64,000 nt of DNA from Natronococcus sp. AD-5 (GTDB taxonomy: Archaea > Halobacteriota > Halobacteria > Halobacteriales > Natrialbaceae), in assembly GCF_030734285.1 (NCBI RefSeq), contig NZ_CP132294.1, positions 3,720,001 through 3,784,000 of the forward strand, given 5' to 3'. Shown here one piece after another: positions 1-64,000 of this stretch. The number at the start of each line of letters is the position of its first letter. Positions within the stretch are counted from its first letter, which is position 1. Made by a program: the position numbers and the translations under genes. The notes below the pieces were generated by a model that was not told the DNA's origin, did not search any database, and worked only from the letters and a program-made list of their open reading frames with translations.

Positions 1-552
1 GTCGTAGACCGCCTCGAGCACCCCCGCGAGTTCATCGCGGTGATCGACGACGAGGATCCCCGAGACCAGCGCCGCGTCCTGTCGGACCCGCTGGGCGATG
101 CCGACGATCTTTCGCGGACCGCTCGCGTCCGCCGTCGACAGCGAGTGCGCCCCGGAGCAGAACGAGTCGTCGGGTTCGCCGCGCTCGAGGTCGACCCCCA
201 GTCCCTCGAGCGCCGCCTCCACGGCCGCCGTCAGTCGCTCGTACCGCGCGTCGGTTCCGCGCCGGAAGTCGTCGATCGGCTCGGCGCGGGCGAACGCGAT
301 CGTCGTCTCGCCGTCGTAGGCGACCGCCCGCCCGCCGACGCTCCGCTCGACCGGCGGGAATCCCCGCTCGCCGGCGGCCTCGCGGGCGCGATCGTACCCC
401 TCGAGTCGGCTATCCCGTCGTCCGAACGCGACCTGGCGGTGGGGAATCCAGACGCGAACGGCGGGCTCGCCGGCCGCGGCGACCTCGAGCAGCCGTTCGC
501 TCGCTTCGCGATCGGCCGCGATCGTCTCCGCGCGGCCCCGAAATACGCGCAT
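1..552 (-). CDS. Lipoate-protein ligase A family protein (3' part outside window)
   Basis: The minus-strand frame starts at an ATG (552-550) and stays open to base 1, so 184 N-terminal residues are visible and the C-terminus is missing. It begins MRVFRGRAETIAADREASER and contains the biotin/lipoate ligase fold signatures: VGGRAVAYDGETTIAFAR (about 73-90) and a lysine motif PRKIVGIAQRV around residue 148, equivalent to the lipoyl-AMP-binding lysine of LplA. Family members attach lipoate or octanoate to 2-oxoacid dehydrogenase or GcvH lipoyl domains in the cytoplasm. The 66-bp gap to the divergent gene at 619 presumably holds both promoters. LplA, LipM-like and other cofactor ligases of the fold cannot be separated from this half alone. 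Confidence 0.85.
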   Translation of the reverse strand, partial: MRVFRGRAETIAADREASERLLEVAAAGEPAVRVWIPHRQVAFGRRDSRLEGYDRAREAAGERGFPPVERSVGGRAVAYDGETTIAFARAEPIDDFRRGTDARYERLTAAVEAALEGLGVDLERGEPDDSFCSGAHSLSTADASGPRKIVGIAQRVRQDAALVSGILVVDHRDELAGVLEAVYD

Positions 553-618
553 ACGAGGGAGCGTTCGGGTCGATGCACCTAAACGCTCCCGCTGCGGAGT
601 CGAACGCGAAAGGTATCG

Positions 619-1494
619 ATGGCCGTCACCCTACCCGAATCGCTGCTCGCCCGGTACGAGCGCTTCTCGCTGTACAACTCGCCCTACCGCGCCCACGACG
701 GCGGCTGCGCGATCGACTGCTATCCCGGCACCCTGACCGACGGGCGGACGACCGCCGCCCCGAGTCCCGTCTCGGGCACCGTCCGCGAGACGAAGACCGT
801 CCGCGCGCCGCCGAAACCCTACGCGCCCGAGCACGACCACCTGATCCTCGTCGACTGCGAGGGGCCGGCCGGACTCGAGGGGCTGATCGCTCGCGTGTTG
901 CACGTCGAACCGAGCGTCGAGGCCGGCGATCGGATCGGCGCCGGCGACTCGCTCGGTACGCTCGTCCGCGCGGGCTTTTTCGCCCCGTGGGTCGACAACC
1001 ACCTCCACGTCGGCTTCCGCGAACTCGAGCAGAATCCGCACCGGGCCTCGGGGTCGCTTCCGCTCGAGCCGGACGTCGAGATCGAACCGCTCGCGTGGAA
1101 CGGCACCGGTACGGTCGTCGCGACGGGCGACACCTACGCCGTGCTCGACGCGCCGACACACCCCGATCCCGGCGAGACGTTCGTCGGCGTCGAAGCCGAC
1201 GGGGGCGGCGTCCTCGACGGCGGCCTGCCGCACTACGACGGCGGCGGCCTGCTCGGACCCGACGGCGCGCTCGAGGGACCGATCTCCCTGAACGGGGATC
1301 GACTCGGCGTCGCCGACGGCCGGACGATCGCCTGGGACGACGTGACCGTCACCGCGAACGGCGAGTCGGTGACCGGGCTGTCGCTGTTCTGCGCTCGAGA
1401 CGCCGACTTCGGCGCGAAGCTGATCTGCCCGGATCGGGCGTTTTCGGTCGGTGATACGGTCGACGTGTCCGTCTCTTCCGGCCCGGATTCGTAG
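619..1494 (+). CDS. Haloarchaeal protein with M23-like (duplicated hybrid motif) fold
   Basis: This is a 291-aa soluble protein without signal peptide. Residues 48-135 look like the beta-barrel shared by M23 peptidases and lipoyl-type hybrid motifs: a SPVSGTVRETK strand, then VEAGDRIGAGDSLGTLV, ending in HLHVGF (128-133), which resembles the HxH of M23 peptidases. The usual N-terminal HxxxD zinc ligands are not obvious, so peptidase activity is doubtful. The C-terminal 150 residues are beta-rich and unrecognised. The ATG at 619 is the only sensible start. It is divergent from the lipoate ligase gene. The fold assignment is an inference from motifs. Confidence 0.7.
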   Translation: MAVTLPESLLARYERFSLYNSPYRAHDGGCAIDCYPGTLTDGRTTAAPSPVSGTVRETKTVRAPPKPYAPEHDHLILVDCEGPAGLEGLIARVLHVEPSVEAGDRIGAGDSLGTLVRAGFFAPWVDNHLHVGFRELEQNPHRASGSLPLEPDVEIEPLAWNGTGTVVATGDTYAVLDAPTHPDPGETFVGVEADGGGVLDGGLPHYDGGGLLGPDGALEGPISLNGDRLGVADGRTIAWDDVTVTANGESVTGLSLFCARDADFGAKLICPDRAFSVGDTVDVSVSSGPDS

Positions 1495-1593
1495 CGACGA
1501 GCGCGGCCCCGGCGTACGTTCACGTCGGGACGACTGTCGACTTGTCGTTTAGAGCACATTAATGTCGAGGCGCCCGTAGTCTGGGGCGCGAGG

Positions 1594-2256
1594 ATGGTCG
1601 TAATCCTTCAGTTTCGAACGCCCGTCGTCGACTCCGAATTCGGCGAGGCGCTTCGAGTGCAGGACGGGGCTTCCATCGAACTCGAGACGCTCGTTCCGAG
1701 CGGAAGGCGATCGATCCCGTTCTTCTGGATCTACGCTGCGCCGCCGGAGCCGATCGTCGACTCCCTCAGCGGCCACGGGTCGGTCGAGCGCGTCGAAATC
1801 GTCGATCGCATCGCCGACGCGACGCTCGTCGCGATCGAGTGGCGTCCCGAATCCGACACCGTGTTCCAGGACATCGAGGTCTGCGACGGGCAGATTCTCC
1901 GAGCGGTTTGTCAGGACGACCACTGGGAGTTCAGCGTTCGCTTTCCCGATCACGAGAACCTCTCGGCGTTCAGAGAACGCTGCGAACGCGACGACGTCGC
2001 CGTTCACGTCCACCGCATCTATCACGGCACCGATCCGGGCGACGATCCGCGGTTCGGCCTGACCACTCTCCAACGGGAGGCACTGGCGCTCGCGGTCGAA
2101 CGCGGCTACTACGACATCCCGCGACGGTGTTCGACCGCCGAGTTGGCCGCGGAACTCGGCATCTCGAGCCAGGCGATGACCGAACGCCTCCGGCGGGCGG
2201 TCGCGAACCTCTCTCGATACACGGTGCTCGCCTCCCGGTCGACGACCGACCGATGA
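1594..2256 (+). CDS. HTH-10 (Bat-type) helix-turn-helix transcriptional regulator
   Basis: This 220-aa protein ends in the bacterio-opsin activator HTH-10 domain (about 152-212). Diagnostic features are LTTLQREALALAVERGYYD, then a Cys/Ser-rich turn, ELAAELGISSQAMTERLRRA and a final NLSRYTVL. The N-terminal 150 residues form the usual sensor-like region without PAS or GAF motifs. Such one-component regulators are abundant in haloarchaea and bind DNA as dimers; the target here is unknown. A short DUF7331-like gene follows 58 bp downstream on the same strand and may be co-transcribed. Confidence 0.88.
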   Translation: MVVILQFRTPVVDSEFGEALRVQDGASIELETLVPSGRRSIPFFWIYAAPPEPIVDSLSGHGSVERVEIVDRIADATLVAIEWRPESDTVFQDIEVCDGQILRAVCQDDHWEFSVRFPDHENLSAFRERCERDDVAVHVHRIYHGTDPGDDPRFGLTTLQREALALAVERGYYDIPRRCSTAELAAELGISSQAMTERLRRAVANLSRYTVLASRSTTDR

Positions 2257-2314
2257 GACCCTTGGTCTATCAGGTCCCCGGATTACCTGAACGGCCGCCG
2301 TATTTTCGTCTGAG

Positions 2315-2497
2315 ATGAGTACCCGTAGCATCGACAACGATCCCGATAGACCCGGCGGGGAGGACGATCACGATCGCTCTCGCGGCGACGAACTCTACGT
2401 GATGTCCGGCGGAACGTACGTCCTCTGTAGCGTCGAATCGCCCTCGACGCAGTGGATCGAAGCCGATTCGGTCGCCGACCTCGAGGAATGGCGATGA
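2315..2497 (+). CDS. Small acidic haloarchaeal protein (DUF7331-like)
   Basis: This 60-aa protein has an acidic, Asp/Arg-rich N-terminus and a conserved-looking C-terminal half: LYVMSGGTYVLCSVESPSTQWIEADSVADLEEWR (quoted in part: the core is GGTYVLCS and QWIEADS). The pattern matches a widespread small haloarchaeal family (I believe DUF7331) of unknown function. The ATG at 2315 follows the preceding stop by 58 bp. No cysteine pair or membrane segment is present. Confidence 0.7.
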   Translation: MSTRSIDNDPDRPGGEDDHDRSRGDELYVMSGGTYVLCSVESPSTQWIEADSVADLEEWR

Positions 2498-2573
2498 ACG
2501 GTCAGCGGCCGCTGTAGCGCGCTAATTCGACGGGCGTCGCTTTCCGTCCGTGAGCCCGCCTCGAAAAACGGCG

Positions 2574-2825
2574 TCAGTCTGCCGTCCGTTCTGCTTCGGA
2601 TTCGACCTCGGTATCGCGCTCGGCGTCCGACTTCGAGGCGGTTCGAATCTCGTCGAGTTCTTGTTCGACCTGAACGCGTCCCTTCTGGAATTCGCCCATC
2701 GACTCGCCGGCGGCGCGAGCGAGTCCGGGGAGCTTCGCCGAACCGAACAGCAGGACGGCGATGAAGAAGATGATGAGCAGTTCGGGCCCACCGGGCATCA
2801 TGAATAGCGGTACTGTGGAACTCAT
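2574..2825 (-). CDS. tatA: Sec-independent protein translocase TatA
   Basis: The product is 83 aa. Residues 12-28 form a single membrane helix (PELLIIFFIAVLLFGSAKL) that ends in the FG-x-x-KLP hinge, followed by the amphipathic helix LARAAGESMGEFQKG and a charged Glu/Asp/Ser tail. This is the TatA/E architecture and length. In haloarchaea most secreted proteins use the Tat route; two such substrates (Tat or lipobox signals) are encoded in this window. No tatC lies nearby. TatA versus TatB/E roles cannot be told from sequence. Confidence 0.93.
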   Translation of the reverse strand: MSSTVPLFMMPGGPELLIIFFIAVLLFGSAKLPGLARAAGESMGEFQKGRVQVEQELDEIRTASKSDAERDTEVESEAERTAD

Positions 2826-3097
2826 CGCGAACGCAGATACGCCTCGAGAGGAGTTAAACTAGAAACCTGAGGCGGCCGGTCTCGGCGGCCGTCGCTCGCG
2901 TACCGAAACGCGCCTGCCTATCGCTCCTGCAGCGTCTCGCCGTCGACCACGCGAACCGAGAAACGGCGGCGTCTCCGTCAGCCTCCGGACGGGAACGCGA
3001 CGACCTCTCTCGGGTTCCGTAAACCCCTTCCGTAGACTGAAATCCGGATTCGAACGTGGCCGACCCCGACCTCGCGGTCCGACCGCCGTGGCCCGGC

Positions 3098-3550
3098 CTA
3101 CTTCCGACGCTCGCGGTGGCGTTCCTTCGCTCGCCGGTAAGTCTCGTCTTCCCGGACCCGTTCCCAGTAGGACTCGAAGACGAGCGCCGCTGCGCGTTTA
3201 TCCTTGTCGGCCCACCGCTCCGGCTCGCGTTCGTTCCCGTCGGCGTCGTACTTCCGTCCGCCGGGATACTTCGCGTAGCGCATGGCTCGAGTGTATCCCA
3301 TCTGGAGGTACTTCCGGGCCATGTCCATCCCCGGGAACTCGTCGTTCTCGCGGTACCGTTCGTACCGCTCGTAGATCGCTTCGGCCGACTCTCGAGCACT
3401 CTCTTCGTCCGCGTACGACCACAGCGGCAGCAGTTCGCTCTTGTACGGTTCGACTTTGAAGACACCTTCCTCGCCGCGGCCGATTTCGTACTCGTCTGGC
3501 CGTTCGCGGAAGTCGATGTCGTACTCGGGTCCGTCGGAGTCGTCAGCCAT
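3098..3550 (-). CDS. DUF4385 family protein
   Basis: This is a 150-aa soluble protein taken from the internal ATG at 3550 (MADDSDGPEYDIDFRERP). An upstream ATG at 3583 would add 11 poorly conserved residues. The motif chain RPDEYEIGRGEEGVFKVEPYKSELLP, DMARKFLQMGYTR-like (here DMARKYLQMGYTRAMRYA) and GGRKYD is characteristic of DUF4385, a family found in bacteria, archaea and phages with no assigned function. It stands alone between TatA and a divergent thioesterase gene. The 270 bp between this gene and tatA show nothing recognisable. Confidence 0.85.
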   Translation of the reverse strand: MADDSDGPEYDIDFRERPDEYEIGRGEEGVFKVEPYKSELLPLWSYADEESARESAEAIYERYERYRENDEFPGMDMARKYLQMGYTRAMRYAKYPGGRKYDADGNEREPERWADKDKRAAALVFESYWERVREDETYRRAKERHRERRK

Positions 3551-3649
3551 CGTCGGTATCGTGTGAACGCCCTCGAGGCGCATGAATCCTCGACAACGTG
3601 TAACGCGTAAAGCACAGCGGTAAAGACGGTCGCTGGCGGACGGGTGGGC

Positions 3650-4135
3650 ATGAGCGACGATTCACCGGCCTCGGTCGAGGACGTCGACGACATCGCGCGG
3701 TTCCTCCAGAGCTACATCGACGAGTACCATGAGTTCCTCTCGTGGATCGGGACGAGCGTCGACGACGTCGACGACGGGGCGATGACGCTGTCGATCCCCT
3801 ACGACGAGAAACTGACGAACATCCGGCCCTACGCCGGCGAGGAGCAGCGTCCCGACATCCACGGCGGGATCGCCGCGACCCTCATCGACACCGTCGGCGG
3901 GTTCGCGATCCAGACGGCCCTCGAGAATCCGCTCTCGACCGGCGTCGCGACGATCAACTTAAACGTCAACTACCTCCGGCCGGCGACGGGCGACCTCACG
4001 GCGACGGCGGAGGTCGTCCGCGCCGGTTCGACCGTCGGCGTCAGCGAGGTCACCGTCGAGAGCACGACGCCGGACGGCGAGACGAAGGCGGTCGCGACCG
4101 GCCAGGGATCGTACCGGATCTTCCGGTCCGACTGA
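3650..4135 (+). CDS. PaaI-type hotdog thioesterase
   Basis: This 161-aa protein has the hotdog-fold pattern of PaaI/YbgC-like thioesterases: GIAATLIDTVGGFAIQT, ATINLNVNYLRPATGDLTATAEVVRAGSTVGVSEVTV. The acidic/His catalytic neighbourhood is HGGIAATLIDTVGG, where the Asp sits at the position used by PaaI enzymes. These cytosolic enzymes hydrolyse acyl-CoA thioesters; the substrate is not predictable. I prefer ATG 3650 over the GTG at 3644, only two codons upstream. Confidence 0.88.
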   Translation: MSDDSPASVEDVDDIARFLQSYIDEYHEFLSWIGTSVDDVDDGAMTLSIPYDEKLTNIRPYAGEEQRPDIHGGIAATLIDTVGGFAIQTALENPLSTGVATINLNVNYLRPATGDLTATAEVVRAGSTVGVSEVTVESTTPDGETKAVATGQGSYRIFRSD

Positions 4136-4162
4136 GGGGCGGTCCTCGTCGACCGGGACGTC

Positions 4163-4333
4163 TCAGTCGACCGTCCGCTCGGCCTCGGCGTGCGGCGGTT
4201 CTCCCTCCGCTGCGGTGCCGCCGGCTCGAGAGACGCGCCAGAGCCGCCAGTGGAGCGAGAGTCCGATCGCCGCGACGACGAGGAAGTAGAGGTAGATCGC
4301 CGTTTCCACGGCGGCAGGGACCGATTCGAGCAT
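4163..4333 (-). CDS. Small single-pass membrane protein
   Basis: This 56-aa protein starts at ATG 4333 (MLESVPAAVETAIYLYFLVVAAIGL) and stops at 4163. One strong membrane helix spans about residues 9-27, followed by a basic stretch HWRLWRVSR and an acidic, Ala/Glu-rich tail. It lies about 100 bp downstream of another small membrane protein on the same strand, with a TATA-like AT stretch (cttttatacgg at 4386) between them. Function unknown. GC3 bias and hydrophobicity support coding, but it is short. Confidence 0.6.
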   Translation of the reverse strand: MLESVPAAVETAIYLYFLVVAAIGLSLHWRLWRVSRAGGTAAEGEPPHAEAERTVD

Positions 4334-4437
4334 CGGTGGAGACCTGGTACCTGGGCTGCATACAGGTGCGCCTTCACACGGGCACGCTTTTATACGGCCG
4401 GTCGCCCGCGACGGGTCACCGAGCGCTCCGAGCGCCG

Positions 4438-4614
4438 CTATCGCTCCGAGTCGTCGCTCGAGGAGACCATCCAGTACCGGGCGCCAAGGTAGACCACGAC
4501 GAGCGCGAACGTGACGGCGAACAGGGGGGCGCCGTCTTCCACCGCGTACACCATCGCGAGCGCGTTCAATCCGATGCCGAGCAGGTACACCGAGCGCAGT
4601 CGGCGGTCGTTCAC
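4438..4614 (-). CDS. Small two-helix membrane protein
   Basis: This 58-aa protein begins at GTG 4614, because an in-frame TGA at 4623-4621 leaves no earlier ATG. Two hydrophobic stretches (VYLLGIGLNALAMVYAV and APLFAVTFALVVVYLGA) are followed by RYWMVSSSDDSER. The hairpin arrangement with a charged tail is common among uncharacterised haloarchaeal small membrane proteins. It is followed by the small gene at 4333. Function unknown. Confidence 0.6.
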   Translation of the reverse strand: MNDRRLRSVYLLGIGLNALAMVYAVEDGAPLFAVTFALVVVYLGARYWMVSSSDDSER

Positions 4615-4834
4615 GGCCGCTCACGCTCCTCGCGTCGACCGGACGAACTCCGTCCGGCCGCTGCTCGCTCGAGCTCCGGTCCCCGACGCCTCGTTCGGTT
4701 CATCACGGTGGACTAGCGGGCCGTTCCGAAAAACGCGTTCGGTTCGCGTCCGCGCTCCGGCCGACGACACGACCGACGTCCACTCGACCGCCTCTCCGAC
4801 GGCGGGATAGACGCGAGTCTGCGACGACGCGTCG

Positions 4835-5413
4835 TCACCCGGACCCGAATTCGAGGTCGTCGCCGTCGACGACTTCGCCGAACAGCCACTCGGCGTGCTC
4901 CAGGGCGTACTCGCGGTGTTCGTCCTCGATCGAGCCGATGCAGTCCTCGACGAGGAGCGGTCGAAAGTCCCGCAGCCCGGCGCTGCCGCCGGTGTGGAGC
5001 ACGCAGACGTTCGCGAGGGTGCCGCAGATGACCAGATCGCGGATGCCGCGCGCGTTCAGCCACCCCTCGAGTTCGGTGTTGTAGAACGCGTCGTAGGTGT
5101 GTTTCTCGACGACGTGATCGTCTTCCAGAACCGCGAGCTCCTCGACGATCTCTGCCTCCCAGGAGTCCTCGAGGACGTGCTCGCCCCACTGTTCGAACTC
5201 GTTGTAGTAGTAGGCCTCGTCGAACTGCTCGGGCGGGTGGACGTCCCGCGTGAAGATCACCTGCGCGCCGGCCTCGCGGGCGCGCTCGACGAGGGTCGCG
5301 ACCGGCTCGATGACCGCTTCGCTGCCCGGTGCGTACAGAGTGCCGTCGGGATGGCAGAAGCCGTTTTGCATGTCGACGACCACGACCGCGGTGTTCGCTG
5401 GCTCGAGGTGCAT
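4835..5413 (-). CDS. Cysteine hydrolase of the nicotinamidase/isochorismatase family
   Basis: The product is 192 aa from ATG 5413 (MHLEPANTAVVVVDMQNGFC). The catalytic triad of the family is visible: Asp14 in VVDMQ, Lys104 in VVEKHTYDAF, and Cys137 in GTLANVCVLHT with the preceding cis-peptide region. Nicotinamidase converts nicotinamide to nicotinate in NAD salvage. A nicotinate phosphoribosyltransferase lies 3.4 kb away at 8774, which supports that role. Isochorismatase-type hydrolases share all these motifs, so substrate identity is inferred. Confidence 0.85.
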   Translation of the reverse strand: MHLEPANTAVVVVDMQNGFCHPDGTLYAPGSEAVIEPVATLVERAREAGAQVIFTRDVHPPEQFDEAYYYNEFEQWGEHVLEDSWEAEIVEELAVLEDDHVVEKHTYDAFYNTELEGWLNARGIRDLVICGTLANVCVLHTGGSAGLRDFRPLLVEDCIGSIEDEHREYALEHAEWLFGEVVDGDDLEFGSG

Positions 5414-5513
5414 GTTCGAACGTAGGGTGGCCAACGCAAAAACGTTCGCGCGGCCGACATTCGATCGCCGTGCTTTTTATCCGCGCTTTCTTATTGGTCC
5501 CTATCCATTGCGA

Positions 5514-7232
5514 ATGAACCCGACCCGAACGCGTCTGCTCGTCGTCCTCGTCGCGGTACCGTCGCTCCTGATCGTGGCGGCGGCCGGCGGCGCCGTTCCG
5601 GGAGTGCTCTCGGACGGCTCGAGCGCCACCGAAAACGGCGAGCCGGCCGCCGCCGACCGTCCGGCCGACCCCACCACCGAGGATACCGTCGGCTACGTCG
5701 AGGGGTACTGGTACGACGACGAACTCCCCGTCGACGAACGAGAAGACGGCGTCGTCGAGGACGACGAACTCGAGGCGGTCGTCTACCGGTCGATGGCCCG
5801 CGTCGAGGTGATTCGCGGACTGACGTTCGAGGACGACGTTCCGGTCGAGGTCGTCTCGCGCGAGGAGTACCGGGAGAACGACGACACGTTCCTCGACGAC
5901 GCCGGCGACGAGGAGCGGCTCCAGCTGAACGTCAACACGGAGGCGCTGTTCGCGGTCGACCGGAACACCGACGCCACCGACGAGCAGGAGGCCCTCTACG
6001 GCGGCGCCGTCGACGGCTACTACGAGCCGAGCACCGATCAGGTCGTCATCGTCTCCGAGAACCCGGAGACGCCCGAACTGAACGAGGTCGTCCTCGGCCA
6101 CGAACTGCTCCACGCCCTCCAGGACCAGCACTTCGACCTGGCGTCGTACGAGCGGGAGACGATCGACCAGGACAACGCCAAGAACGGCCTCGTCGAGGGC
6201 GACGCCGTCCGGGTCGAAACCGAGTACGAGGACCGCTGCGCCGCCGAGTGGGACTGCACCCTCCCCGACGGCGGGGCGACGGCGCCGCCGGATCTCAACT
6301 GGGTCATGTACACGACGATCTTCCAGCCGTACAACGACGGTCCCGACTACGTCGGTCACCTGCTCGAGCAGAGCCAGGCGCAAAGTGCCTCGAGCGACTC
6401 GACCGGCGAGGGAAGCGAGCCGGGAGAGCGGGACGACTGGGACGCCGTCGACGCGGCCTACGACGACCCGCCGGCCAGTAGCTCCGAAGTGATCCGCCCC
6501 GGCGAGGACCGCGAACCCGCCGATATCGAGGTCGAGGACCGCTCGAACGACGAGTGGCGCCAGCTCGAGATCGACGGCGAGGTCGCGAGCGAGACGTACG
6601 GCGAGGCGGGGATGGTCGCGATGTTCGCCGGGGACGCACACGATCGGACCCAGCCGTCGGTGATCGGCCAGGACGACTTCTTCGCCGAGGACCTGCAGGG
6701 GTACGACTACGACCAGCCGTACACCGACGGCTGGGCCGGCGACGAACTGGTCACGTACGTCACCGACGAGGCGACCGAGACGGACGATCCGGCGGCGGCC
6801 GCCGCACACGCCGGCTACGTCTGGGAGACCGAGTGGACCTCGAGCGAGGACGGTCAGCAGTTCGTCGACGGCTACCTGCAGTTGCTCGACCTCCACGACG
6901 CCGAGGCCGTCGACGGCTACCAGGATACCTACGTGATCGACGACGAGTACCCCGGCGCCTACCACGTCGACCGCGACGGCGAGTCGGTGACGATCGTCCG
7001 CGCGCCGTCGGTCGACGAACTCCCGAACGTCGATTCCGGCGCCGCACCCGAAGGCGAAGACACGCTCGAGATCGAGGACGCCGATCCGGAGACGACCGAC
7101 GACGATGGCGGGGACGCGCCCGGTGACGGAAGCAACGCGATCCCCGGCTTCGGGGTTCCCGTTGCGGTCGCGGCCGTCGCCATCGCCTTACTCGCCGGTC
7201 GCGTTCGGAGCGCGGGCCGAGAGCGGCCCTGA
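5514..7232 (+). CDS. Hvo_1808-like surface metalloprotease-like protein with PGF-CTERM anchor
   Basis: This 572-aa protein starts at ATG 5514; an AT-rich box (gctttttatc at 5472) lies about 40 bp upstream. Residues 5-28 are a hydrophobic signal sequence. A zincin motif HELLHALQDQHFD lies at about 196-208, with YRSMARVEVIRGLTFE before it. Repeated acidic segments follow. The C-terminus has IPGFGVP plus a hydrophobic helix and a basic tail (RVRSAGRERP), the PGF-CTERM signal recognised by archaeosortase A. It is therefore expected at the cell surface, lipid-anchored after processing. Proteolysis is inferred from HExxH only. A paralogue follows directly. Confidence 0.88.
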   Translation: MNPTRTRLLVVLVAVPSLLIVAAAGGAVPGVLSDGSSATENGEPAAADRPADPTTEDTVGYVEGYWYDDELPVDEREDGVVEDDELEAVVYRSMARVEVIRGLTFEDDVPVEVVSREEYRENDDTFLDDAGDEERLQLNVNTEALFAVDRNTDATDEQEALYGGAVDGYYEPSTDQVVIVSENPETPELNEVVLGHELLHALQDQHFDLASYERETIDQDNAKNGLVEGDAVRVETEYEDRCAAEWDCTLPDGGATAPPDLNWVMYTTIFQPYNDGPDYVGHLLEQSQAQSASSDSTGEGSEPGERDDWDAVDAAYDDPPASSSEVIRPGEDREPADIEVEDRSNDEWRQLEIDGEVASETYGEAGMVAMFAGDAHDRTQPSVIGQDDFFAEDLQGYDYDQPYTDGWAGDELVTYVTDEATETDDPAAAAAHAGYVWETEWTSSEDGQQFVDGYLQLLDLHDAEAVDGYQDTYVIDDEYPGAYHVDRDGESVTIVRAPSVDELPNVDSGAAPEGEDTLEIEDADPETTDDDGGDAPGDGSNAIPGFGVPVAVAAVAIALLAGRVRSAGRERP

Positions 7233-7279
7233 TCCGCAGCCGACGGATCTTTGCTCCCTCCCTCGAATGTGTGTTGCTG

Positions 7280-8743
7280 ATGCGTCGGGTCACGCCGTTC
7301 GCCGTCGTCGTTCTCGTCGTGCTGTCGGGGTGTGCGCTACCCGCCTCGCCCGATCGGTTCGATACCGACCGCGACCTCGGTCACGTCGGCGACTATTCCC
7401 ACGACGATACCTTCGAGTTCGACGACCAGACGCGCTTCACCGAGGCGCAACTCGAGGCCGTCACGTACCGGTCGATGGCTCGCGTCGAGGTCCTCCGCGG
7501 GCTGAAGTTCGAACACGACGTCGAACTCGAGGTGATCAGCCGGGAGGAGTACCGCGAGCGGCGCGGCGACCGCGCGAACGCGTCGGCGTTCAGGAACGAG
7601 CTCTGGCGCGGCGCGTTCGTCGTCGACGGCGAGACGGACGTCAACCGGGCGTTCGACGACCTCTACGGCGAAGCCGTCCAAGGATACTACTCCGACGACC
7701 GGATCGTGCTCGTCGCCGACGACGCGGACGAGATCCGGATCGATCGGGAGACCCTGGTTCACGAACTGGTTCACGCGCTCCAGGACCAGCACTTCGGGCT
7801 CGAGCGGCGGGGAACCACCGTCGACGACCGTCGGGCCGAGGTCGGCCTGCTCGAGGGCGAGGCGAACTACGTGGCGCACCTGTACGAGCAGCGCTGCGGC
7901 GAGACGTGGCAGTGCACGGCCGACCCCGAGCAGACGTCGGCCGAATTCGACGAGGGGTCGTTCAACCTCGGACTCTTCCTTTCGATCTACGCGCCGTACG
8001 CCGAGGGGCCGTCGTTCGTCGCCCACCTCCACGAGACCGGCGGCTGGGACGCCGTCGACCGCGCGCACGACGAGCGGCCGACGAGCACCTCGCAGGTGAT
8101 CCACCCGGACCGCTACCCCGACACCGATCCCGTCGACGTCGAGGTCCGGGACCGCTCGAGCGACGAGTGGGAGCCGTACGCGGACGACGGCGAGCCTCGA
8201 ACGGAGACGATCGGCGAGGCGACGCTGTTCGGCACCCTCTGGGCGAACGGCGCGATCGATCGGCCGCTCACCGAGGGCGGGACCGAGCTGGCGCCGTACA
8301 ACTACTCGCACCCCGCGACCGAGGGGTGGGCGGGCGATACGTTCCAGGCGTACCGCGACGAGGACGGTCGGACGGCCCACGTCTGGGCGCTCGCCTGGGA
8401 GAGCGACGCCGACGCCGCGGCCTTCGCCGACGCCTACCGGAAGCTGCTCGAGGAGAACGGCGCCGAACCAGTCGCCGATTCCGGCGTGGTCAATACCGGT
8501 GCCGTCATCTACCGGATCGCCGACGACGAGCCCTTCGCCGGCGCGTACCGCGTCACCGTGACGGACGAGACGGTCGAGATCGTCGGTGCCCCCAGCGTCG
8601 ACGATCTCGAGGCGGTCCACGCCGTCGATGACACGCGCTCGCCCGAGGTCGCTGGTACCGCCGGCTCACCGACGACAGCGACGCCAGGCGGACCGTCGAC
8701 CAGTTCCGCGCCGTCGGCCGCGAGCGCAGCGGCAGACGGGTAG
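7280..8743 (+). CDS. Hvo_1808-like lipoprotein, paralogue of the upstream gene
   Basis: This 487-aa protein is clearly homologous to the preceding one. Shared motifs include AVTYRSMARVEVLRGLKFE, HELVHALQDQHFGLE (zincin HExxH at about 161-165), GLLEGEANYV and a common C-terminal GAYRVTV segment. Instead of a PGF-CTERM tail it has an N-terminal lipobox (VVLVVLSGCALP), so it should be a lipoprotein. I chose ATG 7280 over the GTG at 7271 because it puts the charged MRR directly before the hydrophobic core. The tail is Ser/Thr/Ala-rich. The spacing of 47 bp suggests tandem duplication, possibly co-transcribed. Confidence 0.87.
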   Translation: MRRVTPFAVVVLVVLSGCALPASPDRFDTDRDLGHVGDYSHDDTFEFDDQTRFTEAQLEAVTYRSMARVEVLRGLKFEHDVELEVISREEYRERRGDRANASAFRNELWRGAFVVDGETDVNRAFDDLYGEAVQGYYSDDRIVLVADDADEIRIDRETLVHELVHALQDQHFGLERRGTTVDDRRAEVGLLEGEANYVAHLYEQRCGETWQCTADPEQTSAEFDEGSFNLGLFLSIYAPYAEGPSFVAHLHETGGWDAVDRAHDERPTSTSQVIHPDRYPDTDPVDVEVRDRSSDEWEPYADDGEPRTETIGEATLFGTLWANGAIDRPLTEGGTELAPYNYSHPATEGWAGDTFQAYRDEDGRTAHVWALAWESDADAAAFADAYRKLLEENGAEPVADSGVVNTGAVIYRIADDEPFAGAYRVTVTDETVEIVGAPSVDDLEAVHAVDDTRSPEVAGTAGSPTTATPGGPSTSSAPSAASAAADG

Positions 8744-8773
8744 CTTATTTGGCCCCCGACTGAAATCGACGGT

Positions 8774-9928
8774 ATGACGAACCCGTTCGGAACCGTCTCG
8801 TCCGAGGCGATCCTCGAGGGGACCGCGACGGACGCCTACTTCGAGCGCACGCACACGACGCTCGAACACGCGGGCAAGAACCCCCGCGTGGTCGCCGAGG
8901 TGACCGCCGATCAGTTCCCGACCGGCTCCTTCGACGTCTTCACCGGCGTCGAGGACGTCGCGACGCTGTTCGAGGGCCGCGACGTCGACGTCGACGCGCT
9001 CCCCGACGGCCAGCTGTTCGACGGCGGTCCCGTCCTGCGAATCGAAGGATCGTACCTCGAGTTCGCCGAATTCGAAACCTCGCTGCTCGGATTTCTCTCC
9101 CAGCCGAGCGGCTTCGCGACGGCCGCGCTCGAGGCGCGACTCGCGGCCCCCGACTCGACGATCCTCTCGTTCGGGGCGCGCCACGTCCACCCCGCGATCG
9201 CGGCGACGGTCGAGCGCGCGGCCTTGCTCGCAGGCCTCGACGGCTTTTCGCACGTCGCTGCTGGCGAAATTCTGGGGCGGGAGGCCGGCGGTACGATGCC
9301 CCACGCGCTCATGTTCTGCTTCGGCGAGGGGAACCAGCCCGAGGCCTGGCAGGCGTTCGACGAGGCCGTTCCGGACGACGTTCCGCGGATCGCGCTCGTC
9401 GACACCTTCTGGGACGAGAAGAGCGAGAGCCTGCTGGCCGCCGAGACGCTCGGCGACGACCTCGACGGCGTCCGCATCGACACGACGAGCTCCCGCCGCG
9501 GCGACTTCCGTCACATCATCCGCGAGGTGCGCTGGGAACTCGACGCTCGCGGGTACGAGGACGTCGACATCTTCTGTAGCGGCGGGATCGGACCCGACGC
9601 CATCCGGAACTTACGAGACGTCGCGGACGGCTTCGGCGTCGGCAGCCACATCACCGGCGCCGACTCGGTCGACTTCAGCCTCGACATCGTCGAGATCGAG
9701 GGCGAACCGATCTCCAAGCGCGGCAAACTCTCCGGCGTGAAGGAAGTGTACCGCACGGCAGACGGCGGTCACCACGTTTCCCTCGCGGATCGGGCGGCCC
9801 CCGACGACGGCGAGGCGCTGCTCGAACCGCTGGTGCGAGACGGCGAGATCGTCCGCGAGTTCGACCTCGAGACCGCGAGCGAGCGGTGCCTGGCGGACGC
9901 CGCGGCGGTCGGGTTCGGCGACGAGTAA
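8774..9928 (+). CDS. pncB: Nicotinate phosphoribosyltransferase
   Basis: This 384-aa cytosolic enzyme has the NAPRTase layout: N-terminal TDAYFERTHTTLEH, a DVFTGVEDVATLF segment, SFGARHVHPAIAATVERAALLAGLDGFSHV, then TMPHALMFCFGEG and the phosphate-binding end DIFCSGGIGPDAIRNL with VDFSLDIVEIEGEPISKRGK. It makes nicotinate mononucleotide from nicotinate and PRPP in NAD salvage and pairs functionally with the nicotinamidase-like gene at 4835. The length fits the shorter archaeal form. Confidence 0.93.
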   Translation: MTNPFGTVSSEAILEGTATDAYFERTHTTLEHAGKNPRVVAEVTADQFPTGSFDVFTGVEDVATLFEGRDVDVDALPDGQLFDGGPVLRIEGSYLEFAEFETSLLGFLSQPSGFATAALEARLAAPDSTILSFGARHVHPAIAATVERAALLAGLDGFSHVAAGEILGREAGGTMPHALMFCFGEGNQPEAWQAFDEAVPDDVPRIALVDTFWDEKSESLLAAETLGDDLDGVRIDTTSSRRGDFRHIIREVRWELDARGYEDVDIFCSGGIGPDAIRNLRDVADGFGVGSHITGADSVDFSLDIVEIEGEPISKRGKLSGVKEVYRTADGGHHVSLADRAAPDDGEALLEPLVRDGEIVREFDLETASERCLADAAAVGFGDE

Positions 9929-9976
9929 TTCGGAGCGCGATCGAAAGAGAAACGGTCCGATCCGAGACGAGTCAGT

Positions 9977-10231
9977 ATGCCTGCATTTCGTCCGGCGCCG
10001 ACCGACTCTCCGACCCAACTCGCGAACTGGTTGTTTTTGCGGGTCGTCGCGCTGATCGCGCTGGCGACCTACGGCGGCGCGGTCGCCACGAGCGTCCTGT
10101 TCGCGTTCGGACCGCCCTGGCGGTTCGCCGCACACGTCGCCGTCTGGCTCGTCGCGCTCTGGATCGCACTTCCGCTGCTGCTCGAGGCGCTCGACGTCCT
10201 CCTCGAGCGCCGACTCGATAAAATCGAATGA
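9977..10231 (+). CDS. Small two-helix membrane protein
   Basis: This 84-aa protein has two transmembrane helices, FLRVVALIALATYGGAVATSVLF (about 18-40) and FAAHVAVWLVALWIALPLLL (about 49-68), and a C-terminal RRLDKIE. The ATG at 9977 follows pncB by 48 bp. It resembles small haloarchaeal membrane proteins without known function. High GC3 and a clean hydropathy pattern support coding. Confidence 0.65.
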   Translation: MPAFRPAPTDSPTQLANWLFLRVVALIALATYGGAVATSVLFAFGPPWRFAAHVAVWLVALWIALPLLLEALDVLLERRLDKIE

Positions 10232-10322
10232 GCCGTCCGACTATCCGCTGGGGACGCGGCGTTGCTCGTTCGACTCCCGAAGCCCCCTGCGCCGGTGAGC
10301 GACGGGAGCGGGTGCCGACGTT

Positions 10323-10922
10323 TTAGACTTCTTCGATGCTGCCGTCGGCTTCCCGCTCGCGGAAGACTTGTCCTTCGAAGAGCGTGACGACGACGTCGTC
10401 GTTCTGCCAGGCTCCCGGGGCGAGCTTCGCCTTCCGACAGGTTCGATCGAGGTACTCGCGGGCGCTCCAGCCGTTCTGGACGGGAACGGTCGGGTAGAGC
10501 CAGCCGCCTTCGCCGCCGTCGATGGCGACGCCGTGGGTTCCCAACTCGAGATCCGCCAGCGGATCGTCGGTGAGCACGACGCTCTTGACCGCACAGACCG
10601 AGACGGTGAGGTTCTGCAGCTCCGAGGGGCTCACTTCGGAGCCGCAAGAGTCCTCGCTCGCGGCTTCGATCGCCGCGTCGACGATGACGTGCCCGAGCTG
10701 TTCGCCCGACCGGTAGCCGCCGGCGCAGCCGCGCAGGCTGCCACGGCCGCGGGTGGACTCGAGGCGGACGAACGCGCCGGTTCGCTCGTAGAAGGCTTCC
10801 CGCATGCTGCCCGGTTGTTCTCGCTGTCCGTGTTGAACGTAGGATTCGACGGCTTCGCGCGCGAGTTCGACGGCGCGCACCCCGTCCTCGTAGGAAAGGT
10901 CAACGCCCTGTCGCTGGGACAT
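10323..10922 (-). CDS. AMMECR1 domain protein (TIGR00296 family)
   Basis: This 199-aa protein from ATG 10922 has the diagnostic LRGCAGGY motif (63-70) and the following blocks IVDAAIEAASED, SPSELQNLTVSVCAV, GTHGVAIDGGEGGWLYPTVPVQNGW and REYLDRTCRKAKL. This is the complete AMMECR1 domain found in all archaea and eukaryotes. The molecular function is unknown; archaeal genes often neighbour radical-SAM AmmeMemoRadiSam proteins, which is not the case here. A four-residue N-terminal extension is possible from an upstream ATG. Confidence 0.92.
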   Translation of the reverse strand: MSQRQGVDLSYEDGVRAVELAREAVESYVQHGQREQPGSMREAFYERTGAFVRLESTRGRGSLRGCAGGYRSGEQLGHVIVDAAIEAASEDSCGSEVSPSELQNLTVSVCAVKSVVLTDDPLADLELGTHGVAIDGGEGGWLYPTVPVQNGWSAREYLDRTCRKAKLAPGAWQNDDVVVTLFEGQVFREREADGSIEEV

Positions 10923-11029
10923 ACAGATGCACATAGTGATTCTCTTCCTAAAGCGCTTCCATTCGATCCGACCGTCGAACAGTCGCGGCGACCGCGGGAT
11001 TTATTCGGCTTCCACCCATACTCTACGCC

Positions 11030-11515
11030 GGGAGAGAGAGCCCGGCTGCCGCGATGGTCGCGCCGGCGACGGCGGGGCCACCTTCACGTTGCGTATCTCG
11101 AAGAGATGCGCAACGCTCTCAACGTGATCCATCCCTTCGGGATGCATCACGCCCGCGAGGAAAGTCCCCCCACCTGTTCGGGCAGGTGACCGGACGCAAG
11201 TCCGGAGCGGGAGACCGCTGGCTCTGGAACAGAAACGACACGTCTCGGCCCGACCGATGATGCGCGCGAACCCGACCGAGAGGAAGGGGAGCGAACCCGC
11301 AGAGGGCGTGCGGTCGCTTTCGGACATGGTTCGAACCCATGGATCACGCCCGTCGTGATCGACCGCACCCAGACGGCCGAGGATCGATGGAACGGCGAAC
11401 CCTCACCGGTGCAAGTCCGCGCCGTGGTAGCCCGAACGCCCCGCGGCCTCGCCGCGGACGGCGCGGACGCTCAGCCGAATGCCGGGACGAACAGAAGGGG
11501 GCTTACTCCTCTCAC
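11030..11515 (+). ncRNA. rnpB: RNase P RNA (archaeal)
   Basis: The universally conserved segment CR-I, GAGGAAAGTCCCCCC, lies at about 11157-11171. The 3' CR-V, ACAGAAGGGGGCTTAC, lies at 11491-11505. Between them are hairpins and the sequence GGTGCAAGTCCGCGCC. Upstream, GTTGCGTATCTC-GAAG-GAGATGCGCAAC-type and CGTGATCCATCCC-TTCG-GGATGCATCACG hairpins form the P3-like region. An AT-rich box (gatttattc at 10999) about 27-30 bp before 11030 is a plausible promoter. A gagag/ctctc pairing (11033-11040 with 11508-11513) could close P1. The exact ends are estimates. The length of about 485 nt is slightly long for archaeal P RNA. Confidence 0.9.
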
Positions 11516-11576
11516 CCAGTTTTCGTACTCGAGTAGCAACCAGAAGAACGCTACCGCCTCTTCGCCTTGCCGCTCG

Positions 11577-12452
11577 TTAGGACTCGAAATCGTCGACGAT
11601 TCGATCCGCACAGCCGGCCGACCGGTCGTGGCGGAAGTACTCGCAGTGGCCCGGGACCGATTCGGTGACGTCGACGTCCGCGTAGGCGTCCGGCGTCGAG
11701 CCGTCCGAAAACCAGCCGTCGCAGTCGGCGCCCGCACAGCCCAGCCCGCTCTCGACCGTGCTGAACTCGTAGATGACGCAGACCGTGTCGTCGTCGCGGG
11801 AGTGGTAGTTGTAGACGTCCGCGGCCGACTCGCGGATCCCGTCCGCGAAGCGACCGCCCTCGCAGACCGAGCCGTCCTCGACGGCGGCGCCGAGCAGCGA
11901 CGCGGTGTCGACCACGACGTCGCCCGCGAGTTCGTCGAGCGTGTTCAGGAGCAGCCGGCCGCCGAGCGAGTGCCCGACGAGGCGAATCGTGGTGCTCGAG
12001 TCGTCTTCGTACTCCGCGCGGAGCCAGCGACCCAGGCGAACGCCGGCCTCGTCGGCGTTGCTCTCGGCGGCCCAGAAGTTCGCCGTATCGGAGTCCCACC
12101 GCGCAGTCACCGTCGTCTCGTCGTAGTCCTCCTCCCGGAGCGCAAGGTCGAGCGCGTACGTCTGATCGTGGCTCGACTCCATCCCGTTCCAGCCGTGGGC
12201 GTAGACGCAGATTTCGCCGGCCTCGAGTCCCAGGGGGTCGGGACGCTCCTGTGTCAGGTCGACCGTCGGGTACTCGCGCGGTGAGTCGGGCCAGTTACCG
12301 CAATCTTTGGCCTCCCCTGCGGACGCGGCACCGCTGACGGCGGTTACACCGACCGCACCGACCGTCACAGCTGACGTCGCCTTCAGAAGCCGTCGTCGCG
12401 TCGTCCCGTTATCCTCTCTGGGCCCACTGTCAGTATCGTTTTCAATAACCAC
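11577..12452 (-). CDS. Tat-exported alpha/beta hydrolase
   Basis: About 291 aa when started at GTG 12452; a TTG at 12482 would add ten residues. A twin-arginine signal, TTRRRLLKATSAVTVGAVGVTAVSG, ends near residue 45. The mature part begins with YAHGWNG (84-90, oxyanion-type HG) and carries the nucleophile elbow GHSLGG (160-165); two acidic and one His candidates (DAY, PGHCEYF) follow. Several cysteines suggest disulfides. It is a secreted lipase/esterase-like enzyme, substrate unknown. It converges on the RNase P RNA gene, ending 62 bp away. Confidence 0.82.
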   Translation of the reverse strand: MVIENDTDSGPREDNGTTRRRLLKATSAVTVGAVGVTAVSGAASAGEAKDCGNWPDSPREYPTVDLTQERPDPLGLEAGEICVYAHGWNGMESSHDQTYALDLALREEDYDETTVTARWDSDTANFWAAESNADEAGVRLGRWLRAEYEDDSSTTIRLVGHSLGGRLLLNTLDELAGDVVVDTASLLGAAVEDGSVCEGGRFADGIRESAADVYNYHSRDDDTVCVIYEFSTVESGLGCAGADCDGWFSDGSTPDAYADVDVTESVPGHCEYFRHDRSAGCADRIVDDFES

Positions 12453-12540
12453 GGTGGGGTGTACCAACGAATCTAGAAGCAAAAACCCACTCCCGGTTAT
12501 CCGTGAGACTATTTCGTTGCCCGACTCTCCTCGAGTCCGA

Positions 12541-12806
12541 TTTCACTCAACGATACTCGCACCGCGTACTGGTGCTCGCGGATTGGTTTCGTGAATTTCG
12601 TGAAAATCGTCCTGACGGAGTCTTACGCGAACGCAGTGAGCGTCCTGACGGAGATTTGAACACGCCGAGACGTTCCGGGTCGCTCACTGCGTTCGCTCCC
12701 GGGCTGCGACTCGTCTGCTCAAATCTCCAAGTCCGTTTTCACTCAACGGATACTCGCACCGCTGCGCGGTGCTCGCGGGTTTGTTTCGTGAAAAGCGTCC
12801 TGACGG
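12541..12806 (+). repeat. Imperfect direct repeats carrying tRNA-Arg 3'-end copies
   Basis: Two about 75-bp units, 12541-12620 and 12737-12806, share TTCACTCAACG-ATACTCGCACCGC, GGTGCTCGCGG-TTG-TTTCGTGAA and end in CGTCCTGACGGAG. The second unit runs into the 3' end of the tRNA-Arg gene. A further exact 22-bp copy of the tRNA 3' end (GCGTCCTGACGGAGATTTGAAC) sits at 12640-12661. This looks like serial integration or recombination scars at a tRNA attachment site. Confidence 0.75.
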
Positions 12807-12868
12807 AGATTTGAACTCCGGTCCCTGGCTCCGCAAGCCAAGAGGATAGTCCACTACCCTATCAGGAC
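12796..12868 (-). tRNA. tRNA-Arg (anticodon GCG)
   Basis: Read on the minus strand, the acceptor stem GTCCTGA (12868-12862) pairs with TCAGGAC (12803-12797), with discriminator G. The anticodon arm is TTGGC-TTGCGGA-GCCAG, giving anticodon GCG for Arg CGC codons. The T arm is CGGAG-TTCAAAT-CTCCG. There is no intron and no encoded CCA. Its 3' end is duplicated twice in the following 190 bp. Confidence 0.93.
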
Positions 12869-13119
12869 TCATCTCTTCGTACTGCCGTCGGCATTAAAGC
12901 CCTTTCGAAAGCATCCGGCCGCAGGCCGCCGATTCTGGGTTGTGATTGTCACTCGAGCCGTCCGCGGGTTTATATACTGAGGCGAGGCCAGCGGTGGTAT
13001 GATCGCGGACGAACAGGGTATCGACGGTCCCCGCGATACCGGGATTCGCGCTCGGAACCCGTCCCGAAGATACCGAATGAACAACGCTTATGCGCGGGCT
13101 ACTCATGCACGAATATAGA

Positions 13120-14574
13120 ATGAGCGACATCGAGGGCGTATACGAAGACCTCGAGGCCGACGTCTCTCTCGAGGAGTTTCGCGAGGCCGTCGAGGCGAAA
13201 GTCGAGCAGATGGGGGGACTCGCAGACGAAGAGACGGCGGCGATGCTCGTCGCTCACGAAGTCGGCGAGAGCGAGGTCGGCGGCGTCGCAGACGTCGAAC
13301 CCGGCATGGAGGAAGCGAAGTTCGTCGCCAAGGTGATCGACATCGGCGAGATGCGTACGTTCGAACGCGACGGCGAGGACGAGGACGGGCGCGTCGTCAA
13401 CGTCGAGGTCGCCGACGAGACGGGGTCGATCCGCGCGGCGTTCTGGGACGAGCACGCCGAGGCCGCCGTCGAGGAACTCGAAGAGGGGCAGGTCCTCCGG
13501 GTCAAGGGTCGCCCCAAGGAAGGGTTCAGCGGCGTCGAGGTGAGCGTCGACGATGTCGAGCCCGATCCGGACACCGAGATCGACGTCCAGGTGTCTGACA
13601 CCCACACCGTCGAGGCGCTCTCGCTCGGGCTCTCGAACGTCAACCTCGTCGGACTCGTCCTCGACACCGACAGCGTGCGCACGTTCGACCGCGACGACGG
13701 CTCCGAGGGGAAGGTCTCGAATCTCGTGCTCGGCGACTCGACCGGGCGCGTGCGGGTCACCCTGTGGGACGAACAGGCCGACCGATCGCAGGAACTCGCG
13801 GCCGGCGACACCGTCGAGGTCGTCGACGGCTACGTCCGCGAGCGCGACGGCACGCTCGAGCTTCACGTCGGTAACCGCGGTGCGGTCGAGGAGGTCGACG
13901 CCGAGGTCGAGTACGTCCCGGAGAGCACGCCCATCGAGACCCTCGAGATCGGTCAGACCGTCGACATCGCCGGCGTCGTCCGCTCGGCGGATCCGAAGCG
14001 GACGTTCGACCGCGACGACGGCTCCGAGGGGCAGGTCCGTAACATCCGCGTTCAGGACGCGACCGGCGACATCCGCGTCGCGCTCTGGGGCGAGAAGGCC
14101 GATATCGACGTCGGACCGGGGGACGAGGTCGCGCTGGCCGACGTCGAGATCCAGGACGGCTGGCAGGACGACCTCGAGGCCTCCGCCGGCTGGCAGTCGA
14201 CGATCACGGTCCTCGAGTCCGACTCCGCCACCGGTCCGGACGAGCGCGATACGGGCGGTTCCGGGGACGAGAATGCGGGTCTGTCGGCGTTCGCCGAAGG
14301 GGACACCGAGTCGACCACCGAGGCGGGAACTGACGCCGGATCGGCGACGGACGGCGATGCCGACCCTGTATCGGCGGATTCAGCGGACGACCCGGGCGAC
14401 GGCGAGGAGATCGAGTTTACCGGCGTCGTCGTCCAGGCGGGCGATCCGGTCGTCCTCGACGACGGCGAGACGACGATGAGCGTCGTCACCGACGCCGACG
14501 TCGGACTCGGCGAGGAGCTAACCGCCCGAGGGGTCGTCCGCGACGGCCGACTCGAGGCGAACGACGTCTTCTGA
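13120..14574 (+). CDS. Single-stranded DNA-binding protein with three OB folds (RPA-like)
   Basis: This 484-aa protein starts at ATG 13120; a TATA-like cttatgc lies about 28 bp upstream, which suggests a leaderless transcript. Three OB-fold modules (about 64-150, 170-255, 275-365) each carry the block VRTFDRDDGSEGKVSNLVLGD or GDIRVALWGEKADI. A long acidic Ser/Thr/Asp-rich linker (370-440) and a short C-terminal beta domain follow. It matches archaeal RPA/RpaC-type ssDNA-binding proteins in replication and repair. It sits 63 bp before the histone gene. Confidence 0.9.
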   Translation: MSDIEGVYEDLEADVSLEEFREAVEAKVEQMGGLADEETAAMLVAHEVGESEVGGVADVEPGMEEAKFVAKVIDIGEMRTFERDGEDEDGRVVNVEVADETGSIRAAFWDEHAEAAVEELEEGQVLRVKGRPKEGFSGVEVSVDDVEPDPDTEIDVQVSDTHTVEALSLGLSNVNLVGLVLDTDSVRTFDRDDGSEGKVSNLVLGDSTGRVRVTLWDEQADRSQELAAGDTVEVVDGYVRERDGTLELHVGNRGAVEEVDAEVEYVPESTPIETLEIGQTVDIAGVVRSADPKRTFDRDDGSEGQVRNIRVQDATGDIRVALWGEKADIDVGPGDEVALADVEIQDGWQDDLEASAGWQSTITVLESDSATGPDERDTGGSGDENAGLSAFAEGDTESTTEAGTDAGSATDGDADPVSADSADDPGDGEEIEFTGVVVQAGDPVVLDDGETTMSVVTDADVGLGEELTARGVVRDGRLEANDVF

Positions 14575-14637
14575 GCCGCTGAGCAGCGCCGAATTCGGAG
14601 GAAAAGCGTTAAGGGAGTTAGCTCCGGCTATCATGAT

Positions 14638-15069
14638 ATGAACGTCGAACTCCCGTTCGCCCCGGTAGATACGATCATTCGGCGGAACGCGGGCGAACTT
14701 CGGGTGAGTGCCGACGCGTCGGAGGAACTCGCAAAGCGCATCCAGGAACGCGGAAGCGAGCTCGCGATCGACGCCGCCGAGCGAGCGACCGCCGACGGAC
14801 GAAAGACGCTCATGGCCGAGGACTTCGAGGTCGAAGCGGTCATCGACAAGGACGACCTCGAACTGCCGGTCGCGCCCGTCGACCGCATCGCGCGCCTCGA
14901 GATCGACGACCGGTACCGCGTGGCGATGGACGCCCGTATCGCGCTCGCGGACATCCTCGAGGACTACGCGGACAACGTCGCGCGGGCGGCGGCGATCCTC
15001 GCTCGACACGCCGACCGCCGAACGATCACCGACGACGACATCGAGACGTACTTCTCGTTGTTCGAGTGA
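14638..15069 (+). CDS. Archaeal histone with two fused histone folds
   Basis: The product is 143 aa with two histone-fold repeats. The first, LPFAPVDTIIRRNAGELRVS, continues into RATADGRKTLMAEDFEVEAV. The second, LPVAPVDRIARLEIDDRYRV, continues to HADRRTITDDDIETYFSL. This fused-dimer form is typical of haloarchaea. It binds DNA or regulates transcription more than it compacts the genome in these organisms. The next gene, a histone deacetylase homologue, starts one base after its stop codon, so the two are almost certainly co-transcribed. Confidence 0.95.
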   Translation: MNVELPFAPVDTIIRRNAGELRVSADASEELAKRIQERGSELAIDAAERATADGRKTLMAEDFEVEAVIDKDDLELPVAPVDRIARLEIDDRYRVAMDARIALADILEDYADNVARAAAILARHADRRTITDDDIETYFSLFE

Positions 15070-15070
15070 G

Positions 15071-16090
15071 ATGCAGTTCGGCTACAGCGAGGTCTGCCTC
15101 GCACACGATCCCGGGTCGCGCCATCCCGAGGCCCCGGACCGGCTGCGCGCGATCCGCGAACGGCTGAAGAAGAAACACGGCGTCGAGTACGTCGACGCCG
15201 ATCCCCTCGGCATCGACGCGATGGACGGCGTCCACGAGCGAGCGTACCTCGAGTCGGTCGAGGAGTTCTGCGCCGACGGCGGCGGAAGCTGGGACCCCGA
15301 CACCACCGCAGTCGAGGAAACCTGGGACGCGATCCGGCACAGCGTCGGGCTCGCTTGCTGGGCTGCGGACGCGGCGCTCGACGGAGCCGACGGCCGCAAG
15401 ACGCCCTTCTCGCTCGGCCGCCCGCCCGGACACCACGCCGTCTACGACGACGCGATGGGCTTTTGCTTCGTCAACAACGTCGCCGTCGCCGCCCAGCACG
15501 CCCTCGAGACCCGCGACGTCGACCGGGTCGCGATCGTCGACTGGGACGTCCACCACGGGAACGGAACGCAGGACATCTTCTACGATCGCGAGGACGTGTT
15601 CTTCGTCTCGCTCCACGAGCAGGGGCTGTACCCCGGCACCGGCGAGGCAGACGAAATCGGCGAGGGGGATGGCGAGGGAACGACCATGAACGTCCCGATG
15701 CCGGCCGGAACGGACGACCTGGGATATCTCGCCGCGATCGACGGACCGATCGCGGCCGCCCTCGACGCCTACGACCCCGACCTGCTGCTCGTCAGCGCGG
15801 GATTCGACGCGCACCGCCACGATCCGATCTCGCGCATTCGGCTCTCGACGGAAGCCTACGCCCTGATGACCGATCGACTCCGGACGCTGTCCGAAGCGAC
15901 GGACGCCGCGCTCGCGTTCGTGCTCGAGGGCGGGTACGGTCTGGACGTGCTGGCCGACAGCGTCGCCCTCGTCCACGAGACGTTCGACCGACGGGAGCCG
16001 ATCGAACCGGACGGGGAACGCAGCGAGGAGGCGGCCGAGGTGATCGAGGCGGTCGCCGACGCGCACGGTCTCGAACTGAACCTCGACTGA
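15071..16090 (+). CDS. Histone deacetylase family protein (AcuC/HdaI-like)
   Basis: This 339-aa zinc hydrolase has all class I/II HDAC catalytic motifs: GRPPGHHA (117-123, catalytic His pair), FCFVNNVA, and VDWDVHHGNGTQ (156-167), where Asp159 and His161 are zinc ligands. SAGFDAHRHDP provides the third ligand, and LEGGYG carries the transition-state-binding residue position. The start ATG 15071 is one base after the histone stop. Archaeal members deacetylate lysines or small acetyl-polyamine-type substrates; linkage to the histone gene suggests, but does not prove, action on the histone. Confidence 0.93.
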   Translation: MQFGYSEVCLAHDPGSRHPEAPDRLRAIRERLKKKHGVEYVDADPLGIDAMDGVHERAYLESVEEFCADGGGSWDPDTTAVEETWDAIRHSVGLACWAADAALDGADGRKTPFSLGRPPGHHAVYDDAMGFCFVNNVAVAAQHALETRDVDRVAIVDWDVHHGNGTQDIFYDREDVFFVSLHEQGLYPGTGEADEIGEGDGEGTTMNVPMPAGTDDLGYLAAIDGPIAAALDAYDPDLLLVSAGFDAHRHDPISRIRLSTEAYALMTDRLRTLSEATDAALAFVLEGGYGLDVLADSVALVHETFDRREPIEPDGERSEEAAEVIEAVADAHGLELNLD

Positions 16091-16111
16091 ACCGGTCGTC
16101 GACGATCGGAA

Positions 16112-17518
16112 TCAGGGGCGCGGATCGAAGTATTCTGCGAGCGGTTCGCCGAACTCGGGGAGCAGCCCCGTCGTTTCGGTGCCGACCAGCACCTCGTAGC
16201 CGTCTTCGAGCGCCGTCTCCACGTGCGCGCCGAGCCCGACGTCGAAGAGACGGTCGCTCTCGAGGAAGGCGCGGGCGGTGGTGAACTCGCGCTCGCGCTC
16301 CGTGACGTAGCGATCGTCCTCGATGAACGGGCCGTAGGCGTCGGGATCGTCCGCGTAGGCCTCGTAGAACCCTTCTGCGTGGCTGCGGACGTGGACCGGC
16401 GGGCCGGCGTGTCGTTCGACCGCCGGTCGCTCGCCGACGGCGAGTTCGACGAAGACGACGGCGACATCGTCGGCGAACGTCGTCGCCCGGAAGACGTCGA
16501 AGCCGCGGTCGTCGAGCCCGTTCGCGATTCCCTCGAGGGACTTCTGCAGCTGGGGATAGAGCTGGTCGTCGACGAGGTCGGGGCTGTCGAAGCGGACGGC
16601 GACTGGCGTGGTGGCGCGACGCTCGAAGTGGTCGCGAAGCTGCGTGGCAGTCAGGACGTCCGGGTCGACGGGTTCGAAGTAGTCGACGGACGGGCCCTCG
16701 AGGAACTCGCGGGCGTAGTGCTGGAACCGGGCGACGTTCGCGGCCGAACAGACGGCGGCGACGTTGCGTTCCGGATCGGTCGGGTCGATGACGACGAGCG
16801 GATCCCCGAACGTTGCTCGGCCGTGATTCTCGGGATCGAGTTCGACCGGCGGCTGCCAGTCGGCCGCGGCCTCGAGCAGCGGCCGAAAGCCGCCGTACTC
16901 GAGCACGAGGAGTTCGGTGAGGTAGCCGCTAAACCCGCGGGTTCGGAGGTCGCTGCCGTAGACGCCGATCCCCTTCAGGAACTGCTTGGTGAGTCGGACG
17001 TCGTCCGCGAGATCGCCGTCGAGGCGCTCGGCGAGATACCGCGTGTGGAAGGGGGTACGATCGACGGCCGAGCGGATCTCGGTGGCCGACTCGAGTCGGA
17101 AACAGGGGACGACGTCGACGGCGAACCCCTCGACCTCGCCCTTGACGTAGGGGTGTTCGGCGTACTCCTCGTGGCCGTCGGGCAGCGTCGCGTGGCCGAC
17201 CTCGAGGCCGTACTCCTCGAGCGTTTCCCGGTCGAGTTCGGGAGGGAAGCGGACGAAGACGTCGATGTCGCGGTCGCCGCTGATCCAGGTGTTTCGCGCG
17301 GTCGAGCCGACCTGTATCACGTCGGCGTCGGCGCACAGCTCGGTCGCCGCGGTTTCGGCTCGTTCGGCGAGCGTCGCCGCGACCTCGCGCAACCGGGCGC
17401 GTTCGTCTTCGTCGGGATCGACTCGGTCGCGAACCCGGCTCACGACGGTCTCGAAATCGTCGTCGGCGCTCGGTCCGCCCGGCCCGCTCTCGTCGCGGTC
17501 GGCCTCGTCCTCGCTCAT
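16112..17518 (-). CDS. cca: CCA tRNA nucleotidyltransferase (archaeal class I)
   Basis: This 468-aa protein starts at ATG 17518 (MSEDEADRDE). The nucleotidyltransferase motif QVGSTARNTWISGDRDIDVFVRF, with the metal-binding DxD, is followed by FAVDVVPCFR (third carboxylate) and the archaeal substrate-binding block DDVRLTKQFLKGIGVYGSDLRTRGFSGYLTELLVLEYG. It adds or repairs the 3' CCA of tRNAs, consistent with the tRNA genes here lacking encoded CCA. An upstream in-frame start at 17602 would add a non-conserved extension. Confidence 0.95.
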   Translation of the reverse strand: MSEDEADRDESGPGGPSADDDFETVVSRVRDRVDPDEDERARLREVAATLAERAETAATELCADADVIQVGSTARNTWISGDRDIDVFVRFPPELDRETLEEYGLEVGHATLPDGHEEYAEHPYVKGEVEGFAVDVVPCFRLESATEIRSAVDRTPFHTRYLAERLDGDLADDVRLTKQFLKGIGVYGSDLRTRGFSGYLTELLVLEYGGFRPLLEAAADWQPPVELDPENHGRATFGDPLVVIDPTDPERNVAAVCSAANVARFQHYAREFLEGPSVDYFEPVDPDVLTATQLRDHFERRATTPVAVRFDSPDLVDDQLYPQLQKSLEGIANGLDDRGFDVFRATTFADDVAVVFVELAVGERPAVERHAGPPVHVRSHAEGFYEAYADDPDAYGPFIEDDRYVTEREREFTTARAFLESDRLFDVGLGAHVETALEDGYEVLVGTETTGLLPEFGEPLAEYFDPRP

Positions 17519-17613
17519 CGAGATGAGGTACTCGAGCGGTGCGTGAAAGCGTGTCGAACTCGGGGAAGGCAAAACGAAAGCCCTATCAAACACTCGCGAC
17601 AACGTGAGGATAA

Positions 17614-17719
17614 GCCGAAGTAGCTCAGATGGTAGAGCACCTCGCTGTTACGGCGACGCAGTGATTCGCTGTTCGCCGCAGATACGAGGTTGTCCCAGGT
17701 TCGAGTCCTGGCTTCGGCG
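17614..17719 (+). tRNA. tRNA-Asn (GTT) with a 33-nt intron
   Basis: The acceptor GCCGAAG (17614-17620) pairs with CTTCGGC (17712-17718). The anticodon stem CCTCG/CGAGG is split by an intron at 17651-17683 between positions 37 and 38. The precursor folds into a canonical bulge-helix-bulge: CCTCG/CGAGG, a 4-bp central helix CTGT/GCAG, 3-nt bulges TAC and ATA, and an inner GGCGA/TCGCC helix. Cutting TA^C and AT^A gives loop CTGTTAA with anticodon GTT. The last 21 bases plus two flanking ones recur at 17858. Confidence 0.95.
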
Positions 17720-17880
17720 CTGTTCTTCGAACGTTACTCGCGAGGAGCGATAGCTCCGAGCGAATCGGGTGAGAATAACAACGAAATAAGCAAGAGTCGA
17801 ACACGCGAGTCGCAGCCGGTCGCGAACGCAGTAAGCGATCCGGACCGTCTCGCACCTGTTCGAGTCCTGGCTTCGGCGCT
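17699..17880 (+). repeat. 23-bp direct repeat of tRNA-Asn 3' end (att-like scar)
   Basis: GTTCGAGTCCTGGCTTCGGC plus GCT occurs at 17699-17721 (tRNA T arm to 3' end) and again at 17858-17880. The 136 bp between them have no gene but contain GCGAACGCAGTAAGCGATCC, a relative of a motif at the tRNA-Arg scar. Exact duplication of a tRNA 3' end is what tyrosine-integrase insertion leaves. The internal segment is too short for an element, so it is probably a deletion remnant. Confidence 0.8.
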
Positions 17881-17985
17881 TCTTCGGTATCCTTCGTCGC
17901 GGAGAGTCGTTTCACTCTTGCTGAGTAGGCTACCTCGCCGTCTAAGACACGGTAGTTTATATCGGAAAGCGCGGCGAATCAGTGC

Positions 17986-18548
17986 ATGTCCGATCGATCG
18001 GCGTATTACGAGGAACTCGAGCAGCCTCAGAGACGCGGACAGGCGACCGAAGCGATCCTGCAAGCGGCGTTCGTGGTGCGCGACGTCCCCGTACTCGTTC
18101 CGGCGTACGACGACGAGCCGTACGATCTGGTCATCGAAGTCGGCGGACGGTTCCACAAGATCCAGTGTAAGACCGCGTACCCGAAAAGCGACGGAACGGT
18201 CGCGTTCGAAACGGTCAGCACGCGCCGACGCCGAGACGGCTACGACCGGCGCGGATACGACGATCGTGCCGAATATACGAACTCCTGTAAGTCATTTCCG
18301 GCGCAACCGCGTCCATCTGCGGTCCCGCCGGGAAATCGGTACAGCAATCCGTATACTTCGTCGTCTCCGATCCGATCACCGACAATCGGTATCTGATCCC
18401 CGTCTCCGAGGCCGCAACCGGGAAGATGGAGATTCGGTTTCGCGAACCGAAGAACGGACAGCGCGTCGGTATCAACCGGTACGAGGACTACCTGCTCGAG
18501 GAGCGACTCGAGACGCTCCGTGATCCGGCTCAGTTCTCCGGTAACTGA
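17986..18548 (+). pseudogene. PD-(D/E)XK endonuclease-like gene, frameshifted
   Basis: The first frame gives MSDRSAYYEELEQPQRRGQA, then a nuclease-like core (DEPYDLVIEVGGRFHKIQCKTAY: D, E and QxK arrangement) typical of group-I-intron-associated/HJC-like PD-(D/E)XK proteins, and degenerates after DDRAEYTNS near 18290. The expected continuation (SVYFVVSDPITDNRYLIPVS, then ATGKMEIRFREPKNGQRVG) is present in another frame and ends at TGA 18546-18548. A single indel around 18290-18330 therefore splits it. It overlaps the convergent regulator gene by 19 bp and lies beside the tRNA-Asn scar, so it may be cargo of a lost element. Confidence 0.75.
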
Positions 18549-18952
18549 CCGACGGAATCCAGCGGGACGAGCAAGTAGTCGACGGTTCCGACGCCGTCGA
18601 CGGCCCGCAGCTTCCCGACGAACGACGAGATCTCCTCGAGTTCGGCCTCGAGTACGAACAGGTCCAGACAGTAGTCGTCGACGTGGCTGTGATCGTTCGC
18701 CGCGACGGCGGTGTCGAACTCGTGGCGGAGCTCCGTGACGCGCCGCTCGACACGGGGCGTTCCGAAGTCGTAGCGGACGCTGACGGTTCCCACGAGGGGC
18801 CGGTCCTCGAAGCGCCCGTCCTCGAACTCGGTGAGAAGCGATCTGGCGCTCTCTCGGACGACTTCGCTGCGACCGGTGTACTCGTGTGCCGCTGCGTGAG
18901 CGTCGAGTTGCTCGAGGAGTTCCTCCGGCATCGAGACGCTGACGACGGGCAT
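18530..18952 (-). CDS. NikR-like ribbon-helix-helix metal-responsive regulator
   Basis: This 140-aa protein has an N-terminal CopG/RHH domain (VVSVSMPEELLEQLDAHA, GRSEVVRESARSLL) and a C-terminal ACT-like NikR domain. The region NDHSHVDDYCLDLFVLEAE resembles the NikR Ni site (HxH then Cys), but the His-to-Cys spacing is one residue shorter than in E. coli NikR. It is divergent from two COG0523 GTPases, with palindromes in the shared 105-bp promoter region, so it probably represses them or itself in response to a metal. Metal identity is unknown. Confidence 0.85.
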   Translation of the reverse strand: MPVVSVSMPEELLEQLDAHAAAHEYTGRSEVVRESARSLLTEFEDGRFEDRPLVGTVSVRYDFGTPRVERRVTELRHEFDTAVAANDHSHVDDYCLDLFVLEAELEEISSFVGKLRAVDGVGTVDYLLVPLDSVGQLPEN

Positions 18953-18970
18953 ACTACTAAATCATACGTA

Positions 18971-19033
18971 CAAATTAATATAATTTGTTATCCGAAGCCA
19001 CTCCCGAATGCAATAGCTAGTATTAACAATACT
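18971..19033. promoter_or_regulatory. Two palindromic operator-like sites in the divergent promoter
   Basis: CAAATTA-ATA-TAATTTG (18971-18987) is a perfect 7+3+7 inverted repeat lying next to the NikR-like gene start. AGTATT-AAC-AATACT (19019-19033) is a perfect 6+3+6 inverted repeat lying 25-39 bp before the ATG of the COG0523 gene, where a TATA box would be for a leaderless transcript. Their position between divergent metal-related genes suggests binding sites of the RHH regulator. That is inference. Confidence 0.55.
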
Positions 19034-19057
19034 CGAGTTCGTATCCACAACCGATCC

Positions 19058-20266
19058 ATGACCGACGAGCGCATTCCGGTGACCGTTCTGAGCGGGAGTC
19101 TCGGCGCGGGAAAGACGACCGTTCTCAACCACGTACTGACGGCCGACCACGGCCTCGAGGTCGCCGTCGTCGTCAACGACATGGGCGACGTCAACGTCGA
19201 CGCCGAGCACGTCACCCAGCAGTCCGACCTGGGCGGCGAGGAGGAGATCATCGAGCTGTCGAACGGCTGTATCTGCTGTCGCCTCCGCGGCGACATGCTC
19301 GACGAGGTCGGTCGACTCGCGGACCGCCGCGAGTTCGACTATCTCCTCGTGGAGTCGTCGGGCATCTCGGAGCCGATTCCGGTCGCCCAGACGTTCGCGA
19401 TGGGCTTCGAGGACGCCAGCTTCGATCCGACGGACACCTACGAACTCGACACGATGGTGACGGTGGTCAACGCCCACGGCTTCTGGGAGTCGTTCGACCC
19501 CGGCGAGGCGCTCGCGAGCGAGGAGCTCGCCGGCGATTCGGCTCGCGTTCCCGAGGAAGTCCTCCTCGACCAGATCGAGTTCTGCGACGTCCTCCTGTTG
19601 AATAAGTGCGATCTCGTCCCCGACGACGCGCTCGAGGAGATCGAAACCGTCCTCGAGCGGCTCCAGCCGCGCGCGACGCTCGTTCGGACCGAGTTCGGCG
19701 ACGTCGATCCCGACGAAATCCTCGGAACGGAACGGTTCGACTTCCGGGCGGCCTCGAACTCGGCGGGCTGGAAACACGAACTCCAGCACGAACACCACCA
19801 CGATCCACAAGAGGAGCACGGCGTTACCTCGTTCGTCTACGAGCGCGACCGACCGTTCTACCCCGGGCGGATCGCAGCGCTGCTTTCCGACCTGCCGGAC
19901 GAACTGATCCGCGCGAAGGGCTTCTTTTGGAGCGCCGGCCGCGAGGACGTCGCGATGGGCGTCGACAAGGCGGGGACGTCGGTCCGCGCCGGTCCGTCCG
20001 GGCAATGGCTGGCGACGCTTCCGGAAGCCGAACGCGAGCAGTACTTCGCCGCTCGCCCCGGCCTCGAGGAGGACTGGGACGAGGAGTGGGGCGACCGGAT
20101 GACGCGGCTCGTCTTCATCGGCCGCGAGTTCGACGGGGAGACCCTGACCGAGCGACTCGACGACTGTCTGCTCACCGACGCGGAGTTGGAGGACGACGAC
20201 TGGTCGACCTACGACGATCCGTTCGAACCGGAAGAACGACGTGAACTCGCGCTCGCGAACGACTAG
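19058..20266 (+). CDS. COG0523/CobW-like G3E GTPase (metal chaperone)
   Basis: This 402-aa protein starts at ATG 19058. P-loop GSLGAGKT is at 13-20, the metal-binding CxCC within GCICC at 70-74, VESSGISEP follows, and LLNKCDL is the guanine-specificity NKxD-type motif. The C-terminal CobW_C domain ends near DDCLLTDAEL. A short His segment (HELQHEHHHDPQEEH) precedes the C-terminal domain. Such GTPases deliver or insert Zn, Co, Ni or Fe. It is followed with no gap by a second paralogue and is divergent from a NikR-like regulator. Confidence 0.92.
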   Translation: MTDERIPVTVLSGSLGAGKTTVLNHVLTADHGLEVAVVVNDMGDVNVDAEHVTQQSDLGGEEEIIELSNGCICCRLRGDMLDEVGRLADRREFDYLLVESSGISEPIPVAQTFAMGFEDASFDPTDTYELDTMVTVVNAHGFWESFDPGEALASEELAGDSARVPEEVLLDQIEFCDVLLLNKCDLVPDDALEEIETVLERLQPRATLVRTEFGDVDPDEILGTERFDFRAASNSAGWKHELQHEHHHDPQEEHGVTSFVYERDRPFYPGRIAALLSDLPDELIRAKGFFWSAGREDVAMGVDKAGTSVRAGPSGQWLATLPEAEREQYFAARPGLEEDWDEEWGDRMTRLVFIGREFDGETLTERLDDCLLTDAELEDDDWSTYDDPFEPEERRELALAND

Positions 20267-21538
20267 ATGTCCGTTCCGGTTACCATCCTCTGTGGCGAAC
20301 TCGGCGCCGGGAAGACGACCTTGCTCTCGGGGCTGCTCGAGTCCGCAGAGCGCGATATCGCAGTACTGGTCAACGACGTCGGCGAGGTCAACGTCGACGC
20401 CGACCTCGTGGAAGCGCGCACCGACCTCGAGACCGGCGACGAGGTCGTCGCCCTCGAGAACGGCTGCATCTGCTGTAGCCTCGGCGGCGACCTCTCGCGG
20501 GCGGTGATTCGGCTCTGGAAAGAGGCGGAGTTCGACCGCCTCGTGATCGAAGCGTCGGGCGTCGGCGAACCCGAACCGATCGCCCACCAGTTCGTTCGCG
20601 GTCCCGCGAGCGGGCCGTACGACCTCGAGTCCGTCGCGACCGTCGTCGACGCGCGACGGTTCTACGACCGGTTCGCCGAGGTCGACGGTGAGCCGGTTCG
20701 ACAGGGACCCGACGAAACCGGAACCCGCCCGCTCGCGGATCTGCTGCTCGAGCAAGTGGAGTTCTGCGACCTGCTCGTCGTCAACAAGTGCGACCTCGTC
20801 GACGAGGCCGAACGCGAGCGCGTCGTCGCGTTGCTCGAGGCGCTCCAGCCCGGTGCCGAGATCGTGACCACCGAGTACGGGGCCGTCGACCTCGAGACCC
20901 TTCTCGACGACGACTACTTCGACTTCAGCGCCGCTCGCGAGTCGGCCGGCTGGAAGCAGGCGATCGAGACCGACGCGGACGATCACGAGCACGCGGACGA
21001 ACACGGTCACGATCACCATCGCGAACGCGGCGACGACGGCGACCACGACCACGCGCATCCGCCCGAACGGTACGGCATCGAGGTCGAGACGTACCACCGG
21101 CGCCGACCGTTTCATCCGGGTCGCTTCGCATCTCTCCTGCGGTCGCTCCCCGACGGCCTCGTACGCGCGAAGGGGCTCACGTGGATCGCCGGCCGCGAGA
21201 AACAGGCCGTCACGATGAGCGTCGCCGGCGCGGAGACGACGCTCGAGGTCACCGGCCGCTGGATCGCCAGCTTCTCCGAGGACCGCCAGGAGACCTTCCG
21301 GCAGGGCCAGCCCGGCCTCTCGTGGGACGAAGAGTGGGGCGACCGCGAGAGTCGGCTGGCGCTCATCGGTCGCACCCTCGCGTGGGACGACCTCGAGTCC
21401 CGTCTCGACGACTGTCTCCTGACCGACGCCGAGATGGACGAGGACTGGACCGACTACGAGAACCCCGCCCCGACGGGCGTGGGCGAGACGGTCACGATCT
21501 CGAGCGACGAGCGAACGGCAGGGGCCTCCCGGGAATGA
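20267..21538 (+). CDS. Second COG0523/CobW-like G3E GTPase with His-rich loop
   Basis: This 423-aa protein has its ATG directly after the preceding TAG, so the pair is translationally coupled. Motifs are GELGAGKT (10-17), GCICC (66-70), IEASGVGEPEP and VVNKCDL. A strongly His/Asp-rich insert (about 236-265: DDHEHADEHGHDHHRERGDD, then more His) can bind several metal ions, typical of zinc or cobalt chaperones. The C-terminal half parallels the upstream paralogue (RRPFHPGRFASLL, WGDRESRLALIGR, DDCLLTDAEM). Confidence 0.92.
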   Translation: MSVPVTILCGELGAGKTTLLSGLLESAERDIAVLVNDVGEVNVDADLVEARTDLETGDEVVALENGCICCSLGGDLSRAVIRLWKEAEFDRLVIEASGVGEPEPIAHQFVRGPASGPYDLESVATVVDARRFYDRFAEVDGEPVRQGPDETGTRPLADLLLEQVEFCDLLVVNKCDLVDEAERERVVALLEALQPGAEIVTTEYGAVDLETLLDDDYFDFSAARESAGWKQAIETDADDHEHADEHGHDHHRERGDDGDHDHAHPPERYGIEVETYHRRRPFHPGRFASLLRSLPDGLVRAKGLTWIAGREKQAVTMSVAGAETTLEVTGRWIASFSEDRQETFRQGQPGLSWDEEWGDRESRLALIGRTLAWDDLESRLDDCLLTDAEMDEDWTDYENPAPTGVGETVTISSDERTAGASRE

Positions 21539-21590
21539 CGGCTCCCGATCCGGGGAAGCGCTTATCGCCCCCCAGTCTGGAGATACGAAC

Positions 21591-22172
21591 ATGACTGCTG
21601 ACAGAGCGGACCGACGGAGCACGGACGACCACGGCCACGACATCATCGATCCGCTGTACGTCGGGATCGTCACGGTCTCGAGTTCGCGCGCCGCGGAATC
21701 GGATCCCGACGACCCGGGTGGCGATACGATCCAGGAGTGCTTCGAGTCGAAGGGCCACGAGGTTCGGGAACGCGTGCTGGTGCGCGACGACTACTCGTCG
21801 ATTCGAACGGCGGTTCGCGGACTCGTCGCCCGTCAGGACGTCGACGTCGTCTGCACCACGGGCGGCACCGGCGTCACGGCCGACGACGTCTCGCCGGAAG
21901 CGACGTCGTCGCTGTTCGAGCGCGACCTGCCGGGCTTCGGCGAACTGTTCCGTTCGCTCTCGTGGGACGAGGTCGGCACCCGCGCGATAGCCTCGAGGGC
22001 GACGGCCGGGATCGCCGTAGATACGCCGGTGTTCTGCCTTCCGGGGAGTACGAGCGCCTGTCGGACCGCCTGCGAGCAGCTGATCGTCCCCGAGACGCCC
22101 CACCTCGCGGGGCTGGCGACGCGCCACCGCGCCGGGACGACCGACCAGACGCTCGCGGATTACGACGAGTAG
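21591..22172 (+). CDS. moaB: Molybdenum cofactor biosynthesis protein MoaB/MogA family
   Basis: This 193-aa protein shows the MoaB fold: YVGIVTVSSSRAAESDPDDPGG, VLVRDDYSSIRTAVRGLVAR, CTTGGTGVTADDVSPEAT (molybdopterin-binding GGTG with Asp), ELFRSLSWDEVGTRAIASRATAGI and FCLPGSTSACRTACEQLI. The family adenylylates molybdopterin before metal insertion. Length and motifs are complete. It may belong with the upstream GTPases (52 bp away) as part of a metal-handling cluster. Confidence 0.93.
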   Translation: MTADRADRRSTDDHGHDIIDPLYVGIVTVSSSRAAESDPDDPGGDTIQECFESKGHEVRERVLVRDDYSSIRTAVRGLVARQDVDVVCTTGGTGVTADDVSPEATSSLFERDLPGFGELFRSLSWDEVGTRAIASRATAGIAVDTPVFCLPGSTSACRTACEQLIVPETPHLAGLATRHRAGTTDQTLADYDE

Positions 22173-22295
22173 CGTCGCGATTCGCGACGGCGCGTCTCGG
22201 AATTCGTATCGTTGTTATTTCGATTCCGTTCGTTGTTAGCCGTCGGATTACCTGAAACAGGATTTATCGGCTCTGCGAGCCTGGTTTCGAATGTT

Positions 22296-22424
22296 ATGTG
22301 CCACCACTTCGAATCCATCACCGAGCTCAGCGACGAAGAACGGGCGGACGTACTCGAGTCGCACACCGAGGACGAACTCGAGGAGGAACTGAGCGAGGAC
22401 GAACTCGAGGCATTGGCCTCGTAA
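22296..22424 (+). CDS. Conserved 42-aa haloarchaeal protein
   Basis: Starting at ATG 22296, MCHHFESITELSDEERADVL continues into a run of Glu/Asp/Leu repeats (EDELEEELSEDELEALAS). The CHH start and acidic helix recur in a small haloarchaeal family I recognise by pattern but cannot name. A TATA-like ggatttatcgg sits at about -36. Function unknown. Confidence 0.6.
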   Translation: MCHHFESITELSDEERADVLESHTEDELEEELSEDELEALAS

Positions 22425-22497
22425 TCCGACCGACGATTTTCTTGGAGGAAAACAGACAGCAAGCGTTAACTATTACGGACGGGTTCGTCCAACTCGA

Positions 22498-22572
22498 GGG
22501 CCCTTAGCTCAGTCTGGTTAGAGCGCTCGGCTCATAACCGAGTGGTCGATGGTTCGAATCCGTCAGGGCCCA
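22498..22572 (+). tRNA. tRNA with CAT anticodon (Ile2 or elongator Met)
   Basis: Acceptor GGGCCCT (22498-22504) pairs with AGGGCCC (22565-22571), discriminator A. The anticodon arm is CTCGG-CTCATAA-CCGAG and the T arm GATGG-TTCGAAT-CCGTC. There is no intron. Elongator tRNA-Met genes in well-known haloarchaea contain an intron, and the overall sequence resembles E. coli tRNA-Ile2, so Ile2 (modified C34) is my first guess. Its 3' end CCGTCAGGGCCCAT (22560-22573) recurs at 37586 and 44390. Confidence 0.9.
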
Positions 22573-23143
22573 TGGTTCCAAATTCCTCCGCCTTAGGGGC
22601 TCAGGTGGACGAAAACGGCAATTTTTCGAATTCGTGTAAGGATAGTCTAAGGGTTTATCCAAAGTTTGCAGGCCTCTGAGCCCCGTGTGATGACGGCTCT
22701 GGCCGAGCCGCCAATCTTTCGAAACTAGTACCCATCGGTCGGTATTACAATAGCCATCGTTCCATCGGTTCTCCTGTATTCATTCGAACTCGACTGACAA
22801 CCTCGCCTACGTACTAGTCAGTGCTGAAGTGAAAGAATCTCTGAGGATCTAACTCGGCGCTTCTATTCGTGATCGCTACCGTCAGCTAGATTTCTCTGAT
22901 TCGATCACTCCGTCGCAGAGGCGAAACAGCAGGCAGAGCCCACGGTAGATTCCTCACGACCTCCAGATCATGAGGCTACGGTTGGCCAAGGTCTTCCAAG
23001 ACGCTGGGACAGGGCTCTGCCAGCCTGCCCTCAGCCAGTCGGCCTCATCGGGCGCGGAAAATCTAGTTAAATGAAGATGGCGTTCGGCCTTAACGGTTAC
23101 TATTGTGCGCCTTGGTGTCATGAGTCTCGCTATACGGTCGTGT

Positions 23144-23777
23144 TTAGTTTATCGCATTGTACCAGGCGGTGAAGACTTGGAGCCACGATTCTGCTGCTGA
23201 CGGTTTTGCGTGACTGAAATAGTTTGAAAACGAAGAGGTTCGTCGTTTTATCTCTCGAAAGATACGCTCAGCAGCGTTCCGATTTCCATATTTTCGTATC
23301 GAAATCGGAGCCCAGATCGGCGGAGTGCCGTCTGGAGATGTTTTACCCCATCGACGAGAAACACGGCATCGTCGAGGTCATGTTTCTCAGTGAGTTCTTG
23401 CAGGAATCGTTCTGCCAACGCGGTCGTGGTCGTCGAATACAGCCGTATATGGGGGATTTGTTCGTTTCTGGATCGACAGCAGTGTACGGCCAATAGCGAT
23501 GTTCGTCAAGTTGAATCACCGTCTCGTCGAGTGTGACGTGATTCGGCTTCTCGTCATCTGCCGGCCGTAGATCGCACTTGTGAATCCAACCGTGGGCTGC
23601 CTTGCGACTGCGTTCGACACCAAATTCCCCTAACTCTCGAACGGTATTCGAAAGCGAGAGGCCGGCAAAATGGAGTCGAATACCGAGCTCCATCAGCTGA
23701 CGTGGTGTCCGCTCTCGCTCCAGATAACTCAAATCGATCCAGTCGCTATACCCGCTGAGGCGGTCGATTTTTGGCAT
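23144..23777 (-). pseudogene. IS6-family transposase, frameshifted
   Basis: Starting at ATG 23777 (MPKIDRLSGYSDWIDLSYLE), the N-terminus and first DDE residue region (HVTLDETVIQLDEHRYWPYTAVDPETN) are in one frame. The middle (HIRLYSTTTTALAERFLQEL, DDAVFLVDGVKHLQ) is in a second frame. The C-terminus (GNRNAAERIFREIKRRTSSF, ending FTAWYNAIN and a stop at 23146-23144) is in a third. At least two indels therefore inactivate it. The family assignment is from these haloarchaeal IS6/ISH motifs. I could not identify the terminal inverted repeats. Confidence 0.8.
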
Positions 23778-23989
23778 GGACACCACAAAATCGCTCCGCC
23801 TCACTTTTCACGCTTAACGAAACAGCGCCCGCCATACGGTGCGAAGTTTTTTATTTCCCCTGACAAAGTCACTACTACCAGTTCGTTAGCCCTCTTCGCG
23901 TATCTGGGCACCCGGTTCTCCCTGCACGATTCTGGAGAGTCGGTCTATTGGCAGAACGTACGCGATCGCAGGAGACGGCGAGCTTATCT

Positions 23990-25885
23990 ATGAGCGACGA
24001 CACGACCCATTCCGACTTGCACGAACGCGTGAGAGCCGAAGTTCCCTCGCATCTGGACGTGACCGACGTTCAGTTCGAAGGCCCTGATCTCGTTATCTAT
24101 ACCGAGACGGCTCAGGAGTTCGCAGAGGACAGTGATCTTCTCGGTCAGCTCGCTCGATCACTGCGAAAACGAGTCACTATTCGACCAGTTTCGGGAACGC
24201 ATTCGAGCATCAAAGAAGCCGAACAGGTCATTCACGATGTGGTCCCTGATGAGGCGACCATACGCGACCTTGAGTTCCATCCGACGACTGGCGAAGTACT
24301 CATCGAAGCCGAGAAACCGGGACTAGTGATCGGCCAACGGGGGAGTACGATCCGCGAAATTACGAAAAATGTAGGGTGGCATCCGGAAGTCGTCCGGACG
24401 CCGCCAATGGAGTCTTCGACGGTCGAGAACGTCCGGAATTACCTCACGCAGGAACGAGCGGAGCGACGCGACTTCCTCGCAGACGTTGGGAAACAAATCC
24501 GTGGCAGTCCGGAGAAGGACGTTGACCGGATTCGAGTAACGACGCTCGGCTGCTGTCGAGAAGTCGGTCGTGCGAGCTTCGTCCTTCACACGCCGAATAC
24601 CCGCGTCCTCATCGACTGTGGGGACAAACCAGGTGCCGAAGGAGAAGTTCCGTACCTCCACGTTCCGGAAGCGATGCCGCTGACAGAGATCGACGCCGTC
24701 GTCCTCACGCACGCTCACCTCGATCACAGTGCGTTGCTTCCCCTGCTGTTCAAGTACGGCTACGACGGGCCGATCTACACGACGGAACCCACGCGCGACC
24801 TGATGGGACTGCTGCAACTCGACTACCTCGACGTGGCGTCGAAAGAGGGTCGAACGCCGCCGTATTCGAGCGAACAAGTCCGCCAAGCGATCAAACGAAC
24901 GATTCCGGTCGAATACGGCGACGTCACCGATATCGCACCGGACATCAAGCTGACGATGCACAACGCGGGCCACATCTTGGGCAGTGCAACTGCTCACTTC
25001 CACGTGGGAGACGGGTTCTACAACCTCGTGTTCTCCGGCGACATCCACTACGAACCAACGCGGCTGTTCAACGGTGCCGTCAACAATTTCCCGCGAGCCG
25101 AAGCGATGGTTCTAGAATCTACGTACGGCCGACAAAACGACTACCAGACGGATACCGAAAAGAGCGAAGCACAGGTTCGACAGATCATTCGAGAGACGTA
25201 CGATCAGGATGGAACGGTCGTCATCCCTGCGTTCGCCGTCGGCCGATCACAGGAATTGATGTTGGTTCTCGAAGAGGCGATGCGGGAGAACGAGATCCCC
25301 ACGATGCCGATCTACCTCGACGGGATGATTCGGGAAGCGACCGCAATTCACACGGCGTATCCAGAGTATCTCCGCGACGGACTGCGTCAACGTATCCTCC
25401 ACGAGGACCAAAACCCGTTCATAGCTGACCAGTTCCAGCAGGTTGACGGCGGCCAACCAATGCGCGAAGAGATTGCGAGTGGCGAGCCTTCGATCATCCT
25501 CTCAACTTCAGGGATGGTGACTGGGGGGCCGATTATGTCCTGGATAGAGTTACTCGGTCCGGATTCGGAGAACACACTCCTGTTCGTCGGATACCAGGCT
25601 GAAGGAACGCTCGGTCGCAGAATCGAAAGCGGTCGCACAGAAATCACGCTTGAGGGCACACGTCTTACGCTTCACTGCCGGATCGAATCGGTGAGTGGAT
25701 TTTCGGGTCACGCAGATCGTGAAGGACTCGAACGGTACGTCGAGGAGATGAATCCGCGACCGGAAAAGATTCTTTGCGTCCACGGTGATGAGCAAGCAAC
25801 TGATCAGCTCTCATCCGCACTATACCAAAAATACAATATCAGAACTCTCCAACCGAAGAATCTGGAGACGTTTCGCTTTCCATAG
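23990..25885 (+). CDS. KH-domain beta-CASP ribonuclease, aCPSF1/FttA-like
   Basis: This 631-aa protein starts at ATG 23990. Two KH-type modules fill the first 150 residues (EKPGLVIGQRGSTIREITKNVGW). The metallo-beta-lactamase motif HAHLDHS begins at about residue 241, followed by HILGSATAHFHVGD, FSGDIHYEPTRLF, and beta-CASP blocks PAFAVGRSQELMLVLEEAM, LDGMIREATAI, STSGMVTGGP and SGHADREGLE. Family members cut nascent RNA and terminate transcription. The core archaeal gene is essential and usually single; this copy lies in an accessory region and is shortened before the last domain, so I think it is a paralogue. Confidence 0.88.
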   Translation: MSDDTTHSDLHERVRAEVPSHLDVTDVQFEGPDLVIYTETAQEFAEDSDLLGQLARSLRKRVTIRPVSGTHSSIKEAEQVIHDVVPDEATIRDLEFHPTTGEVLIEAEKPGLVIGQRGSTIREITKNVGWHPEVVRTPPMESSTVENVRNYLTQERAERRDFLADVGKQIRGSPEKDVDRIRVTTLGCCREVGRASFVLHTPNTRVLIDCGDKPGAEGEVPYLHVPEAMPLTEIDAVVLTHAHLDHSALLPLLFKYGYDGPIYTTEPTRDLMGLLQLDYLDVASKEGRTPPYSSEQVRQAIKRTIPVEYGDVTDIAPDIKLTMHNAGHILGSATAHFHVGDGFYNLVFSGDIHYEPTRLFNGAVNNFPRAEAMVLESTYGRQNDYQTDTEKSEAQVRQIIRETYDQDGTVVIPAFAVGRSQELMLVLEEAMRENEIPTMPIYLDGMIREATAIHTAYPEYLRDGLRQRILHEDQNPFIADQFQQVDGGQPMREEIASGEPSIILSTSGMVTGGPIMSWIELLGPDSENTLLFVGYQAEGTLGRRIESGRTEITLEGTRLTLHCRIESVSGFSGHADREGLERYVEEMNPRPEKILCVHGDEQATDQLSSALYQKYNIRTLQPKNLETFRFP

Positions 25886-26005
25886 AGTCATTATATAATG
25901 GCCAATGGGAGAACATATTCGAACAATAACGTTCCAGTTGGTCGATTTTTAAATCCGTAGCATGACTAGTTTGGACAGGCACTAGTTATAACGGGCGTTG
26001 GTACA

Positions 26006-26161
26006 ATGGCTGTTGGAATACTTATGGCCGTTTCTACCGTTTATACTGAGACTATGTGGTCTCGGATCGACTCGATCGTCGTTCTGCTTCTCGTTGGACC
26101 TATTTTGACCACTGGAAGCCGAATTTTCAGCAATCCCGGTACAGTTTCTGATCCAGAATAA
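26006..26161 (+). CDS. Possible 51-aa hydrophobic protein
   Basis: ATG 26006 opens MAVGILMAVSTVYTETMWSR followed by IDSIVVLLLVGPILTTGSRIF and a short tail. A membrane helix spans about residues 21-37. It is the only coding-like stretch in the 322-bp gap between the aCPSF1-like gene and the macro-domain gene. It could equally be a remnant of a larger membrane protein such as an antiporter subunit. Support is limited to hydropathy and an intact short frame. Confidence 0.35.
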   Translation: MAVGILMAVSTVYTETMWSRIDSIVVLLLVGPILTTGSRIFSNPGTVSDPE

Positions 26162-26207
26162 GTGGAAATCCCAGTATCTGAACTGTAATGGGGAGATAGC
26201 TATCGAG

Positions 26208-26717
26208 TTATCTTGATCGGACATCACTAGCGATTGTCTCGAGTGCCTCGTATTCTCGCTGAGAATACGCGATCACACGTGAATCAGTGACTGACGAGGG
26301 TTCATAGTTCCAGACCGCTTGACAGACGAGTTCTGCTCCTTTTCGAAAGTCGAATCCGGCGGCACCAGTTCCCGGGATCGGAATGACGATCGACTCACAA
26401 CCCAACTCGTCCGCTTTTTGGAGTGATTTCTGCGTCGCAGATCGAATACTCTCTGTAGTTGCCCGACCGTCGCCGTAATGGGGCATCGCAGCCGCGTGGA
26501 TAACGTGGTCGGCGTCGAGGTCGTACGCGTCGGTCACGGCGACGCCGCCGAGATCGACGGGGCCGTTCTCCATCGCCTCTTGGTTGATCGGGCCGTTCGC
26601 GTTTCGTCGCAACGATCCGGCGACGCCGCTTCCCATGCGGAGGCTGGTTCCCGCTGCGTTCACGAGGGCGTCGGCCGTCTGGTTCGCAATATCTCCTCGG
26701 ATAATCGTGAACTCCAT
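26208..26717 (-). CDS. Macro domain protein (ADP-ribose-binding/deacylase type)
   Basis: This 169-aa single-domain protein has the macrodomain landmarks: FTIIRGDIANQTADALVNAAGTSL, GSGVAGSLRRNANGPINQEA, HVIHAAAMPHYGDG, and SIVIPIPGTGAAGFDFRKGA for ADP-ribose phosphate binding. It resembles archaeal Af1521/MacroD-like proteins that bind or hydrolyse ADP-ribose derivatives. A Nudix hydrolase (30816) and an ADP-ribosylglycohydrolase remnant (31335) in the same accessory element hint at ADP-ribose metabolism. Confidence 0.9.
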   Translation of the reverse strand: MEFTIIRGDIANQTADALVNAAGTSLRMGSGVAGSLRRNANGPINQEAMENGPVDLGGVAVTDAYDLDADHVIHAAAMPHYGDGRATTESIRSATQKSLQKADELGCESIVIPIPGTGAAGFDFRKGAELVCQAVWNYEPSSVTDSRVIAYSQREYEALETIASDVRSR

Positions 26718-26832
26718 ACGTGTCGGTTCGTCGTCCCGTCTCTAAAATCCATTCGAGCATCGAGCAGCTGTCTCGTACGCAGTTCCCTTACCGCGGCCTA
26801 CGTTTCGAAACTGCTTTTTCTCACCTTCCGAA

Positions 26833-28197
26833 ATGTGCGCCGTGAACGAGGATCGAGTCCAGTTCTGGTCCCTCTATCTCACCCGTTTTGCAGAGGGATT
26901 CGGATTTATTACACTGATCACGCTGCTGCCGTACTACATCAACACGCTCGACCCGACCGACACCACGATTCTCGGCTTGACGATTAGCGCTGGTCTGATC
27001 GTCGGGCTGTATACGTCGGGATTTACCCTCGCCCAGACGATCGCCGTCGTTCCGATAGCCTGGGCGGGCGACCGTTTCGATAAGCGATGGGTCTTACTTG
27101 CCGTTCTCGGCGTCGGAATCGCCGTTTATGGGCTGTTTCCGATCGTCGATTCGAGCGGCTCGTTTATCGCCATTCGAGCGTTGCAGGGGATCGCCGTCAC
27201 CGGGTCCGGATTGATGTCGCTGTCGTTAGTCGGGCAGATCGCCGACGCTGGGACGCGAGCGAACTACATCGGCAAGGCGAACGCGGCGAGCTTCGCGGCG
27301 TCGATCGTAGGGAGCCTCAGCGCGGGAACACTGTACGAAGCGTTCGGCTTCGGACCGATCTTTGCGATCATCGTCTGCATCATGTTCGTCGCGTGGCTCG
27401 GTACGGTCCGCTACCTCGACCCTGACGAGACGCGTATTATCGGGTTTCCGTTCACCGATCTCGCACTCAATCGCCGAATCCTCACGCTGTCGTCGTTTCG
27501 ATTCCAGTACGCGTTTTCCGTGACACTGGTTCGAACGTGGGTCCCGATCTTTGCCGGCGTCTCCGCGGCCCAAGGAGGGCTCGCCTACGGTGGACTTGCA
27601 GTCGCGCTGACGGTCGTCGCCGAGAAATTCACCAACATGTGTTGTCAGCCGTTCACCGGACGACTCTCGGACAGCTACGGCCGAGCGTTGTTCGTGTTCG
27701 CTGGCGGAGGGGCGTACGGCTTGATTGCAATACTCGTTCCTTTTTCGCCGGCGATCGGGGCCGGGATCGGGTTACCATCCGAACTGGTCCTCGGGGTGCC
27801 GGTGACTCTCGCCGGTGCGACGCTTCCTACGTGGCTCCCGCTTGATACGATTCCCGATCAGCTCACGCTGTTCGGCGACGTCTCTCCGGCGTTTCTTCCG
27901 TTAGTTGCCCTCTCCGGATTACTGGGTGTGGCGGACAGTTTCCGCGAACCGGCGAGCATGGCGTTGTTTGCCGACGAGGGTACTGACGAAGGCGGTGTTG
28001 CGTCGAGCTTCGGCATTCGAGAACTCATTTGGCGACCGGGGAGCGTTATCGCTCCCTTGCTGGGCGGCTGGCTCATGTATGAGGTTGGAATGGCGTCGGT
28101 CTTCTACGTCGGCGGTGCGTTCGCACTAACCGGCGTCGGATCGTTCCTCACGGTTCTGGTCTGGTTCCACGGAACAGATGCGCTCACCGAGTGGTGA
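26833..28197 (+). CDS. Major facilitator superfamily transporter
   Basis: This 454-aa protein has about 12 membrane helices. The MFS loop 2-3 signature is visible as AGDRFDKRWVLLAVLG (about 76-91), and a second-half equivalent is TGRLSDSYGRALFVFAGG. SFGIRELIWRPGSVIAPLLGG forms a late helix pair. Substrate unknown; MFS drug or metabolite efflux is possible. ATG 26833 (MCAVNEDRVQFWSLYLTRF) fits the usual short N-terminus. It is divergent from the macro-domain gene. Confidence 0.9.
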   Translation: MCAVNEDRVQFWSLYLTRFAEGFGFITLITLLPYYINTLDPTDTTILGLTISAGLIVGLYTSGFTLAQTIAVVPIAWAGDRFDKRWVLLAVLGVGIAVYGLFPIVDSSGSFIAIRALQGIAVTGSGLMSLSLVGQIADAGTRANYIGKANAASFAASIVGSLSAGTLYEAFGFGPIFAIIVCIMFVAWLGTVRYLDPDETRIIGFPFTDLALNRRILTLSSFRFQYAFSVTLVRTWVPIFAGVSAAQGGLAYGGLAVALTVVAEKFTNMCCQPFTGRLSDSYGRALFVFAGGGAYGLIAILVPFSPAIGAGIGLPSELVLGVPVTLAGATLPTWLPLDTIPDQLTLFGDVSPAFLPLVALSGLLGVADSFREPASMALFADEGTDEGGVASSFGIRELIWRPGSVIAPLLGGWLMYEVGMASVFYVGGAFALTGVGSFLTVLVWFHGTDALTEW

Positions 28198-28449
28198 CGC
28201 ACGGAAGGGCCAATGGATATGTAGAATATTCAAATATTTGGTTGCGCTTCCAAAGCGCTTCGGGGATGCGTGCCTCTGACGCCAATTTTCTCCGTACTTT
28301 CTGACCCTCCAATTGAAGGTCGAGTTTCCGACTATATTTATATCTTTGTCAGTTTCACTAAGGGTACGGGACGACTGTACGGGTCCAGCGTAGCAGCCTC
28401 AACTGAGGTGCAGAAAAGTAGTTAGGAGAGAAGATGGTGAGTTCCGACT

Positions 28450-28692
28450 ATGAGAGCGGAGACCGAACTGAGCGTCCGCACAGCCTCTTCTGTCCAAGAG
28501 GCGATCGACGCGATCGTTCAAGCGTTCGATTACCCCGAACGGCTCTCGGTGGAATACGCCTCTGCTGATGGCAGGAAAGCGACCACGATCGAAATCGAAC
28601 GGGACGAGAGAATCGAGAAATTCGAACTGGAGTTCCGGGCGAACGAACCGAACGAAAACCCCGTGCTGAAGCGGCTCACCGAAGATCAGTAG
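28450..28692 (+). CDS. Hypothetical 80-aa acidic protein
   Basis: MRAETELSVRTASSVQEAID opens an alpha-beta protein (IVQAFDYPERLSVEYASAD, TTIEIERDERIEKFELEF). No cysteine, membrane segment or known motif is recognised. The frame is well formed, and it converges with the next gene, ending 5 bp from it. The 250 bp upstream contain an AT-rich promoter-like stretch (ctatatttatatctttgtc at 28332). Confidence 0.55.
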   Translation: MRAETELSVRTASSVQEAIDAIVQAFDYPERLSVEYASADGRKATTIEIERDERIEKFELEFRANEPNENPVLKRLTEDQ

Positions 28693-28697
28693 TTGCC

Positions 28698-29357
28698 CTA
28701 CCGGCCGATATTCCGCGCTCGGTGGTAGTCGAGTCGAAGCTCGCCGGTCGCCGTCTGTTCGACCCGTACGACTCCATCAACCAGGTTCTCTAATGCGGTC
28801 ATCGTCGGTTCGCTGTGCTCCGTATACTCGACGCTAAAGACCGTGAGACAAGAATGGGACCGCTGGTGTTCGATTACGTTTTCGAGCACGTTACGGACTC
28901 CTTCGACAGGAGAGTCGTCGAGAATCGGCGTCAACGATCGAAGGACCACGTGCGTTTTCGGGCACGTTTTGGAGAACGATTCTTCGAGATCCCAGAGAGC
29001 GAGCGTGACTTGCGTCAGGTCTCCCGAACGGGGAAGCGAAATAGTGGGATTTTCTTGGTAGAGGGCTTCGAGGTGCTCGTCAGCAGTCGTATCGATAATC
29101 CCGAGGCGGTGGTCTGCTGTTGCTGCCACCTGCTGTTCCTGTCGAATCGTCTCTTCCGCAGTGACCGACGAGGTGATAATAACTCGACAGTCTTTCCCGT
29201 CTGCGTATCGGTTCGTGATGTGCAGCGGAAGGGCATATTCGGTAAGCGGTGCCGGCTTTGCGATACAGAGCGCTGATCCCTCCGGAACGGTCTCGGGAAC
29301 CCCTTCTAAATCGATGAGCGCTTCGTTCGTTCGGGTATTCGGCTGAGAGTGATTCAT
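28698..29357 (-). CDS. KaiC/RecA-fold-like protein without P-loop (DUF7504-like)
   Basis: This 219-aa protein alternates strands and helices in a RecA-like order: GSALCIAKPAPLTEYALPLHI replaces the Walker A region, CRVIITSSVTAEETIRQ follows, LRSLTPILDDSPVEGVRNVLE corresponds to a Walker B-like segment, and CLTVFSVEYTEHSEPTMTALENLVDGVVRVE ends the core. Haloarchaea encode many such KaiC-like proteins lacking ATP-binding residues. Function unknown. It is divergent from nothing close; a small zinc-finger gene lies just upstream on the same strand. Confidence 0.65.
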   Translation of the reverse strand: MNHSQPNTRTNEALIDLEGVPETVPEGSALCIAKPAPLTEYALPLHITNRYADGKDCRVIITSSVTAEETIRQEQQVAATADHRLGIIDTTADEHLEALYQENPTISLPRSGDLTQVTLALWDLEESFSKTCPKTHVVLRSLTPILDDSPVEGVRNVLENVIEHQRSHSCLTVFSVEYTEHSEPTMTALENLVDGVVRVEQTATGELRLDYHRARNIGR

Positions 29358-29413
29358 AAATGGTTAAGTCTGTGATTTCATTCGGTAGCGGGCGCTCACA
29401 ATCCCGTGCTGCG

Positions 29414-29590
29414 TCACTTCAAGGTGGCGAGCGTTCGTTCAGGATAGTGACGTTCACCGCAGATTCGACATTCAGCGACGAGAACGGAGGACTCCGTTTC
29501 GACGTTTATCCCCAGCTTGTGGGGCTCAATCGTTACTTCTCGGAGGTCGCCGCCACACGCCGAACACGGGAGGTCGAATTCTGATGTCAT
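29414..29590 (-). CDS. Small zinc-finger protein (58 aa, CxxC...CxxC)
   Basis: ATG 29590 gives MTSEFDLPCSACGGDLREVT, a middle hydrophobic stretch, then AECRICGERHYPERTLATLK. The two pairs C9/C12 and C41/C44 form a zinc-ribbon-like site as in the abundant haloarchaeal CPxCG micro-proteins. It lies 56 bp upstream of the KaiC-like gene and may be co-transcribed. The conserved cysteine spacing is the main evidence. Confidence 0.7.
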   Translation of the reverse strand: MTSEFDLPCSACGGDLREVTIEPHKLGINVETESSVLVAECRICGERHYPERTLATLK

Positions 29591-29829
29591 ACGTTCACCT
29601 CTCCGGCCTCACGCCTTCGGGGATGGTGATCGTCCGAAGCGCGTTCACTATCCAAAACGCGGTGCGATCGAATCGATCACCACCGGCGAATAACGCCCGA
29701 ACGGGCGTACGAATGAAGTGAGACCGCAGTCGAAGTCAGATTGATATTTTACCCTTGTGGATAAATATGTTTCCCCTGCTCAACGTTTGACGCCGCTACT
29801 ATTCGTATTTGTGAACGTACTGACCGAAA

Positions 29830-30120
29830 TTACTGGTGCATCTCGGAGAGGGAGTTCCGAACGACGTCCACAGCTGTTTCAGGATCGAATTCACCACGAG
29901 TCGCGGAGACTAAACTGATCTCTGCGTCAGAAACCGGAATCCAGACCTGAACGAATCCCTGCGCTCCCGAGAGGTACTCGACTCGTGACACCGGTTTTTG
30001 CCAGAGTTCAGCTTCGGTTCCGGTGTACCCAGGATGGATCCCCTGTGGAATTTCGCGCGTCGTTTCCAGCCGAAAGTGCTCGTCTTCTTCGAGAATCTCA
30101 GTCACATCGCCCGAAATCAC
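29830..30120 (-). CDS. Hypothetical protein, N-terminus uncertain
   Basis: A 96-aa frame starts at GTG 30120 (VISGDVTEILEEDEHFRLET, with H before it). The same frame stays open upstream to 30348 with coding-like sequence (FYHNPLTDDVNSGIITAPLD, then QQERIFEDVSKLVPARDIET) but no ATG, GTG or TTG. The upstream part overlaps the end of the previous gene. Either the true start is non-canonical or the gene lost its 5' end. The product has no recognised domain; YLSGAQGFVQVWIPVSDAEISL suggests a beta-sheet core. Confidence 0.5.
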   Translation of the reverse strand: MISGDVTEILEEDEHFRLETTREIPQGIHPGYTGTEAELWQKPVSRVEYLSGAQGFVQVWIPVSDAEISLVSATRGEFDPETAVDVVRNSLSEMHQ

Positions 30121-30340
30121 GTGACGTTCCGCCTCCTCGCGGAGGTCCGTTCGGAGCGTTCGCGTGGCGTTTAGGACGAACGTTTCGATGTCTCTCGCCG
30201 GGACAAGTTTAGAAACGTCTTCGAAAATCCGTTCCTGCTGATCGAGAGGGGCGGTGATGATCCCGGAGTTGACATCATCTGTTAACGGATTGTGGTAGAA
30301 TCCGATGTTCGCTCTCGGGCCGCTACCGGGAAGATAGGAA

Positions 30341-30685
30341 TCAGGAATCTACGATGAGTACTCCGAGATCTCCCTCCGCATACTCGTCGTACAGTCGCTG
30401 GAGAACCCGCTTGAGTCGGGGCATATCCGATTCCTGCGGTGAGATCGAGATGAGCCAGCGGAGCGTTTTCTGATCGGGATCGTCATCCTTGTAAAAGAAA
30501 CGATGTTCCTGGTAGTCTTCCAGGGCGATCCACCCGAGGTAGTCAACGGGCCCGTTATTGGCGACGAGCACTTCTTCGGCGTGTCGGGCTCTCGCGTCGG
30601 GGTATTGTTCGCACACGACCTCGGTAAACCGTTCCACCTGTATTTCGGGATCGACGTCGAAATCGAGTTGCAGTTCGCTAGTCAT
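30341..30685 (-). CDS. Hypothetical 114-aa protein
   Basis: MTSELQLDFDVDPEIQVERF opens an alpha-beta protein with the central strands VLVANNGPVDYLGWIALEDY and LRWLISISPQESDMPRLKRVLQRLYDEY, ending LGVLIVDS. No motif is recognised. It precedes the uncertain gene at 30120 on the same strand and follows the Nudix gene by about 130 bp. Confidence 0.6.
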   Translation of the reverse strand: MTSELQLDFDVDPEIQVERFTEVVCEQYPDARARHAEEVLVANNGPVDYLGWIALEDYQEHRFFYKDDDPDQKTLRWLISISPQESDMPRLKRVLQRLYDEYAEGDLGVLIVDS

Positions 30686-30815
30686 GGATGGGCAGTCCGG
30701 CGGCTAACGGTTGCGAACAGCTAGAAGCCGGTGGACCTCTCGGTTAACACCGAAGAGTCTATCGTAAAATAGCCATCGATCTCAAACAGATGTGGGATGG
30801 GATGCTCGACAGAAC

Positions 30816-31250
30816 TCATTCACTTTTCAGTTCGAGCGTATCGGCAACGATCCGTTCGTGATCAAACCCCATCGAAGGTAGGTTGTCGGAGTCGAATACT
30901 TCGACTGCTCGGGCCTCTTCGAGCGGCTGCGGATCTTCATCATTTACCGCCGCACAGCGAAACGCCGCGCTAACATTGCCTCTCGGATCTCGACCGGGTT
31001 CGTCGTAGAGCCCGACGAATTGCTCGGCGACGACAGTGAGACCGATCTCTTCAGCAATCTCGCGTTCACAGGCGGTTCGAGCGGTTTCACCTCGCTCGAC
31101 GAGCCCGCCGGGTAACACCCACTGTCCCGCGTACGGTTCGTGATCGCGTTGTATGAGAACGACCTGGCCGTCTACGAGAACGACGCCGTCGGTAGCTAAC
31201 ACTCGTAGTCGTTCGGGATCCATGTCCGATGGTACGAGTACGACCTCCAT
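30816..31250 (-). CDS. Nudix hydrolase
   Basis: This protein has 144 aa from ATG 31250, or 135 aa from ATG 31223 (MDPERLRVLATDGVV), which may be the better start. The Nudix box GGLVERGETARTACEREIAEEIG contains the required G-x5-E-x7-REUxEExGU pattern and is intact. VDGQVVLIQRDHEPYAGQWVLPGG precedes it. The type resembles ADP-ribose or NTP pyrophosphatases (QWVLPGG). Substrate not determined. Confidence 0.9.
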   Translation of the reverse strand: MEVVLVPSDMDPERLRVLATDGVVLVDGQVVLIQRDHEPYAGQWVLPGGLVERGETARTACEREIAEEIGLTVVAEQFVGLYDEPGRDPRGNVSAAFRCAAVNDEDPQPLEEARAVEVFDSDNLPSMGFDHERIVADTLELKSE

Positions 31251-31334
31251 CAGATCGAACGCTCAGTAGTCGAATCGCCATGTCTAATTCGACTCGACGC
31301 TTCCGCTGATTCACGGAGGATCGAGGGTACGTAG

Positions 31335-31590
31335 CTACTGAGCAAATCGTTCCAATTCAACCCAGTGCTCTATCGACGTCAACCACCGATCGGGAAATTC
31401 TGTTGCCCCGAACCGCGTACCGGCGACCGTTCCTGTGACGGCACCGATCGTATCCGCGTCACTACCTTCGTTGACGGCACCGACGATTGCATCCTTCATA
31501 TCGTCGCATACCAGCGCGTAACAGAGCGCCGTTCGAACCGTCTCAATGGCGTCGTTCAACAGATTCGGGACATCAATGCGGGAATCTACT
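31335..31590 (-). pseudogene. ADP-ribosylglycohydrolase (DraG) C-terminal remnant
   Basis: The only recognisable piece is DADTIGAVTGTVAGTRFGAT followed by EFPDRWL, the conserved metal-binding C-terminal motif of DraG-type hydrolases. A full gene is about 300 aa; here roughly 80 codons remain. The frame is blocked upstream by TAA about 31594-31592, and no good start exists (a TTG at 31559). It removes ADP-ribose from proteins when intact. It lies between the Nudix gene and a frameshifted amphi-Trp gene. Confidence 0.75.
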
Positions 31591-31627
31591 GGAAGTTAAA
31601 TTGCGCTGGTCGAGGTAGCAGGGACCG

Positions 31628-31868
31628 ATGCCCGAAGAAGAACTTTTCAAAACAGAGGAATCACATAGCCGAGCCGAGATCGCGGAAGCACCCGTCTCCG
31701 CTGCCGAACAGATCGAGACGGGCTCTGTCCACCTGGACAGTGGCTCGGAGGAACAACGAGTTACGATTCCCGAAAACCCGCTATTCGAAGTCGAACTCGA
31801 ACGGCTTACGGATTCGGAAACTGGAGGAGCGGTACGAACTAGAATACGAAATTAGGTGGACCGAGTAA
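31628..31868 (+). pseudogene. Amphi-Trp domain protein, frameshifted near the 3' end
   Basis: ATG 31628 gives MPEEELFKTEESHSRAEIAE with AEQIETGSVHLDSGSEEQ, typical of small haloarchaeal amphi-Trp proteins. After ERLTDSETGG the frame changes to a nonsense ending. The expected C-terminus ERYELEYEIRWTE is present in another frame ending at TAA 31866-31868. One missing or extra base near 31820-31832 explains it. The family function is unknown. Confidence 0.75.
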
Positions 31869-31958
31869 CATAGTGAAGTCGTTCTCGACTAGCCTGGCCG
31901 TCAACGCTTCTACACAGGCCGTTCGGAGCGGACCGATCTCTCCACTTAGTTCAACAGC

Positions 31959-32550
31959 TTAGAATACGAATCGTTCGACGAGTCGGCCGAGGATTCCGGG
32001 ACGCTTCGATTCGTGGGTGTGGACGCCGAGTGCGGGGATCTGTACGGCGTCGATGACCTGGTCGCTCATGCTGTCCCGGAGTTCGTGGCTGAGTCGATAG
32101 TTTCGGCTCAGCACCAGGAACTCGGCGGACTCTGCGATGGCGATTAGCTCTTCGACCGATCCGTCGGTTTCGACGATCTCCGTCGTGACAGGTGCCGAGC
32201 AGAGTTCGACCAACTCGCTGTGGTAGTCGTCGACATCTGCTTGAAATCGATTGCCGCCGAGTCCTCGACGGCGTACACTAGCCTGACCGTCGCACCCAGT
32301 TCGCTGGCGAGTGCATCAGCGATGCGGTCCTTCGAGGGATCGCAGAGACTCTGGTCAGTGAGGACCGTGATCTCCGAAACGCCGTCGAACGCACGATCCA
32401 CGACGAGGAGCACGTCGTGCGGCGCATGCCGGAGGATCCACTCGATCGGACTGCCGATGAACTGGTACCCAAGTCGGCCGGGGTGGCGTTCCAGACTGGA
32501 AAAACACGGAACATCAATAATGTATGTTTTGGCGGCGTGACGACACCTTT
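31959..32550 (-). pseudogene. Universal stress protein-domain remnant, frameshifted
   Basis: The 5' part (PIEWILRHAPHDVLLVVDRA, ITVLTDQSLCDPSKDRIADA, ELGATVRLVYAVEDSAAIDFKQ) and the 3' part (VELCSAPVTTEIVETDGSVE, AESAEFLVLSRNYRLSHELR, ending near ERFVF) are in different frames, joined around 32215-32240. Upstream there is a stop and no start codon. The first segment (YIIDVPCFSSLE) resembles the C-terminal region of transporters fused to USP domains, so it is probably the tail of a truncated transporter-USP gene. Confidence 0.7.
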
Positions 32551-32576
32551 ATTCGAGTCTCCCCGAACCCGCCAGC

Positions 32577-33557
32577 ATGAGCACCGGTGAGCAAACGCGA
32601 GAGGAGTCTGTACAGGATACGTCACCACCGGGCGACTCCAGGTCTGGTGAGTCGATTCGAGAAGCCGTCGAGCAATCACGAAGTGGCGCTCCGGCGGCCG
32701 GTGCCGTCGTCCGCGACCGGTTTTCGTCGGACGAAATCTTTCACCGGATCGTCGCTGCAGCAGACGAGGAAATTACGACTGGCACACGAGAGTTGTTCTT
32801 CAGCGCGTTAGCCGCGGGATTTGCGATTACGCTCACGTTCATGCTCTATGCGTCTCTGACGGACGCGACCGACGGTGCGCCAATTGCGAGTGCGTTACTC
32901 TATCCTCTCGGATTCGTATACATCATTCTCGGCGATTACCAGTTGTACACCGAGAATACACTGCCACCGGTCGCACTCGTTCTTGAGCGGTTAGCGAGCA
33001 TTCCAGCGTTGTTCACCGTCTGGACGATCGTCTTGATCGGAAACCTCGTTGGAGGGACGCTGGGAGCACTTCTCCTCGCATCAACGGGTGTGTTTTCACA
33101 AGAAGTGATGGCAACAGCAGTCGGAATCGCGCAGAGCGGCGTTGCAACGGCGTGGTGGGACCTGTTCTTCAAGGGAATCTTTGCGGGCCTCATCGTTGCA
33201 GGGGTCGTCTGGCTCGATTATGCTTCGCAGGATACAACCTCACGTCTGTTGTTGATTTACATCGCATTCCTTGCTATTCCACTTGGAAATCTCTTCCACG
33301 TCGTCGTGTCTGCCACAGAAGCGATGTTTCTCCTCTTCCGCGGTGAATTGGCACTCGCTACGGGCGCGTTCGAATTCGTTCTTCCTGTTCTCCTCGGGAA
33401 TACGATCGGTGGCGTGTTGCTCGTGACCGTCGTCAACTACTTCCAGGCAGTCGAACGCAAATACCAGGAACAAAACTACCAGCTTTCGGTTCGAGAAATG
33501 CTTTTCGGGAAACACGTCGGTGGAGACTACGCCCCACCAGAAACGAGCGACGACTAA
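32577..33557 (+). CDS. Formate/nitrite transporter (FNT) family protein
   Basis: This 326-aa protein has a hydrophilic N-terminal tail of about 70 residues (rich in Ser, Glu) and six or seven membrane helices. FNT-like features are DEEITTGTRELFFSALAAGFAI for helix 1, LGDYQLYTENTLPPVALVLE, and IVLIGNLVGGTLGALLLA; TAWWDLFFKGIFAGLIVAGVVWL and GNTIGGVLLVTVVNYFQA carry the later repeats. FNT channels are pentamers for formate, nitrite or hydrosulfide. It is intact although the surrounding genes are broken. Confidence 0.9.
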   Translation: MSTGEQTREESVQDTSPPGDSRSGESIREAVEQSRSGAPAAGAVVRDRFSSDEIFHRIVAAADEEITTGTRELFFSALAAGFAITLTFMLYASLTDATDGAPIASALLYPLGFVYIILGDYQLYTENTLPPVALVLERLASIPALFTVWTIVLIGNLVGGTLGALLLASTGVFSQEVMATAVGIAQSGVATAWWDLFFKGIFAGLIVAGVVWLDYASQDTTSRLLLIYIAFLAIPLGNLFHVVVSATEAMFLLFRGELALATGAFEFVLPVLLGNTIGGVLLVTVVNYFQAVERKYQEQNYQLSVREMLFGKHVGGDYAPPETSDD

Positions 33558-33930
33558 TTCCTTTCGATGGCACCGTTAGTTTCGAAGAACCCCTACTAAA
33601 CTTCGGATTCTGTCTGCGATTCGTCGGCTATACAAGTTGCTGTTCCACACGGTCGGAAAAGAACGCTTGACAGCAATAAATGAGTTACTTGATCCGACAA
33701 ATGAGTCTTTAGCCAGTAAGTGTCGGACGAATACAAGCTAAAACGGTTAGATTTGGACGGGATTCGGAGAACCCAAATCGCTACTGAAATTGTATTTCCC
33801 GTTATCTGGATCCGCCCGAATTATATTCGTCTGACAAATCTGTGTGGAACGACCGATCACTACAGGCGCGTTTTTCGCGGACGCCGAGTGAATAACAACC
33901 CTTAATCGTGGCCGACAAAGACATGTACGT

Positions 33931-34005
33931 AGCGGGATGGGATAGCCAGGAGATTCCGGCGGGCTCATAACCCGCAGATCGATAGTTCAAATCTATCTCC
34001 CGCTA
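33931..34005 (+). tRNA. Initiator tRNA-Met (CAT)
   Basis: AGCGGGA (33931-33937) pairs with TCCCGCT (33998-34004), discriminator A. A1:U72 and the anticodon stem with three G:C pairs (GCGGG-CTCATAA-CCCGC) identify an archaeal initiator. The T arm is GATAG-TTCAAAT-CTATC. It sits inside the accessory region, bordered by 370 bp of unassigned sequence (33558-33930) and a CBS-domain fragment, so it may be an extra copy of a normally single gene. Confidence 0.92.
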
Positions 34006-34069
34006 TTTCTTCGCGGACTTTCTTACAGACTGTCGCCAGCAGTGTTTCGGTTGAATTGGAGAAGAGTAG

Positions 34070-34264
34070 TTGCCAGTGAAGATGATGAGCGTCGATTATG
34101 AAACCGACGAACGAAAACACAACGTTCGCCGAGTTCCGGTCGTTGACGAGAATGGAAGCGTGGCTGGGATCGTGACTCTCGACGATCTCGTCGCAACCAT
34201 CGGCGAACAACAGGACAACGTCGCAGAGACCATCGAAGCTCAGTCACTCGAGTACAGCCCGTAG
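34070..34264 (+). pseudogene. CBS domain protein remnant
   Basis: A 64-codon frame includes MSVDYETDERKHNVRRVPVV then DENGSVAGIVTLDDLVATIG, clearly the second half of a CBS motif. Between DYET and HNVRRVPV the normal helix of a complete CBS module is missing, which suggests an internal deletion. The tail (EQQDNVAETIEAQSLEYSP) is typical of haloarchaeal CBS proteins. It starts 65 bp after the initiator tRNA. Confidence 0.65.
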
Positions 34265-34410
34265 AAGGGACATCCGTTCCCAGGGCAGGACAAGAACCAG
34301 AATGATTTGACTGAAAGACTGTGCACATTACGCACAAGAAATCATGCCGAGATCTCCATATTATCGAGTGAACCGGTGAGAATAAGTGCCCGGCTCGATA
34401 GATCCTTCAT

Positions 34411-34596
34411 ATAGGTTTTGGTAGCTACGACGAGTCCGAGCAACAGCAACAAGACGTGGGTGACGAAGACGACGAGGATGCTGCGGTGAACGTCCACGAA
34501 AACGAGTACGAGGGAGATATGACGGTCGAAACAGGCGGCTCAACCGACGACCTCCTTGGCCAACTTCAGGACATCAAAGAAAACAAAGAGGAGTAA
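34411..34596 (+). pseudogene. DUF5786-like small protein with ATA in place of ATG
   Basis: The frame reads (I)GFGSYDESEQQQQDVGDEDD then NVHENEYEGDMTVETGG and a Leu/Asp tail ending DIKENKEE, the pattern of the haloarchaeal DUF5786 family, which normally starts MGFGSYDESEQ. The expected initiator is ATA at 34411-34413, so the gene is probably inactive or starts later (GTG within EQQQQDVG). The rest of the frame is intact. Confidence 0.65.
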
Positions 34597-34735
34597 CAAT
34601 ACGACACTTTAGCTCCACTCACCAGCCCGATGACGCCATTTGGGTGAGGGATGAAAGGTGACTTTCAGAGTCCACTGCGAACTTTCGAAGGTTGGTTCCC
34701 GTACTACTACTCGTCAAAACGGTGCACAAGGCAAT

Positions 34736-36073
34736 TCAGTTTATTTGAATGATGTTCCCGTTCGACGTGGTGTGTAAATCCCGCCCAAGTGTGTATCCTT
34801 GATCGGATGCGAGATCCACGTATCCCGAGAATCCGCTGAGGTCCTGGTGCGCAGGGATGATGTTCTCCGGTTGAAGCGCATTGAGCATCGTGTAGTGTCC
34901 TTCCTGGCAGAGGTGGCCCGAGACATGAATGTCGGAGTAGACGCGTGCTCCTTGCATGCCGAGCAATTTCTCCGCTTGGTAGCGTTGCCCCTCGTTGGTC
35001 GGCTCGGGAATTACGCGTGCGGAGTAGACCACCTTGTCGCCAGGTTCGAGTTCAAACGCGGTTTCACCACGAGCCATTCGCGTGAGAAGTGCCCGCGGTT
35101 CGCCCTGATGGCCCGTGACGATCGGCAGGAAGTTTTCTTTGCCATCGTTCATGATCCGTTCTAAGGTCTGTTCGATGGAACGGCGGTAGCCAACCATCTC
35201 GACATCCGATGGAAAATCGACGCCGATCCGCTTCGCGGTTCCCGAGTACGTTTCCATCGATCGACCGAGCAAGATCGGCGTCCGTCCGATATCTCGTGCA
35301 AATTCGATGAGCGATTTGACCCGGGCAATATGGCTGGAGAACGTTGACGCGAGGATTGCACCATCGTAGTCCTCCATGCTGTAGAGGACGTCTCGGAGGT
35401 GTTCTCGCGCGACGTTCTCGCTGGGAGTCCTGCCTTTCTTATTCGCGTTTGTACAGTCCTCGATGTAACAGAGAACACCCTCACGACCGATCTCACGGAA
35501 ACGATCCATATCGATCGGGTCGCCAATGACCGGGGTGTGGTCGATGCGTTTATCGAGCCCGTAGACGATCGCACCCTCGGGCGTGTGTAGGACCGGGTTG
35601 ATCGCCTGGATGATCGAGTGGGTGACGTTGACGAATTCGAGTTCACAGCCGTGGTCACCGATCGTCATCGTTTCGCCAGCCTCCATTTTGACGAGATCGT
35701 TGTTGAAGTCGAACTTCTGCTCTTCCTCGACCTCATCGCTCACGAGCTCGATCGTGAACGGCGTCCCGACAATTGGTGCGTCGTACCGATGAGCGAGTTT
35801 GCTGATCGCCCCGATGTGATCGAGGTGACCGTGCGTCGGAACGATCGCCTGCACGTCTCCCTCCAGGTCGCTCATGACCCGATCGTCAGGGATCGCACCC
35901 ATATCGATCAGGTCGAGGCTGTGCATTCCTTCCGTTCGGATGTTATCGTGAATAAGGACCTTCGACAAGTTCAGACCCATGTCGAAGATCACAATGTCGT
36001 TGCCGGCGCGGACGGCAGTCATCTGCCGACCGACTTCCTCGTATCCGCCAATCGTCGCAATTTCAATTTCCAT
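34736..36073 (-). CDS. Ribonuclease J-like beta-CASP nuclease (archaeal RNase J)
   Basis: This 445-aa protein starts at ATG 36073 ([20 protein letters not shown]). The metallo-beta-lactamase motif HGHLDH is at 81-86, then [34 protein letters not shown] and beta-CASP features [46 protein letters not shown], and [13 protein letters not shown]. Archaeal RNase J is a 5'-3' exonuclease in RNA turnover. Like the aCPSF1-like gene at 23990, it lies in the accessory region, so it is likely a second copy. Confidence 0.9.
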
Positions 36074-36482
36074 TGGTAGACCCGATCATAGCAATCCGTA
36101 GAACACAGCTTTGCGGCCAGAATGGCCGCTATCGTGGGAATTCGAACGTTCGATAACGTGAGCAAGCGATTCGATCACGTCCTTGGGGATCCCAAAATCG
36201 AACGTTCGGTCCCAACTGTGCCAAGGACAGCGCCTCTTTCGGTTGGGTGAATAGCGGCTTTCCACACGTAAGTACTCCCGGATTGTGAGAGAGCAGAGAG
36301 AATGGATCAGAGAGAGGGATCGGTCCACAAAGCATATCCCTCTTTCAACCTACCGATCTGGTAGGTAGGTGGACAACGGGTAGGGGTATCCGAAGATTGT
36401 GTCCACCGATTTATCGCTCATCTAGAAACATACACACCTCTGCTATCTGATGGAGAAATTGAGTGTGCGTTGATTATTAGCC

Positions 36483-37479
36483 TTAATTGCCGGGAAGATA
36501 GCGTCGTCGCTGGCGAAGTTTCTCGCGCTCCGACCGTTGATCATAGTGGCGATCAAGCACCGCCTCACTGCAATCCTTCCGATCACTCACGACGTTTTCA
36601 GGAACGTCAGATTTGAGAAAATGAGTGATCGCGCCACGCCGGACCGGGTGTGGACTCAACGAGTAGGGACATGCATGTGAGCGCTCGGTAGGTAGCGCAT
36701 CACGCTCATCAAGATCCCGGTCGTGAGGGCAGTTATCGTCGTATATGCCTGGGCGCTGTACTGGTAGACGATCGTCCGGCCACGGGTTCGGCTTAACCGG
36801 TCGATTTTCCTTGCGAACAGCGGTTTTCGGTTATGTTGGTCAACGACTTTCGGATGATTGACCGAGAGCCAGGCGTCCAAAACCTCACAGACCGGGTCAC
36901 TTAGTGCAACGAATCGTTCGCTCTTTCGGCCGTTCGTAAGAGTCCCTCTTCAGGTCGGTGAACAAGCGTGAGGTACTGTTCGTCGCTGTTGTAGTCTTTA
37001 ATATCAAGTCCAATCGCTGCGCCAATACGAAGTCCCGTATGCCAGAGGACCTCCAGTAGCGCATGTTCTAAGCGCGCGTATCGGTATTGTTCGAGAAATT
37101 CCAATATTTTCTGGGCACGGTCTGGATTCAGCAATTCGGATCGAGCATCGTCCTCGGTCGTAGTCGGGAGGGTAATCTTCTCATTAAGCCCGGGTTGAGT
37201 TGCATTGATGGTTCCGCAGAAGCGTAGGACCATTCTTAGGGTTGCCAGCTGCCCCTTCATGCTGGCAGTTGCGAGTTCGTCTTCGTTCCTACGTTTGACC
37301 CGGAAGCGATGGATGTCTCGACCGCTAAGTTCGTTGAGATTGTCGATCCCGTCCCGTTCACACCACTGCACGAACTGCTTGAGCCGATACCGATGAGACT
37401 GGATCGTCGCGTCCGCGAGTTCGTCGAGGTACATTTGCATCGCCTCTGCTGGTGCGAGTGGTTCAAGGTCGTCTGTTAT
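36483..37479 (-). pseudogene. Tyrosine integrase, copy A (decayed)
   Basis: Homologous to copy B at 43277. Decay features are: the start is ATA (37479-37477) where copy B has ATG; four codons (ERRH) are missing after MQMYLDE; a frameshift lies in RPEEG near 36940; a second lies near 36740. The N-terminal SAM-like core (YRLKQFVQWCERDGIDNLNE), first catalytic region HTGLRIGAAIGLD, HPVRRGAITHFL and the nucleophile region DRHYDQRSEREK are all still readable across frames, with the Tyr present. Stop TAA at 36485-36483. An att-like site lies about 107 bp beyond its 5' end. Confidence 0.85.
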
Positions 37480-37585
37480 GGTTCTCTCACTGAAGGCCGA
37501 AGACGAGCGATCTAGAAACGCCAGTTTAGGCGCTTCTCGCGTGCACTAACAGCTGGCTGAGAGCCCCGCAAACTCTGGACGTTCC

Positions 37586-37599
37586 CCGTCAGGGCCAAT
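37586..37599 (+). repeat. att-like copy of the CAT-tRNA 3' end
   Basis: CCGTCAGGGCCAAT matches 13 of 14 bases of the tRNA 3' end plus flank (CCGTCAGGGCCCAT, 22560-22573). It marks the proposed junction of elements 1 and 2. The surrounding 37500-37830 contains no gene. Confidence 0.6.
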
Positions 37600-37829
37600 G
37601 TCACCCGTAAAATCGACTTTGAGACATTGAAACGGCTAAATTTGACATTTCACTCGTTTCCGGGTGAGGGGCTCATCCAGAACGTGAAGGGTTCTGAGCC
37701 AGCGGAATTTGGTACTTTGTAGGCTTCTCGACTCGAACTTTCCCGTCCCATCTGGTGTGATGAACGCCGTGTTGTTCAGCATGGGATGTACCGGAAGACA
37801 CAGCATTCTGTGTCTACATAGGTTCCTGT

Positions 37830-38060
37830 ATGCCCAGTATCACGGTCAACGTGGACGACGACCTCAAAGAGCGAATGGAAAAGCACCCGGAGATCAACTG
37901 GAGCGAGGTAACGCGGCAGGCCATCCAGGAGAAGATCGAGGCGCTCGAAATGATGGACGAACTCACCAGCGAGAGCGAACTCACCGAGCGCGACGTTCAG
38001 GAAATCGCCGACAAGATCAACGAACATGGACGCAAGCGCGTCGAAGAAGAATCGGAGTAA
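37830..38060 (+). CDS. VapB-like antitoxin (ribbon-helix-helix type)
   Basis: This 76-aa protein begins MPSITVNVDDDLKERMEKHP with the RHH strand-helix pattern and continues EINWSEVTRQAIQEKIEALE, then an acidic C-terminal half (ERDVQEIADKINEHG) that would wrap a toxin. It stops 9 bp before a PIN-domain gene, the usual antitoxin-toxin order. It probably represses its own promoter as a dimer. Confidence 0.85.
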   Translation: MPSITVNVDDDLKERMEKHPEINWSEVTRQAIQEKIEALEMMDELTSESELTERDVQEIADKINEHGRKRVEEESE

Positions 38061-38069
38061 ACTCGACGA

Positions 38070-38482
38070 ATGAAGCTGGTCATCGACGCCAACGTCGTTA
38101 TCTCTGCACTCATCGCTGATTCGAAAAGGCGGGAGCTTATCATTACACTCGAACCGCTTTTGACGCTCTCCTTTGTCCACGACGAAGTCGAGAACTACGA
38201 AGACCTGATCGTGGAGAAATCCGGAATGGAACCGGATCGAGTGAAACAATTCATCGCCCTCCTGTTTCAGTACATTGAGGTCGTTCCTGCCAGCGACTTC
38301 TATCCGGCTATCGAGAGGGCAAACGCAGCAATCGGAGACACCGACCCCGACGACGTGCTGTACCTCGCGTGTGCGATCGCCAGCGATGCTGCCATCTGGA
38401 GGACGATTCTGACTTCGACAAACAGGACCTGGTCAATACGTACTCGACGAGTGACGTGATTAACTCGTTTGACACGCTCTAA
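38070..38482 (+). pseudogene. VapC-like PIN toxin, frameshifted near the C-terminus
   Basis: ATG 38070 gives MKLVIDANVVISALIADSKR with the first PIN acidic residue (IDAN), HDEVENYEDLI and TDPDDVLYLACAIASDAAIW. At W the current frame runs into a non-homologous tail. The expected last PIN block DDSDFDKQDLVNTYSTSDVI is in another frame and stops at TAA 38480-38482. One deleted base near 38402 explains it. Without the final Asp block RNase activity is doubtful. Confidence 0.78.
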
Positions 38483-38577
38483 CTCGGTGGATCCGTCTCT
38501 CAGTTTCACGAGCGCACATGCAGAGATAAGTACTGATTGCCACTAAACAGCGTCCCCAAATCGGTCAGTACAGTGAC

Positions 38578-39012
38578 CTAGTATCGTTTGCCAGTCAGTT
38601 CATTGAATAGTGTTGAAACACGTGTTTCAATCTCATCACGGATTTCTCGGACCGTCTCGATATCGTTCCCGTGCGGATCGTCAAGGTTCCAGTCGCGGTT
38701 CTCACCGCTCCACGTTGCCGGACAAACGCCTTCTGCCGAACAACCCATTGTGATGACGTAGTTACAGTCCTGGAGGTCTTCGTGCGTGATCTCCCGCGGG
38801 GTTCGGTCGCTCAAGTCGATGCCGTGCTCTTGCATGACTTCAACCACTACGTTGTGAACGGAATCGGCTGGCTGAGTTCCACCGGTAACGATCTCGATGA
38901 AGTCGGTCAGTTCCCGAGCCTTACATTCGTGTTCGGCAAATGCGGAAGCCATCTGAGACCGTCCGGCGTTCTGTACACAGACGAATGCGATTCGTGTGGT
39001 ATCGTTACTCAC
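38578..39012 (-). CDS. arsC: Arsenate reductase, low-molecular-weight phosphatase family
   Basis: 144 aa when started at GTG 39012 (VSNDTTRIAFVCVQNAGRSQ); an earlier start at 39066 would overlap the acr3 gene. The phosphatase-type P-loop CVQNAGRS (C-x5-R) holds the nucleophile Cys. TGGTQPADSVHNVVVEVMQE and SDRTPREITHEDLQDCNYVITMGC supply the other conserved parts, including the Cys used as resolving pair. The gene ends the arsR-ridA-acr3-arsC operon and reduces arsenate to arsenite for export. Confidence 0.92.
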   Translation of the reverse strand: MSNDTTRIAFVCVQNAGRSQMASAFAEHECKARELTDFIEIVTGGTQPADSVHNVVVEVMQEHGIDLSDRTPREITHEDLQDCNYVITMGCSAEGVCPATWSGENRDWNLDDPHGNDIETVREIRDEIETRVSTLFNELTGKRY

Positions 39013-39028
39013 GGTAGTTTGGTGTCGA

Positions 39029-40183
39029 TTAGTGGTCTTCCGACATAGGCGGCCCTGGTTGATCACCGAGTTGACCGACGTCGAAACTTGCCCAGTCGAA
39101 TTTTCGCTGGAAGTACAGTGCGACGTGAACGAGCGCGAGTAGAACAGGCACTTCGATCAGTGGACCGATCACGGTCGCAAATGCAACGCTCGATCCGATT
39201 CCGAACACGGCGATGGCCACTGCGATAGCGAGCTCGAAGTTATTCGATGCGGCGGTGAACCCGATTGCGGTCGTTGTCGAGTAGTCCGCGCCGATTCCGC
39301 GCCCCATACCGAAGCTCACGAAGAACATCACCACGAAATAAATCGTAAGCGGAACTGCAATCCAGGCAACGTCCATCGGTGCGGCGATGATATTCTCTCC
39401 CTGCGTCGAGAACATGATGACGACGGTGAACAACAGCGCGATTAGCGTCATAGGACTGATCATCGGGATGAACGTCTCCGAGTACCACTCCTCGCTTTTT
39501 CGCTTGACGCCAACGTAGCGGGTCAGAATCCCCGCAGCGAACGGAACGCCAAGGAAGATTGCGATCGCTTCGAATACTTGTACCGTCGTGACCGTGAAGT
39601 CGGAGACGAGATACTCCATGCCCAGGAGCGGCGGGAGGAACATTGCGAAGGACCAAATGTACACCCCGTAGGTGAGGATTTGGAAGACGCTGTTGAATGC
39701 AACCAATCCTGCGGCGTATTCGTTCGACCCCTCTGCGAGTTCGTTCCAGACGAGAACCATGGCGATACAGCGCGCCATCCCGATGAAGATTAATCCGAGG
39801 AAGAACTCGGGCCGGGCGGAAAGGCCGAAGAATGCACCGCTGAAGAAGACGATGGCGAGGACGAACATGAGCGTCGGTCCGATGAGCCAGTTCTGGATCG
39901 TGCTCAATCCGAGAACGCGCCAATTCCGAAATACCGTTGGCAGCCGTCCGTAGTTCACCTTCGCCAGTGGCGGATACATCATCAAGATCAATCCGATCTC
40001 AACGAGCGGGAGTTCGTTCACTGTTTCAGCACTCCCTGGTGAGACGTACCCGAAGCCGATTCCAATCGCCATCGCAGCGAAGATCCAGACGGTCAGGTAT
40101 TTATCGAGAAAGTTCATCGACCGTGGATCGCCACAGTTCGGACAGCCACAGTCCGGCCCGTGCTCGTGATCGGAACTGCTCAT
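39029..40183 (-). CDS. acr3: ACR3 family arsenite efflux transporter
   Basis: This 384-aa protein has about ten membrane helices. Typical ACR3 features are [81 protein letters not shown] (the conserved Cys of ACR3), and [20 protein letters not shown]. The N-terminus carries a Cys/His-rich tail ([15 protein letters not shown]) that may sense or shuttle metalloid; such tails occur in haloarchaeal ACR3. It stops 17 bp before the arsC start. Confidence 0.95.
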
Positions 40184-40302
40184 CGCTGGACACCTCCAGC
40201 GGTCCGTTCTGGAGGCGGACTGTGACTGTGAATTGTCCGATGCAATGTGCCGTCAGAGATGGATTTCGAAGTCATATATATGTGATTTGACTGAGGTAGG
40301 GC

Positions 40303-40758
40303 TCACTCCTGTGCAGCAATCACATCAAACTGGATGTCAGCACCACCGGGAAGTGAGCAAACACCGACCTCCGTTCGAGGCGGAAATTGATCCTCGAATT
40401 GGTTCTGGTAGACGCGGTCAACGGCCTCTTTCTCCGCAGCAGTCGTCATCTGAACTTCGAACTTCATAACGGTACTCAGATCCACACGACGGGCCGACAG
40501 CAGCGATTTGAGCCTCTCGAAACATAGCTCTGTCTGCTCTTCGGTTGAGAGATCGTTCAGGACTTCTCCGTCTTTCTCGGGGAGAATTCCTTCGAGGAAG
40601 ATGAGATCCGAACTGCCGATTCGACTCCCCATCGCACCCCTGTGTTTGCTCCCCTCGCGCTGCCGCTTGCTTTCGCTACTGAACTGTCTTCGCTCTCCGA
40701 GTGTCGGTGCATTAGAGCCTGTCCCACTAGTCGTCTCATCGGCGTTCGATTGCATCAC
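40303..40758 (-). CDS. RidA/YjgF/UK114-like protein
   Basis: This 151-aa protein has a RidA fold from about residue 43: GSRIGSSDLIFLEGILPEKD, EEQTELCFERLKSLLSARRV, STVMKFEVQMT, and the C-terminal PPRTEVGVCSLPGGADIQFD with the conserved Arg. An unusual N-terminal 40 residues (Ser/Thr/Gln/Arg-rich) precedes it. RidA proteins deaminate reactive enamines. Its place between arsR and acr3 suggests co-transcription. A role in arsenic tolerance is unproven. Confidence 0.82.
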   Translation of the reverse strand: MMQSNADETTSGTGSNAPTLGERRQFSSESKRQREGSKHRGAMGSRIGSSDLIFLEGILPEKDGEVLNDLSTEEQTELCFERLKSLLSARRVDLSTVMKFEVQMTTAAEKEAVDRVYQNQFEDQFPPRTEVGVCSLPGGADIQFDVIAAQE

Positions 40759-40858
40759 AATTCAATTGAATAATCACTCAACCACATATCTTGCCATGGG
40801 CGATTGGCCTCCCAGACTGCTACTCTTGATCGATAAAACCGTTGAATCGGTAGATCGT

Positions 40859-41248
40859 TCAGCGAGAACCGTCGAGGACTGTAAGCAATGCGACCGCTTT
40901 CGGCGTAGCCTCATACTTCCGCCAGCGACCGTCTTTCCGCTTCGTCACGATGCCGGCACCAACCAGTCGAGAAAACGCATGGCTCACACCACTGTCGCTG
41001 ACGTCAACGAGGGGTGTGATTTCACAGACGCAGAGCTCTTCGTCCGCTTCGACAAGCAGTCGAACCAACCGGTACCGCGTCTCATTACCGAGTGCTGACA
41101 GCGTCTCGATATCGTGTGAGATGGTCTCCTCGTTCAAAACCGACTCAAGTTCGTCCAGTTCCGCCAGTCGTCGCTGAAGATCCTCATTACGACATTCCCC
41201 CAATTCGTCTTCCAAATAACGCTGCAAACGATCTGTTTCTGCCATCAC
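40859..41248 (-). CDS. arsR: ArsR-family arsenic-responsive repressor
   Basis: This 129-aa winged-helix protein has NETRYRLVRLLVEADEELCVCEITPLVDVSDSGVSHAFSRLVGAG. The ELCVCEI Cys pair is the metalloid-binding alpha-3 site of ArsR, and the recognition helix is SDSGVSHAFSRL. The wing (ITVTKRKDGRWRKYEA-like: IVTKRKDGRWRKYEA) is present. It begins the operon arsR-ridA-acr3-arsC and likely represses it until arsenite is bound. Confidence 0.92.
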   Translation of the reverse strand: MMAETDRLQRYLEDELGECRNEDLQRRLAELDELESVLNEETISHDIETLSALGNETRYRLVRLLVEADEELCVCEITPLVDVSDSGVSHAFSRLVGAGIVTKRKDGRWRKYEATPKAVALLTVLDGSR

Positions 41249-41445
41249 TCATTATTTGCACGCTCTCTCAAATAAAGAAACCGCATTACTAACTGGTGTA
41301 GAGTGTTACCCGTTTTACGGTTCTTTTTGTCCCGGTGAGGAATTTCAACAGAACTCTGAGAATACATTTTGTGGCTCGATAACGGTTGGATCGTTAAGAA
41401 GTGAAACATATGGTGCAATATGACGTCTCTAAGAGAGTCACCGAA

Positions 41446-41898
41446 ATGTCAAGACGAACTACTCTGATTACCGTAATCGCTGTCGGCAGCGGAGCGGGAG
41501 CAGGATGTCTGGACAACACAACCGAGAGCCAACGAGAGAACAACAATGGTACCGACGACAGCGATAAAAATGGTGCCGAGGAGGCGAGAGAGCTTGCTGC
41601 AGAGATGGTTGAGCTTATCGACGACGAACTTTCGGTCATAAACTGGGAATTGAATGGCATGTTCGTCCCAGAGTACACGGAGAGCGCCGGAGTAGAGGCC
41701 GATATTCCGATTCTTGGAGATGCCTACGCCGAGATCGTCGATCAAGGGTTTGATCGGCGGGCGATGCCGACTGCTCTCGATGAGGATGGCAATGTAGACT
41801 TCATGGTCTTTCTCGAACCCGAGTGGGCCAACGCGTATCTCGGCGGCGACTGGTCGGAAGACGAGTACTATACGGAAATCGAAGATTCCGAACACTGA
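41446..41898 (+). CDS. Tat-type lipoprotein of unknown function
   Basis: From ATG 41446 the product is 150 aa: MSRRTTLITVIAVGSGAGAGCLDN with twin arginine and a lipobox (AGAGC), so the mature protein begins at Cys21 and is acidic. It continues with a long Glu/Asp/Asn linker and a globular part AEMVELIDDELSVINWELNG, then WANAYLGGDWSEDEYYTEIE. No family was recognised. It is divergent from arsR (197 bp between). Whether it belongs to the arsenic cluster is unclear. Confidence 0.75.
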   Translation: MSRRTTLITVIAVGSGAGAGCLDNTTESQRENNNGTDDSDKNGAEEARELAAEMVELIDDELSVINWELNGMFVPEYTESAGVEADIPILGDAYAEIVDQGFDRRAMPTALDEDGNVDFMVFLEPEWANAYLGGDWSEDEYYTEIEDSEH

Positions 41899-41959
41899 TA
41901 TTCGATATTATCCTCCGCTAAATAAGGCAGAAGGATCAAGCGGCCACCGCTCTCGATTT

Positions 41960-42047
41960 GTGATTCACCAGACACTTGCCCGAGCGCCAATCCACCGACG
42001 ATGGCGATGAGAACGAATACCGTCTGGTATTTTTCGACGAAATCCAT
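41960..42047 (-). pseudogene. Transporter N-terminal remnant (ACR3/SBF-like)
   Basis: ATG 42047 on the minus strand opens MDFVEKYQTVFVLIAIVGGL followed by ALGQVSGES, then the similarity fades. The first-helix motif matches the start of ACR3 or bile-acid:Na+ symporter proteins (compare [19 protein letters not shown] in the intact acr3). It probably is the 5' end of a second arsenite transporter, lost except for about 30 codons. Confidence 0.45.
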
Positions 42048-42147
42048 CCGATCGGGGATTACGTCTCTGGCGATTTAGGGGGTATGGTTCTTCCAAAACG
42101 TCGCCGTCGGCACAGGATTGTAGCTGCGAGAAGACGAAGACAGATTA

Positions 42148-42536
42148 ATGACAAAGATCGTGTTCGCTTGCTCGGAAACGCTGGTCGGAGCCAGATGGCG
42201 ACAGCATTCGCAGAACAGAAACGTGACAGGCGCGGATTGGACGTCGATATTGTGACGGGGGGAACGGAGCCTGCTGAGAGCGTTCACGACGAAGTAATCG
42301 AGGCGCTTCAAGAAGAAGGAATTGACATCAGCGACCGAACGCCACGCCAAATTACGGCGGAAGAAGTTACAGATGCAGATTACATTGTGACAATGGGATG
42401 CTCGGTCGATCAATTCCGTCCCGACGATTGGGAGGGTGATCACCGCGTCTGGTCGCTTGATGCAACCGAAACGCGAGAGCAGCGCGACGAAATTAAACAC
42501 CAAGTCGTGGAGTTATTCGACGAACTCGAAACATAG
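42148..42536 (+). pseudogene. Second arsenate reductase gene, frameshifted in the active-site loop
   Basis: ATG 42148 begins MTKIVFAC and the P-loop then loses one base: TGC-TC-GGA-AAC where TGC-NTC-GGA-AAC is expected (CxGNAGRSQM). The downstream sequence is a well-conserved ArsC (NAGRSQMATAFAEQ, VTGGTEPAESVHDEVIEAL, SDRTPRQITAEEV, YIVTMGCSVDQFRPDDWEG) in the shifted frame, ending at TAG 42534-42536. The deletion at about 42170 lies directly beside the nucleophile Cys codon, so the enzyme cannot be made whole. Confidence 0.85.
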
Positions 42537-42627
42537 CACACAGTACGAATGAAGAATTGCGCGGGGTTGAGCAATGTTTAGAAATGTTCTGGGAAACACT
42601 TTCTGCGGTCCGATTCGTAGCTCAGGT

Positions 42628-42849
42628 ATGTCCACGACTATCGTGATGCCTGACGCGAACGAGGAGTGCGCCTACTGTGAATCACGTATTTTCGACCATG
42701 AACCGATCTGCGTACGTGACTGCACTGATGACTGTGGATCGCCCGTCTATTTCTGTAACTATGCATGTCTATCGGCGCATATCGGCGAGAGCAACCTGAC
42801 GACAGGCAATACATGCAAATGGTCGCCTGATGGAAGTGATTGTTGTTGA
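42628..42849 (+). CDS. Cysteine-rich zinc-binding protein
   Basis: 73 aa from ATG 42628 (MSTTIVMPDANEECAYCESR). Cysteines occur as CAYC, ICVRDC, DCGSPVYFCNYAC, TC and a terminal CC, resembling TRASH/MYM-type treble-clef fingers. I recognise it as a small haloarchaeal family (possibly DUF7576) but not its role. A second start at 42574 is less likely. It lies downstream of the broken arsC on the same strand, so metal or metalloid binding is plausible. Confidence 0.7.
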   Translation: MSTTIVMPDANEECAYCESRIFDHEPICVRDCTDDCGSPVYFCNYACLSAHIGESNLTTGNTCKWSPDGSDCC

Positions 42850-42877
42850 TTAAATAGAATTATTAAATGATTGAATA

Positions 42878-43041
42878 ATGGACACTGACCGACACTCAGA
42901 AACGGTCCGTGTTGTGTGTAAGGAGTGCGCTTTCTCGAAAGAAGTATCCACTGAAGGGATGAATCCGCAAAAGTAATTCGGGAACACGGTCAGGAAACAG
43001 GTCATCAACTTATTACTGAGGAACTTGACGACGCTAAGTAA
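42878..43041 (+). pseudogene. Small C2H2-like zinc-finger protein, frameshifted
   Basis: ATG 42878 gives MDTDRHSETVRVVCKECAFS then KEVSTEGMNPQK and a premature TAA at 42974-42976. The expected rest VIREHGQETGHQLITEELDD is readable in another frame and stops at 43039-43041. The motif C-x2-C ... H-x6-H fits a small zinc finger of the haloarchaeal type. One missing base near 42971 would restore it. Confidence 0.6.
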
Positions 43042-43068
43042 GTTCATCTACGTGATGAATAGTTTTGA

Positions 43069-43254
43069 TCACTTGCGGTATTGGGGTACGAAAATCTGAC
43101 CTAAACAAAACGACACCAGTGACACGGCAGTGAGGATCAGCATCATAAACATCGTCTGTAATGAGAGGCTGCTAGTAAGGCCAAGCGCGCCAACTGTAAA
43201 TAGCGCCACACCGATCAGCAAAATCGCAAATTGGTGAAATCGTAGGATAGCCAT
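43069..43254 (-). CDS. Small two-helix membrane protein
   Basis: 61 aa: MAILRFHQFAILLIGVALFT continues with a second hydrophobic stretch TMFMMLILTAVSLVSFCLGQ and a basic end VPQYRK. Two helices are separated by a short loop (LTSSLSLQ). No family was recognised. It sits 22 bp from the end of integrase copy B. Confidence 0.5.
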   Translation of the reverse strand: MAILRFHQFAILLIGVALFTVGALGLTSSLSLQTMFMMLILTAVSLVSFCLGQIFVPQYRK

Positions 43255-43276
43255 CGAACCGATTCAGCTCATGGAC

Positions 43277-44286
43277 TCAATTGCCGGGAAGGTAGCGGCG
43301 TCGCTGCCGAAGTTTCTCACGTTCTGATCGCTGGTCGTGGTGGCGGTCAAGAACCGCCTCGCTTGCGTCCATTCGATCACTCACGACGTTCTCAGGAACA
43401 TCAGATTTGAGAAAATGAGTGATCGCACCACGCCGGACTGGGTGGGGACTCAACGGGGAAGGACACGCATGTGAGTGCTCAGTAGGTCGAGCATCGCAGC
43501 TATCGAGATCCCGATCGTGGGGGCAGCTATCAGTGTAGACACACGGATGTGTATATAGACGATCGTCCGGCCACGCGTTAAACTCAACCGATCGATTTTC
43601 GTCGCAAACAGCGGCTCACGGTCATACTGATCAACGACGCCCGGGTGATTGACCGACAACCAGTCATCTAACACCTCGCAGACAGGATCTTTCAGCGCGA
43701 CAAGTCGTTCGCTTTTTCGACCATTCTTGAGTGAGGTGCCCTCCTCAGGTCGGTGCACAAGAGCGAGGTACTGCTCGTCAGCGTCGTAGTCGTCCATATC
43801 AAGTCCGATGGCTGCTCCGATGCGAAGTCCAGTGTGCCAGAGGACCTCAATCAGCGCATGCTCCAAGCGCGCATAGCGATATTGATCGAGAAAGTTCGAT
43901 ATCTGCTGGGCACGATCTGGATTCAGCAACTCGGATCGAGTATCGGCTTCAGTTGTCGTCGGAAGAATGATCTTCTCGTCGAGCCCTGGCTCTACCGCAC
44001 CGATCGTCGCACAGAAGCGGAGGAGCCTTCTCAGGGTTGCTAACTGCCCCCTCATGCTGGCAGTTGCGAGCCCATCTTCGTTTCTGCGCTTCACTCGGAA
44101 TCGATGGATGTCTCGCCCGGAGAACTCGTTGAGATTGTCAATTCCGTCTTGTCCGCACCACAGCACGAACTGCTTGAGACGATACCGGTGAGATTGGATC
44201 GTTGCGTCCGCGAGTTCGTGACGCCGTTCGTCGAGGTACATCTGCATAGCCTCCGCTGGTTCGAGTGGTTCGAGAGTGTCTGTCAT
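43277..44286 (-). pseudogene. Tyrosine integrase, copy B (frameshifted, Tyr replaced)
   Basis: ATG 44286 opens MTDTLEPLEPAEAMQMYLDE. The core is intact through YRLKQFVLWCGQDGIDNLNE, HTGLRIGAAIGLDMDDYDAD and RTIVYIH; a frameshift lies near 43545. Downstream in another frame are PHDRDLDSCDARPTEHSHAC, HPVRRGAITHFLKSDVPENV and DRHHDQRSEREK, ending at TGA 43279-43277. The residue equivalent to the catalytic Tyr of copy A (DRHYDQR) is His here. It is homologous over its length to copy A. Confidence 0.88.
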
Positions 44287-44389
44287 GGTCTCTCACTGAA
44301 GGCCGAAGACAGCGAGTTCTAAACGCCAGTCTAGGCGCTTCTCGCGTACACTAACAGCCGTCTGAGAGCCCCGAAGATTTTGGTCGTTC

Positions 44390-44403
44390 CCGTCAGGGCA
44401 CAT
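44390..44403 (+). repeat. att-like copy of the CAT-tRNA 3' end
   Basis: CCGTCAGGGCACAT matches 13 of 14 bases of 22560-22573. It lies 104 bp beyond the 5' end of integrase copy B, the same distance as the att-like site of copy A from its gene. It is the proposed right end of element 2. Apart from the zinc-finger gene, 44404-44890 contains nothing recognisable. Confidence 0.6.
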
Positions 44404-44620
44404 ACACTTCCCGCTCGAAGCGTGGCTGAAACCGGTTCGGACGATAACGGCGTCCAAATGGGGCGAAAAGCCGACTTTCCGTTTTCGGAAAGAGAGTGTC
44501 TGAACCGAAGCCGAACCAGCCACGGGTTCCGAGGCGGGACAGTTCTGCGAAATTAGTAGCCAAAACGGAGGCTGTCGGCGTAAGATCGCTCACCTCGACC
44601 TACTGATTCCGAAAGAATAG

Positions 44621-44773
44621 TCACTGTTGCATTGACATATTTCTCTCTTCGATGGTACCGAGATACTCATCGATTATCTCTGACTTGTAATGATCTTCGT
44701 GGAGATGGGATCGAACATGGTCTCTGTGTTTACACTTCTTTCTGCAAAGTGGACAAGTGTCTATCGACTTCAT
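44621..44773 (-). CDS. Small C2H2/CxxC zinc-finger protein (50 aa)
   Basis: ATG 44773 on the minus strand gives MKSIDTCPLCRKKCKHRDHV then RSHLHEDHYKSEIIDEYLGT and a short tail (IEERNMSMQQ). CPLC with HLHEDH forms a classical C2H2-like finger, plus an extra Cys. Its base composition (AT-rich, AAG/AAA codons) is unlike the chromosome and resembles haloviral or plasmid genes, where such zinc fingers are frequent. Function unknown. Confidence 0.65.
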   Translation of the reverse strand: MKSIDTCPLCRKKCKHRDHVRSHLHEDHYKSEIIDEYLGTIEERNMSMQQ

Positions 44774-44889
44774 TACCGAGATACAGAACGAAACTGCTCT
44801 TTACTCTCTCCAAATCACGTTGGGAAGATACGGAATACCGTTTCTGTGCAGGGTCGGGTATGAACGCGAGGGTGGAGGTTCGCGACGAA

Positions 44890-45397
44890 TTCGCATGCGT
44901 CAGCTCTCGAGCGGCCGAAGACGAGCGGCGACGCCCTCGAGGTCGGGGCTATCCAGGCCATCGACGCCTTGGAGTACGTCGGTGACCGGACGGCCACCTG
45001 GCACGGTGTGCGGACGTCGACGCGCCTGGAGCCGAGTCGGTCGCTGCCGTTTTTCGGGATCGTCCTCGTCGAACCGGGCGTCTCGATCGAGATCACGGGC
45101 CGTCAGATTCGGACGAGCAACGCAGCCGATCGACGCACGGGCGGTTCTACGCGAGGCGAGGGGCACACACGAGCAGCTGCTCGAGGCCGGCGGGATGGAC
45201 CCGCTCGCGGTGTACCTTCCGCGGCCGGGACTGCCCCGGATAGCTCGCGCGATCGTGCCGGCGAGCCCGTTCGACGAACTTCTCTCCGGTCGGCGGTACG
45301 ACGTCGGCGGCCCCGGTCGGAATCCGAGGTCGCGCGGTCGCACGTGATCGATCCCGAGCCCGTCGATCCAGCGGCTCTCGCGGCTGGTCGGCCGTGA
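44890..45397 (+). pseudogene. Degenerate GC-rich gene of unknown function
   Basis: Coding-like segments appear in alternating frames: AIDALEYVGDRTATWHGVRT with FFGIVLVEPGVSIEITGRQI, then in another frame VLREARGTHEQLLEAGGMDP with LAVYLPRPGLPRIARAIVPA and SPFDELLSGRRYDVGG, then back to VARSHVIDPEPVDPAALAAG. At least two frameshifts break it. The end overlaps the start (GTG 45394) of the next gene by 4 bp, which suggests the two were an operon. Confidence 0.5.
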
Positions 45398-45684
45398 GCT
45401 CCGACGTCCACCACGACGATCGCAACTTCGAAGGCGAACTCGCGAGTTCAGCCGCCGGCCAGGTCGGGATCCCCGTCGACGCGATCTGCGTGAGCCGTGG
45501 GCGGACGCGAGTCAAACGCGCCCGTCCCGAGGAAACGAGTCGGGATCCGGACGTCGATCCGACGGCGCTCGAGGCGCGGGACCTCACGTCGTTCAAGCGC
45601 GTCTGTCACCCGTGCGGGAGCGCGACGTGGCGGGTCCCGTGGAGTGCTCTCGAGATGATCGAGAACCGGGGTGAGTCGGCGTGA
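45394..45684 (+). CDS. Hypothetical protein, Cys-containing C-terminus
   Basis: 96 aa from GTG 45394 (VSSDVHHDDRNFEGELASSA) with a middle AICVSRGRTRVKRARPEETS and a C-terminal VCHPCGSATWRVPWSALEMI. The CxxC may bind zinc. No family was recognised. It follows a broken gene with a 4-bp overlap. GC-rich codon use is normal for this genome. Confidence 0.5.
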   Translation: MSSDVHHDDRNFEGELASSAAGQVGIPVDAICVSRGRTRVKRARPEETSRDPDVDPTALEARDLTSFKRVCHPCGSATWRVPWSALEMIENRGESA

Positions 45685-45712
45685 GCGGCCATACGTGTGC
45701 GAACGGTACGGA

Positions 45713-45922
45713 TCAGTCTCGATCCGTGTCGATCCTGTTAAATTCGAACCAGATGCCGATCAGGATGGCTACGAAGAGTACGGATAAAACGGCTATCCCG
45801 ACGGTTTCTCTCCATCCACCGAGCGTTGGAACGAGGAATCCTCCTACCCATCCTATTAGTACTCCGCCGAGCGTGACGGCTACGATCACGAGTATCAGAA
45901 GACGATCGGTAAACTCACTCAT
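45713..45922 (-). CDS. Small two-helix membrane protein
   Basis: 69 aa: MSEFTDRLLILVIVAVTLGG then GVLIGWVGGFLVPT and a second helix TVGIAVLSVLFVAILIGIWF, ending EFNRIDTDRD. The pattern of two helices with Gly-rich faces and a charged tail resembles other haloarchaeal small membrane proteins. No family assigned. It converges with the previous gene. Confidence 0.6.
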   Translation of the reverse strand: MSEFTDRLLILVIVAVTLGGVLIGWVGGFLVPTLGGWRETVGIAVLSVLFVAILIGIWFEFNRIDTDRD

Positions 45923-46052
45923 ACACGGTTTCTCGCTTCAGACGACGATAAACGCGCAGCCTGAATTCCGAATGCGAATTTCAGTTCGTTGGAACGCTTT
46001 GAGCGCAACCCGCCGACCAGTTCACGCGGGTGCTGACGCGAGCGAGGTGAGT

Positions 46053-46299
46053 AGCCGTATCACCCGTGACGCAAGCCGGCCGACTGCCTGGCGGAGTCGT
46101 TGCTTTCCTTGGAATTGGGTTGTTTGCTCTGCCTGCTTCGATTCTTGCATCAGAAATTATTGAAGAAGCGCCAGGGGAAGACGACGATGGTGGCACAGCG
46201 CTGGAATACAAGGAGGACGGTATCACACGATACAGGCACTATCACCACTGTGGAGAGGATCTCCCTACGAACAGACGTCCAAGGTTACTACCGAAATAG
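46053..46299 (+). pseudogene. Potassium-channel C-terminal remnant
   Basis: The readable piece is VAVSPVTQAGRLPGGVVAFLGIGLFALPA followed by SILASEIIEEA (quoted in parts), which matches the end of the pore loop and S6 helix of voltage-gated K+ channel-like proteins. The selectivity filter is missing. A later HHCGEDLPTNR suggests the usual cytoplasmic zinc-ribbon tail. An in-frame TGA lies directly upstream (about 46047), so about 80 codons of a longer gene remain. Confidence 0.65.
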
Positions 46300-46363
46300 A
46301 AGTCGAGATCGCAGTCGATACTGAAAACAGAAACGACACCGCCTGCCGCTACGGAGGCTCCCG

Positions 46364-46738
46364 TTATCCCGTCAGAATACTCCGACAGATTTCGACTGTT
46401 TCCCGGAGGTCGACGATCGAACCGGCGTCGACGGCGATCATGAACCCCGTCGTTTCATCCACTGAGGTGTGGAGTTCGGTCGCCTCGTCAAAACAGCGGA
46501 CCGTACAGAGGAGTTCGCCGTGTGCGTACATCGACTCCTGGTTTTCGCTGCCGATCGCCTCGAGGCGAACGTCCCGAATAATCTGACCGACCTCGGCGCA
46601 GTCGTACGTCGACTCGACGTCGTCACGGACGAAGACGAAATCGCTCTCACCGTCGTCGAAGTAGCCGACGCTCCGGAGTTCGTCGCCGTAGCGATTGTCG
46701 AAGCGCTCGTGGATTTCGGTCGCGGTCGTACGTCCCAT
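46364..46738 (-). CDS. Conserved haloarchaeal protein (DUF7522-like)
   Basis: This 124-aa soluble protein reads MGRTTATEIHERFDNRYGDE, LRSVGYFDDGESDFVFVRDD, CAEVGQIIRDVRLEAIGSEN, MYAHGELLCTVRCFDEATEL. The alternating strands and the pattern YxDDxxxFxFVRDDV resemble a family common in haloarchaea that I believe is DUF7522. Function unknown. The frame is intact although neighbours are fragments. The 300 bp upstream (46739-47043) show nothing. Confidence 0.65.
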   Translation of the reverse strand: MGRTTATEIHERFDNRYGDELRSVGYFDDGESDFVFVRDDVESTYDCAEVGQIIRDVRLEAIGSENQESMYAHGELLCTVRCFDEATELHTSVDETTGFMIAVDAGSIVDLRETVEICRSILTG

Positions 46739-47056
46739 AGCGAATCATTCCATCAGTTTACCTTAATATTTTCCGAGGGATCGTCCGTCGCATCACGAAC
46801 GAGACGAGAGTCAGGAAATATCCGAGATACCGCTGATTGCTTGCTGTCACAATGGACCCCGCCGCCGTACCAGCGGAGTATCGGGAGAGATGACGACCAA
46901 CACGTTCGGACTTTGATAATTGTACAGCCCGAGCGGCCGTGCGACCGATAGACGAAACGATACTAGCCGTCGGCTCGCCGGCGTTTCTCGTGGTATCCAA
47001 CCGCCATCTGCCGGTCCAGTACAATCGCTCTCGGCGATCGTTACGCTGTGCCCGCT

Positions 47057-47560
47057 TCACCGTCGACGAGAGCGGGATCGAAACTGCCCTTCGGTCGCTC
47101 GAGTAGCGGGGTCGTCGGTCTCCACCTCGATGGGCGAGCGAATGAGGTTCCCACACTCGGTCCACGATCCGTCGTAATTACGGACGTCACCGTACCCCAG
47201 CAGTTCGTGGAGCGTGAACCACGTGATCGACGAGCGCTCGCCGATTCGACAGTAGGTGATGACCTCGCTATCACCGGTAATGTCGTAGTCCGCGTAGAGG
47301 TCTTCCAGTTCCGTCCGGTCTTGAATCGGCCGTCGTCCTCGAGGTTCTCGCTCCACGTGATGTTCTGTGCGCCCGGAACGTGGCCGGCTCGCTGGGCAGT
47401 CTCCGGACTCCCCTCGGGAGCGATTTTCTCGCCACGGTACTCCGCAGCGCTCCGGACGTCTACGAGCGGAACATCCATTTCCGTCGCGTCTTCGACGCCT
47501 TCCCGGTAAATACGGATGTTGTCGAACGGACCGCTGACGTCGTACTCTCGTTCGGGGAAA
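47057..47560 (-). pseudogene. Thiosulfate sulfurtransferase (rhodanese) C-terminal half, frameshifted
   Basis: One frame holds [20 protein letters not shown] and [20 protein letters not shown]; a second holds [24 protein letters not shown] (quoted in part), the catalytic CRIGERS loop, and [20 protein letters not shown]. The frames join near 47310-47330 and the N-terminal rhodanese domain is absent. The catalytic Cys is still encoded. A two-domain enzyme would be about 280 aa; less than half remains. Confidence 0.75.
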
Positions 47561-47768
47561 TCGGGTGAGAGAGTGCGGGAAATAACGCATTTACCCACAC
47601 GCCGGACCGATCGGGCGTCTCGCGTGAACGGTAAGAGGAAAAATGGAACGCTCACATTCGTACGGCAGCAATCATTTCTCGTACCGGTGGTTATTTGGGC
47701 GCTATCTCCAGGAGCAAGCAATATAGCCTTCAACTATACTACCGTAGGAGGGGCAGCGAGGATAGCTT

Positions 47769-50087
47769 ATGGACGACCACGGATCGATCCCCGACGACGA
47801 AGACTCGTCCGGCCGCCACTCGGGCCACGGTGGCCACGACGAAACTGCGGATGGGCGGAGGTCGTCCGCCGACGAACGGGCGGAATCACGCGTGGAACGG
47901 TCGATGCTCGAAGAGGAGGCCGAAGACGCCGACGAAGCCGAACGCGAGGTCGACGAGCGGTACGAACACGGGACGGATCACGGAGGCGGCGGCGACGACC
48001 ACGAGGGCCACGGCGGTATGCACGAGGGCCACGAACAGATGTTCCGGCGGCGGTTTTTCGTCTCGACCGTGCTCTCGATCCCCGTGTTGCTGTACAGCGA
48101 AATGCTCCAAGCGTGGCTCGGCTTCTCGGTGCCGGCGTTTCCCGGAAGCGAGTGGATCGATCCGATCTTCGCCGTGATCGTCTTCGCGTACGGTGGCGTG
48201 CCGTTCCTTCGGATGGCGGTCCCCGAACTCGAGGACCGCGCGCCCGGGATGATGACGCTCATCTCGATGGCGATCACCGTCGCCTTCGTCTACAGTGTAG
48301 CGAGCGTCGTTTTCTCGACGGCATCGACGTTCTTCTGGGAACTGGTGACGCTCATCGACATCATGTTGCTCGGTCACTGGATCGAGATGCGTTCGGTCCG
48401 GCGGGCCTCCAGCGCGCTCGACGAGCTCGCGAAACTCCTCCCGGACACCGCCGAACGCCTCACCGAGGACGGAGATACCGAGGAGATCCCCGTCAGCGGA
48501 CTGGAGGAAGGCGATCTCGTTCTCGTGCGTCCGGGCGCGAGCGTGCCCGCCGACGGGGTCGTCGAGAAGGGAGACTCCGACGTCAACGAATCGATGATCA
48601 CCGGTGAGTCGAAGCCGGTATCGAAGGAGCCCGGCGACGAGGTGATCGGCGGCACGATCAACGGTGACGGGAGCCTTCGAGTGCAGATCAGCGCGACGGG
48701 CGACGAGACGACGCTGGCCGGTATCATGCGTCTCGTCGAGGAAGCCCAGGAGAGCAAGTCTCGGACCCAGATGCTCGCCGACAGAGCGGCGGGCTGGCTC
48801 TTCTACGTCGCGCTCGCCGTCGCGGTCGTGACCGCCGTCGCGTGGACCGTCGTCGGCTCGTTCGACGCCGCGGTTATCGAACGAGTCGTGACCGTGTTGG
48901 TGATCGCCTGTCCGCACGCGCTCGGGCTTGCTATCCCGCTGGTCGTCGCGATCAACACCTCGCTCGCGGCGCGGAACGGGATGCTGATCCGCGACCGGAT
49001 CGCCATGGAACAGGCTCGGGAACTCGACACGGTCATCTTCGACAAGACGGGGACGCTCACGAAGGGCGAACAGGGGATCGTCGACGTCGAAACCGTCGGC
49101 GACGTCGACGAGGACGAAGCGCTCGCACTGGCCGCAGCCGTCGAGGGCGATTCGGAACACATGATCGCACAGGCGGTTCGCGAGGCCGCCGACGAGCGGG
49201 GAGTGGCCCCTCCGAGCGCCGCGGATTTCGAGGCGCTCAAGGGTCGCGGCGTGCGCGCGTCCGTCGACGGCGACGCGGTGTACGTCGGCGGCCCGAATCT
49301 CCTGTCGCACCTCGAGACCGACGTTCCGTCCGAGTTGACGGCGTTTGCAGACCGGGCCGGCGAAAACGCACGGACGGTGGTCTATCTGGTCCGCGAGAAC
49401 TCGCTTCGTTCGTCCTCGGATCGAGCGAGCGGCGAAGCGGTAAGCCGCGAGGGCGAACTCGTCGCGGCGTTCGCCCTCGCGGACGTCGTGCGCGAGGAGA
49501 GCTATCAGGTCGTCGACGCGCTCCACGAACTCGGTCTCGAAGTCGCGATGCTGACCGGCGACTCCGAAGACGTCGCCCGCGCCGTCGCTGACGACCTCGG
49601 TATCGACACGGTCTTCGCAGAGGTGCTGCCCGAGGACAAGGACGAGAAAGTGACCGGACTTCGGGAGCAGGGCAAGTTCGTGGCGATGGTCGGCGACGGC
49701 GTCAACGACGCGCCCGCACTGACGCGCGCCGACATCGGTATCGCCGTCGGATCCGGAACCGACGTCGCCGTCCAATCGGCGGACATCATCCTCGTCCAGA
49801 ACAACCCGTTGGACGTCGTTCGCCTCGTGAAACTGAGTAAGGCGAGCTACCGGAAGATGCAGGAGAACCTCGTCTGGGCCGCCGGCTACAACGTGTTCGC
49901 CCTTCCGCTCGCGGCGGGCGTTCTCGCCCCGATCGGTATCCTCCTCTCACCTGCGGTCGGTGCGCTGCTCATGTCGCTCAGTACGGTGATCGTGGCGATC
50001 AACGCCCAGTTCCTCCGTCGAGTCGATCTCGAGCTCCCGAGTCTGCCGGGCGTGTCCGCACCGCGGGAACCACAACCGGCGGACTGA
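47769..50087 (+). CDS. copB: Copper-translocating P-type ATPase (CopB-like, P1B)
   Basis: This 772-aa membrane pump has an N-terminal 95-residue His/Asp-rich tail ([32 protein letters not shown]), then eight helices. The transmembrane motif is [10 protein letters not shown] (CPH), typical of the P1B-3/CopB type transporting Cu2+ or Ag+. Actuator [14 protein letters not shown], phosphorylation [12 protein letters not shown], and [13 protein letters not shown] are intact. The nucleotide-binding HP dipeptide reads SEHM. An extra about 19-residue Arg/Ser-rich piece lies at about 545-563. The gene is intact between decayed neighbours. Confidence 0.94.
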
Positions 50088-50109
50088 TGAGAGCGAACGC
50101 GCTCCCGTT

Positions 50110-50366
50110 CGCTCGAACGTGGACTGTAGCGACGGCAGCGCGAACGGAAGTACACCGAAACGCAATCCGGCGATCAGCACGGTCGTGTCCCTGAGCATGG
50201 GGAGCGCGAGCGGGGCGGCGCTCGTCGCGACGAACGCGCCGAGGAACACCGGTTCGGGGCCGTACCGCTCGCCTAGGTTCTCGCTACCTACCCGGCCGAT
50301 GACGCCGACGAGATCGAACGCCGTGAGCGCGCCGGCGGTGTCGAGGAACTCGGGCGGGAACGTCAC
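50110..50366 (-). pseudogene. MFS transporter internal fragment
   Basis: The minus strand reads LTAFDLVGVIGRVGSENLGE then RYGPEPVFLGAFVATSAAPL and LALPMLRDTTVLIAGLRFGV, which resembles the GRLGxGxLGDRYG loop and adjacent helices of an MFS protein. No start, no stop context, and no flanking similarity: only about 85 codons survive. It lies directly downstream of copB. Confidence 0.5.
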
Positions 50367-50569
50367 ACCAGTAGCGAGGTCAGGATAATACGAGACAATT
50401 TACATATTGGGGAGCGAGCTCTGCTATCGACACGTCATCGAGCGTCAGCTTCCTCCCCGCCTTCAAGGGTTATGGTATTCGCTTTGAATTTCTCTGAACG
50501 GGTTCGTCGACCACTGGCGAGATACGAATTTTCATAGTTTGAGAACTCTACACGAAATAGGGGGGTTGC

Positions 50570-51209
50570 GCCGAGCCGCTGGCGGCAGTCGTCGCCCTCG
50601 ATGCAACGACGGGCGACAGACGATAGGCGTGCGATTTCGGCGGAAGCGGATCGAGTACTTGAAGGATCTCGTAGTCACTGGAGTGCTTTACGTTTTTTCA
50701 GCCGCGGGGCATCCCGACGAGGAGGATGGTATCGATCTGGAATCCGGGAACGAATGCGGTAACACGTTTTCCGTGGTCCCGATCGCGGACGGAGTAGTAG
50801 CGAGTTCGGGGTCACAGCACCGTACGGCGGACGAGCGCGTTCGACCTCGAGCAAGGGATACGGCCTGGAGTAGCGGTAATCCGCCGAGGAGAGATAACAC
50901 CGCGTTTTCGGATCCGTTGATCGTCGGGGAGACGCTCGTCGTCTACGATAACGACCGGGAACGAGACGACTGCGACGGTGCAACGCTTCTCGGGTTCGAT
51001 ATCGACGACGGGACCGTAAGTGGTCGCTCTCAGTAGACGGTCTCGAACGCGATGATACCGTTCGCGCGGACGGGAACGCCATCTCCATCACCACCGGAGA
51101 GAGACTGCTCGCCTGCCGATCATCCTTGGAGATCGGGAACGGCGGTGACGAGAGCACGCAAGACGAAGAGACCGCGTCGGAAGACGAGCGAAGCGACGAG
51201 TACCGTTAG
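50570..51209 (+). pseudogene. PQQ-binding-like beta-propeller repeat protein, heavily frameshifted
   Basis: Blade-like segments in different frames include AVVALDATTGDR at 50590, VLYVFSAAG, PIADGVVASSG, SAFDLEQG near 50838, then DPLIVGETLVVYDNDRERDD with GATLLGFDIDDGT and the end RLLACRSSLEIGNGG to TAG 51207-51209. Alternating IG-x-x-VVY and L-x-x-G-x patterns are typical of outward-facing propeller lipoproteins in haloarchaea. Several indels preclude expression. Confidence 0.55.
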
Positions 51210-51524
51210 AAGAGGCCGCTAACTGAAATCCTCGCCCGAGCAGTTCCCGGTGATCACCGCCACCGTGCGACCGGAGTCGCGGGAGATCGCTCGGGCAGGA
51301 TCGGACGCTCGAGCGGATCACCGTCTCCTGAGCGAGTGCGTATCGAACGCGCAAGTGCTACTCCGGACCACAATACGGATCAGGGCTACGGAAACACGTC
51401 GAGGGTTCGATCTATTCACACCGACGATATTCAGGCGACGAACACTGTCGTAATACGGTTAATTCGAGTTAACTCGGCTTTAGTGTGAGAACTGTAATTA
51501 TTCGTCGCTCGACTGGTGCAGTCG

Positions 51525-51812
51525 ATGACAACTCGTCTGCACGATCGGAACGAGCCGCTGTCGGTCGCGCTCGTCCACTTCGTTGCGGAACTGACGAACC
51601 GAACTGTTTCGTCTCTGTCGCCACTGCGCGAGTCGATCGATCCGGACGCGCTCGAGCGACTGTTCGAACCGACGGCGACTGCACCGCGCGCCGGAACCAT
51701 CGAATTTCGATACGCTGGCCGCGTCGTGACGGTCGCTGGCGCTACCGACTTCACGATCACCGTCGAGGAAATCGATTCGGCGAGCGAGAACGGACCCGCT
51801 TCGTCCCGATAG
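51525..51812 (+). CDS. HalOD1 output-domain protein
   Basis: 95 aa from ATG 51525 (MTTRLHDRNEPLSVALVHFV). The HalOD1 pattern is complete: PLSVALVHFVAELTNRTVSS, LSPLRESIDPDALERLFEPT, GTIEFRYAGRVVTVAG. These domains occur as stand-alone small proteins or at the ends of haloarchaeal signalling proteins; their output is unknown. 51210-51524 upstream contains no recognisable gene. Confidence 0.88.
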   Translation: MTTRLHDRNEPLSVALVHFVAELTNRTVSSLSPLRESIDPDALERLFEPTATAPRAGTIEFRYAGRVVTVAGATDFTITVEEIDSASENGPASSR

Positions 51813-51935
51813 TTCGCCGCAGAGAGCGGAAATTGCCACCTTCGGATAGCGACTGGTCCGTCCGCACACTCACGATCCCGGGTGCACACGCGGGAGGGTG
51901 ACGAATACGCCAGCGTCTCGCTCGCGGCGGTTCAG

Positions 51936-52502
51936 TCACTCGGATGCTGATGCGAACTCCTCGACGATCGTCTCGCAGAACGCCTCGAGGTCGTCCGGGT
52001 TGCGGCTGGTGATCAGGCCGTCGTCGACGACGACTTCCTCGTCGACCCACTCGCCCCCGGCGTTGCGGATATCTGTCTGGAGGCTGTGGTACGAAGTCAG
52101 CGTTCGCCCGTCGACGACATCCGCCTCGACCAGGACCCAGGGCCCGTGACAGATCACGCCGATGGGTTTGCCGTCCGACAGGTGCGTTCGAACCAGGTCG
52201 ACGGCGTTCTCGTTCGTCCGGAGCGTGTCCGCGCCGACGGTGCCGCCGGGAACGATCAACGCGTCGTACTCGTCCGCGGAGACCTCGTCGAACGTTCGTT
52301 CGATCTCGTAGGAGTCGCTCCATTCGAGGTCGTTGTTGACGGTTTCGCCCTCGCTAGTTTCACTGCCGAGGACGTCGACGGTGGCACCGGCGTCGGTGAC
52401 CGCCTCTTTCGGTTCGGTGAACTCGACCTCTTCGGACCCCTCCTGTGCGAGGAAGACCCCGATCGTCACGCCCTCGAGTGGTTGCCGTTCGGTTTCGCTC
52501 AT
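51936..52502 (-). CDS. DJ-1/PfpI family protein
   Basis: 188 aa: MSETERQPLEGVTIGVFLAQ EGSEEVEFTEP, then EYDALIVPGGTVGADTLRTN, and the nucleophile elbow PIGVICHGPWVLVEADVVDG with Cys in ICHGPW, then SYHSLQTDIRNAGGEWVDEE. The Glu (EEVEF), Cys and His form the PfpI-type catalytic arrangement. Members are deglycase/glyoxalase III-like enzymes or peptidases; the haloarchaeal type is common in stress response. The ATG at 52502 is well placed. 52503-52764 shows no gene. Confidence 0.9.
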   Translation of the reverse strand: MSETERQPLEGVTIGVFLAQEGSEEVEFTEPKEAVTDAGATVDVLGSETSEGETVNNDLEWSDSYEIERTFDEVSADEYDALIVPGGTVGADTLRTNENAVDLVRTHLSDGKPIGVICHGPWVLVEADVVDGRTLTSYHSLQTDIRNAGGEWVDEEVVVDDGLITSRNPDDLEAFCETIVEEFASASE

Positions 52503-52764
52503 CGAAGGAGATTACGGCCGGTAAACGCACAAGGATTGGACTTGCCGTTGCAACCGCCGTCGCTGTCGCTCGCAGCACCCGGCGTGAGCCCCTCGAACGG
52601 GCGTGTGCGACGGTCGGCGAAGGAATCGACGTCGCGGTCTCGGCGAAACCGGTTTTGTGACCCTTTCGGCGGTGGCAGTCGCGCTGGGTACGGCAACGGC
52701 TCTACACTGTTTACATCGACTGGGAGTGGGTGAGCCGCGGCGAGGCAGTCTTCGAGTCGTCCGA

Positions 52765-53040
52765 TCAGCCGTCGAGGTACTGTGCCTCCCAGTCTCGACG
52801 GTCCTGGATTTCCTGGTGACCCGTCTCACTGATCGCGTAGTAGTTCGTCCGTCGATCGAGTTCCCCCTTTTCGACTAACTCCTTGTTGACGAGCGTGTCG
52901 AGGTTGGGGTACAACCGTCCGTGGTTGATATCGCTGCTGTAGTACGTCTCGATCTCCTCTTTGATGTCCTGGCCGGATGGCTGCTCTGCTCCTGCGATGA
53001 CGTACAGGAGGTCTCGCTGAAAGCCGGTCAAATCGTCCAT
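52765..53040 (-). CDS. PadR-family transcriptional regulator
   Basis: 91 aa: MDDLTGFQRDLLYVIAGAEQ, then DIKEEIETYYSSDINHGRLY with PNLDTLVNKELVEKGELDRR and TNYYAISETGHQEIQDRRDW. This is the winged-helix PadR fold with the Tyr-rich recognition region and wing RRTNYYAISETG. In haloarchaea short PadR proteins often control transport or stress genes; the target is unknown. A TATA-like element may lie in the 450-bp gap upstream (53041-53494), in which I see no gene. Confidence 0.9.
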   Translation of the reverse strand: MDDLTGFQRDLLYVIAGAEQPSGQDIKEEIETYYSSDINHGRLYPNLDTLVNKELVEKGELDRRTNYYAISETGHQEIQDRRDWEAQYLDG

Positions 53041-53494
53041 ACTTTACCTATCAGTCGTCACCAGTGCCAGTCTATTTGTTATCAATCACGTATTACGTCT
53101 GTTGCAGCGGTTGTGCACCAGTTAGGGCGTTTGCAGTCGATGTGATGGTTTCTATACGTTCCGTAATTGATTGGTACGGTGAGCTTCACCGATCCGGACG
53201 AATTCATTCGTTTGACTCGGATACAGAACCCAGCGCAGTGAAATTCGGGCGCTCGTGTATCGAAACAATCGTTTAGTGGGTTTCTATCGCCGTTGCAGAC
53301 GGTTCGTTATTCGAGACTGTTCATAGTTGGCGAACCTTACCGCACATATTCGGGTACGGCGCCGACGATCGAGGAATGGCCGTCGCCTCGCAGTCGCGGT
53401 CGACGTTCGGCGATCGCGCGTCGGCGACCGAGGCACGCTCCGTGCGCGGTTCAGATAGTATCGTTTAGGTATCCTCGCTCGAGAGGCGGGCCGT

Positions 53495-54208
53495 ATGCAC
53501 CAGCACCGCACCGCGCCGTCAGTCGCGCAGGTGTCGCTGATCGGTCTGTTCGTCGCAGCGCTCACCACCGCGCAGTTGACCGCCTCGAAGGTCCTCGCGT
53601 TTTCGCTTCCCGTATCGCTTCCGGTGACGGGTGCGGAACTCGTCCTCCCGGGAGCGGCGCTGGCCTACGCGCTCACGTTCCTCGCGAGCGACTGCTACAC
53701 CGAACTGTACGGTCGGCGGGCGGCTCAGGTCGTCGTCAACGTCGCGTTCGCGCTGAACTTCGTCGTCCTCGCGCTCGTCTGGTCGACGATCGCCGCCCCC
53801 GCGGCCGAGAACGTCGATGCAGAGGCCTTCGAGACGGCGCTCGGCGCCTCGACCAACGTCGTCCTCGGGAGTCTCCTCGCGTACCTCGCGAGCCAGAACT
53901 GGGACGTCTGGCTCTTCCACCGCATCCGCGACCGGACCGGTCGCGAGAAGCTCTGGCTCCGTAACCTCGCCTCGACCGGCACCAGCCAGGTGATCGACAC
54001 CGTCATCTTCGTCTCGGTCGCGTTCGCCGTCGCACCCGCAGTTCTGGGCGTCGGCGAGGTTCTCCCGCTCGAGGCGCTGCTCGCCCTGATCGTCGGCCAG
54101 TACCTGCTCAAACTCGCGATCGCCGTCCTCGATACGCCCGTCGTCTACGCCGTCGTCGCGCTCGTGCGTTCGCGGACTGAGACGGACGACGCGGCCTCGA
54201 CGGCGTAA
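53495..54208 (+). CDS. Queuosine-precursor-transporter family protein (YhhQ/DUF165)
   Basis: This 237-aa integral membrane protein has six or seven helices. Diagnostic motifs are TTAQLTASKVLAFSLPVSLP, FLASDCYTELYGRRAAQVVV, NVVLGSLLAYLASQNWDVWL with FHRIRDRTG, and NLASTGTSQVIDTVIFVSVAF. In bacteria the family imports queuine precursors; in archaea related transporters may feed archaeosine or another deazapurine. The 286 bp before the next gene contain only a doubtful frame. Confidence 0.9.
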   Translation: MHQHRTAPSVAQVSLIGLFVAALTTAQLTASKVLAFSLPVSLPVTGAELVLPGAALAYALTFLASDCYTELYGRRAAQVVVNVAFALNFVVLALVWSTIAAPAAENVDAEAFETALGASTNVVLGSLLAYLASQNWDVWLFHRIRDRTGREKLWLRNLASTGTSQVIDTVIFVSVAFAVAPAVLGVGEVLPLEALLALIVGQYLLKLAIAVLDTPVVYAVVALVRSRTETDDAASTA

Positions 54209-54279
54209 TCGACGCCGTCGCGGCGTACGTTTCACCGAAACGAACGTAGCGTAACTCACACCTCCCGGTTCGGGACTGG

Positions 54280-54508
54280 CGCGGTGGGTCGTTCGCCACG
54301 CCCGAAACGTCGCGAAGCTGCGGACCTCTCTCGACGCGCTCTCGCGGCGCGAGCTCGAACCCGGCGAGATCCCCGACCGGCGCTGGTCTATCGGCGGGAG
54401 CGGCGGGCCGCGAGTCGGCTTCGGCCCGCCGTCTCGGTCGTGCTCGCCGACGCCGAACTCCGCCACGTTCCCGACGTGTACGAGACGATGCTCGCGACCC
54501 TCGAGTGA
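54280..54508 (+). pseudogene. Possible degraded gene between transporter and aminopeptidase
   Basis: Two coding-like pieces in different frames: RNVAKLRTSLDALSRRELEP with GEIPDRRWSIGGSGGPRVGF, and AVSVVLADAELRHVPDVYET with a stop at 54506-54508. They could belong to one short gene split by an indel near 54420-54430. No family is recognised. The alternative is that these are chance frames in GC-rich DNA. Confidence 0.3.
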
Positions 54509-54558
54509 GCGTCGGCCACGAGAGGGAGAGTTTTGTACCGGGGATTCGATCCCCGAGT

Positions 54559-55653
54559 ATGGACGAACGCGTCCGCGAACACGCCGAGGTACTGGTCGAC
54601 TGGAGCGCTCGCGTCGAGCCGGGTGACGACGTCGTTCTCTCGATCGGTCCCGACGCCCACGAACTGGCGGTCGCCGTCGCCGAGAAACTGGGCGAGCGAG
54701 GCGCGAACCTGCTCGCGACGTACGACTCCGGCGAGGTCAGCCGCGCGTACCTCCGGGCTCACGACGGCGACTTCGACGAAGATCCGGCTCACGAACGCGC
54801 GCTGCTCGAGGAGACCGACGTCTACCTCTCGATCGGCGGCGGGCGGAACACGAGCGCGACCGCGGACGTATCGGGCGAGACGCGACAGGCCCATCGGAGT
54901 GCGCGCACCGAGATCCGCGAGGCGCGCTACGACACGCGCTGGGTGTCGACGGTCCACCCGACCAGATCGCTCGCCCAGCAGGCGAACATGGCCTACGAGG
55001 AGTACCGGGCGTTCGCGTACGACGCGATCCTTCGGGACTGGGACGCTCTCGCCAACGAGATGGCGCAGCTTAAGACGCTGCTCGACGAGGGATCCGAAGT
55101 CCGACTGGTCTCGCAGGGAACCGATCTCACCGTGCGAATCGACGGGCGCACCGCCGTCAACAGCGCCGCGTCGGTCGTTTACGATTCCCATAATCTCCCC
55201 AGCGGCGAGGTTTTCACCGCACCCCACGGAACCGACGGCGAGGTCACCTTCGACGTCCCGATGACGCTTCGCGGCGAACCGGTCCGGGACGTCCGCCTCG
55301 AGTTCGACGACGGCGAGGTCGTCGGCTACGACGCGGAGCAGGGCGAGGCGGTGATCGGCGAGATCCTCGACACCGACGAGGGGGCCCGCCGACTCGGCGA
55401 ACTCGGGATCGGGATGAACCGCGGGATCGACCGCTACACGGACAACATCCTCTTCGACGAGAAGATGGGCGAGACGGTCCACCTCGCGGTCGGTCGGGCC
55501 TACGACGCCTGCCTCCCGGACGGGGAGTCGGGGAACGACTCGGCCGTCCACGTCGACATGATCACCGACGTCGGCGAGGAGTCGCGACTCGAAATCGACG
55601 GAGAGATCGTACAGCGAAACGGAACGTTCCGCTGGGAGGAAGGGTTCGAGTAA
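54559..55653 (+). CDS. M29 family aminopeptidase
   Basis: This 364-aa cytosolic metallopeptidase starts at ATG 54559 (MDERVREHAEVLVDWSARVE). M29 landmarks are GEVFTAPHGTDGEVTFDVPM, GEPVRDVRLEFDDGEVVGYD, LGELGIGMNRGIDRYTDNIL, FDEKMGETVHLAVGRAYDAC and HVDMITD. The Glu, His and Asp residues of the dinuclear metal site are there. It removes N-terminal residues from peptides. The upstream GTG/ATG at 54505 adds a non-conserved stretch. Confidence 0.92.
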   Translation: MDERVREHAEVLVDWSARVEPGDDVVLSIGPDAHELAVAVAEKLGERGANLLATYDSGEVSRAYLRAHDGDFDEDPAHERALLEETDVYLSIGGGRNTSATADVSGETRQAHRSARTEIREARYDTRWVSTVHPTRSLAQQANMAYEEYRAFAYDAILRDWDALANEMAQLKTLLDEGSEVRLVSQGTDLTVRIDGRTAVNSAASVVYDSHNLPSGEVFTAPHGTDGEVTFDVPMTLRGEPVRDVRLEFDDGEVVGYDAEQGEAVIGEILDTDEGARRLGELGIGMNRGIDRYTDNILFDEKMGETVHLAVGRAYDACLPDGESGNDSAVHVDMITDVGEESRLEIDGEIVQRNGTFRWEEGFE

Positions 55654-55973
55654 CCCCGCGAACGACGGCTGGTCGGGCCGAACGGGACCGGTACGCTCAC
55701 CGGTACCACGTCCCGCGTCCTCGCCGTTAGGCTCCTATTAGTACCGTTACCAGTCTTCAGACGGCCGGAGAAGCAACCGCATAATAATGGTACTCTCCGG
55801 TATTCGTGTCGAGTACCGCCATGACCGGTGGCGGAAGTAACCGGTTGGGGCGATCGCTGCACGTCCCGATCTCCGCTTGTCGACAGTTGTCTGCCCGCCC
55901 CGCCGGAGGCGGAAGATATCCGGCGCTCACCGCTTTCCGTGACGTTCACACCCCTCGAGTCCCAACGACGAGT

Positions 55974-56588
55974 ATGCACAACCGGCTCCGGGCCGGCGTC
56001 GCGATATACAACGACGGCCACTACCACGCCGCACACGACGCCTGGGAGGACCACTGGCTCGAGCTCGAGTCCGACACCGACGACGAGCGGCTGCTCCACG
56101 GGCTGATCCAGTTCACCGCGGCCGTCTACCACGCCCGCGAGCACAACTGGGAGGGTGCGGTCGGGCTGGCGACGAGCGCCCGCGAGTACCTCGAGGGGCT
56201 GCCGGCCGACTACCGCGACCTTCGGCTCGAACCGATCAGAGCGGCGCTCGAGGAACTCGCGACCGATCCCGAAGTCCTCGAGCGCCGGTCGCCGCCCCGG
56301 ATCGAACACGAGGGAACCGCGCCGACGCTCGCGGATCTCGGCGTCGAGGCGACGGGGATCGCGGCGGTCGTCCTCGCCGACGAACTGGGGTTCGACGCTG
56401 AACCGGTCGAGCGCGCTCGAACGTACGCGAAGCGGGACCTCAAGGCCGGCGAGGACGACAGCCGGTTCATCACGCTGCTGTTCGACTTCGTTCGCGAGGA
56501 CGACCACCGCGGGATCGTCTACCGCCGATTAACCGGCCACGTCGACAGGCGGCGGGCTCGAGAGGGAGACGTCGAGGGGCTGTTCTGA
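55974..56588 (+). CDS. DUF309 family protein
   Basis: 204 aa from ATG 55974: MHNRLRAGVAIYNDGHYHAA then HDAWEDHWLELESDTDDERL with LHGLIQFTAAVYHAREHNWE. The motif FN-x-G-xYxAHxxWE (here YNDGHYHAAHDAWE) and the HGLIQ motif define DUF309, found in archaea, cyanobacteria and plants with no known activity. A longer frame exists upstream, but conservation begins at 55974. 55654-55973 contains no gene that I can see. Confidence 0.9.
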   Translation: MHNRLRAGVAIYNDGHYHAAHDAWEDHWLELESDTDDERLLHGLIQFTAAVYHAREHNWEGAVGLATSAREYLEGLPADYRDLRLEPIRAALEELATDPEVLERRSPPRIEHEGTAPTLADLGVEATGIAAVVLADELGFDAEPVERARTYAKRDLKAGEDDSRFITLLFDFVREDDHRGIVYRRLTGHVDRRRAREGDVEGLF

Positions 56589-56794
56589 TCGCTCGGGAGC
56601 TCTTTCCGCTCTGGTTCGTGGTGGCGGCCGACGAAGCTTCAGACGGGATCGCATCTCGATTCTCGCGGCCGCGTGACGGATCCGACTACGCCCTCGATCG
56701 TCTTTCTTGGCCGCTCCGAACCGGCTGCGCAGCAGCGAGCAAGTCGAACGGTAGGGCGTTGAAGGCGCATTTCAGCTCTTAGAGAGACGTCGGA

Positions 56795-57178
56795 TCAGGC
56801 CGATTCGAGCAGTTCGGCCGCGGTTTCGGCATCTTTCCACAGAACGACGTCACCGTTGCGATGATCGTATTCGACGAACAGCTCCTCGTCGAGCACGGGA
56901 AGGTGGTGGTGGTGGAGCGCGATCTCGAGGCGTTCGACGTCGTCCTGCGAGATCGTTTCGTCGTCGGCCAGCAACTCCGCTACCTTTTTCCGCCGAACCG
57001 CGCCGTCCTCGACGAGTATCGACACTACTCGACGACGGATCGTATTGCCGAGTACCGCGGTGGATTGCAGCGCGTATACGAAAATCTCGTCTATCAGAGC
57101 GATCAGTGCGATAGCCGGCTCGGCGGCCGTTCCGATGACCATAGGAATCCGTTGGCGTAGGCGGGTAAAAGAATTCAC
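56795..57178 (-). CDS. DUF7344-type winged-helix protein
   Basis: 127 aa: a hydrophobic N-terminal part (MVIGTAAEPAIALIALIDEI) followed by the winged-helix domain LGNTIRRRVVSILVEDGAVR, RKKVAELLADDETISQDDVE with LEIALHHHHLPVLDEELFVE and YDHRNGDVVLWKDAET. The haloarchaeal DUF7344 pattern (LHHxHLPxL) is clear. The start may be the Met at residue 13. Such proteins act as regulators; nothing suggests the target. Confidence 0.82.
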   Translation of the reverse strand: MNSFTRLRQRIPMVIGTAAEPAIALIALIDEIFVYALQSTAVLGNTIRRRVVSILVEDGAVRRKKVAELLADDETISQDDVERLEIALHHHHLPVLDEELFVEYDHRNGDVVLWKDAETAAELLESA

Positions 57179-57416
57179 GCGGTTGGCCCAGACAATCGAT
57201 ATACTTTAACAATACGGGTAAAATTCTGAAGAATGCTGTATTGTTGTCGTGGGTGAGTAGGTGCCTCACGTAGTCGACGTTCGGTCGCGAGTAACACGAT
57301 CACCGTTCGTGCGGACGAGCAGGTGGTGGAAATCCCGGTGATCTACTCGGAAATCTCCCCAACGGCTTTGACACCCTTTCGATCCTCCGTTCGGGAGACC
57401 GGAAGAGCGAAACCTG

Positions 57417-57558
57417 CTAGTCGTCGTGGTCCGCGGAGTTGTCCCGGGGCTCGTAGTCGAGGACCTCGCGGGCGCGGTCGATCGAGTAGTACTTGCGGTC
57501 GTTATCGGAGATGCCGTAGGACACAGCCCGCTCTTGGGTTCCATCGGTCGGTTCGGAG
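57417..57558 (-). pseudogene. NAD-dependent epimerase/dehydratase C-terminal fragment
   Basis: The minus strand reads RFSEPTDGTQERAVSYGISD then NDRKYYSIDRAREVLDYEPR and DNSADHDD with a stop at 57419-57417. This is the end of a uronate dehydrogenase/epimerase-like protein (a complete one has about 270 residues). Its upstream part is cut exactly where the integrase gene begins (57565), so the element seems to have inserted into or replaced this gene. Confidence 0.7.
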
Positions 57559-57564
57559 AATCTC

Positions 57565-58593
57565 ATGAACACGACACCCGATACCACCGATTCGAACCTC
57601 GAACCGATTAGTCCAGAAGACGCACGGGACCTGTATCTCGAGTCACGGACGGACGAACTTGCTGCGCGATCGCTGGAGTTGCACGAGAAGCACCTCGACG
57701 AGTTCGTTTCGTGGTGCGAAGACAACGGGATCGAGAACGTGAACGAGATAGCAGGGCGAACAGTCCATCGGTTCCGTCTCGACATTAAGACCGAATTCGC
57801 ACAGTCCACGCTGAGCATCTACCTCAGTACGATCCGGCAGTTCGTTCGATTCTGCGAGAGTATCGACGCCGTTTCGACTGGAACGACCGAGAAAATCGTT
57901 CTCCCGACTCGAGAGCGCAAAACAAGAACGGAGATGTTGGAGCCAGAAGAGGCCACTACGATACTCTCCTATCTTCGCAAGTACCACTATGCCAGCCGGA
58001 CGCACGCGCTGATGGCTCTGCTGTGGCATACTGGGATTCGGACGGGGACTGTCCAGTCGTTGGATGTGAACGACCTCGATACCGATCGTGATCGCCTCCG
58101 TATTCGCCATCGACCGGAGACAGATACACCCCTAAAGAACGGCAACTCGGCGGAACGATACGTCGCTCTGTCTCCGGAGGTAACGGAGGTGCTGGCCGAC
58201 TACGTAGCTGAGAATCGCCACGAGGTTACAGACGAGTATGGACGCGACCCACTCTTCACGACCAAACGGGGAAGACCGGCGAAGAACTCGATCCGACGGA
58301 ACATCTACGCCGCCACACGGCCGTGTACGACTGGTCGAGAGTGTCCCCATAGGAAAGACCCAGCCACGTGCGAAGCGGCACAGCGGACCAATACGGCCGC
58401 GAAATGCCCCTCCACTGTATCGGGCCATCCCGTTCGACGTGGGGCGATAACCCACTTCCTTCGGCAGGACGTGCCCGAGAAGGTGGTGAGCGATCGGATG
58501 AACGTCTCGCAGGACGTCCTCGATAAGCACTACGACCAACGAACCGAAGACGAAAAGGCCGAACAGCGGAGGGCGTACCTCTCGAATCTGTAG
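57565..58593 (+). CDS. Tyrosine site-specific integrase, intact
   Basis: This 342-aa recombinase has an N-terminal SAM-like domain (LEPISPEDARDLYLESRTDE, LHEKHLDEFVSWCEDNGIEN) and a catalytic domain with Arg159 (WHTGIRTG), His288/Arg291 (GHPVRRGAITHFL) and Tyr323 (DKHYDQRTEDEK). A Cys/His cluster (CTTGRECPHRKDPATCEAA then KCPS, about 254-281) sits between them. It is related to the decayed copies at 36483 and 43277 but is complete. It marks the left edge of the last accessory block. Its 3' end is partly duplicated at 59141. Confidence 0.93.
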   Translation: MNTTPDTTDSNLEPISPEDARDLYLESRTDELAARSLELHEKHLDEFVSWCEDNGIENVNEIAGRTVHRFRLDIKTEFAQSTLSIYLSTIRQFVRFCESIDAVSTGTTEKIVLPTRERKTRTEMLEPEEATTILSYLRKYHYASRTHALMALLWHTGIRTGTVQSLDVNDLDTDRDRLRIRHRPETDTPLKNGNSAERYVALSPEVTEVLADYVAENRHEVTDEYGRDPLFTTKRGRPAKNSIRRNIYAATRPCTTGRECPHRKDPATCEAAQRTNTAAKCPSTVSGHPVRRGAITHFLRQDVPEKVVSDRMNVSQDVLDKHYDQRTEDEKAEQRRAYLSNL

Positions 58594-58619
58594 GTTTCTC
58601 GATTCGGGGGTTCAGAATG

Positions 58620-58638
58620 CGTATTAACCGTTAATACG
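58620..58638. repeat. 19-bp palindrome downstream of the integrase
   Basis: CGTATTAAC-C-GTTAATACG is a perfect 9+1+9 inverted repeat 27 bp after the integrase stop. A related palindrome GCGTATTAA-CGA-TTAATACGC lies at 61627. It could be an operator or a terminator stem (followed by AATTTTG). Confidence 0.7.
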
Positions 58639-58726
58639 AATTTTGTTGGAAACTGCCAGAGTGCTCTCTAAAGTAGCAGTATAGAAATGGTAAGAATTAC
58701 TGACATAGAATGATCTAGGGAATACA

Positions 58727-59113
58727 ATGATTGACAGAACACGTAGGGAAGTTCTGGGTGTTGTACTTCTTGTTATTATCACTATGATCTTGGGGACTGT
58801 CATCGGAGGGTTTGTGCTGCAGGTTGGAGACGCCGATAATGATCCTGCTCAAGATATAACCATAATCACCGACGACCGAAGTTACATTGATGCTGTGATA
58901 ATGATCGGCGTCCCAGTTGTCGCCTTCTTGGCAAGGGAGGTTTGGAAGTTGAAGTCCGAGGTAGAATACTTAAAGGGTAAACTCGAGTCAATGGAGAAGA
59001 ATGACCAGACACTGAGATTTGACTCCCGAGAAATCGAGGGTGAGACTGACCAAGGTTCTTCTAAAAAGAAGAACGGCCAATTAAAACATCAAGACCAAGA
59101 GCCACTAAATTGA
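58727..59113 (+). CDS. Membrane-anchored coiled-coil protein of unknown function
   Basis: 128 aa: the first helix REVLGVVLLVIITMILGTVI (about 7-26) runs into GGFVLQ, a short extracellular loop follows, and a second helix (AVIMIGVPVVAFLAREVW) leads into a coiled coil (KLKSEVEYLKGKLESMEKND) and a charged tail. Codon use is AT-rich and unlike the chromosome. No homologue was recognised. It lies between the integrase and a 40-bp duplicate of the integrase 3' end. Confidence 0.6.
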   Translation: MIDRTRREVLGVVLLVIITMILGTVIGGFVLQVGDADNDPAQDITIITDDRSYIDAVIMIGVPVVAFLAREVWKLKSEVEYLKGKLESMEKNDQTLRFDSREIEGETDQGSSKKKNGQLKHQDQEPLN

Positions 59114-59140
59114 GTTATCGAGCGGCAAGATAGGGTAAAT

Positions 59141-59180
59141 GACTAACGAACTGAAAACGAAAAGGCCGAACAGAGAAGAG
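59141..59180 (+). repeat. Partial duplicate of integrase 3' end
   Basis: GACTAACGAACTGAAAACGAAAAGGCCGAACAGAGAAGAG (given here only as a span, positions 59141-59180) matches 58534-58573 of the intact integrase gene with few differences; the shared core is ACGAAAAGGCCGAACAG. It suggests a second integrase copy has been deleted or that this end was used in recombination. 59181-59392 contains no gene. Confidence 0.6.
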
Positions 59181-59416
59181 GTCTGTCGAATTCATTCAAC
59201 ATCTCAGCATTCTGTTTTTTAGCCTACTTCTCTGGCTCGTTCGTTGCTCTTGGACTCTATGTGACTTATATCGGAACTGCATTAGATTCAAGAATTAAAT
59301 TCATCTATAGTAGTAATTATCCCATACTGAAATATACAGTACAAGAGTTATTCTGATATTCATCATACAGAGTAGCTTTATGAGGCCTAAAAGTGTACCA
59401 AACTTGGATGATAGAA

Positions 59417-60385
59417 ATGACAGATAATAACCAGAACGAAGAGGATGGGACACTACCGGGTGAAGAGTTACTTCAATCGCGACGGGATAGCGAAGTCGAA
59501 AGTTGGAATGCAGTTGAAAATGCTCAAGAAGAGATAAGACAGAGTACAGCTGTTCAGTTAGAACGGCATATCTGGAAGGAACTTCTTGCAACAGTAGAAG
59601 TTGATGAAACGGAAATTAAAGAGGCGCTGGATGACTATGAATCGATTATGGATCAATGGATGGAGGATATAAAGACAAAAGTGCCTGCTCCTATTACAGA
59701 CACGAAGTCTGACTTCGATCCATTAGAAAAAATCATAGGGGACACTTCACCGTTCTTTCCTATTGTTCCTCTGTCACCTCTTCAGTCTAAAGTTGACCCG
59801 AAGAAGAAGGGAGGTGAAGAAGAAGAACCCTCAGTCAATGTACAGATAGGAGAGCAGAGAACTACAATAGAAGCTAAAGTCTTCGCGAAGGGAACAGGTG
59901 GTGATACACCAGGTAGTGGTGGTACTCACTCAAGTGACGTTCTTATTAAACTCTACTACCGTATGACTCCTCCTGCGAACGGGATACTTACTGTCTCGCA
60001 CTATCCGTCGCTCCATGGTAGCTATACCTTGTCTCCTCGTGTTGGATGGGATACTGCTGGTCGTGTTTTTTTGGATTACACCTTCAATGCATACTGGGGT
60101 AGCGAAGAGGTCACGTCGACTAGCAAACGGATAGTAGAGGCAAAGGCTCATAATCAGTTCAAGTGGGTCGATCTTATTCATGATCGTTTTACTAACTCTT
60201 TCCCAGTTGTGAAAGATGAGCCAGTTCATATTTACTTTGGAATAAGAATGCGTGCCGCAGCACGGTCAAATTCATCCTGGGTTGAACTAGATTTCCTTAC
60301 TGATACTACCACTCAAGAAGGTGAAATCAGAGACCAGCATATTTCGATCCCTAGAGCCCTTTGCACGTTAACCCCCTCTGGATAG
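59417..60385 (+). CDS. Unrecognised protein, helical N-terminus and beta-rich C-terminus
   Basis: 322 aa from ATG 59417 (MTDNNQNEEDGTLPGEELLQ); an earlier ATG at 59393 adds eight residues. The first 110 residues are acidic and helical. A Lys/Glu linker (DPKKKGGEEEEPSVNV) is followed by about 200 residues of beta strands (SDVLIKLYYRMTPPANGILT, GWDTAGRVFLDYTFNAYWGS, PVHIYFGIRMRAAARSNSSW). No signal peptide or membrane helix. The AT-rich codon use marks it as recently acquired. Confidence 0.65.
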   Translation: MTDNNQNEEDGTLPGEELLQSRRDSEVESWNAVENAQEEIRQSTAVQLERHIWKELLATVEVDETEIKEALDDYESIMDQWMEDIKTKVPAPITDTKSDFDPLEKIIGDTSPFFPIVPLSPLQSKVDPKKKGGEEEEPSVNVQIGEQRTTIEAKVFAKGTGGDTPGSGGTHSSDVLIKLYYRMTPPANGILTVSHYPSLHGSYTLSPRVGWDTAGRVFLDYTFNAYWGSEEVTSTSKRIVEAKAHNQFKWVDLIHDRFTNSFPVVKDEPVHIYFGIRMRAAARSNSSWVELDFLTDTTTQEGEIRDQHISIPRALCTLTPSG

Positions 60386-60610
60386 GATATATTGTATTCT
60401 GTTCTCCGCAGTTCTTCCAATGTCATCTATATTTGATGGAATTCACAGCGTTCCGATCGCATATCTGTGTAAGATTTGTTTTAGACAGAATTACACCTGA
60501 AAATGATGTTTCAATAGAGTCAGAAGATCGCACCTCTTATCATCTTCTAATCCATATATTCATGGAAGTAAAACTTTTATTTCAATTTAATTTACCTACC
60601 TATTGTAAAT

Positions 60611-60733
60611 ATGGTTAAGCAACTGAACATTCGGATTGACGATGGCAAGTAAGAAGACCTCAAAGAAGTCAAGGGAGACCGAACGTGGGAACAGGCAGTC
60701 CTCGAAGAATTCGGCTTTGAATATGAGATATGA
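60611..60733 (+). pseudogene. Small RHH-like protein interrupted by TAA
   Basis: ATG 60611 reads MVKQLNIRIDDGK then TAA (60650-60652), then continues in frame EDLKEVKGDRTWEQAVLEEF to TGA 60731-60733. The start KQLNIRIDD is a ribbon-helix-helix-type strand. The stop falls where a Tyr or similar codon (TAC/TAT) would fit. It overlaps the next start (ATGA at 60730), which argues that it was once a real gene translated together with the following ones. Confidence 0.55.
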
Positions 60734-61212
60734 GTAAATCGCAATCCTCGTTCAGTGACTTTGAGGGACCAACTATTCACCCACCAGAAGACCCCACATA
60801 CGCGGAAGGAGACCTCGCATTCGTCCTGGACGGAGAGTTACACGCCGAGTACGACGGTGACGTGATCTGTGGGCATGCAATAGACCCATCGAAGGAACTC
60901 CTGTTCAAGACACGGGAGGTCAATTCGGCTGCTGACCTCTGTCTGTCGTGTCTCGAGAATACAGACGTCCAAGAGTATCTCGTGGTCTATGAGGCGTGCG
61001 GGTCTGTGTCCGATCACCCAGTGGGATATGACGTCCATCTGGCCCTTCGGTCGGACTCCGACAGACACAGGCTGGTCTCGGGATTCGAGGACTACGTGGT
61101 ACCTGATGAGTCGCAAGAAGAATTAGAAGAAGAAATCGAGGAGAGCACGGAAGAGGAAGCGGAGTGGAGAGAAGACCAGAAGGATAGACTTCTGGGTCAC
61201 GTACAGGAATGA
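60730..61212 (+). CDS. Unrecognised acidic protein with CxxH/CxxC
   Basis: 160 aa: MSKSQSSFSDFEGPTIHPPE, then EYDGDVICGHAIDPSKELLF, SAADLCLSCLENTDVQEYLV and a Glu-rich coiled tail (SQEELEEEIEESTEEEAEWR). The CGH and CLSC residues could form a zinc site. Start and end overlap the neighbours by ATGA (60730 and 61209). No homologue was recognised. The local context is an AT-rich accessory operon. Confidence 0.65.
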   Translation: MSKSQSSFSDFEGPTIHPPEDPTYAEGDLAFVLDGELHAEYDGDVICGHAIDPSKELLFKTREVNSAADLCLSCLENTDVQEYLVVYEACGSVSDHPVGYDVHLALRSDSDRHRLVSGFEDYVVPDESQEELEEEIEESTEEEAEWREDQKDRLLGHVQE

Positions 61213-61487
61213 CGCACTGCAGAATCTCGGATGAGCGGTTCGAACAGGTTGAGCGGGTCGTTGTGATGCACTGCGTGGAGATGATCAATAATCCTGTGTA
61301 TGGGTCGTACACCTCTCCCAAGCGACTTCGGACTACAATGGAGAGTGAGATTGAGGATATTCCTGGGAATATCCGAGAACAGGAATTGGGCTACATCTTC
61401 AAGCAGTTAGACTTCCTCGATAAGATATCCCCAACGAAGTACAGGATAACGGAGAAGATTGGATGTCACGAGTTAGTCGTTGTCTGA
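61209..61487 (+). CDS. Small winged-helix-like protein
   Basis: 92 aa: MTHCRISDERFEQVERVVVM, MINNPVYGSYTSPKRLRTTM then EDIPGNIREQELGYIFKQLD with FLDKISPTKYRITEKIG at the end. The last 60 residues fit a winged helix (helix, recognition helix, wing KISPTKYRI). It overlaps the preceding stop by ATGA, so the two are coupled. Possibly a regulator of this operon. 61488-61748 downstream contains a palindrome at 61627 but no gene. Confidence 0.6.
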   Translation: MTHCRISDERFEQVERVVVMHCVEMINNPVYGSYTSPKRLRTTMESEIEDIPGNIREQELGYIFKQLDFLDKISPTKYRITEKIGCHELVVV

Positions 61488-61626
61488 ACTTTTCTACCAC
61501 CCCTCTAAGACCGCTATAGACCGGTGGTACAGCCCCTCTTCCGTAGCCGATTACCGATACCCCTACCCCCTACGCAAAATAGACGGGTGAAATTTAGTGG
61601 GCTGGTCTTGCACTATGATGGCGGGT

Positions 61627-61647
61627 GCGTATTAACGATTAATACGC
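61627..61647. repeat. 21-bp palindrome upstream of the SMC operon
   Basis: GCGTATTAA-CGA-TTAATACGC is a perfect 9+3+9 inverted repeat about 100 bp before ATG 61749. It shares both half-sites with the palindrome at 58620. Position fits an operator for the downstream operon; a shared regulator or recombination site is possible. Confidence 0.7.
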
Positions 61648-61748
61648 TTTTCTTCCGGATGCATGAATAATATGAGTTTGCTGTCGGGTCTTTGTAAAAG
61701 CAGAAGATATTGGTTGTCCTATAATTCATGTATAGATAGACAGCCTCA

Positions 61749-62246
61749 ATGACGTTAGTACAGACAGTATCGCAGGGAGCGCCAGGAGGAATTGTTCTCT
61801 TATTCTACGCTGCCGGGACAGGCCATGTTTGGTTCTCAGGATATCAACTAGAGCACATAATCGCTGTCGCAGCTGCCATCGCGTTTCTTTATCTTCTCGC
61901 GATCGAACTTCTTAGCGACCCAGCTATCGCGTTTATCGCATTACCAATTATTTTCTATGCGAAGCGGGAGATCGATGCAAAGACAGGGTCGGAAAATTTC
62001 TATTTTGGTCATAATGAGAAGAAGAGTGAACTCGATGACTTTGACGAGAAGGTATTTCAATATACGACGGTGCTCTATGCTGGCGCGATTATCGCACTGT
62101 CAGCACCGGTACAGGGTTATCTCTATCCTAATCAGAAAGCACTACTTGTTTCGGGTGGCGTCTCGCTCGTGGCGTTGGTATTTTCTTATCTCGCATTCAC
62201 CAAAATTAGGAAGATTATTGATACGTCGGTGAAATTGTATAACTAG
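61749..62246 (+). CDS. Multi-pass membrane protein, first gene of SMC operon
   Basis: This 165-aa protein has four or five hydrophobic helices (GGIVLLFYAAGTGHVWFSGY, HIIAVAAAIAFLYLLAIELL, PAIAFIALPIIFYAKREIDA, VLYAGAIIALSAPVQGYLYP, KALLVSGGVSLVALVFSYLA). A hydrophilic loop FYFGHNEKKSELDDFDEKVF lies between the third and fourth. No family was recognised. Its TAG is followed directly by the ATG of an SMC-like ATPase, so the two are made together. It could be an effector or anchor of that ATPase. Confidence 0.7.
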   Translation: MTLVQTVSQGAPGGIVLLFYAAGTGHVWFSGYQLEHIIAVAAAIAFLYLLAIELLSDPAIAFIALPIIFYAKREIDAKTGSENFYFGHNEKKSELDDFDEKVFQYTTVLYAGAIIALSAPVQGYLYPNQKALLVSGGVSLVALVFSYLAFTKIRKIIDTSVKLYN

Positions 62247-63980
62247 ATGAAAGTTAGTGAGATCCATGCACGGCAATTTGCAAAGGATGAATACGGGGGA
62301 TTCGAGCACACAAACGTTGCTGGCCAAAATCTCCTTGTCTACGGAGGAAATCGTACCGGAAAGACGCTAACCTTCAACGCGATCCTCTACAATCTTCTCG
62401 GGCCACGACATACCATTGATCTCTCTACAGGCAGGCAGAACGATGTTCGACTGAAGTTTGATGACGACGTGGAATTCCAACGAGCGCAGGCTGGGGCAAT
62501 GTTTCGCAGGAACGGGACGGAAGAAACGGGGGATACAGCACAGGACTCATTTGCAGAATGGTTCGGTGACGAGATAGACGGGACGATCAATCGGTCGGAC
62601 ATCATCAAAGCTCACTTCCTCCATTCGCACATCGATAGAATGCCGCTGAGCCGGCTGTCAAAGCAAGATCGACTTGCAATTATTCGCTCTGTTGCCGATA
62701 TCGAGTCACAAGAGCAGATCGAGGAGTTAGAGGGGCAGCTCGAAGAGCTCGAGGATTCAATCAATGAAGATCGAGAAGATCGTCGCCGTCTCATCGAGGA
62801 TCGTCAGCAGTTACAGCGCGAGCAGAGCAGTGCGCAAAACCAGCTGGAAAAGTATGTGCAGTTGCGGGAACTCCATGAATCCGGCGAGTTAACTGAAATA
62901 ACGGATCTACTGCTTTCCAACGAGAAAATCCAAGAGCAACTCGCAGACCTCTCTCGAGAAGAGGAGTTCCTACGACAAAAGCGCCGAAGCAAACAGAAGC
63001 AGAAGTCACAATGGGAACGGTATCGGCAGGCCGAGAGACACAGTCTGATTGCTGAAGCGGTTAATGACTTTGTCTGCCCCGCTTGCGGAGATCGCGTTGA
63101 TACTGAGTTAGCTGAGAGTCGACTTTCACGGCATAGGTGTCCGTTCTGCGCTGTGGATGACCGTGCAGACTCCCTCGAGACCAATTTGGACGATAAGATT
63201 AGTCGTTCTGAAGAGGAACTCGAAGAAATCGAATCCGAGCTCGAAGAAATCACGGCGGATCTAGATGAAGTCGATGAACGCATGGATGAGCTTCGAGAGC
63301 AACAGCCGGAACTTAGCGATGTTGATGGTCCCATTGAGACCGTTATTCGGGAGAACGACTATGAGGTTGACCAGATTGTCGCTGAGACTACTGACGAGCT
63401 CGAACGATACGAGAGCACGATGACGCGAGCGGAGACAGCACTTGAAGAAACGAACACTCAGATAGAGGACCTTGATACCCAAATCGAGGATAAGGAAGAC
63501 CACTACCGATCATTAGCCGAGGAATTGGAGGAACAACGCCAGGCGAGCATCGAAGCAGAAATCGATGAGTTCGGGGAAGCGTGGCTGGACTCGTTCCAGA
63601 GTGCAGCAGGTGAAATTGGGCTCGAAATCCGGATTACGGAAGATGGTGAAATCGAGATTCCTGGGAATGAATCTCCACGGAGTTATGATCAGGCAGGCGA
63701 TTTGAGTGACGCAGAGATCACGTTCCTCAATATCACGTTTGCTGTTACGCTCAATGACTTCGCCCGCCAGTCTGGATTGACTGACTGGAAAACGATTGTC
63801 CTCGATGAGCCGTTCTCAAATCTCGATTCAGAGGGGGAAGAAAACCTCCTTGAATTCATCCGGGAACGCGAGCAACAGTTCATCTGCACCTCTTCGGACG
63901 AAACGTTCCTGGACGAGTTCGATAAGCACGGCGAGTTACCGAGACACACTATTCAGTCATCACTTACGAGGTTCTCATAA
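62247..63980 (+). CDS. SMC/Rad50-like ATPase with zinc-binding CxxC pairs
   Basis: This 577-aa protein has Walker A GGNRTGKT (33-40), a helical arm (about 150-270), two CxxC pairs (C277/C280 and C298/C301: VCPACGDRVD, RCPFCAVDDR), a second arm (about 310-440), then the head with QAGDLSDAEITFLNITFAVT, where LSDAE replaces the LSGGE-type signature, and Walker B TIVLDEPFSNLD. It resembles archaeal SMC-related proteins but is short. The zinc site lies at the arm apex as in Rad50, yet has two complete pairs. ATG follows the previous stop directly; its TAA overlaps the next ATG. Confidence 0.88.
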   Translation: MKVSEIHARQFAKDEYGGFEHTNVAGQNLLVYGGNRTGKTLTFNAILYNLLGPRHTIDLSTGRQNDVRLKFDDDVEFQRAQAGAMFRRNGTEETGDTAQDSFAEWFGDEIDGTINRSDIIKAHFLHSHIDRMPLSRLSKQDRLAIIRSVADIESQEQIEELEGQLEELEDSINEDREDRRRLIEDRQQLQREQSSAQNQLEKYVQLRELHESGELTEITDLLLSNEKIQEQLADLSREEEFLRQKRRSKQKQKSQWERYRQAERHSLIAEAVNDFVCPACGDRVDTELAESRLSRHRCPFCAVDDRADSLETNLDDKISRSEEELEEIESELEEITADLDEVDERMDELREQQPELSDVDGPIETVIRENDYEVDQIVAETTDELERYESTMTRAETALEETNTQIEDLDTQIEDKEDHYRSLAEELEEQRQASIEAEIDEFGEAWLDSFQSAAGEIGLEIRITEDGEIEIPGNESPRSYDQAGDLSDAEITFLNITFAVTLNDFARQSGLTDWKTIVLDEPFSNLDSEGEENLLEFIREREQQFICTSSDETFLDEFDKHGELPRHTIQSSLTRFS

Positions 63981-64000
63981 TGGAGGACGACGAGAACTAT
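63980..64000 (+). CDS. Third gene of the SMC operon (5' end only)
   Basis: The sequence TAATG at 63978-63982 overlaps the ATPase stop with a new ATG at 63980. Seven codons are visible (MEDDENY) before the window ends. Nothing can be said about its function. The overlap indicates translational coupling with the ATPase. Confidence 0.6.

Follow-up and report, generated by a model that had tools for sequence, protein, structure and literature searches.

Does a histone gene that stands one base upstream of a histone deacetylase-like gene identify the histone as the substrate of its neighbor? The question is raised by a locus in a 64,000-nucleotide stretch of DNA from Natronococcus sp. AD-5 (hereafter, the window), part of a genome of 5.17 Mb in two contigs. 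A sequence-only reading had noted that the two genes lie one base apart, assigned them to a single transcript and raised the idea that the histone is lysine-acetylated and regulated together with the linked enzyme, whose implied substrate it would be.

Organization of the histone-deacetylase locus

The one-base spacing was confirmed, and the positions of the two genes, their predicted promoter and their immediate neighbors are listed in Table 1. Profile searches of the window's own genome identified this histone as its sole PF00808 protein and this deacetylase as its sole PF00850 protein, together with one Sir2; the histone is also matched by the NCBIfam archaeal histone profile. The mechanical open reading frame list placed the start of the deacetylase at a GTG (position 14708). 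This start was discarded in favor of the ATG given in Table 1, because each of the 113 linked homologues described below has an ATG at the corresponding alignment position.

Table 1. Coordinates of the histone-deacetylase pair and adjoining features in the window.
Feature	Position	Strand	Basis and remarks
RPA-like single-stranded DNA-binding protein, 494 aa	13090..14574	+	NCBIfam NF005551, E 3.8e-239; upstream neighbor
BRE/TATA-like box GGAAAAGCGTTAAG	14600..14613	+	Predicted promoter for a leaderless message of both genes; 25 nt from the end of its TTAA to the ATG of the histone
Archaeal histone, tandem two-fold doublet, 143 aa	14638..15069	+	ATG...TGA; two PF00808 stretches, E 5e-26
Codon of histone K56 (R55-K56-T57, fold 1)	14803..14805	+	K in 116/116 histones
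Single G between histone stop and HDAC start	15070..15070	+	Read from sequence
Class II-type Zn-dependent lysine deacetylase (HdaI orthologue), 339 aa	15071..16090	+	ATG...TGA; PF00850, E 2.6e-86
CCA tRNA nucleotidyltransferase	16112..17602	-	TIGR03671, E 9.6e-156; downstream, convergent with HDAC

The pair has a described counterpart in Haloferax volcanii, where the histone gene hstA (HVO_0520) is likewise followed by a co-transcribed class II deacetylase gene, hdaI (Hvo_0522). The H. volcanii genes are described as overlapping (PMC2946573, 2010), whereas one base lies between those of the window. The arrangement, the co-transcription and the idea of the histone as substrate are therefore already published for H. 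volcanii, in a paper that regards the histone as a reasonable HdaI substrate with conserved candidate lysines and describes proof as missing (PMC2946573, 2010). No later proof of regulatory histone acetylation in haloarchaea was found in the open-licence literature searched. In the Alba-Pat-Sir2 system of Sulfolobus, a deacetylase likewise reverses the acetylation of a chromatin protein (PMC2946573), but the chromatin protein is a different one, and the deacetylase is NAD-dependent and belongs to another family.

Conservation of the gene pair in Halobacteria

We drew a sample of 116 Halobacteria genomes, all of which match both the histone and the deacetylase. The histone gene precedes the deacetylase gene in the same order and orientation in 113 of these genomes, with gaps ranging from -4 to +16 nt: 0 nt in 28 genomes, -4 in 26, -1 in 14, +1 and +4 in 12 each, +2 in nine, +7 in five, +3 in four, and +6, +13 and +16 in one genome each. 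The sequence-only reading had called for a check of gene order in haloarchaea, and the order is thus kept in nearly the whole sample.

Conservation extends to the neighboring genes. An RPA-like gene precedes the histone gene on its own strand in 111 of the 116 loci, at a distance of 38 to 2212 nt, and 95 of the 113 linked loci, not all of which were retrieved at full length, have a convergent CCA enzyme gene downstream. With both neighbors also kept, the conserved unit is a four-gene block, and the histone-deacetylase boundary is its tightest same-strand junction.

Transcription and translation of the pair

The regions upstream of the histone and deacetylase ATGs were searched for the promoter pattern G[GCA]?AAA-N2-5-TTA[AT]. 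Upstream of the histone ATG, this BRE/TATA-like pattern was found in 106 of 116 loci, ending 24-27 nt away from the start codon (25 nt in 94 of them); upstream of the deacetylase ATG, it was found in none of the 113 linked loci. A TTA is present within positions -34 to -21 of the histone ATG in 114 of 116 loci, against 8.8 expected from simple shuffles. The spacing of about 25 nt between box and ATG matches that of leaderless transcripts in haloarchaea. No Shine-Dalgarno-like 5-mer was found between -20 and -4 of the deacetylase ATG in any of the 113 loci, and a sigma-70 style promoter scan returned no promoter-like site.

The pair consequently has the layout of a leaderless bicistronic operon, with a box close to the start codon of the histone and no box ahead of the deacetylase gene, and this pattern, together with the short or negative gaps, makes it very likely that both genes are carried on one leaderless transcript. 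Having neither a box nor a Shine-Dalgarno-like 5-mer of its own, the deacetylase gene most likely depends on the histone message. The single transcript claimed in the sequence-only reading is hence well supported by the box pattern and the gaps, and agrees with the co-transcription reported in H. volcanii (PMC2946573).

Between the box and the histone ATG (14614-14637), single positions are also conserved (C at -13 in 111/116 loci, T at -1 in 103/116 and T at -7 in 92/116), and these are perhaps an operator or a start-site signal.

Older neighborhood and descent of the deacetylase gene

The comparison outside the class encompassed 40 Halobacteriota loci, with one deacetylase per genome, picked from 112 matching genomes to cover many families. 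The deacetylase gene is convergent with a CCA enzyme gene and a LigT/ThpR-like gene in 14 of these loci (L138-L151), an arrangement hinting at a link between the deacetylase and RNA-end genes. Four loci (L143, L144, L147 and L148) have a histone gene on the same strand no more than about 4 kb upstream. This difference in frequency suggests that the link between CCA enzyme and deacetylase is probably older than the histone operon. The four histone-bearing loci were considered as candidate operons outside Halobacteria and rejected, their histone and deacetylase genes being 0.6 to 3.2 kb apart with other reading frames in between.

A quick tree was generated for 74 deacetylases, including 29 of the 113 linked enzymes and several rows with long branches or odd composition. 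It places the 29 linked enzymes and the unlinked L128 and L129 in one clade of 31 (SH-aLRT 100). Nearest to this clade are L138, located by a CCA enzyme gene, and nine enzymes without that neighbor, which form a clade of their own (L156-L158, L163-L167 and L169), followed by L149-L151 and L147, again located by the CCA enzyme. The tree fits, but does not prove, descent of the linked deacetylase at its place beside the CCA enzyme gene. A late horizontal gain of the linked enzyme inside Halobacteria was dropped or left as a weak candidate, since the linked enzymes fall in one clade. L128 and L129 are second deacetylase copies in two genomes (G034 and G091), 58% identical and without a histone within the fetched 9 kb, and represent an unlinked HdaI copy.

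These neighborhoods bear on the possibility that histone and deacetylase have no functional link, being adjacent as parts of an inherited housekeeping block (RPA, histone, HdaI and CCA enzyme) in which HdaI would act on other proteins only. The conservation of the whole block and the prevalence, outside the class, of the CCA enzyme and ThpR context over histone proximity both argue for this explanation. It is nonetheless doubtful, because the histone-deacetylase gap is far tighter than the distance between RPA and histone, and because one promoter-like box is common to the two genes.

A single invariant lysine in the histone

The histone comprises two histone folds in one chain, as in HpyA/HstA-type doublets, and its solved relatives are HMfA, HMfB and the histone fold protein 1f1e. 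With 34 Asp and Glu residues against 19 Lys and Arg residues in 143 aa, it is an acidic doublet, and its length equals the median (143) reported for the cluster 3 "acidic doublet" histones (PMC13260811). Compared with the acidic doublets of Halobacterium salinarum (HpyA) and H. volcanii (HstA), it presents the same two-fold acidic chain, with no difference of kind seen.

Alignment of the 116 histones revealed K56 as the only invariant lysine, and as the sole lysine of the protein in 34 of them. The counterpart of K56 in fold 2 is R128 (R127-R128-T129), an arginine in all 116 sequences. This single invariant lysine and its arginine counterpart are new here. R55-K56-T57 aligns with the GRKT of HMfA. 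The RKT-type motif is a DNA-contact motif of archaeal histones, and K56 would by homology be located in the DNA-contacting L2 loop. With K56 as the sole invariant lysine, the acetylation hypothesis becomes a one-residue hypothesis. The conservation of K56 is in itself no proof of acetylation, given that the motif contacts DNA and that HMfA has GRKT as well.

The linked deacetylase

The linked enzyme matches the Hist_deacetyl profile (PF00850) with 290.1 bits, against a curated cut-off of 27.9. Residues H121, H122, D159, H161, D246 and Y289 are invariant in all 113 linked homologues; from HDAC structures, we take H121/H122 to be the His-His dyad, D159, H161 and D246 the zinc ligands and Y289 the catalytic tyrosine. 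The structure model of the enzyme has a mean pLDDT of 88, falling below 50 over the stretch that contains the His dyad (residues 119-131). Comparison of the model with solved structures yielded Z scores of 42.5-43.9 over 325-332 residues at 27-36% identity for the 50 structure matches listed, among them HDA15, Kdac1, HDAH/HdaH, HDAC6, HDAC4 and the like. The fold and all catalytic residues are common to class II HDACs, bacterial HDAH and the HDAC6 catalytic domains, from which the window enzyme differs in being one short domain. Judged by sequence and model, the enzyme should be an active acyl-lysine hydrolase. Trichostatin sensitivity has been cited as a sign of deacetylase activity in H. volcanii (PMC3510453).

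The substrate gatekeeper position was set by aligning Ile253 with its counterparts in HDAC6 (Lys in CD1, Leu in CD2), and by reference to HDAC10, in which the gatekeeper is a glutamate (E274 in the zebrafish enzyme; PMC5454378). All 113 linked homologues carry isoleucine at this position, and none the HDAC10-type glutamate. Polyamine deacetylases of the HDAC10 type are also marked by PACE, an additional one-turn helix that makes the active site narrower. It is accordingly highly improbable, given the isoleucine, that HdaI is an HDAC-fold amidohydrolase acting on acetyl-polyamines or other small molecules. Such enzymes do have the same fold, the HDAC10 gatekeeper is not a requirement in bacterial acetylpolyamine enzymes, and the 60 of 139 matches listed include five acetylpolyamine amido/aminohydrolases and four polyamine deacetylases HDAC10. 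All nine, however, are weaker than the HDAC6 and HDAH matches, and the 50 structures listed are of the types named above, although such a list does not prove other types absent.

Genomes without the linked enzyme

The linked deacetylase is absent in three of the 116 genomes, two from one genus (G001 and G007) and one from another family (G021). In the G007 locus (L123), the final codon of the histone reaches position 3429 and the convergent CCA gene is matched as far as 3437, with no deacetylase remnant between them; the histone gene of G021 is located between a Usp gene and the gene for ribosomal protein L15e. Joint loss of K56 and HdaI was not seen, K56 being kept in all three genomes.

Each of the three genomes has another deacetylase elsewhere, 37-40% identical and beside a hydantoinase-like gene. 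These enzymes group with deacetylases of Halobacteriota outside the class, some of which (L161, L162 and L168) share the same context. The second type coexists with the linked enzyme in G093 and, more distantly, in G090. Of the at least five genomes that have the second type, three have thus lost the linked enzyme, and no genome outside this set has done so, a pattern drawn from two lineages only, and one that suggests that the function of HdaI is general and that another deacetylase can take it over. Besides the three exceptional enzymes, 21 second deacetylase copies were found, eight of which were placed on trees (two on the tree of 74 enzymes and six on a further one).

A contig scan with the exceptional histone P0001 matched 17 named haloarchaea at 55-63% identity, the exceptional genus itself not among them. 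In all 17 loci the histone is followed directly, and on its own strand, by a deacetylase match, which begins within 25 nt of the histone match in 16.

Two further observations concern these loci. In L177 ("Haloferacaceae archaeon XH8"), the histone-adjacent deacetylase (5012-6445) is split over three reading frames, reflecting either a broken gene or sequencing errors; if real, the split would constitute a further natural loss. The second deacetylase type is found directly beside a hydantoinase/oxoprolinase-like gene in L125, L126, L127 and L187, as well as in L161, L162 and L168 (Pfam names of this context checked on L126), forming a recurring pair in a few haloarchaea and other Halobacteriota.

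Candidate substrates of HdaI

Genetic work in H. volcanii bears on the substrate. The deacetylase gene hdaI is described as not deletable (PMC2946573; repeated in PMC6267482), a second-hand statement that goes back to Altman-Price & Mevarech 2009 as given in PMC2946573; the synthetic lethality of pat2 and elp3 from the same 2009 study has since been overturned (PMC12323606). The histone gene hstA is deletable, with a growth defect, and its protein shows low expression and binds discrete sites (PMC10128011). The histone is therefore an improbable candidate for the essential HdaI substrate, unless its hyperacetylated form is toxic. This argument was not found in the open-licence literature, and may be in print elsewhere. 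Profile searches of 14 control genomes point the same way: PF00850 is present in nine, of which three have PF00808 and six have none detected, indicating that the enzyme family does not depend on histones.

We lean, by a modest measure, towards a leaderless operon whose enzyme is a general lysine deacetylase that has the histone as one target at most. Both genes would be driven by a single promoter located before that of the histone, and translation of the deacetylase would probably be coupled to the end of the histone frame, as the gaps suggest. The main and reportedly essential work of HdaI would be the general deacetylation of cellular proteins, presumed here to be its substrates, and the low-abundance, transcription-factor-like histone would be at most one target, through K56. 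We count in favor of a general deacetylase the large H. volcanii acetylome, with 1868 sites in 897 proteins (PMC10294847), and the presence of the second deacetylase type in all three genomes without the linked enzyme; the invariant catalytic residues and the Ile253 gatekeeper count for lysine deacetylation. Against a general role, the near-universal and very tight pairing with the histone exceeds what a general enzyme would need, and the essentiality of hdaI could reflect a toxicity of hyperacetylated histone that is absent when the histone itself is deleted.

The substrate proposed in the sequence-only reading is a conjecture already in print (PMC2946573) and is compatible with K56, but it is weakened by the contrast between hstA and hdaI deletions, by the retention of K56 without HdaI and by the control genomes with PF00850 and no detected PF00808. 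That reading is thus partly supported overall, with its observation confirmed, its operon supported and its substrate a published proposal. In its strongest form, HdaI would be a dedicated histone deacetylase, made together with the histone to keep K56 deacetylated, and acetylation of K56 would release DNA. The conserved operon, the one invariant lysine aligned with the GRKT of HMfA and the acetylated histones of Thermococcus (HTkB K35; PMC8775648) are consistent with such a role. We nevertheless consider it unlikely: the histone is dispensable and the deacetylase reportedly is not, the three genomes without linked HdaI keep K56, and the presence of the same GRKT in HMfA means that the motif need not signal acetylation. 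Moreover, PMC2946573 states that no acetylation was found in M. jannaschii or M. acetivorans histones, and neither HstA nor HVO_0520 is mentioned in the main text of the paper on the H. volcanii acetylome (PMC10294847).

A more specific proposal, which we regard as quite improbable, is that the pair forms a minimal one-site chromatin switch. Each doublet has a pair of DNA-binding L2 loops, only the first of which carries a lysine (RKT versus RRT in 116/116 histones), so that a single acetyl group could be placed on just one of them; HdaI would keep K56 bare, and the shared transcript would fix the ratio of enzyme to histone. If this were true, K56 acetylation would turn a sparse, transcription-factor-like histone off at its target sites. 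With this pair, the question of histone acetylation in haloarchaea, a group amenable to genetics, comes down to a single residue (K56) and a single enzyme.

Other features downstream of the pair

Beyond the CCA enzyme gene, a small open reading frame (17986-18396) matches the PDDEXK_5 endonuclease profile (E 3.7e-18) over profile positions 3-83 of 138, and may be truncated. Two adjacent CobW/G3E GTPase-like genes, named by eye, follow on the forward strand (about 19100-20266 and 20267-21538). They are adjoined by a NikR-like regulator gene on the reverse strand (18530-18952), and in this region (18530-21673) the CobW/G3E-like pair is spanned by a 903-aa open antisense frame (18962-21673, reverse strand).
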